Shown here piece by piece: positions 1 through 34,636 of a stretch of 34,636 nucleotides of DNA. Source of the stretch: an uncultured Gammaproteobacteria bacterium. GTDB taxonomy: Bacteria > Pseudomonadota > Gammaproteobacteria > SZUA-140. The stretch spans positions 1 to 34,636 of the forward strand of contig CALZHD010000013.1 of the NCBI GenBank assembly GCA_945787155.1, in the 5' to 3' direction. The position numbers and the translations under genes were made by a program. The first letter of the stretch is position 1. Each line of letters starts with the position of its first letter. The notes under the pieces are model-generated. The model did not search any database and had not been told where the DNA came from. It was given only the letters and a program-made list of their open reading frames with translations.

Positions 1-666
1 CTGTGAGTAGAGGATGGCATCATCGGAAGGCTCATCACCGATCAAAAGATACGCGCCCGGTACACGGGTATTTTTAGCGGCGCGACGAAAGGCGTCACCA
101 ATGGTTTCATTGTTGCCGATGAATGGTGCGCCCTGCATCAACATATCGAACATCTCACCCATCGAACCGGTGTAGGTTTTGGCGATACCATCTGAAAACC
201 AGGTGACGGCATCAAGATGCTTGCCGGAGCGGGTGACGATCACTCGCAGAACTGGAATCAAAAAATGTGACGCACCGTGCATCGAGCCGGTGGCATCGAT
301 AACCAGGTGAAGTTCCTTGCCGGGAATCTTTTTCAGCCCTTCGATAAAGATCTCAAAATCCTTACGCCCTTCACCTTCATCGAGACCGGCTGGCTTGAGC
401 ACCTTCTTCATTTGACTTTCGGAATCCATCTTTGCCATTTCATCCAGCTCGCCAAGCAGTCGGTCCATATCTGAACCGGACATATCAAGCTGTTGCTCAA
501 GCTTCGCCACTTTCTCTTTCAGCTTGGGCAACTGATCTTCTTCGGCCACCTTAGAGGTAATCAAAATAGTCACCAGTAAAAATATAAAGGTGGCGAGCAT
601 CAACAGCGCGACGTCCGAGAAACTTTCATGGACGTTGGTATAGGTAAATTTTCGTCGATCTTTCAC
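1..666 (-). CDS. MotB/ExbD-like membrane helix fused to von Willebrand A domain (C-terminus cut by window edge)
   Basis: The open frame runs from a GTG at 666 to the left edge without a stop, giving 222 visible residues. The N-terminus (SFSDVALLMLATFIFLLV, residues 15-32) is a single membrane helix with an aspartate, D18, at its start. That is where MotB and ExbD carry the proton-binding Asp. Residues 43-85 are charged and heptad-like, probably a coiled coil. A vWA domain follows, with strand ELHLVIDATGSM holding a MIDAS-type DxTxS (D144, T146, S148), a later NNET threonine and LIGDEPSDD. The gene starts 16 bases after the stop of the MotA/TolQ-like gene, so the two are almost certainly co-transcribed. 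I infer a proton-driven stator unit whose periplasmic part is a vWA domain instead of a peptidoglycan-binding domain. No strong ribosome binding site is seen. The missing C-terminus could hold further domains. Confidence 0.8.
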   Translation of the reverse strand, partial: MKDRRKFTYTNVHESFSDVALLMLATFIFLLVTILITSKVAEEDQLPKLKEKVAKLEQQLDMSGSDMDRLLGELDEMAKMDSESQMKKVLKPAGLDEGEGRKDFEIFIEGLKKIPGKELHLVIDATGSMHGASHFLIPVLRVIVTRSGKHLDAVTWFSDGIAKTYTGSMGEMFDMLMQGAPFIGNNETIGDAFRRAAKNTRVPGAYLLIGDEPSDDAILYSQ

Positions 667-682
667 GTGAGTGTGTTGTTAA

Positions 683-1693
683 CTATTCTTTGGGAGGACG
701 CGGGCGAGGTCTGAAGCGCAACAGGTCCTTGAGACGCTGCCAGAAGGTACGATTCAGATTCTGCATCAGGCGTGCCTCCTGGCGCATCAACATATAGCAC
801 TGGCGATTCATCTCGATGCTTTCAAGCAATGAGGTGCGCTCTTCCTGCGACAGGCCGCGCAGGTTTTCAACCTCCTGACGAAACTCTTCCATCGCCATGC
901 GCGATGCGCCAAAGGCCGACTGCAAGAACTTGACCCGTTCGCCGAGTGATTCCATTTCTGCATCGAGGAATCGAATATCGCGTTCCAGCGAAGGTTTGAA
1001 GTCGGCAGAGCAGTAAACCAGGCAGATGCGCATGGTGCAATCAAACAGCCCTTCGACCCCCTGTTCGGTGATCTGTGCAAAAACACGCAACAAAACGCCG
1101 CCCAGGATCGCGCCCAGCAATGTAGTGTAAAAGGCGGTACCCATGCCGCCCATCGCCTTGCGCAGACCTTGTAGTAGCTGTTCCTGATCATGCCCCAGGG
1201 CATCGAGTGAGCTGGTGAGACCCGTCAGGGTCAACGTGAGTCCCATCACGGTTCCGATCAAACCTAGCGTGATCAGCAGATTACCAGCCACTTCAATCGA
1301 GCGACTCATGCGTTGAAAAGTGGCCAGTTCCACATTGAGCAGCGCTTCAGCATCGGGCTTACTGTTGCTGTCCATCGCCATCTTCAGGGACTGGAAATAG
1401 CGCGCGACGGCACGACTTTCCGAGGTCGTTTCAAAACCGACCAACCCCTTCTCTCTCACATCGGACTCGATCTGTCTGGCCGCTAATGACTCTTTTGTCA
1501 GCGCTATGCTCAATGCGAGACTCGCGGCGAGACCAAACACAAAGAATGCAAGGATAATCCATGTAATGCGGGTCCTATCCTGCTCCAGCATCTCCCCGAT
1601 ACCGGCATCCTGATAGAAACTAAAATAGACGACCGTAGCCGCCAGCGCCCAGATGAACCACAATAGCAACGTGCGATAGGGACGATGCCTCAT
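683..1693 (-). CDS. MotA/TolQ/ExbB-family proton channel protein
   Basis: Inner-membrane channel subunit of the MotA/TolQ/ExbB superfamily. Numbered from the upstream start at 1711, helices lie near residues 13-31, 50-70, 143-165 and 188-212. The last two carry the family core: LGLIGTVMGLTL, then GGMGTAFYTTLLGAILGG. The C-terminal 110 residues are charged and probably coiled coil, in the cytoplasm. I chose ATG 1693 because GGAAGG lies 8 bases upstream. ATG 1711 is in frame, adds six residues and has only a distant GAGG. The next gene downstream encodes a MotB/ExbD-like helix plus vWA domain, so the pair looks like a two-part stator. It is neither classical MotA (flagellar) nor TolQ, since no tolR, tolA or motB with an OmpA domain is present. 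What the motor acts on cannot be told from here. Confidence 0.85.
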   Translation of the reverse strand: MRHRPYRTLLLWFIWALAATVVYFSFYQDAGIGEMLEQDRTRITWIILAFFVFGLAASLALSIALTKESLAARQIESDVREKGLVGFETTSESRAVARYFQSLKMAMDSNSKPDAEALLNVELATFQRMSRSIEVAGNLLITLGLIGTVMGLTLTLTGLTSSLDALGHDQEQLLQGLRKAMGGMGTAFYTTLLGAILGGVLLRVFAQITEQGVEGLFDCTMRICLVYCSADFKPSLERDIRFLDAEMESLGERVKFLQSAFGASRMAMEEFRQEVENLRGLSQEERTSLLESIEMNRQCYMLMRQEARLMQNLNRTFWQRLKDLLRFRPRPRPPKE

Positions 1694-1849
1694 GCTAACA
1701 CCTTCCACCATATCATCGCACGCCTCTGCACAGCAGGATTACTTCCCATCTCCCCCAACCTCATCGTGAACTGACATTATTATTCGTATAAATGGAAATA
1801 TAAATCAGAAAAGCCGACTTGTCTTCTTTAGCAATTGATTATGAGTGCA

Positions 1850-2533
1850 TCATCGACGCAGGAAACGAATCCAGCGCCAGATGTTCAAAAGACTCGACAG
1901 CGAGGCCGCCAGATAGGTCAATGCGCAGGCGCGTAGAATTTTTCTGGCAACGCGCTCTTCAGCTCGAGAGAGGTATTGCCCCGCTTTGATCAACGGCATC
2001 GCCTTGCCAAAGCTGGCATCCCACTCCACTGGCAGCGTCACCAGATGCACCAGCGCGGAAACCCCTAAACTCGCCAGCCCGACTAAAAACATCAGCATGC
2101 CTGCCGAAGGGGCACGTGTCACGCCGACCAGCAGCGGTGCTGCAAACATGGCCAACGAACCCGCCTTTTCCGTGACCTGTGCAATCCGCACCAGCCTGCC
2201 ACGCAACATCAGCTTAGGATCTCCCTCCTTATGCTGAATGGCATGCCCCACTTCGTGCGCTGCGACCGCGACGGCAGTGAGTGACTTACCATCGAAGTTG
2301 GCTTCGCTGAGACGCACGCAGCGATCGGTGGGATCGTAGTGATCACCCAACGCTGTCTTTTCAACCTTAACGGTTTCCAGCCCAGATTTTTTCAACAGAT
2401 GACGGGCAAACTCCGCGCCATTGCCAGGATAGTGCGCCTGATGCTCGCTGTAACGAGAAAGCACCGAACGCGCCCACAGTTGTGGGCCAAAAACCAACGC
2501 TAACACGAGCAACAATAGAATGACCAGATGCAT
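1850..2533 (-). CDS. YugP-like neutral zinc metallopeptidase (membrane)
   Basis: Membrane-bound zinc metallopeptidase of the YugP/Zn_peptidase_2 family (PF04298). The zinc site is HEVGH (residues 93-97 from ATG 2533) within AVAAHEVGHAIQH. Other family marks are the N-terminal anchor helix (about 3-20), two hydrophobic segments at about 125-165, and the VTLPVEWDASFGKA stretch. The length of 227 residues is normal for the family. The first in-frame start at 2536 is a TTG, so the ATG at 2533 is preferred. It lies in a same-strand row, 59 bases after the lipoprotein gene and about 140-156 bases before the channel gene. Its substrate is unknown. It may act on membrane or cell-envelope proteins, and a link to the neighbouring channel genes is only contextual. 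Confidence 0.88.
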   Translation of the reverse strand: MHLVILLLLVLALVFGPQLWARSVLSRYSEHQAHYPGNGAEFARHLLKKSGLETVKVEKTALGDHYDPTDRCVRLSEANFDGKSLTAVAVAAHEVGHAIQHKEGDPKLMLRGRLVRIAQVTEKAGSLAMFAAPLLVGVTRAPSAGMLMFLVGLASLGVSALVHLVTLPVEWDASFGKAMPLIKAGQYLSRAEERVARKILRACALTYLAASLSSLLNIWRWIRFLRR

Positions 2534-2592
2534 CAATTAACATCCAGAAAAAAGGGCAAGCGACTCACAATACGACTAAGGAAAAGGACGAA

Positions 2593-3135
2593 CTAGCCCC
2601 CATCAGCCTGAGAAATCGGTTTCTTCCTGGCAGGGCCAACCGCACGCATAAAGCGACTTTTCTCTTTTGCGGCTGCCAGATCAATCATATGAGGCAAAAA
2701 GAAGACACCACGAAATTCACCGTCAACGGGCTCAATCGAAAGATAATAGGTAGAGCCCGCCTCGAACTCAAAACGCTTTGTCCGCTGCATCTCTTTGAAT
2801 TCACGAAATGGACCTGCATTCGTCAGCGATTTGATCGTGACATCCACCTCACCAGGCTTGAGGTGCACAACGGTATATTCAGACTTAACCAGATTTATCA
2901 GTAGCTCTTTATTCAGCTCCACCGCCAAACGGTTATCTGCCGCCCCCATGTAACGCTCAGTATCAGGTCGAATAAAGTAAACCGCCGCATAATTGCCAGA
3001 CCCCTTCTGAATGAGGGAGTGGTCATCTTCTATCAGCGTTCCCATCGGACCACCCGACAGAGGTGAGCCGGCACATCCAGCAAGCAAAAAGGCCACTATC
3101 AGCAGTAAAGCTGCCATTCCCCTACCCTCTTTCAT
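2593..3135 (-). CDS. DUF2846-like lipoprotein
   Basis: Predicted lipoprotein of 180 residues. The signal sequence has a basic start (KEGR), a hydrophobic stretch and a lipobox LLAG/C with the lipidated Cys at 21. The mature part has the pattern of DUF2846 proteins: YFIRPDTERYMGAA, a strand ending HLKPGEVDVTI, and FEFEAGSTYYLSIE. This suggests a small beta-sandwich anchored in the outer or inner membrane. ATG 3135 keeps the positive n-region and is therefore preferred over the internal ATG at 3117, although that one has GAGGG 7 bases upstream. It is the first gene of the minus-strand row that leads to the zinc protease and the channel pair. The molecular role of the family is not established. 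Confidence 0.75.
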   Translation of the reverse strand: MKEGRGMAALLLIVAFLLAGCAGSPLSGGPMGTLIEDDHSLIQKGSGNYAAVYFIRPDTERYMGAADNRLAVELNKELLINLVKSEYTVVHLKPGEVDVTIKSLTNAGPFREFKEMQRTKRFEFEAGSTYYLSIEPVDGEFRGVFFLPHMIDLAAAKEKSRFMRAVGPARKKPISQADGG

Positions 3136-3479
3136 TTCTGAAGAACCCCCACGAAAGAATTAATCAAATTACGATCAAGGATCGATCATCTCATTCATTT
3201 TGCATCAAAACAAGCGCTTGGAGCCGTATTATGCTGTCTCAGCGCGTGTTATCTAGTGCCAAAACTTGCCACATCCTCTCGCGTTTGATTCAATACACTG
3301 TTTTACCCGCGCGCTGTAACGATAATGGTCACTGTCCGTACTAAAAATGCACGAGAGACAGGCGCAATAATAAGAAATTTCGATTGTGGGTGCCCTGCAA
3401 AGAACCAGAAATAAGCACGCACTCATAACCTTAAGCTACAGATTTACAAAGACTTTATAACCTTTAAGGGAGATTCAAC
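3136..3479. other. Intergenic region between divergent lipoprotein and prk genes
   Basis: This stretch of 344 bases separates two divergent genes and must hold both promoters. I see no convincing open frame, tRNA or strong hairpin. An AAGGGAG ribosome binding site lies just before the prk start, at about 3465-3471. No sigma-70 hexamer pair with good spacing stands out, and no LysR/CbbR-type dyad is clear by eye. Confidence 0.5.
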
Positions 3480-4349
3480 ATGTCTGTTAAACATCCAGTC
3501 ATTGTCGTGACCGGCTCATCAGGCGCTGGCACCACTACGGTCAAAAACGCTTTTGAGCATATGTTTCATCGTGAAGGCATCAATGCCGCCGTCATCGAAG
3601 GTGATGCCTTCCACCGCTATGACCGCCTCACAATGAAAGAAAAGGTGGCTGAGGCAGCAAAAGAGGGCATTGACCTGAGCCATTTCGGCCCTGACGCCAA
3701 TATTTTCGACAAGCTCGAAGCGCTTTTCAAGAGCTACAGCGAGACAGGCACCGGCCAGATGCGTAAATACCTGCACGATGAGGTTGAAGCCGCGCCCTAT
3801 AAACAGGACCCCGGCACCTTCACCCCATGGGAACCGGTTCCCGAAGGTACCGACATTCTTTTCTATGAAGGCCTGCATGGCGGCGTGGTGACCAAAGAGG
3901 TCGATGTTGCCAGATGGGTTGACCTGCTGGTTGGCGTGGTGCCGATTGTAAACCTGGAGTGGATCCAGAAAATTCATCGCGACACTGCCCAGCGCGGCTA
4001 CTCTGCCGAAGCTGTCACCGACACCATCCTGCGTCGTATGCCGGACTATGTAAACACTATCACCCCTCAGTTTTCACGCACTGATATTAACTTCCAGCGT
4101 GTACCAGTGGTTGATACCTCAAATCCTTTCATCTCTCGTGATATCCCGACCCCGGATGAGAGCCTGATTGTAATTCGTTTCAGACATCCAGAAAAACATG
4201 ACTTGCCTTACTATCTTTCAATGTTGAAGGATTCATGGATGTCGCGCCCAAACACCATCGTACTGCCGGGTGGCAAGATGGGTCTAGCGATGGAGATTAT
4301 CCTCAACCCAGTTGTTCATGACATGATGGAAAAACAACGCACTGCCTAA
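3480..4349 (+). CDS. prk: Phosphoribulokinase (class I, proteobacterial type)
   Basis: Phosphorylates ribulose-5-phosphate to ribulose-1,5-bisphosphate with ATP, the step before Rubisco in the Calvin cycle. The 289 residues match the proteobacterial octameric class I enzyme. Visible are the P-loop GSSGAGTTT (12-20), the substrate-site cluster D42, H45, R49 in EGDAFHRYDR, the catalytic-lid Glu in YEGLHGG (E130), and K164, R167, D168, R172 in QKIHRDTAQRG. These sit at nearly the same numbers as in the Rhodobacter enzyme. A good AAGGGAG site precedes the ATG, and a terminator follows at 4391, so it is a single-gene unit. No Rubisco or cbbR gene is in the window. Enterobacterial PrkB homologues exist without a Calvin cycle, so autotrophy is suggested, not proven. 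Confidence 0.93.
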   Translation: MSVKHPVIVVTGSSGAGTTTVKNAFEHMFHREGINAAVIEGDAFHRYDRLTMKEKVAEAAKEGIDLSHFGPDANIFDKLEALFKSYSETGTGQMRKYLHDEVEAAPYKQDPGTFTPWEPVPEGTDILFYEGLHGGVVTKEVDVARWVDLLVGVVPIVNLEWIQKIHRDTAQRGYSAEAVTDTILRRMPDYVNTITPQFSRTDINFQRVPVVDTSNPFISRDIPTPDESLIVIRFRHPEKHDLPYYLSMLKDSWMSRPNTIVLPGGKMGLAMEIILNPVVHDMMEKQRTA

Positions 4350-4390
4350 TCTCTCATCTGTCACAAGGCAGACTTTAAGCAGACACTAAA

Positions 4391-4419
4391 CGCCACCCTC
4401 TCAGGGTGGCGTTTTTTTT
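4391..4419 (+). terminator. Intrinsic terminator of prk
   Basis: A perfect 9-bp stem (CGCCACCCT / AGGGTGGCG) with a CTC loop is followed directly by eight T. It begins 42 bases after the prk stop codon. Confidence 0.95.
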
Positions 4420-4774
4420 GCGGTATAAAAACATATCGAATCATTAACTATCAATATGATAGAAATAATTACGGGTGACTAATGAATTTTATAGTTAACC
4501 TTAGAAATCCGGCACATCCCGACTGTGTAGGGGGGAAGTTCAAGTTACAGATAATCCATTACCTGACTTGAAACTCGTCACAGCCGGGAGTACCGGTCAA
4601 TCGCCATCCCTTGCACCATCTGGGGTCTAATACTCCTACCTCAGAAAGGGGGGGGAGGTGCTTTGGGATGTCTGTAGTGCGAAAAGAGTATATGCGATAA
4701 CCCAACCTAAATCAATTACTTTTTGCATGGGAATTATTGACTAATCTAGGTGGTTATTAAATCACCACTTCATT
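4420..4774. repeat. Non-coding region with two adjacent imperfect inverted repeats
   Basis: About 355 bases lie between the convergent prk and aldehyde dehydrogenase genes, with no credible gene. Two palindromic structures sit side by side. The first has outer arms 4517-4527 (TCCCGACTGTG) and 4579-4589 (CACAGCCGGGA), with inner arms 4537-4545 and 4566-4575 (AGTTCAAGT / ACTTGAAACT). The second has arms 4605-4617 (CATCCCTTGCACC) and 4657-4670 (GGTGCTTTGGGATG). A G-rich run lies at 4648-4655. They could be a decayed mobile repeat or a structured RNA. No family is recognised. Confidence 0.55.
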
Positions 4775-6292
4775 TCAGCCAAGATCAAATTTAATGCCCT
4801 GAGCAAGCGGTAACTCACACCCCCAATTGATGGTGTTGGTCTGACGCCGCATATAGGCCTTCCAGCAATCGGAGCCTGCCTCACGTCCACCGCCGGTCTC
4901 TTTTTCACCACCAAAGGCGCCACCAATCTCAGCACCGGAAGTGCCAATATTGACGTTCGCTATGCCGCAATCGCTGCCACGCGCAGACAAAAATTGCTCG
5001 GCATGCTGCAACGTGCTGGTGAAGATTGCCGATGACAGCCCCTGCGGTACATCGTTTTGCATCGCGATCGCCTCGTCGAGTGTTTTATATTTCATTACAT
5101 AGAGGATTGGCGCGAAGGTCTCGTCTTTAACTATCTCACTCTGCCGCTTTACCTCAATCAGCGTCGGTTCGACAAAACAACCCTTGCCACGTCGAGCCTT
5201 GCCACCACTCAATAGCTTGCCACCCTGCTGCACGGCCTGCACGACAGCCGCTTTAAATTGACGTACCGCATCGTCATCGATCAACGGCCCCATCAGCGTA
5301 CGCTTACGCAGAGGATCACCAATGCGCACCTGGCCATAGGCACTCACCAATCCAGCAATCAATTTTTTATAGCTCTTTTGATGCACAATCAAACGACGCG
5401 TTGAGGTGCAACGCTGTCCCGCCGTACCCACGGCGCCAAAAACAATCGCGGGAATTGCCAGTTCGAGATTGGCTGACTCATCAACAATAATGGCATTATT
5501 ACCACTACACTCCAGCAGGTAACGCCCCAATCGACGTGAGACGCGCGTTGCCACCTCATGCCCGACACGACTCGAGCCGGTAAACGACACCAGCGCCACT
5601 CGTCGATCATCGACAAAACGTTGCGCCAGGTCAGTGTCCGCCGGTAGAAACAACGAAAAGATTCCAGCATACCCCATCTTCTCCAGCACCTGGTTACATA
5701 TCTGCTGTACCGCAATCGCACACAGCGGGGTCTTTGATGACGGCTTCCACACCACGGTATTGCCACAGATCGCAGCGATAAAGGCGTTCCACGCCCACAC
5801 CGCAACCGGAAAATTGAAAGCACTAATCACACCGACCACGCCAAGCGGGTGCCACTGCTCATACATACGGTGCTCAGGACGCTCAGAGTGCATGGTATTG
5901 CCGTACAACATGCGTGACTGCCCCACCGCAAGGTCGGCGATGTCGATCATCTCCTGCACCTCGCCATCAGCCTCTTGCTTGATCTTGCCCATCTCCATCG
6001 CGACCAATGAACCCAGTGCATCTTTGTTTTCACGCAGCACATTGCCGATTTGTCGAATCACCTCACCACGCTGAGGGGCTGGCACACGCGCCCATTCACG
6101 CTGCGCGGCAACACTTTCACAGATCACCCTTTCATAATCTTTTGCACTGCTGGCATAGGCGTTGGCGATCAACTCACCTGTCGCTGGGTTGAGCGATTCA
6201 ATCACACCTGCATCGCGCGTCTTTAACCAACAGCCATTGCTATAAGTTGCCAGATTATTTTTTTTGAGCTTCAGGGCCTTCAGCACATCCAT
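4775..6292 (-). CDS. amaB: Alpha-aminoadipate semialdehyde dehydrogenase (ALDH7 family)
   Basis: NAD-dependent oxidation of 2-aminoadipate 6-semialdehyde (or its cyclic form P6C) to 2-aminoadipate in lysine breakdown. The 505 residues follow ALDH7A1/antiquitin closely: [20 protein letters not shown]160, K183 in [15 protein letters not shown], catalytic Cys C295 in [12 protein letters not shown], and the C-terminal blocks [20 protein letters not shown] and LPLAQGIKF. The general-base Glu is kept (E261), but its motif reads LLECSGNN where the family normally has LELGGNN. GGAG lies 8 bases before the ATG. The start is 37 bases after the saccharopine dehydrogenase stop, so both form one operon. 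Substrate assignment rests on subfamily similarity plus the neighbours. Confidence 0.9.
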
Positions 6293-6329
6293 CGCCGCAC
6301 TCCTTTCTCAAGCATCATTAAACAACGCA

Positions 6330-7436
6330 TCACGCATAATACTTGCCAAAACGGTTACTGGTCACCTCTGCAAGAGTGACCGACTCCTGTGTCACGAAGC
6401 CATGATATCGTTCGCTATTGTCAAGTACGATGTCCATTGCACTGCAAATACCCGCGGCTGTCGTCACCTGAATCGACGACCATAACTTACCGGCGATCTC
6501 CTGCGGATAAACCTTTTTTACATAATTCTCTTCGAGGAACTGCCCTTTGTGCTTGCCAGCAACGGCCACATAGATCAACACCACATCCTGCAATGTCTTG
6601 GGTATGGCACGCTCGAGGATGCGCTTCAGCGTCGCGCGGTCTTCATTGAGACGTAACTCATTCATCAGCAGCTTAATCTCTTTACAGTGGCCGGGATAGC
6701 GCATCGTTTTATAGTTCATGGTACGAATCATACCGTCATAAGTTTCACACAATGTACCGAGCCCCCCCGAGGTATTAAAGGCCTCGTACAACACACCATC
6801 AAGGGTGATCGTCTCATACCCTTCAAGCGGCTGTAACGCGACAAATTCGCCGTTTTCGATGCCGTAACAGGTGTTGCCATATTCATTGATCAAGCCATCG
6901 GTCGACCACGTGAGCGAATATTTTAGTGCATTGTTAGGGTTAACGGGTAGCGCACCCACGCGCATCTTGACCATATCGACCATCTCGAATTTCTTCATCA
7001 GGTCACTCGCAACAATACTGATAAATCCCGGCGCGAGTCCGCACTGCGGCATAAAGATATTGTCACTGCCCTTGCTGACGTTCTGCACATGACGGGTGAC
7101 ACCAACATCCTCGGTGAGATCAAAATAGTTCAGGCCATGTTTTGCAGCCAGATCAGCGACCAGCGTATTGCAATAATAGGGTAGCCCCGAGATCACGGAA
7201 TCAAATTTTCCAGCGCCATTCTGACCCGCCATGGTCCGCGCCAGCGCTTGCTCATCCTGTGCGTCAAGTGGAAAAATTGTCACATGAGCAAGCCCAAGCT
7301 CCGCCACCAGTTTCTTCGCTTCATCGGTCTCAAGACTGCCCACATGGACCTCATAGGCGCCGGACTCCGCCAGCATGGTAGCAATCAACGAACCAATCTT
7401 CCCTGCCCCCAGTAGCAACACCTTTCGCATAGTCAT
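6330..7436 (-). CDS. Saccharopine dehydrogenase family protein
   Basis: NAD(P)-binding enzyme of the saccharopine dehydrogenase family. The Rossmann start is KVLLLGAGKIG (residues 5-15). Family hallmarks include CGLAPGFISIVASDL, STDGLINEYGN, TSGGLGTL and MRYPGHCKEIKLL. At 368 residues it is the size of a stand-alone Lys9-type reductase, lacking the lysine-ketoglutarate reductase half of the animal and plant fusion enzyme. It probably converts saccharopine to glutamate and aminoadipate semialdehyde, feeding the next gene, which oxidises that semialdehyde. Start codons at 7436 and 7430 are both possible and have only a weak GGG upstream. It is divergent from the HglS-like gene across a short shared promoter region. 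A carboxynorspermidine or other saccharopine-like substrate is possible but less likely given the neighbours. Confidence 0.87.
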   Translation of the reverse strand: MTMRKVLLLGAGKIGSLIATMLAESGAYEVHVGSLETDEAKKLVAELGLAHVTIFPLDAQDEQALARTMAGQNGAGKFDSVISGLPYYCNTLVADLAAKHGLNYFDLTEDVGVTRHVQNVSKGSDNIFMPQCGLAPGFISIVASDLMKKFEMVDMVKMRVGALPVNPNNALKYSLTWSTDGLINEYGNTCYGIENGEFVALQPLEGYETITLDGVLYEAFNTSGGLGTLCETYDGMIRTMNYKTMRYPGHCKEIKLLMNELRLNEDRATLKRILERAIPKTLQDVVLIYVAVAGKHKGQFLEENYVKKVYPQEIAGKLWSSIQVTTAAGICSAMDIVLDNSERYHGFVTQESVTLAEVTSNRFGKYYA

Positions 7437-7587
7437 ACTTTTGCCCGTATTTGCCGATATAATTAGAGAATGGCTGCTGGTATCGATGATCCCTCTGCCA
7501 CCCTTAACCAGTCAGGTTTCAAGCCGTTTCAACCTGTCACCCGTCCAAATATTGATCATCGCCTACACATCATTGCTGGAGCCTGTC

Positions 7588-8763
7588 ATGACTGCCAACC
7601 GCTTCAAATCCTTCGCCACATCCGCTGTCAGTAAACTTGTTACCGAAAACCCGGCATTTCACAACAACGCTAACAAGAAACAGTGCATAAATGCCATCGG
7701 CGGCGCTTCAGAACTCTTTACTCTCGATCTCACTCCGTTTGCGACAAAACCACAAGCAGTTTCTGCATATCCTTTTTTTGATGGTATCGATGACGTCTCT
7801 CACCTCTTATCAGCGTATCAGACAGCAAAACACAGCCTGCCATTCGAGATGGATCTGCCCGATGCGCGTGGCCACATCTCAGACTATGCCGACGAATTCA
7901 TGAACATGGTACTGGCAAGGGCCAATGCAACACTAAACCATCATCAGGCACGACTGATCGCCGCATGGGTTAAACACCTCGATATCTACTGTGCGGTCAA
8001 AAGCATTGAATCATTCCTTTACAGCAAGGCCGACCTCACCTTGCTGGAGATCGCACCGCAACAGGGCTGGGATGTGATCTTTGACCACATGGCGATCCGT
8101 TGCGGCAACCAGGCCAATCTCGATGCTCAACGCATTTCGACACTGCTCAAATCACAACACGACTATGTTTCGACCCAGTTTAGCGGTGAAGATTACTATC
8201 AATTTCCGGATGGCTGGAACGCCTGTCCAGTCTACAAGATGCTGGAAAACGGCCAGGTGCTGCGTATCTTTGTCGATCAGTCTGACGCCCACTCACCCGC
8301 GCAGATCATCCAGCACTGGAATCACGTCTACGGTTATACAGCACACCACCTCGGCATTCGCGCCACGACGCTGCAAGACGGTAAACGCGTCGCGGTACCC
8401 CTAAAAACAGTGATGATGGCGCTCGAACAGGCCGGCATCAAACTGATGATGCCTACCGGGCATTACACCCATGGGCTGTTGATGCAGGTGTTTACCCAAC
8501 CGGAAAAAAACAACGAAATCCCGGTAGCACTCAAACAACAGATCGCCGCTTATAGCGCCCAGCTAGAGAAGGCGATCGAAAATGCCAAATTGCTTGAGCT
8601 ACTGTCACGCCAGGAGCTGCCAGCCGCGCTCGCGAAGCGCTATTTCGCGTTATACAACATCGAATATGATGCCGCCAATCCGCTTCACTCCGCCCCTTAT
8701 TATCAATATTTCCTGCCAGCGCAGGCGGCACATGTCATCAAGAGCTCACAGCAGGTAGCGTAA
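7588..8763 (+). CDS. hglS: HglS-like 2-oxoadipate dioxygenase/decarboxylase (DUF1338)
   Basis: Likely iron(II) enzyme that turns 2-oxoadipate, O2 and water into D-2-hydroxyglutarate and CO2. The protein has vicinal-oxygen-chelate-like halves: DHMAIR (about 167-172), with the H...R spacing of the HglS active site, then YGYTAHHLGIR (about 249-258) and a later QVFTQPE glutamate that could be the third metal ligand. I chose ATG 7588 because GGAG lies 6 bases upstream. The longer frame from 7375 would overlap the divergent saccharopine gene. This gives 391 residues, shorter than the Pseudomonas putida enzyme as I recall it. Its position next to aminoadipate semialdehyde dehydrogenase supports the role. 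Family membership is recognised from motifs only, so the exact reaction is less sure than the family. Confidence 0.7.
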   Translation: MTANRFKSFATSAVSKLVTENPAFHNNANKKQCINAIGGASELFTLDLTPFATKPQAVSAYPFFDGIDDVSHLLSAYQTAKHSLPFEMDLPDARGHISDYADEFMNMVLARANATLNHHQARLIAAWVKHLDIYCAVKSIESFLYSKADLTLLEIAPQQGWDVIFDHMAIRCGNQANLDAQRISTLLKSQHDYVSTQFSGEDYYQFPDGWNACPVYKMLENGQVLRIFVDQSDAHSPAQIIQHWNHVYGYTAHHLGIRATTLQDGKRVAVPLKTVMMALEQAGIKLMMPTGHYTHGLLMQVFTQPEKNNEIPVALKQQIAAYSAQLEKAIENAKLLELLSRQELPAALAKRYFALYNIEYDAANPLHSAPYYQYFLPAQAAHVIKSSQQVA

Positions 8764-8813
8764 TCGCCTGCCATTACATTGACCGCCCAGACTCATTTCA
8801 CTATGCTGGGCGG

Positions 8814-9254
8814 ATGAAAATATTACCGAACATTAGTGCCGCATTCGTCATCAGCACATTGATGATGACACCCGCCATCGCCGCCTCTGATAAGGCATTG
8901 CAGATGCAGCTCGACGCGCTCACCCAACGCCTCAGCGAACTGGAACAACGCATCGAGACACTCGAGAAAAGACCAGCTACGGTGACCAGAACCACTGTCA
9001 TCAAGACCAAAAGCTCACTGCCACCCCCCACCAATCCCGGCGAGTGGCGGGATGCCACCAACTGGATACACCTCAAAGTGGGCATGGATTATAACGACGT
9101 AAAAAATCTCCTGGGTGAACCGCTTAAGATCCGTCGCGGTGCCTCTGAGTTCTGGTTTTACACCGATAATAAATTCGATGGCCCCCACCTGAAGTTTCTG
9201 TTTAAAAAAGTGAATAGCTGGAAAGCCCCCGAAGGGGTCGCAGGCACCGATTAA
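8814..9254 (+). CDS. Small exported protein with coiled coil and BamE/SmpA-like domain
   Basis: A 146-residue protein with a signal peptide (MKILPNISAAFVISTLMM..., cleavage after AIA near 23). A short coiled coil follows (about 26-52, LDALTQRLSELEQRIETLEKR), then a linker, then a compact domain (about 85-140). That domain contains LKVGMDYNDVKNLLGEPLKIR and FWFYTD, the GM...V..LLG.P pattern of the SmpA/OmlA/BamE fold. It is probably periplasmic; no lipobox is seen. It lies 50 bases after the HglS-like gene and 21 bases before the transporter, so it may be co-transcribed with either. No specific function is assigned. Confidence 0.7.
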   Translation: MKILPNISAAFVISTLMMTPAIAASDKALQMQLDALTQRLSELEQRIETLEKRPATVTRTTVIKTKSSLPPPTNPGEWRDATNWIHLKVGMDYNDVKNLLGEPLKIRRGASEFWFYTDNKFDGPHLKFLFKKVNSWKAPEGVAGTD

Positions 9255-9275
9255 ACCCGTACTCAGTTACCCACC

Positions 9276-10724
9276 ATGAAACGTATCAGACAGATCTCAC
9301 TGGTACTCGGTCCGCTGCTCGGCCTGTCGGTCGCCGCATTTGTCGATATCCCCGGCCATCCACACGCCGCCTCGATGCTCGGTGTCGTCATCTGGATGGC
9401 GATCTGGTGGCTCAGCGAATGCGTGCCGCTCGCGATCACGGCATTGATCCCATTAGTGGCTTTCCCAATCATGGGGATCGCCACCGCCAAAGATACCGCA
9501 CCGCGTTACATGAGCAGCATTATGTTTCTTTTCATCGGTGGCTTCCTGATAGCGCAGGCGATGGAGCGCACCGGCCTCCATCAGCGCATTGCGCTGGTGA
9601 TCCTCTCTCACCTGCACGGCAGCCCGTTTCAAATTTTAATGGGCTTTGCCCTCTCTACCGCCTTTCTTTCGATGTGGATCTCCAACACTGCCACCACGAT
9701 GTTGATGGCGACGATTGCCATTGCGGTGCTGGCACGCCTCGATAAGGTGTTCGACAACCAGACGATGGCGGTGATGGCCAGCACACTGCTGCTGACCATC
9801 GCCTACTGCGCCAACATCGGCGGCATGGGGACGCCGGTCGGCACCGTGCCTAACCTGGTCTTTCTGGAAAACATGCGCGCCGCCGCCCCAGATGATGTGC
9901 CGAGTTTTTTGCAATGGATGATGGTCGGCGTACCGGTCGTCATCGTCGGCATCACCATCGTGGTATTCTATCTGGGACGACGCGTGCGCGATCTCAGCTG
10001 GTCAAATGCTGCCGTCGAAGGGATTTCTGCCGAACTTCATAGCCTCGGCACGATGCGGCGTGATGAACGCTTTGTCGCCTGGGTGCTGGGGCTAACCGCC
10101 ATCGCATGGATGACACGCAAAGGGATACAGGGCGAAGGGATCGACATCCCCGGCTGGGCCTCGTTGTTACCCTATAAAGGGGTTGATGATGGTACCGTGG
10201 CGATCATCGCAGCACTGCTCCTTTTTTTGATACCCATCCGCGCGGGTAAACCGATCATGGATAAAACGACCATTGGCCGCCTGCCATGGGACATTATTCT
10301 GCTGCTCGGCGGCGGATTTGCACTGGCAATGGGGATGAAAAATTCAGGCCTCTCGCTGTGGGTCGGCGATCAACTGCAGTTTCTCAGTATTGTTCCGTTG
10401 CCGCTGATGCTACTCGGCATCGCACTGGTGATTGTCTTCCTCACTGAAGTCACCAGCAATACCGCCACCACTCAGGTGATGCTGCCGGTGCTGGCGGCGG
10501 TCGCCATCGCCAGCGATCACGACGTCACACAACTCCTGCTGACCGCCACTCTGGCCGCCTCCTGCGCCTTCATGCTGCCGGTAGCAACACCACCCAATGC
10601 GATCATCTTTGGCACGGAGCGCATTTCGATGGGCGAGATGATCAAGGCTGGCTTTCGACTCAATCTTATTTTCCCACTGGTGATACTGGCTGCCGTCCTG
10701 ATGTTACGCCCACTCATGCCCTAA
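9276..10724 (+). CDS. DASS/SLC13-family sodium-coupled anion symporter
   Basis: Inner-membrane transporter of the divalent anion:sodium symporter family, 482 residues with about eleven hydrophobic segments. Both family signature motifs are present: MWISNTATTMLM in the first half and EVTSNTATTQVMLP in the second. These SNT motifs bind sodium and the carboxylate or sulfate substrate. AYCANIGGMGTPVGTVPNLVF and LPVATPPNAIIFGT are further family marks. Substrates in this family include C4-dicarboxylates, citrate and sulfate, and sequence alone does not settle which. Given the adjoining lysine/2-oxoadipate genes, a dicarboxylate is plausible. The start at 9276 has no strong ribosome binding site. 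Confidence 0.9.
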   Translation: MKRIRQISLVLGPLLGLSVAAFVDIPGHPHAASMLGVVIWMAIWWLSECVPLAITALIPLVAFPIMGIATAKDTAPRYMSSIMFLFIGGFLIAQAMERTGLHQRIALVILSHLHGSPFQILMGFALSTAFLSMWISNTATTMLMATIAIAVLARLDKVFDNQTMAVMASTLLLTIAYCANIGGMGTPVGTVPNLVFLENMRAAAPDDVPSFLQWMMVGVPVVIVGITIVVFYLGRRVRDLSWSNAAVEGISAELHSLGTMRRDERFVAWVLGLTAIAWMTRKGIQGEGIDIPGWASLLPYKGVDDGTVAIIAALLLFLIPIRAGKPIMDKTTIGRLPWDIILLLGGGFALAMGMKNSGLSLWVGDQLQFLSIVPLPLMLLGIALVIVFLTEVTSNTATTQVMLPVLAAVAIASDHDVTQLLLTATLAASCAFMLPVATPPNAIIFGTERISMGEMIKAGFRLNLIFPLVILAAVLMLRPLMP

Positions 10725-10741
10725 AGTCGCTTTCACAAAGA

Positions 10742-10765
10742 ATCACCGCTATCTCCGGCGATTTT
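10742..10765 (+). terminator. Weak intrinsic terminator after the symporter gene
   Basis: A seven-base stem with one A/C mismatch (ATCACCG at 10742 with CGGCGAT at 10756) runs into TTTT. It is weak but lies just after the symporter stop and before the aroQ promoter region. Confidence 0.35.
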
Positions 10766-10784
10766 GATGTAATCTCCATGAATC

Positions 10785-10814
10785 TAGACAAATTCCTTAC
10801 AATGGTGCTAAATT
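10785..10814 (+). promoter_or_regulatory. aroQ: Candidate sigma-70 promoter for aroQ-accBC
   Basis: TAGACA (10785-10790) and TAAATT (10809-10814) are separated by 18 bases and lie about 90 bases before aroQ. The match is moderate and is by eye only. Confidence 0.35.
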
Positions 10815-10905
10815 AGCCGCCAAGATGCTGGGGTTGTTCAATAACCACCAGTTAATAGCAAATTAACCGGATTTAGCAGGATTTAACAGGACAATAACCA
10901 CGCTG

Positions 10906-11349
10906 ATGGCTAAGTTACTGATATTAAATGGGCCCAATCTCAACCTGCTCGGCGAGCGGGAACCGGGGCACTATGGTCACGATACCCTGGACACGGTCAA
11001 TCAGCGACTTAAAGCCGCCGCGCAAACGGCTGGTCATCAATTAAGCAGCTTCCAAAGTAATGCAGAACATACACTGATTGACCAGATACAGGCCGCCAAA
11101 AAAGACGATGTCGCCTTTATCATCATCAATCCAGCGGCCTTTACCCATACCAGTGTCGCCATTAGGGATGCACTCAGCGCCACCGGCATTCCCTTTATTG
11201 AGATTCATCTTTCCAATGTCCACGCGCGTGAGGAATTCAGGCACAACTCCTTTTTTTCAGATATTGCCGTGGGCGTGATCTGCGGGCTGGGGCCGATTGG
11301 CTACGAGCTTGCGCTACAGGCTGCCATCAAGCAGCTTGAAACAGACTAA
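10906..11349 (+). CDS. aroQ: 3-dehydroquinate dehydratase, type II
   Basis: Shikimate pathway enzyme converting 3-dehydroquinate to 3-dehydroshikimate. The 147 residues show the full active site of type II enzymes: [16 protein letters not shown] with R18, the catalytic base Y23 in GHYG, N75 in [11 protein letters not shown]81, the E99/H101 pair in [15 protein letters not shown], and R112. It leads the conserved aroQ-accB-accC order, 41 bases before accB. The ribosome binding site is poor (AGGA about 13 bases upstream). Confidence 0.97.
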
Positions 11350-11390
11350 CAACTTTATTCATTAAGACTATTTAAGAGACACCTGCAATT

Positions 11391-11849
11391 ATGGATATAC
11401 GAAAAATCAAAAAACTGATCGAACTCCTTGAAGAATCAGATCTCGCCGAAATCGAAATTCACGAAGACAAAGAGTCTGTACGCATTAGCCGCACCAGCCA
11501 GGTGGTCGCCGCTCCCGCCGCCGCGATGGTCGCTGCCGCCCCGCAAGTAGTAGCAGCACCCGCAGCGCAAGCAGCAGAAGCCACCAAGGCCACACCGGAG
11601 GCTGTAGCCACCAGCGGCAACCCTATTACTGCACCGATGGTCGGCACCTTTTACCGTGCGGCGGCACCTGGCTCAAAACCGTTTGTCGAAGTGGGTCAAC
11701 GCGTCAATGTCGGTGATACCCTCTGTATTATCGAAGCGATGAAGATGCTCAACCAGATTGAAGCCGACAAGTCAGGAGTGATCATCGATGTTCTGGTAGA
11801 AAATGGGCAGCCGGTAGAATACGGCGAAACCCTCTTCATCGTAGAATAG
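11391..11849 (+). CDS. accB: Biotin carboxyl carrier protein of acetyl-CoA carboxylase
   Basis: Carries the biotin that shuttles carboxyl groups between biotin carboxylase and the transferase in malonyl-CoA formation. The 152 residues show the typical N-terminal helix pair ([20 protein letters not shown]), an Ala/Pro-rich linker (about 38-75) and the biotinyl domain with the biotin-accepting lysine K118 in EAMKM. The thumb typical of bacterial BCCP ([22 protein letters not shown], about 81-102) is present. Its stop codon abuts the accC start region, so the two are translationally linked. Confidence 0.97.
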
Positions 11850-11854
11850 TGGCC

Positions 11855-13204
11855 ATGTTTGAAAAGATCGTCATCGCCAACCGAGGCGAAATCGGCTTAC
11901 GTATTCTCCGCGCCTGTCGCGAACTTGGCGTCAAGACCGTCGCCGCACATTCGTCGGCCGACCGTGACCTGAAACATGTGCGCCTAGCGGATGAGTCTGT
12001 CTGCATCGGCCCGCCATCATCAGCGGAAAGCTATCTCAATGTGCCGGCACTGATCAGTGCCGCCGAGGTCACCGATGCCGTCGCCATCCATCCCGGCTAC
12101 GGCTTTCTATCCGAAAATGCAGACTTTGCCGAACGCGTCGAACAGAGTGGCTTTGTCTTTATCGGGCCAAGGCCCGAGACCATTCGCACTATGGGTGACA
12201 AGATCTCCGCCATCACTGCCATGAAAAAGAGTGGCGTGCCCTGCGTGCCCGGTTCCGATGGTCCTTTGGGCGATGACACCGACGCCAACCTCGCCATCGC
12301 ACGCGAAATCGGCTACCCGGTCATCATCAAGGCCGCAGGTGGTGGAGGTGGGCGCGGCATGCGCGTCGTCCACAGCGATGCTGCACTCAATAATGCCATT
12401 TCACTGACTCGCGCCGAAGCGGGCAGCGCCTTTGGCAATGAAACGCTATACATGGAAAAGTATCTGGAGAACCCGCGTCACATCGAGATTCAGATACTGG
12501 CAGACTCGCACGGCAACGCCATCCACCTCGGCGAACGTGACTGCTCGATGCAGCGCCGCCATCAAAAAGTGGTAGAAGAGGCGCCGGCGCCGGGCATCTC
12601 TGAGGAGCTACGCAATCAGATTGGTGAAGTCTGTGCCAACGCCTGTCGTGAGATCGGTTATCTCGGCGCAGGTACCTTCGAATTCCTCTATGAAAACGGC
12701 AAGTTCTATTTCATCGAAATGAATACCCGGCTACAGGTTGAGCACCCGGTCACCGAGATGGTCACTGGCGTTGATCTGGTCAAAGAACAGCTACGCATCG
12801 CCTCCGGTGATGAGCTGACCTATAAACAGAGCGACATTGTGCTCAGAGGGCATGCGATCGAATGCCGTATCAATGCGGAAGATCCAAAGAAGTTCACCCC
12901 ATCACCCGGCAAGGTCACCCAGTTTCATCAGCCTGGCGGGCCAGGGATTCGTGTTGATACCCATCTCTACAACGGTTACACCGTGCCACCCTATTACGAT
13001 TCAATGATTGGTAAGATAATTGCGCACGGTAACTCACGCAAGTCGGCCATCAACCGTATGCGCACCGCGCTGGGTGAGCTGGTGATCGAAGGGATTACCA
13101 CTAACACCCTGCTGCACCGCGATATTATGAACGATACCAACTTCCAGAGCGGTGGCACCAATATCCACTATTTGGAAAAGAAACTGGCCGAGGCCAACAG
13201 CTAG
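11855..13204 (+). CDS. accC: Biotin carboxylase subunit of acetyl-CoA carboxylase
   Basis: ATP-dependent carboxylation of the biotin on AccB. ATG 11855 gives 449 residues, the same length as the E. coli enzyme. A GTG at 11849 overlapping the accB stop would add two residues. The ATP-grasp features are the glycine-rich loop [68 protein letters not shown], and the C-terminal [15 protein letters not shown]-like segment (here [15 protein letters not shown]) and [13 protein letters not shown] stem-loop follows the stop. In many relatives prmA comes next, but here it lies more than 10 kb away. Confidence 0.98.
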
Positions 13205-13217
13205 TTCTGCGACATCC

Positions 13218-13254
13218 ATCGTCCCGCGCTCATATCGATTGGGTGTGGGACGAT
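13218..13254 (+). terminator. Possible terminator after accC
   Basis: ATCGTCCC (13218-13225) pairs perfectly with GGGACGAT (13247-13254), and the next four positions (GCGC with GTGT) add two G-C and two G-T pairs. CTTTCTC follows, which is a poor T-tract, so termination may be partial. Confidence 0.45.
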
Positions 13255-13281
13255 CTTTCTCACGGTTTATCCCACGCGATG

Positions 13282-13290
13282 TGCGATAAT
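13282..13290 (+). promoter_or_regulatory. uup: Candidate extended -10 element for uup
   Basis: TGCGATAAT is an extended -10 (TGn followed by a hexamer one base off TATAAT), 33 bases before the uup ATG. No good -35 is visible. Confidence 0.35.
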
Positions 13291-13323
13291 CCCGCCCTTA
13301 TTGAACTCGGAACACCCTGAATC

Positions 13324-15207
13324 ATGGCACTGATTACCCTACGCGCCGTTAATCTTGGCTTTGGCGGGCCAGCACTCCTCGAACATGTTGATCTGAAAAT
13401 CGAGCGTGGCGAACGCCTCTGCCTGGTCGGTCGTAATGGCACCGGCAAATCAACCCTGATGAAATTGATCGCCGGTGAGATCAAGGCCGACGAAGGTGAG
13501 GCCATCTACAAACAGGGAATCAACATCACCCGCCTCACACAGGAAGTCCCGCGTGACCTCGAAGGAACGATCTTTGATGTTGTCGCCGAAGGGCTAGGCG
13601 AACAAGGCAAACTGCTGGCCGAGTTCCACCACATCAGTCACGAGCTGGCACATGATACCAGCGAGCAGATAATGAAACGCTTTGAAGATGTGCAACATAA
13701 ACTGGAGGCGTGTGGTGGCTGGGAAGTGGACCAAAAAGTGACCGCTACATTGTCACGCATGCAACTCGATCCCGAGATGGAGTTCAGCGCGCTCTCCGGT
13801 GGGCTCAAACGTCGCGTGCTGTTGGCACGAGCGCTGGTCAACAAACCTGATCTGTTGATGCTGGATGAGCCGACTAACCACCTCGATATCGAGGCGATCC
13901 GCTGGCTGGAAGATTTCCTGCTCGATTTCGACGGCACACTCCTGTTTGTCACCCATGATCGTGCCCTGCTGCGAAAACTGGCGACACGCATCATCGAGCT
14001 CGATCGCGGTCGCCTCACCAGCTGGCCCGGCAACTATGAAACCTATCTACAACGCAAGCAGGAAGCGCTTGATGCCGAGGCGACCGAGCACGCCCTGTTC
14101 GATAAAAAATTGGCGCAGGAAGAGGTGTGGATTCGCCAGGGGATCAAGGCGCGACGTACCCGTAACGAAGGGCGCGTGCGCGCACTTGAAGCGATGCGTC
14201 GCCAGCATAGCGAACGCCGTAACAAGATGGGCACCGTGCGCATGCAACTGCAGGGTGGCGAGAACTCCGGCAAGCTGGTGGTCGAGGCAGACCACATCTC
14301 GCAAGGCTATGGAGACAAGATCATCATCCGTGATTTCTCAACCGTAATCCTGCGGGGCGACAAGATCGGCATCCTTGGCCCCAACGGTGCAGGCAAGACC
14401 ACTCTATTAAAAGCGTTACTCGGTCAAGAGGAACCCAAATCAGGCACCATCAAACTCGGCACCAAGATTGAAGTCGCCTACTTTGATCAACACCGCGCAG
14501 TGCTCGATGAATCTAAGAGCGTGATCGATAACCTCGCTCAGGGCAGCGACAAAGTAACGATCAACGGTGTCGAACGCCACATCATCAGCTATCTACAGGA
14601 CTTTCTATTTTCACCTGAACGTGCACGCACACCGGTAAAGGCGCTCTCTGGCGGCGAACGTAATCGTCTATTACTAGCACGCCTGTTCACCAAACCAGCC
14701 AATCTTTTAGTCATGGATGAGCCGACCAATGACCTCGATGTTGAAACACTCGAACTACTGGAAGAACTGCTACTGGACTATAAAGGCACACTACTATTAG
14801 TGAGCCATGACCGTGCCTTTATCAATAACGTCATCACCAGCACATTAGTGTTTGAAGGTGACGGTGTCATTAATGAATATGTCGGTGGTTATGATGATTG
14901 GCTGCGCCAGACTGCAACGCAACAACCAGTAACCACTTCAAAAAAAAACAGACAACCACACGTAAGTAATAACCCAAAGCCTGCGAAAAATAAACTCAGT
15001 TATAAAGATCAACGTGAGCTTGAGGCACTACCAAAAAAGATAGAAGTACTAGAGAACGAACAGTCTGAACTGATGGCGAAACTAGGCGATCCCGATTTCT
15101 ATCAACAACAGGGCAATGTAGTTACCACCACTAACGAACGGCTTGCACAGATAGAGACAGAACTAACGACGTGTTATCAACGCTGGGAAGCGTTGGAAGA
15201 TTCGTAG
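13324..15207 (+). CDS. uup: ABC-F family ATPase Uup
   Basis: Cytosolic tandem ATPase of the ABC-F group, linked in other bacteria to translation and to suppression of precise transposon excision. The 627 residues hold two nucleotide-binding domains. Domain 1 has Walker A GRNGTGKST (36-44), signature LSGGLKRR near 157 and Walker B LLMLDEPTNHLD (178-189). Domain 2 has GPNGAGKTT near 352, LSGGERNR near 441 and LLVMDEPTNDLD near 462. An arginine-rich inter-domain linker (IRQGIKARRTRNEGRVRALE) and a C-terminal basic coiled coil (about 545-627) identify Uup rather than EttA or YheS. There is no membrane segment. Confidence 0.95.
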   Translation: MALITLRAVNLGFGGPALLEHVDLKIERGERLCLVGRNGTGKSTLMKLIAGEIKADEGEAIYKQGINITRLTQEVPRDLEGTIFDVVAEGLGEQGKLLAEFHHISHELAHDTSEQIMKRFEDVQHKLEACGGWEVDQKVTATLSRMQLDPEMEFSALSGGLKRRVLLARALVNKPDLLMLDEPTNHLDIEAIRWLEDFLLDFDGTLLFVTHDRALLRKLATRIIELDRGRLTSWPGNYETYLQRKQEALDAEATEHALFDKKLAQEEVWIRQGIKARRTRNEGRVRALEAMRRQHSERRNKMGTVRMQLQGGENSGKLVVEADHISQGYGDKIIIRDFSTVILRGDKIGILGPNGAGKTTLLKALLGQEEPKSGTIKLGTKIEVAYFDQHRAVLDESKSVIDNLAQGSDKVTINGVERHIISYLQDFLFSPERARTPVKALSGGERNRLLLARLFTKPANLLVMDEPTNDLDVETLELLEELLLDYKGTLLLVSHDRAFINNVITSTLVFEGDGVINEYVGGYDDWLRQTATQQPVTTSKKNRQPHVSNNPKPAKNKLSYKDQRELEALPKKIEVLENEQSELMAKLGDPDFYQQQGNVVTTTNERLAQIETELTTCYQRWEALEDS

Positions 15208-15212
15208 ACATT

Positions 15213-16214
15213 ATGGAGAACACCGACGACAAGACAAATGAATCCTACGCCGCACTCGGCCCCGATGCGATCCTTGATGCGGTCGAGAGTCTCGGCTACC
15301 TGTGTAACGGACAATTTCTTGCACTGAACAGTTACGAAAACCGCGTCTATCAAGTTGGCATCGAAGGTCAAGAACCACTGATTGCCAAGTTCTATCGCCC
15401 AGCGCGTTGGAGTAATGAGGCGATCATCGAAGAGCATGAGTTTACCGAGGCGCTTAGTGATCTGGAAATACCAGTCATCGCGCCGATGGTAGATAAAAAT
15501 GGCGCAACGCTGCATTGTCACAACGGCTATCGCTTTACCCTTTCTCCACGCCGCGGCGGGCGTGCACCGGAACTCGACGACCCCGATCACCTGGAGCAAA
15601 TGGGACGATTCATTGCGCGTATTCATAACGTGGGCGCAACCCACCCATTTACCCATCGCCCAACACTGAACATCAAAAGCTTCGGTGTCGATTCATACCA
15701 ATATCTGTTGGAGCATAACTTTGTCCCGCAAGGACTGGAGAATGCCTATCGTTCACTGGCCGAAGATCTGATCGTACGTGTGCGCAGCTGCTATGCCGCC
15801 GCAGGCAAAGTGCAGATCATCCGCCTGCACGGCGACATGCATCCCGGTAATGTTTTATGGCGAGACAACGGGCCACACATCGTCGACTTTGATGATGCAC
15901 GCATGGGGCCTGCAATACAGGATCTGTGGATGTTCCTCTCCGGTGATCGCCAGTACATGACCGCACGCCTCGCCGACCTGCTCTGTGGTTATACCGAATT
16001 TCGTGACTTCGACCCAAGGGAGCTACATCTACTCGAAGCACTGCGCACCTTGCGCATGATGCACTACGCCGCATGGATCGCACGCCGCTGGAACGACCCC
16101 GCCTTCCCGCAGGCATTCCCGTGGTTTAATTCAGGGCGTTACTGGGACGAACACATCCTCGCGCTACGTGAACAGGCGGCATTGATGGATGAGCCGCCGT
16201 TGGTGTGGGATTAA
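15213..16214 (+). CDS. srkA: Stress response kinase A (YihE/RdoA family)
   Basis: Ser/Thr protein kinase of the SrkA/APH-like fold, which in E. coli counteracts MazF-linked stress death. ATG 15213 gives 333 residues, near the usual size. The frame is open further upstream but would overlap uup. Visible are LNSYENRVYQVGIE, the lysine in IAKFYRPARW, the catalytic loop LHGDMHPGNVLW (about 205-216) and the metal-binding IVDFDDARMGPAIQDLWMFLSG. The last segments LRMMHYAAWIARRWNDPAFP and WDEHILALREQ match the family. It starts 5 bases after uup, suggesting co-transcription, although no good ribosome binding site is seen. Confidence 0.93.
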   Translation: MENTDDKTNESYAALGPDAILDAVESLGYLCNGQFLALNSYENRVYQVGIEGQEPLIAKFYRPARWSNEAIIEEHEFTEALSDLEIPVIAPMVDKNGATLHCHNGYRFTLSPRRGGRAPELDDPDHLEQMGRFIARIHNVGATHPFTHRPTLNIKSFGVDSYQYLLEHNFVPQGLENAYRSLAEDLIVRVRSCYAAAGKVQIIRLHGDMHPGNVLWRDNGPHIVDFDDARMGPAIQDLWMFLSGDRQYMTARLADLLCGYTEFRDFDPRELHLLEALRTLRMMHYAAWIARRWNDPAFPQAFPWFNSGRYWDEHILALREQAALMDEPPLVWD

Positions 16215-16285
16215 TTTTCTTGTTCGAATTGACGACCATTTCAACTCAACCCAACCGATCCCTTCAAACCTTCTAAAAAATCAAT

Positions 16286-16369
16286 GTAGCCCGGGTTGAG
16301 CCTATGCGAAACCCGGGATGGGCAGTGCACTGTTCCCCCGGGTTTCGCTGTAAGCTCAGCCCGGGCTAC
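16286..16369. repeat. Palindromic intergenic repeat (REP/MITE-like)
   Basis: A nested palindrome. Outer arms are 16286-16304 and 16351-16369 (GTAGCCCGGGTTGAGCCTA against TAAGCTCAGCCCGGGCTAC, nearly perfect). Inner arms are 16306-16317 and 16337-16348 (GCGAAACCCGGG / CCCGGGTTTCGC, perfect). The loop holds the small palindrome CAGTGCACTG. GTAGCCCGGGT-type palindromes recur between genes in many proteobacteria. It marks the border between srkA and an AT-rich gene. Confidence 0.8.
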
Positions 16370-16375
16370 TTACTA

Positions 16376-16404
16376 ATGTCATACAGAATCAGATGGTATG
16401 ACAT
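16376..16404. repeat. Short perfect inverted repeat
   Basis: ATGTCATAC (16376-16384) and GTATGACAT (16396-16404) are a perfect 9-bp dyad with an 11-base loop, 12 bases beyond the end of the minus-strand nuclease-like gene. No T-run follows on either strand. It may be an operator or an inefficient terminator. Confidence 0.5.
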
Positions 16405-16416
16405 TGTTGCATATTA

Positions 16417-17121
16417 TTAGCAGGCTATTGTAAACAGCACCGGCATATGATCACTAAACTCCAACCACTTTTTCGGACCCCCTACTTCTATAGAACTCTG
16501 GTTCTCTTCGAATAAACTTTCCGACGAAAATGCATAATCTATATGATAAGGTCTTTCTACCTTACGATGCATAAACAAAGTTGGAGTTCTTTCTTTACCT
16601 TGCTCCTCATTCTTCACTTTATGATACAAACTATGAATATTTATCTCTTGAAGCTCTTGAACCACATCACTGTGATTCCACCACCGATCCCATTCATCCC
16701 ACTGTTTATTACTATTGAGATCACCACAAAGAACTAAATCATCTTCAGATAAATGCTCTCTGTGCAATTGAATATATTTCCATAATTGTCCTATGTAACG
16801 AAAGTTAGGGGAGTTTGCATGCCTTGTCCATACAGCAACTAAATTGAATAGATTTCCTACTCTACATGGTAAAAATAACTCTAGCCCATCATCGTTCCAT
16901 CCAAGGTGATTAAGTTCACAACCCGTTCTTGAAAATACCCCAATCCCTTTATTTTTATTTTCGCCTTTCCAAAGGTAATCACCAGCCCAATCTTGATATT
17001 GTTTGGTAGAGCGAGCTGGGTCTTCGCATTCTTGGATCACAAGAATGTCTGCTTTCATGTTTTCAATGGCATGATACTTCTTTCTAAAAGCACCATTACA
17101 ATTCCAAGTGATTAACTTCAT
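16417..17121 (-). CDS. Endonuclease/exonuclease/phosphatase family protein
   Basis: Metal-dependent hydrolase of the EEP fold (exonuclease III/DNase I/phosphatase). The 234 residues show all the core motifs: TWNCNGAF (5-12), the metal-binding Glu in VIQECEDP (E31), VAVWTRH, the GDLN motif (133-136) and the terminal SDH (224-226) with MPVLF. ATG 17121 has AGGA a few bases upstream and begins right at the first beta strand. The longer frame from 17172 adds an unlikely N-terminus. The coding sequence is clearly richer in A and T than its neighbours and uses codons such as AAA, ATA and TTT freely, which suggests recent transfer. The substrate (nucleic acid, phosphoinositide or other phosphodiester) cannot be told. 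Confidence 0.87.
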   Translation of the reverse strand: MKLITWNCNGAFRKKYHAIENMKADILVIQECEDPARSTKQYQDWAGDYLWKGENKNKGIGVFSRTGCELNHLGWNDDGLELFLPCRVGNLFNLVAVWTRHANSPNFRYIGQLWKYIQLHREHLSEDDLVLCGDLNSNKQWDEWDRWWNHSDVVQELQEINIHSLYHKVKNEEQGKERTPTLFMHRKVERPYHIDYAFSSESLFEENQSSIEVGGPKKWLEFSDHMPVLFTIAC

Positions 17122-17170
17122 TTTTTCCTGCAGCTGAAAGAATAACAATAAAGCACAGCATACCACCCAC

Positions 17171-17196
17171 AAAAAAAGGCGCCATAAAGACGCCTT
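17171..17196 (-). terminator. ppiB: Intrinsic terminator of ppiB
   Basis: Read on the minus strand, AAGGCG (17196-17191) pairs with CGCCTT (17181-17176), and the T-run continues to 17171. It starts 27 bases after the ppiB stop and separates ppiB from the nuclease-like gene. Confidence 0.85.
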
Positions 17197-17223
17197 CTCA
17201 TTCTCAACCGCTGCAAATAACGA

Positions 17224-17742
17224 CTAACAACCCTCGTCACTATTCCCTTCAGACTCTCCATCCACCCGCCGCGCCGAATTAATCACCACCGGCTCAAGCG
17301 GCACATTTTGATGCCCACCACTATTACCCGTCGCAACCTTGGCGATCTCATCAGCGACTTCCATACCATCCACTACCTTGGCAAAGACGGCGTAACCAAA
17401 GTCACGACTGCCGTGATCAAGGAAATCGTTATCCACCAGATTGAGAAAAAATTGTGACGTTGCGCTATCAACCACCGCAGTGCGCGCCATCGACAGTGTA
17501 CCGCGTGTGTTTTTCAGACCGTTGTCGGCTTCATTTTTAATCTGTTCACGGGTCTCTTTCTGCGCCATATCTGCAGTAAAACCACCGCCCTGCAACATGA
17601 AACCAGGGATAACACGATGGAAGATGGTGCCATCAAAAAAGCCATCATCAACATATTTGAGGAAATTCTCAACCGTGATCGGTGCTTCATTTGGGAATAG
17701 TTCAATGGTGATATCACCATGCGATGTTGAAAAAATGACCAT
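17224..17742 (-). CDS. ppiB: Peptidyl-prolyl cis-trans isomerase, cyclophilin type
   Basis: Cytoplasmic cyclophilin that speeds proline isomerisation in folding proteins. From ATG 17742 (GGAGG 5-6 bases upstream) it has 172 residues and no signal peptide, as in E. coli PpiB rather than PpiA. The active-site block [15 protein letters not shown] (41-55) holds catalytic R43. [33 protein letters not shown] and [13 protein letters not shown] are conserved. An acidic tail ([12 protein letters not shown]) extends past the normal end. It is divergent from purT and followed by its own terminator. Confidence 0.95.
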
Positions 17743-17939
17743 TTCGACCTCCATGCTCTCTTTAATAATTTAGTTGTGCGCATTGTAGCGGCTCAGCGTT
17801 TTCATTAACAGGGATAAGCGCCGTAATTACTGGTCGTCCTGCTTTATCCGTGATTTTGGACAAAGCGAAATTTGCGTCGCTGCGCTCCCAATGACATCAT
17901 TCAGGGGTTCCCGAGCCACCCACAATAGAGAATAAAAAA

Positions 17940-19142
17940 ATGAAAATCGGCACTCCATTATCCGCCACCGCCACCCGCGTGATGCTGCTCGGCAGCGGCG
18001 AACTTGGCAAAGAGGTGATCATTGCCTTGCAGCGCTTCGGGGTGGAGACCATCGCCGTAGATCGCTACGCCGATGCACCCGGCCACCAGGTAGCACATCG
18101 CGCCCATGTGATTAACATGGCTGATCCAACCGCGTTGCGTGCACTGATTGAACAGGAGCAACCGCACATCATTGTGCCTGAGATCGAGGCGATTGCGACT
18201 GATACGCTGGCAGAGATTGAGGTCGACGGTCTTGCCGAGGTGATCCCTACCGCACGCGCGACTCAACTGACAATGAACCGCGAAGGGATTCGCAAACTTG
18301 CGGCCGAGGAGCTTGCACTACCGACTTCACGTTACGCCTTTGCCGAGAGTCTCAATGAGCTGCGTATGGCGATCGATGGTGGCGTCGGTTATCCCTGTAT
18401 CGTTAAGCCGGTGATGTCATCGTCGGGCAAGGGGCAATCTACAATCAATGAGCCGGAAAATGTTGAACAGGCGTGGGACTATGCGATGAGTGGAGGTCGC
18501 ATTAAGGGTGGCCGTGTCATCGTCGAAGAGATGATCGAATTTGATTTTGAGATCACGCTACTGACGGTGCGTGCCCGCAACAGCGATGGTGAAATCGAAA
18601 CACATTACTGCGCACCGATTGGCCATCGCCAGGTCAATGGCGACTATGTTGAAAGCTGGCAGCCACAGGCGATGACCCCCGCAGCACTACAACGTGCGCA
18701 GGAGATTGCAGCGGCGGTGACCGGCAACCTCGGCGGTCGTGGCATCTTTGGGGTCGAGCTGTTCATCAAAGGCGATCAGGTATGGTTCAGTGAAGTCAGC
18801 CCACGACCGCATGATACCGGTATGGTGACGATGATAAGCCAGTATCAAAACGAGTTTGAACTCCACGCGCGCGCCATCCTTGGCCTGCCGGTCTCCGTTG
18901 AAACGAATGTCACGGCGGCGGCCAGCGCGGTGATCTATGGCGCAATGGAAGCGAAAGGGATCGCCTTTGATGAGATCGATGCAGCGTTACAGGATGCGCA
19001 GACCGATCTTAGATTGTTTGGCAAACCGGAAGCGTTTGAGCAACGTCGCATGGGGGTCGCTCTTGCCTATAGTAATAGCACCAATGATGCGCGACGTCGT
19101 GCGAACCACGCCGCAACACAAGTAACACCGATAAAAGCATAA
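17940..19142 (+). CDS. purT: Formate-dependent phosphoribosylglycinamide formyltransferase
   Basis: Third step of purine synthesis by the formate/ATP route: GAR + formate + ATP gives FGAR. The 400 residues are an ATP-grasp protein of normal length. Marks are the N-terminal [38 protein letters not shown], the ATP-binding [31 protein letters not shown], and the metal site GIFGVELF...[17 protein letters not shown]. The C-terminal [16 protein letters not shown] is typical. It is monocistronic here, divergent from ppiB, with a weak ribosome binding site. Together with purH at 26864 it gives two purine genes in this window. Confidence 0.97.
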
Positions 19143-19157
19143 CGTAGATAAGCTGGC

Positions 19158-20015
19158 CTATTCGAATCCTGTTTTCAAGCCTGGTTTTAAATCCTTCGCG
19201 GTGTCTTTCATACGCTGCTGCATCTCACGCTGCTGCTGCATCACCTGCTCCATGTCTATTTCCGGCATCGCATCGATCTGCTGCTGGAGCGCTTTATTGC
19301 GTTCCTTGATACGGTCACGCATCTGAACCCGACTCAACAGTTCGTAATCTGATGGGAGCGTCATATCTTCAATTGCAAACGTCACCGGCGCAGTAATGCT
19401 TGTAATCTCATGTGTCACCATTCCTTGCGAATCAACCGAACGCATTGGGATTCCTTTGGCAGCATACTCATCATCGACAATATCTGCGGCGGCTTCACAC
19501 ATCTGCTCATCGCCAAACAATGATGCCATGATAATATTGTCGCGCCCCTCCGTCCCCCTGGCCATCGCTGCCACAAAACGTTTGACGATCTCATTTTCGA
19601 CCGCCTTCGCTGAGAGGTACTCATCGGAACAGTGAATCGAACCCTTAATCATCACGCGATAATGAACAGTAGGGTAACCATTGATCACAGGGCCATCGCC
19701 CTGCTTCATCAACTCAACCTTCGGCATCATGCGATCTTTAACTGCATTGGTAATATGCTCACTGGTCGCCACTGCGGATTCATGATCGATCACCACCCCT
19801 TCGAGATGATTGACTGTATAGGTCTTACCGCTAGCAAGGTCCATCAATAAATAATCACCAGCTGAACCGCTATCGATCCTGGCGCGTGTCTCTTCAATAC
19901 TCACCTTACTGCGCTGCTGGTGTTTATTGATGCTCTCAATCACGACACCCGCAGTCACAGGTGAAACCGCCACAAACATCGTGGCTGCCATTAACATTGA
20001 CGTTGATATTTTCAC
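19158..20015 (-). CDS. Exported protein of unknown function (DUF4412-like?)
   Basis: I do not recognise this gene firmly. GTG 20015 gives 285 residues starting with a signal peptide (KISTSMLMAATMFVAVSPVTAG). A longer frame from GTG 20051 and a shorter one from ATG 19997 are possible. The first part has repeated strands ending in GDYLLMDLASGKTYTVNH and INGYPTVHYRVMIKG, loosely like periplasmic DUF4412 proteins that bind or sense small molecules. Two cysteines (IHCSDEY, DEQMCEA) could form a disulfide. The last 60 residues are a Gln/Met-rich helix (MEQVMQQQREMQQRMKD), probably a coiled coil. It ends 15 bases from the convergent purT. Confidence 0.65.
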   Translation of the reverse strand: MKISTSMLMAATMFVAVSPVTAGVVIESINKHQQRSKVSIEETRARIDSGSAGDYLLMDLASGKTYTVNHLEGVVIDHESAVATSEHITNAVKDRMMPKVELMKQGDGPVINGYPTVHYRVMIKGSIHCSDEYLSAKAVENEIVKRFVAAMARGTEGRDNIIMASLFGDEQMCEAAADIVDDEYAAKGIPMRSVDSQGMVTHEITSITAPVTFAIEDMTLPSDYELLSRVQMRDRIKERNKALQQQIDAMPEIDMEQVMQQQREMQQRMKDTAKDLKPGLKTGFE

Positions 20016-20208
20016 AAACCCCCCACTGCTCACTAAATCTAAATTGGTCACGTCACGCCAGCAAAATCATACAGACCCGATACAGAATCAGAACTGGGAA
20101 CAGGCCAACTAATGTTATGAGGCCTTAGTTTAGCATGAGAAATACGAACGGGAGCGATGAAACATAACTCATAAAGAGCCGATAAATAATCCTTAAAAAA
20201 CAAACAAA

Positions 20209-21060
20209 CTACCAGAATAAACTTGCCGTCTCAACAAACTGAATACCGGCTTCACCAATGATTTCCTCACGGTCAAATTCCATTTCATCCAGACCAGTGG
20301 CATCCCACGCAGCATCATCAATCTCCGTTGGCAATGCCTTCACTTCACTGAAAGCACCTAATTCTGATTGATTAGCCAGCAGATTCGCAATGTACACAAT
20401 CGAAGCTTCCATTTTAGCCTCTTTGGCACGTGCAGGTTCATGATGAAATGCCACGGCCTCCTGTAGATTATCCGGCAGTGACCACTGCTTTAACAGTTCG
20501 CCACCAAGTTCCGCGTGACTGAAACCCAACTCCTCCTGCTCGGCGTTAAACAACTTCTCTTCATCACCGTCAGCGATCACCAACATTTTTTTTGCGATAT
20601 CGGGTGCCCGGTTGTAGATCACCAGACTGCCGATGTCATGCAGCAGACCTGCAATAAATAGTCGCTCGGGGTGCAGCACATGACAGCGCTTCGCCAGCAG
20701 ACGCGAGATAATCCCACAGTAGATACTATGACGCCAAAAGGTATCCATATTGACTACGTCATTGGGAATCGCAGAGAATGATTTCACCGCTGAAACTGCT
20801 ACCACCAGACTATAGAGCTCTCGCAGCCCCACCACTGTGACGGCACGCGATACCGTATCGATTTTTGCGCTAAAGCTATAAAAAGGGCTATTGACGATCT
20901 TGAGCAAGCGCGCCGTCAGGCTGGGGTCCTGACTGATAATCAGCCCCATCTCATCCGCCGTGGCTGTAGGAGACTCCATTAAATCGAACACTTTCACATA
21001 TACGTCGGGTGGCGAGACCAGCCCCGAAACCTCACCAATCCAACGTGACGAAATCTTCAT
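20209..21060 (-). CDS. HDOD-domain signalling protein
   Basis: Single-domain HDOD regulator of 283 residues from ATG 21060 (GAGG 5 bases upstream). The frame upstream to 21159 has no support. HDOD features are the N-terminal VSGLVSPPDVYVKVFDLME, SQDPSLTARLLKIVNSPFYSF, TVSRAVTVVGLRELYSLVVA, FWRHSIYCGIISRLLA, LLHDIGSLV (H141, D142) and AVAFHHEPA. HDOD proteins act as adaptors in cyclic-di-GMP, chemotaxis and stress signalling and usually lack phosphohydrolase activity. No receiver, GGDEF or EAL domain is fused. It is divergent from a compact DUF1631 gene with a PilZ-like end, so the pair may share regulation. Confidence 0.92.
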   Translation of the reverse strand: MKISSRWIGEVSGLVSPPDVYVKVFDLMESPTATADEMGLIISQDPSLTARLLKIVNSPFYSFSAKIDTVSRAVTVVGLRELYSLVVAVSAVKSFSAIPNDVVNMDTFWRHSIYCGIISRLLAKRCHVLHPERLFIAGLLHDIGSLVIYNRAPDIAKKMLVIADGDEEKLFNAEQEELGFSHAELGGELLKQWSLPDNLQEAVAFHHEPARAKEAKMEASIVYIANLLANQSELGAFSEVKALPTEIDDAAWDATGLDEMEFDREEIIGEAGIQFVETASLFW

Positions 21061-21276
21061 TGAAACCTCATCTACTTGATCTTTAACCACATTAAGCTCG
21101 CTCACACCATTCTCCAGAGTCTTAAACAATCTCGTACCTGTGCTCACATAGAGCCGCATATATGAAGATATCGCTCACCAAACAGAATTATTGAGTGCAC
21201 AGTCACAAAAAAAAGTCAATAAACCTGCTATAAATGACTTCGTCACTAGGGAATCTAGCCACACCAGGAACAAATT

Positions 21277-21981
21277 ATGCCAACAGAAAACTCTACAGCT
21301 AGCCGCTCAATTAACAATCAACATAGCGCACAACAGCCCCGCTCGCCCAAGAAATTTCAGGAACAATGCCTGGAGGCGGCCGAAAGCTTCTCGGAACGCT
21401 TTCTAACGATTATGGATGGACTTGGCGAAACGCTTTACCAGATGGCCGACCATGCCGACGACCACGAACTGCGCCGCATTTACTTTGCCGCGCTACAGGA
21501 ACTCTATAGCAGTCGTCAGGGGATCAAAGGGGATTTCAAAAAGCAGTTCCTCGCCGCAATCAAGGCAGAGATCCAGCAGCAACCCAATACTCAAATGGCA
21601 GCACTGTTTGCCAATGCCGCGATCTCAAGCGTAGGACAGCTGCCAGATAGAATGACGTCTGCCGAACCCACACAACAGGGTAATCAGCAACAGCTTGCCA
21701 CAGGCAACGCAGATGATAGTAACGAAGATCAACATTCCCGACTGGCTAGAACCTTGCCTAAAGGAAGCTGGGTCGAATTTCACTCCCCTGGCAAACCGTC
21801 TCTTAAGGCTCGTTTTACCTGGGTCAACCCCTCTTCTGGCGTCTATCTGTTTGTCGACCGTAATGGTCAAAAGGCTCCCGATAAGACACCCGCCCAATTG
21901 GCAAACGCATTTCGTGGTGGCAGTGCCACACTCATTCAGAGTGCTGCACAACTGGCTCGCACAGCCAATCATCACGACTGA
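21277..21981 (+). CDS. Compact DUF1631-family protein with PilZ-like C-terminal domain
   Basis: A 234-residue protein with AGGA 7 bases before the ATG. The N-terminal part (about 25-105) is helical, with KKFQEQCLEAAESFSERFLTI-type heptads and ELRRIYFAALQEL. The C-terminal part (about 155-234) has LPKGSWVEF, ARFTWVNPSSGVYLFVDRNGQKA and LANAFRGGSATLIQSA, matching the end of DUF1631 proteins, which resembles a PilZ fold. Known DUF1631 proteins are, as I recall, much longer (several hundred residues). Here the two ends are joined by only about 50 low-complexity residues. I infer cytoplasmic signalling, possibly in cyclic-di-GMP control, but the PilZ RxxxR motif is not obvious. Confidence 0.72.
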   Translation: MPTENSTASRSINNQHSAQQPRSPKKFQEQCLEAAESFSERFLTIMDGLGETLYQMADHADDHELRRIYFAALQELYSSRQGIKGDFKKQFLAAIKAEIQQQPNTQMAALFANAAISSVGQLPDRMTSAEPTQQGNQQQLATGNADDSNEDQHSRLARTLPKGSWVEFHSPGKPSLKARFTWVNPSSGVYLFVDRNGQKAPDKTPAQLANAFRGGSATLIQSAAQLARTANHHD

Positions 21982-22070
21982 GAACGATGATAACTTTCCA
22001 TCCTGGTTGACTTCATCTAACTTCACAGGCAGACTCCGCGCCATGAACAGAACCCTGATCAAGCCGATGC

Positions 22071-22117
22071 GTATTATTCGCGTCCACCTGCCAAAGTGGC
22101 TGGTGGCGAATGAATAC
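22071..22117 (+). ncRNA. Structured leader or small-RNA hairpin before the EamA transporter
   Basis: Arms GTATTATTCGC (22071-22081) and GCGAATGAATAC (22106-22117) enclose CCACCTGCCA (22084-22093) and TGGCTGGTGG (22097-22106). Together they form a long imperfect hairpin. It is flanked by a 10-base direct repeat, GAACCCTGAT at 22050-22059 and 22134-22143. It sits between the DUF1631 stop and a terminator just before the transporter start. No known riboswitch family is matched. Confidence 0.45.
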
Positions 22118-22178
22118 GTGCGCCTGAATACAGGAACCCTGATGTAGTATTACTGACCACATCAAACTGTTTTCCTGA

Positions 22179-22217
22179 AAAGGCCACCGAATGAAAATTC
22201 CGTGGCCTTTTTTGTTT
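22179..22217 (+). terminator. Strong intrinsic terminator 28 bases before the EamA transporter start
   Basis: A 14-bp stem with one mismatch (AAAGGCCACCGAAT at 22179-22192 with ATTCCGTGGCCTTT at 22197-22210) continues into a T-rich run. It may end the DUF1631 transcript or act as an attenuator for the transporter, since little room is left for a promoter after it. Confidence 0.9.
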
Positions 22218-22245
22218 TTTATGCATATAAAATACGGAGAGAATC

Positions 22246-23151
22246 ATGCAAGTCTTAGCCGCCTTTGCGGCCGTCGTCATCATCTGGTCAACCACGCCGC
22301 TCGCGATTCAGTGGAGCAGCGAAGGTCAGGGCTTTCTTTTTAGCGTCTTCAGCAGAATGGTGCTTGGGACACTACTGTGCCTGACTATCATCAAAGTAAT
22401 GGGCATTGCATTACCGTGGCATAAAAATGCACGTCAGGCCTATCTCGCAGCTGCTCTGAGTGTCTATGATGCAATGCTGTGTGTTTACTGGGGTGCGCAG
22501 TTTATCCCCTCAGGAATAGTCTCTGTGCTCTTTAGGCTAACGCCAATAGCCACCGGTATTCTTGCCATTATATGGCTAGGTGAACACAGCTTTACAGTGA
22601 CCAGAATCATTGGACTGTTACTGGCGATAGCTGGGCTTGCGGTTGTCTTTGGCAGCGGTTTTTCACTGGGTGAAAAGGCGGTGTTTGGGATATGTGCAGT
22701 ATTAATTTCAATCAGCCTAACCGCTATCAGTACCGTGTGGCTTAAGCGTGTCAATGGAGACCTATCACCCATTGTAGTAACCACCGGTGCGCTAATAATA
22801 TCGACGCTGCTCTATTTTTTAACATGGACGTTCTTCGACGGCCAACTACCCACGCAGCTATCTACGCGCGCCTTCAGTGCAACTGTCTATCTAGGTGTGT
22901 TTGGTTCAGTATTTGGTTTTATACTGTTTTTTTATTTACTGAAAAATCTGGAGGCAAGCCGTGCCACGCTGCTTACCCTGATCACACCAGTATTAGCATT
23001 GCTACTTGGTCACGTATTTAATAATGAACGCGTGGGCATCGAAGTATGGTTCGGAACAGGCATGATCCTGGCGGGACTGATGAGTCATGAATGGGGCCAA
23101 TTTTTACTCAAAAAACTCACAAGGATGTCAAAGGCCCCCGGTACTATCTAA
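22246..23151 (+). CDS. EamA/DMT-family membrane transporter
   Basis: Ten-helix inner-membrane transporter of 301 residues, made of two EamA repeats. The first repeat begins AAFAAVVIIWSTTPLAI and contains YWGAQFIPSGIVSVLFRLTPIATGILAIIWLGE. The second begins near residue 145 (AVFGICAVLISISLTAISTVWLKR) and ends TLITPVLALLLGHVFNNERVG. GGAGAG lies 4 bases before the ATG. DMT carriers mostly export amino acids or metabolites; the substrate is not readable here. A strong terminator lies 28 bases upstream of the start, so expression may depend on read-through or antitermination. A hairpin follows the gene. Confidence 0.9.
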   Translation: MQVLAAFAAVVIIWSTTPLAIQWSSEGQGFLFSVFSRMVLGTLLCLTIIKVMGIALPWHKNARQAYLAAALSVYDAMLCVYWGAQFIPSGIVSVLFRLTPIATGILAIIWLGEHSFTVTRIIGLLLAIAGLAVVFGSGFSLGEKAVFGICAVLISISLTAISTVWLKRVNGDLSPIVVTTGALIISTLLYFLTWTFFDGQLPTQLSTRAFSATVYLGVFGSVFGFILFFYLLKNLEASRATLLTLITPVLALLLGHVFNNERVGIEVWFGTGMILAGLMSHEWGQFLLKKLTRMSKAPGTI

Positions 23152-23157
23152 TCAAGT

Positions 23158-23185
23158 CCAGGTAGCTGCTGCTACCTGGCGTCTT
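23158..23185 (+). terminator. Probable terminator after the EamA gene
   Basis: A perfect 9-bp stem, CCAGGTAGC (23158-23166) with GCTACCTGG (23171-23179), has a 4-base loop and is followed by CGTCTTTT. It starts 7 bases after the stop. Confidence 0.65.
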
Positions 23186-23234
23186 TTGTATGACGAAATG
23201 GTATTTACTGGTATTACGTCACATCATCTATGCA

Positions 23235-23504
23235 CTATCCAAAACCAGCATCTGAACCATTTACCGCAAACAGTGGCAACAGTAACATCAAAAAATTTAA
23301 CAGGCTGAGCCCGCCTAACAACTGCAATGCCAATAGAAAACTTTTTTTATCGACCCAGTTTCGCAGCGGATTCATCTCTGCTACCAATGGATTTTTTTGC
23401 TGTAACTGCAATATCCATTGCTGAATCGCTTCAGGCCGTTTAAGGCAATTCCAACCGGCAACAAAAAAACAGACCGCCATAAACAGGGTTAAGAGTTCAT
23501 TCAT
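23235..23504 (-). CDS. Small membrane protein of unknown function
   Basis: An 89-residue protein from ATG 23504, which has a strong GGAGG about 8 bases upstream. The frame extending to 23582 lacks support. It has an N-terminal hydrophobic helix (MNELLTLFMAVCFFVAGWNCL) and a second at about 57-80 (LALQLLGGLSLLNFLMLLLPL), joined by a polar stretch with RPEAIQQWILQLQQKNP. I do not recognise a family. It is divergent from prmA across a gap of about 200 bases and convergent with the EamA gene. Confidence 0.6.
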   Translation of the reverse strand: MNELLTLFMAVCFFVAGWNCLKRPEAIQQWILQLQQKNPLVAEMNPLRNWVDKKSFLLALQLLGGLSLLNFLMLLLPLFAVNGSDAGFG

Positions 23505-23712
23505 CGCATCCCCCTCCAAATTAAAAATACCGCGTTCAACGGTGTTGCAGCGTGTCACAGCATTCATGATCGCCTGGGGCACTGCTGATTAATCGCTGTC
23601 ACACCACCCCATCATACGCGGTATCAATCGATAAAATCGGGTTCGCCTTGATCCTACTCAAGCGCGTACAATAAAAGCCCCGCAACAATTCAGAGTAATT
23701 ATCAGACCCATT

Positions 23713-24603
23713 ATGGCATGGCAGGAACTTATATTTGATGTACCGCCCACCGAGGTGGAAGCACTTTCAGAATATCTAAGTGACGCAGGTGCAGCATCAG
23801 TCACTTTTAAGGACAACGCTGACACACCTATATATGAACCTGCAGCCGACGCCAGCGACCTGTGGCCTCACACCCGTGTGATCGGGCTGTTCGAAACCGG
23901 CACCGACTTTGATCGAGTGCTGGCCTTGATCCAGCACGCGCCTGCATTTGCATCACTGCCACCCTATCGCATCACCGAATTGAAAGAGCAGCAGTGGGAA
24001 CGCCTCTGGATGGATGAGTTCAAACCGATGCGCTTTGGTGAGCGGCTGTGGATCTGCCCCACTGAGATGAGCCCACCCGAACCTGATGCGATCAACATCA
24101 TGCTCGACCCCGGCCTCGCCTTTGGCACGGGGACCCACCCCACTACGGCACTGTGCCTGGAGTGGATCGACCAGAACGATCTCAACGACAAAACGGTGAT
24201 CGACTTTGGCTGCGGCTCCGGCATCCTCGCCATCGCTGCGGCCAAGTGTGGTGCGGCCTCGATAGCAGCGATCGATATCGACCCACAGGCACTGCAAGCC
24301 ACCCACAGCAATGCCAGTCAAAACAACGTAGCCGCACAGATCTCGACCGCCCTGCCTGATGAGGCAGCAGGAAAGCTAGCGGCTACCGACTGTCTGCTCG
24401 CCAATATCCTCGCCAACCCCATCATGGAACTGGCCGACTATTTCTCGACACTGGTAAAACATAACGGCATCATTGTGCTATCAGGGATTTTAAGTGAACA
24501 GGCAACACAGGTCATCGCCGCTTACGAGCCCTGGTTTGAGTTTATGCCGGTCACCGAAAAAGAGGGCTGGGTACGTCTTGTTGCAAGACGTAACGGGCGC
24601 TAA
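23713..24603 (+). CDS. prmA: Ribosomal protein L11 methyltransferase
   Basis: SAM-dependent trimethylation of ribosomal protein L11. The 296 residues contain the N-terminal substrate-binding domain (MAWQELIFDVPPTEVEALSEYL), the linker LKEQQWERLWMDEFKPMRFGERLWICP, DPGLAFGTGTHPTTALCLEW, SAM motif I VIDFGCGSGILAIAAAKCGA near residue 162, and LANILANPI near 230. It opens the conserved run prmA-DUF3426-dusB-fis-purH. In many gammaproteobacteria it follows accC directly, and here about 10.5 kb intervenes. Confidence 0.96.
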   Translation: MAWQELIFDVPPTEVEALSEYLSDAGAASVTFKDNADTPIYEPAADASDLWPHTRVIGLFETGTDFDRVLALIQHAPAFASLPPYRITELKEQQWERLWMDEFKPMRFGERLWICPTEMSPPEPDAINIMLDPGLAFGTGTHPTTALCLEWIDQNDLNDKTVIDFGCGSGILAIAAAKCGAASIAAIDIDPQALQATHSNASQNNVAAQISTALPDEAAGKLAATDCLLANILANPIMELADYFSTLVKHNGIIVLSGILSEQATQVIAAYEPWFEFMPVTEKEGWVRLVARRNGR

Positions 24604-24655
24604 TCTACGATCGTAAGGCGCAAGTCAAAGTCACAACAAGGAAGCGACAAAACCG

Positions 24656-25390
24656 ATGTTCACCCAATGTCCACAGTGTAGTACCAGTTTCCGCATCAGC
24701 GACCAGAACCTCACCGCCGCGGGTGGCAAAGTACAGTGTGGCAAATGTGGCAAGATCTTCAATGCCCTTTACACCCTGTCAAAACACCCACTGAATGACA
24801 GCGAGCCTGTCGATATACTCCAGATCTCATCCATAGATCGCCTCAGTAGCGATAACATCGCCGAGCGCTATCAACTCACTGAGGACAGTGAGCTCTCCAA
24901 AGAGATGACCCCATCTAAACCCTCCACACTGAAATGGGGAGCACTGGGACTCTTGCTGTGCGCACTACTCTTCACTCAGGTGAGCTATTTCATGAGCGAC
25001 AGGCTGGCGCAGGGTTATCCGATGCTACGCCCATGGCTCGAACAATTTTGTGCCGCCACCCATTGTGAGCTGGCGCTACAACGCGCCCCGGACAGAATCG
25101 CCATCACCCACCGAGATGTGCGCAACCATCCCTCTCTCCCGCGCGCGCTGCTGATCAACATCACCATGAAAAATGAAGCGAGCTTCATTCAAGCTTATCC
25201 ACAGCTAAAATTGAGCTTTTTTGATATCAACCACAATCTAATCGCCACCCGCACTTTCCAGGCCAACGAGTATCTACCGCAAGATGTTGATATCCATCAT
25301 GGATTTCCGGCCGGCACACCGCTAAACGTTATTCTGGAGCTGATCGACCCGGATAGAAATGCTGTCAACTTTGAATTTGAGTTCAAATAA
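24656..25390 (+). CDS. Zinc-ribbon / DUF3426 membrane protein
   Basis: A 244-residue protein with an N-terminal MJ0042-type zinc ribbon (C5, C8, C28, C31). A linker and one membrane helix follow (about 92-113, WGALGLLLCALLFTQVSYFM). The periplasmic DUF3426 domain contains LPRALLINITMKNEASFIQAYPQLKLSFFD and FQANEYLP, an Ig-like beta-sandwich related to FxLYD folds. The gene regularly lies between prmA and dusB in gammaproteobacteria. Its role is unknown. AAGGAAG lies about 11 bases before the start, and the gene is 52 bases after prmA. Confidence 0.88.
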   Translation: MFTQCPQCSTSFRISDQNLTAAGGKVQCGKCGKIFNALYTLSKHPLNDSEPVDILQISSIDRLSSDNIAERYQLTEDSELSKEMTPSKPSTLKWGALGLLLCALLFTQVSYFMSDRLAQGYPMLRPWLEQFCAATHCELALQRAPDRIAITHRDVRNHPSLPRALLINITMKNEASFIQAYPQLKLSFFDINHNLIATRTFQANEYLPQDVDIHHGFPAGTPLNVILELIDPDRNAVNFEFEFK

Positions 25391-25516
25391 GCGACTAAAA
25401 AAGCAACAACAACTGCTTTATCCTCACCCCCATAGCAGGTATCATGTGGCCCTCTGCATTTCCGCCCAGCCGACACAGATCGACGTGGCGCAAACTGACG
25501 ACGTAGCGCTAAATAA

Positions 25517-26530
25517 ATGCAAATCGGACCATACATACTATCCAATAATCTGATGCTCGCGCCGATGGCGGGGGTCACCGATCGCCCGTTTCGCCAGCTC
25601 TGCAAAAGACTTGGCGCCGGCATGGCCGTGTCAGAGATGATCTCCTCTAACTCGCTGTTATACGGCAGCAAAAAGACGCTCAGGCGCGCCAACCACGATG
25701 GTGAAATCGAACCACGCTCGGTACAGATTGCTGGCTCAGATCCCGCGATGATGGCGGAAGCAGCAAAACATAATGCCGATAATGGTGCACAGATTGTGGA
25801 TATCAACATGGGCTGCCCCGCAAAAAAGGTCTGCAACGTGATGGCCGGCTCTGCACTGCTACAGGACGAAGACCTCGTCACACGGATTCTGGATGCCGTG
25901 GTCAACGCCGTCGACATCCCGGTCACCCTCAAAATCCGTACTGGCTGGGAGCCTGAAAATCGCAATGGCGTCACCATCGCACGGATCGCCGAACAGGCGG
26001 GTATTCAGGCACTTGCCGTACATGGCCGCACCCGCGCCTGCGCTTATCGTGGCGACGCGGAATATGAGACCATCGCCGCCATCAAACAGGCAGTCAACAT
26101 CCCGATCATCGCCAATGGCGACATCACTACCCCCGAAAAGGCAAAGCAGGTGCTTGAACAGACCGGCGTCGATGCACTGATGATCGGGCGCGCAGCACAG
26201 GGACGACCGTGGATCTTCAACACGATCAACCATTATCTCACCACCGGCCATCATCTTGACGAGCCCGAGATTAGCGAAATCAGCGCCATCATGCTCGACC
26301 ACCTCGAACGCCTGTATGAATTTTATGGCGAATACATCGGTGTTCGCATGGCGCGCAAACATATCTCCTGGTACAGCAAAGGACAGACCGCAGGTGGCAT
26401 ATTCCGCCAGGCGGTCAACCGTGTCGATAGCGTCGAACAACAGCTGGCACTCACCCGTGAATTCTTTGAGCAACTGCAGGAAGCATCACATCGCGCCTCT
26501 CAATCATCCAACATAGAAGCCGCCGCATAA
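25517..26530 (+). CDS. dusB: tRNA-dihydrouridine synthase B
   Basis: FMN-dependent reduction of uridine in the tRNA D-loop. The 337 residues show LAPMAGVTDRPFRQLC (14-29), the catalytic C100 in INMGCPAKKVC, KIRTGW, AVHGRTRACAYRGDAEY with its phosphate-binding residues, IIANGDITTP and LMIGRAAQGRPWIF. Numbering of the catalytic Cys equals that of E. coli DusB. No ribosome binding site precedes the ATG. The stop overlaps the fis start by one base, the classical dusB-fis operon. Confidence 0.97.
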   Translation: MQIGPYILSNNLMLAPMAGVTDRPFRQLCKRLGAGMAVSEMISSNSLLYGSKKTLRRANHDGEIEPRSVQIAGSDPAMMAEAAKHNADNGAQIVDINMGCPAKKVCNVMAGSALLQDEDLVTRILDAVVNAVDIPVTLKIRTGWEPENRNGVTIARIAEQAGIQALAVHGRTRACAYRGDAEYETIAAIKQAVNIPIIANGDITTPEKAKQVLEQTGVDALMIGRAAQGRPWIFNTINHYLTTGHHLDEPEISEISAIMLDHLERLYEFYGEYIGVRMARKHISWYSKGQTAGGIFRQAVNRVDSVEQQLALTREFFEQLQEASHRASQSSNIEAAA

Positions 26531-26787
26531 TGGAACCCAACAAACAGGAACGTCGTAAACAACCCATCAGCACCTGCATTGATTCCGCACTGGAACGCTA
26601 TTTTCATGATCTCGATGGGCACCAGCCTGCCGACCTCTATCGCATGGTGCTGCATGAAGTGGAACAGCCACTGCTAAAGGCCGTGCTCGACTACACCCGT
26701 GGCAATCAGAGCAAGGCGGCGGAGATCCTCGGTATCAACCGCAGCACGCTGCGCAAGAAACTTGAAACCTATAATCTGAATAATTAA
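26530..26787 (+). CDS. fis: Fis nucleoid-associated regulator
   Basis: DNA-bending dimer that shapes the nucleoid and activates stable-RNA promoters. The 85 residues cover the dimer helices (LYRMVLHEVEQPLLKAVLDYTRGN) and the C-terminal helix-turn-helix (QSKAAEILGINRSTLRKKLETYNL). The N-terminus is shorter than in E. coli (98 residues), lacking much of the beta-hairpin arm used for Hin/Gin activation. Such short forms are usual outside the enterics. The start shares a base with the dusB stop. Confidence 0.97.
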   Translation: MEPNKQERRKQPISTCIDSALERYFHDLDGHQPADLYRMVLHEVEQPLLKAVLDYTRGNQSKAAEILGINRSTLRKKLETYNLNN

Positions 26788-26863
26788 TCGGCACAGCATT
26801 GATTTAGTATCAATTCAATATCAATCCGGTGTCGCTTAACCCAACCAAAAGATCACATCCTCC

Positions 26864-28438
26864 ATGACAATCAAACGCGCACTCATCAGTGTCTCTGACA
26901 AGACCAACATCCTGGAATTCGCCCAGGGCCTGCAGGCCATGAAGATCGAAATTCTCTCCACCGGCGGTACCGCAAAGCTGCTAGCAGAAAACGGTGTCGA
27001 GGTGACTGAAGTCTCCGACCATACCGGCTTTCCGGAGATGATGGATGGCCGCCTCAAGACCCTGCACCCGATGATCCATGGCGGCATACTCGGCCGACGC
27101 GACATCGATGGCGACGCGATGACAGCACACGGCATTGCTCCCATCGACCTGGTCATCGTTAATCTCTACCCCTTTGAACAAACGGTCGCCAGAGCCGATT
27201 GCGACCTGCCGATGGCGATCGAGAATATCGACATCGGCGGCCCAACGATGGTGCGTGCCGCCGCTAAAAATCATAAAGACGTGGCGATTGTGGTCGACGT
27301 AACTGACTACGCTGAAGTCCTCGAGGAGATGGCCGCAGGTGACAACACGCTAAGCCATGCCACCCGTTTTGCACTGGCAGTGAAGGCCTTTGAACACACC
27401 GCCGCGTATGACAGCACCATCGCCAACTATCTCGGCAGTATCACCGATGGTGGCGTCTCGAATAACAACCGTGCAGCATTTCCGCACAGTTTCAATGCAC
27501 AATTTATCAAATCGCAGGAGTTGCGCTACGGTGAGAATCCACATCAAAAGGCGGCTTTTTACGTTGAATCTCGTGCCCAGGAAGCCAGTGTCGCCACCTC
27601 AGCTCAACTACAGGGCAAGGCGCTGTCATTTAACAACATTGCCGATACCGACGCTGCGCTGGAATGTGTTAAGCAGTTTGATCGACCTGCCTGTGTAATC
27701 GTGAAGCACGCCAATCCGTGCGGTGTCTCTATGACCGACTCGCTTTTCAACGCCTATGATTGCGCCTACAAGACCGACCCGACATCGGCCTTTGGCGGCA
27801 TCATCGCCTTCAATCGTCCACTCGATACCGAGACGGCCCGCGCCATCATCGACCGTCAATTTGTTGAGGTAATCATTGCGCCATCGGTCACTGAAGGCGC
27901 AATCGCAGCCGTTGCCGAAAAAGGCAACGTACGCCTGCTTGCCTGTGGTGAATGGCCATTAGCACGCAGCGTCTCGCTCGACTATCGACGCGTTAACGGC
28001 GGCATGCTACTGCAGACCACCGACAGTGCCATGGTCACTGCCGACGACCTGAAAATAGTGACGGAAGCTGCACCATCGGATGAGGTGATGAAAGATCTAC
28101 TGTTCAGCTGGAAGGTCGCCAAGTTTGTGAAATCGAACGCCATCGTCTACGGTAAAGACCTCACCACGATTGGTGTCGGCGCTGGCCAGATGAGTCGCGT
28201 CTACAGCGCACGCATCGCGGCGATCAAGGCGGCCGATGCCGATCTTCAAGTAAAGGGATCAGTGATGGCGAGTGACGCCTTCTTCCCATTCCGCGATGGC
28301 ATCGATGCGGCGGCCGAAGTGGGCATCACCGCCGTGATCCAGCCAGGGGGGTCAATGCGTGATCAGGAGGTGATCGATGCTGCCAATGAACACGGCATGG
28401 CGATGGTCTTCACCGGCATGCGCCATTTCCGTCACTAA
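26864..28438 (+). CDS. purH: Bifunctional AICAR formyltransferase / IMP cyclohydrolase
   Basis: Last two steps of IMP synthesis. The 524 residues have the N-terminal cyclohydrolase domain ([77 protein letters not shown]) and the C-terminal transformylase domain with [27 protein letters not shown] and [30 protein letters not shown]. It follows fis by 76 bases. purD, commonly next, is absent here. Instead a convergent minus-strand gene ends 34 bases away. Confidence 0.97.
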
Positions 28439-28461
28439 CTAAACACCCAGGTTACACTCAG

Positions 28462-28488
28462 ACGGGCGGCAGTTAAATCGCCGCCCGT
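28462..28488. other. GC-rich hairpin at the purH / propeller convergence
   Basis: ACGGGCGGC (28462-28470) pairs with GCCGCCCGT (28480-28488). The stop codon of the minus-strand propeller gene (28473-28475) lies in the loop. No T-run follows on either strand, so it is at best a weak bidirectional terminator. Confidence 0.4.
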
Positions 28489-31400
28489 GCCACACACCGG
28501 CGCAGCGCAAGCCCCAGCAATGCCAACAACCACACCGCCAGCCCACTGCCACCAACCCCACTGTGGCCGACACTGCTAAAGGTAAAGGCATAGACCTCAA
28601 ACCCAGGAGCACTCTCGTTCCCCATATTGTCGATTGACATATAACGCAGCACCGTCGCCGTTGAGATTGCAATCGATCCTGTATATATCTTTGTTGGGCG
28701 TGTTGGTCCCGCATCTTCTGGATTGGGCGTAGAGCCATCCGTCGTATAAAAGGTGCCATTATCTTTACAGCCGGAGCCGCCCACTGGATCACCAAACCCT
28801 GAGGATAATACATTCTCAAAATCCGAACAGGTCAACACCACATGGATCTCAGATGTGAATACATTACCGTCGGTATTAGGGAATGCCGTGGTCGTGGGTG
28901 CGCCGATATCAACATAATACTTCTGCGACTTCACGCCAGTATCCAACACCTCACTGTTACCCGCTCGGTCCACCGAGAAAAATTGCAAATTAACAATGCC
29001 ATATAGCTTCGAACCAGGAATAAATTGGGCCGAAATCTGCTCCAGTGAAATCGTCTCGAGACGCACCGCATCCAGCACAATCCGGTTCTCAGATCTGTCC
29101 AGATTTACCTGGATTAATGGCACCTGTGACGCAAGGATATAGACCGGTGGCGGCGTGAACGACGCTGGAATTTCTGCCAGTGAATAAGCCGCGCCGGTAA
29201 TCGAACCGAGGGTAATCTGGGTTAAATCCAGATCATCCTCATCAATATCTGCCAGCGTCACCGCATCGGCCGGCACATTGGCAGGATTGACCACATTGCC
29301 CAGCAAGTTTGCCGTAAGGCTATCCAGCCGTATCTCGGCAAGATCGACAAACTCCCTTACCCGCAGCAGATCGATACTGTTGAGCGCAACGGCGTTACGC
29401 GGTATATCATCCAGGGTGAAGGCATCCAGATTGACACGTATCGCGGCATCCGCTTCCGAAGTGATGATGTCGGCCAGGGTCATATCAAAAAAGACATCTG
29501 TTTCAGCACCCTTCAAATCTGCCAGCGTTAACGACTCAAGGGGCAGCAACTGCTTCGGTGTCAGCGGCGTGCGATAGAGAAATGCCGTATCACTGGGGGT
29601 GCCATCAGTATTGTGAGGGGCCGAATCGTCGGTGGTGTAAAAGGTGTTATCACAATTTGCGCCCCCATTATCTTCGCACACCAAAGCAATCGACACTTCG
29701 ATATCGGCCACTTCAGGAACACCAATCGTGCCCAACACATCCGGCAATACCACATCAGGCTGCACTTTCGTCTGTGGAAATGTTTGATCAATGCCATAGC
29801 TAACCGTAAAGGTTTCACTCACTGAGCCGTGGGCGTCGCGTGCAAAAAATTTTAAAACCGTATCATCTGAAATACTCAGTGTTGTAGGGGGTGGCGGTGG
29901 GTCTGGTGGTGGAGGTGGCGGCTGGGTGTATAGATATTCCGTATCTGCCTGTGTTGGCCCACTTCCGTCCGTCCTATAAAAAATACTACATGGGCCAGCT
30001 GTGGTGTTATGGGTACATGAAAGCGCGATATCCAGTGGAGAGGTGTTATAAAAACCACCCGCTATATGATCTGTGACCGTTGGGCGCGCGGTATCAAAAA
30101 TAGCTAAATATTTATGCGGTACGCCACCTACCTCGGTGAAATCACCGCCGATAATTGCCAGGGAATCATTCGCTGTTCGCTCCGTTGCATAAACACGCGC
30201 TGGTGGCGGTAACGCTGGGGGGGGTGGGAATAAAACATTTGGATTCCAGGCAGTCAACAATGACTCTGTAAGATTATAACGTGCCACCTGATTTCTTGGG
30301 CTCCCGGCCACATCCGTAAATTCGCCTCCAAGCCATAACATCTGATCATCACTGGAGAGCCCGAGTGAATAGACACTGGTGCCGGTGACATTCGGATCAA
30401 CGGTTGGCACGACGCTCCATTTACCGCTACCGCTATTGACTTCAAGCGCCGCAATGCGATTTCTTGGATGGGGACTTCCTGACTCTCCGTCAGTGATCTG
30501 GCTAAAATCTCCTCCCAGATACAGCTTGCTATCGTCACTGCTCAACGCCAGGGTACGCACCACGCCATCAACGGCATTAGGGTCAGTCATTGCCCACAAA
30601 GCATCAGGCAAAGGCGAGCCATTAGACTTTATTGCCGCCAGCCGGCGGCGACTCTCACCAGCAATGATCGAAAAATCGCCCCCAGCAAACACCAACCCAC
30701 CATCACTGCTGACCACCAGCGCACGAACTTTGCCATCAGCCCCTGTCGGGTTCCAGGTATTCAACACATTAACGCCACCAATCCCTTCCACCGTAGTATT
30801 GAGCGCTGCAATATTAAAGCGCGCTTCTGTCGCTACATTATCAAAGCCCCCCCCCACATAGAGCGTCGCCTGATCAGGCGATAGCGCCATGGCGCTAACC
30901 TCAGCGCCAGCACCCGTAATTGATGGATCCCACTCTTCCACTACACCTGTAGTGGCACTCAAAAATGCAATATTATCGCGTGTTTTTGTCGTGTTAAAGG
31001 TGGTGATGGCAGTGAAAGCGCCCCCTACATAGAGACCAATGCCATCATCCTTTGCCTCAATACTATGTACGGGGCCGTTCACAGACACATCCCAGTCCGT
31101 CGCAATGCCGGCATCTTCACCGGTGCTAATATTGATCTCCGCCAGGTTGCGGCGAATACGCCCGCCGCCCGAGTCAAAAGCCCCGCCAATAAAGAGATTG
31201 CCTGAAACAGGTGCAATGGCATTAATTGAGCCACCAGCATCGACTGACCATTGAACAGCACCATCCGATGACCTAAGTACCTGCATCCGCCCAAGCGAGT
31301 CACCATCGAGCATCCCATTCCAGGCGACATAGATGGCGGTTCCGCTGACCATTATTTGGCTAACGCTAGTGGCGCCCGCAAAGGGGAGTACAGTCCCACC

Positions 31401-32480
31401 CCAAAGTAAACTAGTACTAGAGATATCCGTCACGTCAATCACCACGAGGCCAGTTCGGCTAAATGCATTTATTGTGGTGAAATCACCGCCGACATAGAGC
31501 GAATCTCCAGACAGCCTTAATGCACGTACAGGTACAGTACCACCGGTAACATCTGGGTCCCACGTCGAAATGACGTATGGAGAGGCGGTCGCTGTCGTGC
31601 TCAGCGCTGCTAGATTATTTACAGCCTCAACATCAATATCTGTAAAATTACCACCGACATAAAGCCTGCCATTTACTGCATCCAACGCCATTGAATGGAC
31701 AACACTGGTACCACCGGTAACATTTGGATCCCACGTCGAAATGACGTATGGAGAGGCGGTCGCTGTCGTGCTCAGCGCTGCCAGATTATTTCTTGTCACA
31801 GGCCCTGTATCAACCCCAGTAAAGTCACCTCCGACATAAAGTGTCGTATCACTGAGCGCCATCGTCATCACAGAGTTACCAGTGACGTTTGGATTCCAGC
31901 TCGCTTTTGCTACACCTGTCGATGTATCGATCGCTGCAATCAGGTTACGCGTATCCGCGCCAACCAAGTTAAAATCACCGCCAACATAAAGCGTTGTGCC
32001 ATCCAGGACCATCGCCCGTACCGCCCCGTTGACGTCAGGATCCCATGTATCGACACTCCACACACCATCAACCTGAGACAGCCGCGCCAGGCGGTTACGA
32101 TCATCCGCGCCGTCATTAATAATGGTGAAATCACCCCCGACATACCAGCCACCGCTGCCATCGGGAATCACACTATAAACATTGCCATCAATCTTTGGCC
32201 AGGAAGCACCTGTCGGCAGATGAGAGCTAGTCGTCGCTAAACCCACTTGCACCGAATTTCCCGTATCAGGGCCAACGTAGGTGAAATCGCCGCCAATAAA
32301 GGCGCTATCTGCACCGACGGCCTTGGACATTTCGACGGCAAACACTGTGCCATTGGGTTGCCATACGTCAGTGCGTGGTGTTGCCGCCGCATTCACCTCC
32401 ATGCTTACTGCAAAGAGCATCGGCAACACTGCTGCATATCGCCATAGACGCTTAAGGCTGAAGTTCGATGACCACATCAC
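28473..32480 (-). CDS. Large secreted beta-propeller protein with chitobiase-like domains and GlyGly-CTERM tail
   Basis: A 1335-residue exported protein. A signal peptide (about 1-31, ending VNA) is followed by 14 propeller repeats (about 45-800) of the form LYVGGDFT...RN.LAAL...WDP.V.G. Three chitobiase/hexosaminidase C-terminal-like domains (YTTDGS.P, YTG.I, F.S.D..GN.S) lie at about 803-897, 900-1193 and 1197-1300. The second is split by a leucine-rich insert of about 190 residues (973-1160), and the first carries a proline run (853-865). The tail GVGGSGLAVWLLALLGLALRR looks like a GlyGly-CTERM/rhombosortase signal. The GTG start overlaps the upstream stop by 4 bases, with AGGGAGG 6 bases before it; an ATG is the second codon. 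Probably cell-surface; ligand unknown. Confidence 0.85.
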   Translation of the reverse strand: MMWSSNFSLKRLWRYAAVLPMLFAVSMEVNAAATPRTDVWQPNGTVFAVEMSKAVGADSAFIGGDFTYVGPDTGNSVQVGLATTSSHLPTGASWPKIDGNVYSVIPDGSGGWYVGGDFTIINDGADDRNRLARLSQVDGVWSVDTWDPDVNGAVRAMVLDGTTLYVGGDFNLVGADTRNLIAAIDTSTGVAKASWNPNVTGNSVMTMALSDTTLYVGGDFTGVDTGPVTRNNLAALSTTATASPYVISTWDPNVTGGTSVVHSMALDAVNGRLYVGGNFTDIDVEAVNNLAALSTTATASPYVISTWDPDVTGGTVPVRALRLSGDSLYVGGDFTTINAFSRTGLVVIDVTDISSTSLLWGGTVLPFAGATSVSQIMVSGTAIYVAWNGMLDGDSLGRMQVLRSSDGAVQWSVDAGGSINAIAPVSGNLFIGGAFDSGGGRIRRNLAEINISTGEDAGIATDWDVSVNGPVHSIEAKDDGIGLYVGGAFTAITTFNTTKTRDNIAFLSATTGVVEEWDPSITGAGAEVSAMALSPDQATLYVGGGFDNVATEARFNIAALNTTVEGIGGVNVLNTWNPTGADGKVRALVVSSDGGLVFAGGDFSIIAGESRRRLAAIKSNGSPLPDALWAMTDPNAVDGVVRTLALSSDDSKLYLGGDFSQITDGESGSPHPRNRIAALEVNSGSGKWSVVPTVDPNVTGTSVYSLGLSSDDQMLWLGGEFTDVAGSPRNQVARYNLTESLLTAWNPNVLFPPPPALPPPARVYATERTANDSLAIIGGDFTEVGGVPHKYLAIFDTARPTVTDHIAGGFYNTSPLDIALSCTHNTTAGPCSIFYRTDGSGPTQADTEYLYTQPPPPPPDPPPPPTTLSISDDTVLKFFARDAHGSVSETFTVSYGIDQTFPQTKVQPDVVLPDVLGTIGVPEVADIEVSIALVCEDNGGANCDNTFYTTDDSAPHNTDGTPSDTAFLYRTPLTPKQLLPLESLTLADLKGAETDVFFDMTLADIITSEADAAIRVNLDAFTLDDIPRNAVALNSIDLLRVREFVDLAEIRLDSLTANLLGNVVNPANVPADAVTLADIDEDDLDLTQITLGSITGAAYSLAEIPASFTPPPVYILASQVPLIQVNLDRSENRIVLDAVRLETISLEQISAQFIPGSKLYGIVNLQFFSVDRAGNSEVLDTGVKSQKYYVDIGAPTTTAFPNTDGNVFTSEIHVVLTCSDFENVLSSGFGDPVGGSGCKDNGTFYTTDGSTPNPEDAGPTRPTKIYTGSIAISTATVLRYMSIDNMGNESAPGFEVYAFTFSSVGHSGVGGSGLAVWLLALLGLALRRCVARAAI
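29001..29564 (-). other. Leucine-rich-like insert inside the second chitobiase-type domain
   Basis: Protein residues about 973-1160 of the propeller protein interrupt the domain between YRTPLT and NLQFFSVDRAGNSE. The insert repeats short units such as LTLADL, MTLADI, FTLDDIP, IRLDSL, VTLADI, ITLGSI, SLAEIP and SLEQIS, which suggests a small solenoid or beta-helical stack. Confidence 0.6.
31537..31620 (-). repeat. 84-bp direct repeat, copy 1
   Basis: Nearly identical to 31708-31791 (three differences by eye) and displaced by exactly 171 bases, or 57 codons. It encodes NNLAALSTTATASPYVISTW and the next few residues of one propeller blade. Confidence 0.95.
31708..31791 (-). repeat. 84-bp direct repeat, copy 2
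   Basis: Second copy of the in-frame repeat at 31537-31620, in the preceding blade of the same protein. It points to a recent blade duplication or conversion. Confidence 0.95.
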
Positions 32481-34636
32481 ACCACGCCTCCCTTACCATC
32501 AACCCGCGCCGTAGCTTGGTGATTTCTACGGGCACGCCAGCATAACCACGGCAACAGTAACAAACCTAAACCTAACGGCCCTGCGGCTCCCGCATTGTCA
32601 CTGTAATTTTTGACATAGCTTGCGCGCTGCACAATACCTTCGTTGCCGGCCCGATCAATCGCGATAAACTTTACCACCGTGCTGTCAGAAAAGCTGATCG
32701 GCGCTGTATACAGCGCCGAAGCGATCGTCGGTGTTGTATCATCCAGTGTGTAATAAACACCAGAGCATCCTGTGACTGTGCGATTATTGTTATCCTCAAC
32801 GGTCGCGGTACCTGTTATCGGAGCGGCATTCGGATCCGGTGGGCTGCTTGCATCAGGGATGTCGCCAATTGATGCCGCTGTCACCGCTGGATCATCACTG
32901 CATAACAACGATACTACGAGGTTACCAGAATAGAAGACCTGTGTTGGTGGATCCGGAACCACTGTTGGTGCATTCAGATCTACCAGATATTTTTCTTCAT
33001 TTATTACTGTTTCTATATTACGCGCCCGGTCAAACGAAAAATACTTTAACGTGGTGTTTTCATCAATCGTGATCGGCCCGGTATACACCGTCGAGGCATC
33101 TGTGGGAGCACTTCCATCGGTGGTGTAATAGGTCTCTGCGCAGCCCGCCTCGCCAACATCGACACAGGACAACGTTATCTCCAGAGCACCATCACTGTTT
33201 AGATCGTTGCTGCTTAACACCTGACCATCCGGCAGTGGCCCTGGCGGGTTTGCCGTCGTACCCGGTCCCTGCGTATCGATCACGTAGAGCGCAGTCTGTA
33301 CCTCGCTTTGGTTACCTGCATCATCCTCGGTCACCATTTTTAGTGTTGTATTGAACGAAACATTAATACTGCCACCAGGGGCCAACGAAGGAGAGCCACC
33401 AATAACAGGTGTTGTAATACCGTCAATTGAAATGGACTGAGGAGGAGTTTGGTATGCACCCGCCGGAGGATTAGTAATCACACGGGGAAAACCGACATCA
33501 ACCGCCGTCAGGCCACGCCTTAAATGTGTTGCGGGTGTCGTCGTCGTTATCTGACGAAAATCGCCGGCGACGATCATACGATCACCACTACCACTGATGC
33601 CCAGATGTTGCACAGTGGCATCGGCCTGTAAATTCCACCACGGCAGCGGCGTTCCATTTACAAAGTCGACCGCCGCAAGGCGATCACGCGATACACCACT
33701 AATCGTCGTAAAATTGCCCCCTATAAAGAGCGCATCATTCGTCGACGCCAGCGCATAGACATTACTGTCGGCAGCGGGATTCCAGTTCAGAACATTAAAG
33801 GCATTCGCCGAGGTATCAAGCGCGGCAAGATAATCTCGAGGGCGCGTAAAACCACTGTCATTAATGTTACGGAAATCACCCCCAATGTAGAGCGTGCTAC
33901 CCGCGATCACCATATCGTGTACAGTCGCATCTGCCGCAGGTGCCCACCGTGTTGCGCTATCAATATTCTTTTGCGTGTCCAGTGCTGCGAGACGTGAGCG
34001 AGACAGATTCTGGCTATTGGTGTTGAGGTTAAGAAAGTCGCCCCCTATCAACAACGTGTCACCGCTCAATTCGATCGCATGGACGGTACCGTCGGCCGAT
34101 GGGTCCCAGGCTGTCTGATCTCCACTCTCCACATCAATCGCACCCACATTGAGACGTGTTTCTCCACCAATGGTTTCAAACTCGCCACCGACATAGAGCA
34201 GATCACCCGCCGCCGCGAGCGCCATATCATAGACAGTTGTAGTAGGTGCAGTGCCATCCACATCAGGATTCCACGCCTCAGCACTACCGGTTGCCGTATT
34301 TAACGCGGCGACATGATTACGCGACTGCCCGCCCACCGAGGTGAAATCACCCCCGACGTAAAGCGTGCTGCCATCACCACTCAGCTGCATGCTTCTCACT
34401 GCGGCATTCGTGCCTACATCAAAATTAGGATCCAGCACACCATCACTCGAATTGATGGCCGCGAGGCGCTCTCGCGTAACGCCGCCCACGGATGAGAAGG
34501 CACCGCCGATAAAGATATTGCCACCGCTTTGTGACAGTGCGTGGACAGTATTGCCTACAGCAGGATCCCAGTTTAATGACACATCGCTGCCCACCGTAAA
34601 TGCCGCAGCACGATTATGTAGTAGACTTCCGATAAA
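32477..34636 (-). CDS. Secreted beta-propeller / chitobiase-like domain protein with GlyGly-CTERM-like tail (N-terminus beyond window)
   Basis: The frame is open to the right edge (first visible residues FIGSLLHNRAAAFTVGSD), so a start at GTG 34594 would be internal and the N-terminus is missing; 719 residues are visible. Seven repeats of the LYVGGDFTSVGG.SRN.VAALNTATG...WNPDV type, plus part of another at the edge, form a beta-propeller. Chitobiase-like domains follow: YYTTDGSAPTDASTVYTGPITI...FSFDRARN, then YYTLDDTTPTIASALYTAPI...IAIDRAGNEG. The tail NAGAAGPLGLGLLLLPWLCWRARR resembles a GlyGly-CTERM sorting signal. It is paralogous to the downstream gene, overlaps it by 4 bases and is upstream in the same operon. 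Probably secreted and surface-retained. Confidence 0.85.
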   Translation of the reverse strand, partial: FIGSLLHNRAAAFTVGSDVSLNWDPAVGNTVHALSQSGGNIFIGGAFSSVGGVTRERLAAINSSDGVLDPNFDVGTNAAVRSMQLSGDGSTLYVGGDFTSVGGQSRNHVAALNTATGSAEAWNPDVDGTAPTTTVYDMALAAAGDLLYVGGEFETIGGETRLNVGAIDVESGDQTAWDPSADGTVHAIELSGDTLLIGGDFLNLNTNSQNLSRSRLAALDTQKNIDSATRWAPAADATVHDMVIAGSTLYIGGDFRNINDSGFTRPRDYLAALDTSANAFNVLNWNPAADSNVYALASTNDALFIGGNFTTISGVSRDRLAAVDFVNGTPLPWWNLQADATVQHLGISGSGDRMIVAGDFRQITTTTPATHLRRGLTAVDVGFPRVITNPPAGAYQTPPQSISIDGITTPVIGGSPSLAPGGSINVSFNTTLKMVTEDDAGNQSEVQTALYVIDTQGPGTTANPPGPLPDGQVLSSNDLNSDGALEITLSCVDVGEAGCAETYYTTDGSAPTDASTVYTGPITIDENTTLKYFSFDRARNIETVINEEKYLVDLNAPTVVPDPPTQVFYSGNLVVSLLCSDDPAVTAASIGDIPDASSPPDPNAAPITGTATVEDNNNRTVTGCSGVYYTLDDTTPTIASALYTAPISFSDSTVVKFIAIDRAGNEGIVQRASYVKNYSDNAGAAGPLGLGLLLLPWLCWRARRNHQATARVDGKGGVV

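Follow-up and report, generated by a model that had tools for sequence, protein, structure and literature searches.

A two-gene locus coding for a MotA/TolQ/ExbB-type channel protein and a single vWA-domain partner, a candidate proton-driven motor of the inner membrane

The known 5:2 motors are either anchored to peptidoglycan or hand their force to TonB or TolA, and to our knowledge every Asp-axle member of the MotA/ExbB superfamily that has been characterised is a force generator. We know of no member of the 5:2 superfamily for which a metal-ion grip on a ligand has been shown, of no use of such motors in low-oxygen or nitrogen-oxide respiration, and of no experiments on any motor with a von Willebrand A (vWA) domain.

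A design with a vWA partner has nevertheless been predicted from sequence in the form of the TPH-vWA motors, in which a TolQ-like pentamer has a vWA protein for its axle (PMC12204202, Mol Biol Evol 2025, Fig. 4c,d). According to that study membrane-tethered vWA proteins co-occur tightly with tolQ homologues, without tolR or exbD, and carry the axle Asp, which AF3 models of related vWA proteins put within the Thr ring. The vWA genes of this family, for which an Idiomarina sequence was the seed, are found predominantly in heterologous pairs, no function was assigned to them, and the prediction of TolQ-like motors with a dimeric vWA partner is accompanied by no experiment. A survey of stators published in the same year (PMC12505986, mBio 2025) does not mention von Willebrand domains. 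The preliminary description of the locus presented here had suggested that its combination of a stator-like channel with a vWA protein would be a different machine; given the prediction in PMC12204202, the general design of a TolQ-like channel with a vWA axle was already in print.

The locus lies in a window of 34,636 bases (the whole stretch of DNA analysed), which is the beginning of its contig in a genome of 3.19 Mb and 210 contigs. ORF reading of the window placed two genes, A and B, on the minus strand. Gene A (683..1711, minus strand) codes for a MotA/TolQ/ExbB-type channel subunit of 342 aa, identified by Pfam model PF01618, hydropathy and a 26-member alignment; an alternative in-frame ATG is located at 1693, the gene end given in the preliminary description. 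Gene B (1..666, minus strand) codes for the vWA-type stator partner and is cut short by the contig end: of the roughly 260 aa expected from full-length relatives, the window encodes 222. The two genes are separated by exactly 16 bases according to the ORF coordinates (667..682, minus strand), in agreement with the spacing reported before, and in most relatives gaps of -38 to +37 were obtained using the annotated starts. Full-length B proteins of about 260 aa are present in relatives from the same genus and family, among them L029, whose B (260 aa) is 97% identical to that of the window. A search for the missing 38 C-terminal residues in the rest of the genome did not find them, the profile giving one match only. 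Upstream of A the window encodes a membrane zinc metallopeptidase (Zn_peptidase_2, 2e-66; 1850-2536, minus strand) and a DUF2846 lipoprotein-like protein (2593-3135, minus strand); these two genes are kept upstream of A in L031-L033 but in none of the other genera examined.

The A protein matched the Pfam MotA_ExbB model with an E-value of 1.3e-8 and 35.1 bits (cut-off 22.9). Four TM helices were predicted by hydropathy at about residues 14-32, 52-70, 145-163 and 190-208, and the protein ends in a conserved, helical cytoplasmic tail of roughly 125 aa. The TM3-TM4 core, recognised by its conservation (residues 142-212; 1076..1288, minus strand), contains the motifs G-L-I-G-T-V and A-F-Y-T-T-L-L-G, and six of its residues (T148, G153, T154, G157, T197, G200) are invariant in 49 of 49 loci. 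The Thr residues in TM3 and TM4 may line a pore. A PDB profile search with A gave one MotA chain at an E-value of 0.009 plus coiled-coil matches.

The order of elements in B is a basic N-terminus, one membrane helix, a charged coiled coil and a vWA domain of about 145 residues, and a conserved G-x-M-L motif closes the C-terminal domain. The N-terminal membrane helix (residues 12-38; 553..633, minus strand), which follows the basic N-terminus, is MotB/ExbD-like according to hydropathy and hhalign. Hydropathy gave a single TM peak at residues 19-37, the consensus of the relatives reads E-x-F-S-D-x-A-L-L-M-L-x-x-F-I-F-L, and hhalign paired this helix at 97.2% with the same helix of vWA proteins from the heteropair loci described below. 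Asp18 (613..615, minus strand), the putative proton carrier, is Asp at 49/49 loci. Among 27 full-length relatives of B the Pfam models MotB_plug (13/27, best 1.9e-3) and ExbD (5/27) were matched below cut-off. The N-terminus is net positive in nearly all of the 49 loci and Cys is absent after the TM helix in all of them, both of which fit a periplasmic C-terminus of B. A PDB profile search with B returned no vWA chain and only chance matches, mostly coiled coils, and the AlphaFold2 single-chain prediction for the full-length B of L029 plus the window B (few sequences) was uninformative, with a pLDDT of 38.

The invariance of Asp18 also bears on a different role for B, that of a TonB/TolA-like transducer which binds the A ring laterally while an unlinked ExbD or TolR protein forms the true axle. 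Such an arrangement was proposed for vWA transducers with TonB-like topology (PMC12204202), but B carries the axle Asp in its own helix throughout, a linked ExbD/TolR gene was not seen, and the B consensus lacks the SHLS motif, making this role very improbable in our judgement.

The vWA domain of B starts at about residue 114 (1..327, minus strand), its last 38 residues being those missing here. Pfam alone did not call it in the window B, which had no significant match because the domain is divergent and truncated, and the VWA_CoxE model was matched weakly by two of the 27 full-length relatives (best 8e-4). The assignment was made using hhalign with decoy controls: B aligned with 34 vWA domains of related genomes at a probability of 94.5% over 143 columns (score 52.4), with the MIDAS loops and the C-terminal TGG in register. 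As controls, 46 unrelated neighbour families used as decoys reached a best score of 18.8 and a probability of at most 0.7%, the reversed vWA profile scored 14.4, and twenty column-shuffled vWA profiles gave scores of at most 17.0 and probabilities of at most 0.9%. MIDAS loop 1 is the DATGS at residues 124-128 (283..297, minus strand), loop 2 is represented by Thr188 and loop 3 by Asp211; D124, T/S126, S128 and D211 are conserved in 49/49 loci and T188 in 45/49, and E212 is invariant across the 49 loci. On these profile comparisons we regard the vWA assignment as secure. The preliminary description had read the locus as a stator-like pair in which an ExbD/MotB-like helix of B bears the key Asp (D18) and a vWA domain with a MIDAS-type DATGS replaces the OmpA-like or ExbD/TolR domain; the PF01618 match of A, the conserved Asp, the positions of D18 and DATGS, and the hhalign result with its full MIDAS set all bear this out. 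Adhesion, the use it had in mind for the domain, is possibly only one of several.

Four other MotA/ExbB-family genes are present elsewhere in the genome, each with its own partner as determined from sequence and neighbours: TolQ is accompanied by TolR and TolA, one ExbB by ExbD and an MsbA-like gene, a second ExbB lies beside a TonB-like gene, and MotA goes with an OmpA-type MotB. Since these four already have partners, A-B is a fifth motor system with a partner of its own. It shares with ExbBD and TolQR the superfamily of A, a one-TM B with the axle Asp and the two-gene operon, but differs from them in the four predicted TM helices of A (three in ExbBD/TolQR), in a B that ends in a vWA domain instead of the ExbD/TolR fold, and in that no TonB or TolA gene was seen linked to A-B. 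With the flagellar stators MotAB and PomAB it has in common a four-TM A and the Asp axle; unlike these, it has no flagellar neighbours and no OmpA-like peptidoglycan-binding domain, no OmpA match being among the Pfam families listed for 27 members of the B family. A function as flagellar stator was therefore ruled out. Another stator-like pair was encountered in L083, L084 and L085, consisting of a MotA-like protein and a partner with the helix motif P-G-Y/F-V-D-A-L and a long coiled coil. The partner has an OmpA-like C-terminus in L084 and L085 and is truncated in L083, and judged by its neighbours this pair is non-flagellar.

The linkage of A and B was determined among 274 genomes of the class, as the preliminary description had suggested. 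The B profile identified 23 genomes at E<1e-100 and then nothing until about 1e-4, and the A profile identified exactly the same 23 at E<1e-120 plus one further genome (G044) at 7e-25. Homologues of the vWA protein without the channel partner, which would have spoken against a joint machine, were looked for and none occurred. Every locus carrying the family has both genes on one strand with A upstream, and the two are directly adjacent in all loci but L081, where about 310 bases lie between the aligned parts. The distance matrices of A and B are correlated (Mantel r 0.865, 0/2000 permutations), which largely reflects shared descent. The genes next to the pair differ between lineages, and no third gene occurs within five genes of it in more than 10 of the 49 loci. 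Genome G245 harbours two A-B copies 92 kb apart (L175:9310-11156 and L176:9540-11386) that are 99.6% identical over 1847 bp and have unrelated flanks; this stretch coincides with the A-B block and includes nothing beyond it. Two further copies in G178 (L171/L172) are 82% alike over the same extent. These copies suggest that A-B is a cassette which was recently duplicated or underwent gene conversion, and since A-B was duplicated or converted as one block, the two genes represent a complete module.

The pair is present in 27 of 143 relatives and in the majority of genomes from the window's genus and family, and is spread over many gammaproteobacterial families. In a second class of the same phylum it was found in 43 of 78 genomes (1.2-3.1 Mb), with one genus lacking it altogether. 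The number and size of these genomes and the genus without the pair prompted the idea that the pair might have to do with the stalks formed by iron-oxidising Zetaproteobacteria. This is not claimed; the main text of the stalk paper mentions no vWA genes, and MotA/TolQ/ExbB-type genes appear in that main text in one reference title only. No relatives of the pair were found in the plasmid, phage and viral collections.

This distribution is relevant for a Zorya-type role in anti-phage defence, a logic that the preliminary description had raised together with gliding. The core of A is weakly similar to ZorA (best E-value 1.1e-7 for the window protein and 1.8e-8 for a relative), but the matches are mainly over the shared TM3-TM4 core and the A tail is short. 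B has no ZorB match and ends in the vWA domain; among the flanking ORFs that were scanned neither ZorC or ZorD, nor gliding genes, nor a defence context were recognised, and those neighbours that are annotated have housekeeping or respiratory roles. The occurrence in the majority of genomes from the genus and family is also unlike that of an island gene, and plasmid, phage and viral relatives were not found. A role in Zorya-type defence is thus already contradicted and exceedingly improbable.

The pair resembles the TPH-vWA motors: as in these, a TolQ/MotA-like gene is tightly linked to a vWA gene, the axle Asp is in a single TM helix, and no ExbD-type gene was seen in the A-B neighbourhoods. 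The published family was compared by its description and by the heteropair loci of three genomes of the class. These loci (L185:7614-10473, L186 and L187; 3 of 85 genomes of one taxonomic order) consist of A and two different vWA axle genes and match the design of PMC12204202. They were first met as a weak match in G044 and its relatives, with the gene order A, B1, B2; in the three genomes A has 264-278 aa, B1 335-339 aa and B2 342-349 aa, and B1 and B2 are 31% identical in G044, the one compared. By contrast, a single B is present in every A-B locus examined with flanks. This B is shorter (about 260 aa), A has a tail of roughly 125 aa that the heteropair A proteins lack, and in the A tree the heteropair A proteins are placed apart from the single-B group, which itself is supported at 80/95, a value weakened by long branches. 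Since the published vWA genes are said to be predominantly paired, a single B marks a variant and not an exclusion from that family. Compared with these heteropair loci the A-B pair is thus a separate single-B clade, a well-defined and simpler variant of the motors predicted in 2025.

The conserved helical cytoplasmic tail that sets these A proteins apart from their heteropair counterparts could also be read as belonging to a gated proton channel or sensor, in which the vWA domain would sense periplasmic metal, load or a ligand and control proton entry or signal to the cytosol via the tail; the pair also has no evident load or structural partner linked to it. Against this, A-B retains all of the Thr and Asp elements, and the characterised Asp-axle members of the superfamily all generate force. 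We consider a channel or sensor unlikely and a force-generating motor the better description.

What such a motor might act on was approached through its neighbourhoods, many of which have a respiratory flavour that we take as a lead. CcoG-like ferredoxin proteins flank 10 of 49 loci in both classes (a raw count). Further flanking genes code for CcoN-like oxidase subunits, for c-type cytochromes, for Rrf2 regulators accompanied by truncated globins, and for a NirK-like multicopper oxidase. The motor could on this basis energise low-oxygen or nitrogen-oxide respiration by acting on an envelope partner needed for the assembly or supply of a cbb3-type oxidase, a NirK-like enzyme or a haem/copper enzyme, which would be a possible output of the proton motor and not a different machine. 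However, none of these neighbour genes is universal and none is near the pair in the window's own genus, so we regard this output as improbable. The arrangements of the CcoG-like gene, which codes for a 4Fe-4S ferredoxin and is beside the pair in two classes, differ: it is upstream of A in L165, L169, L172 and L175 and downstream of B in L041, L044, L046, L047, L048 and L197. In one gammaproteobacterial lineage a dynamin-family gene is located a few genes upstream of A-B (L044:5071-7143, also L041, L043 and L048).

The explanation we favour, and consider likely, is that A and B together make up a small 5:2 motor of the inner membrane that is driven by protons, with a homodimeric vWA axle that grips an envelope partner via its MIDAS. 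Homology suggests a pentamer:dimer assembly that conducts protons and rotates, and a vWA domain that is periplasmic and binds metal. The A ring would enclose the B dimer, and with a single B gene this axle is expected to be a homodimer. Within the ring, Asp18 of B would be placed beside the Thr residues of A, where it would take up and release protons, and the passage of protons would turn ring and axle relative to each other. The C-terminus of B would reside in the periplasm, with the short coiled coil leading to the vWA domain. The MIDAS metal site may then grip a partner of the cell wall, the periplasm or the outer membrane that is acidic or coordinates metal in some other way; the nature of this partner is a guess, and torque or pull would thereby be applied to it. 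A bolder version, to which we give little credence, is that of a minimal self-contained proton motor whose homodimeric shaft, with two metal-dependent grips, pulls an envelope partner connected with respiration at low oxygen or with nitrogen oxides.

For the superfamily, a vWA axle would mean that the ligand is held through a metal ion and hence by a switchable grip. The single-B form needs two genes only and, because it is also widely spread, would lend itself well to testing the prediction made in 2025.
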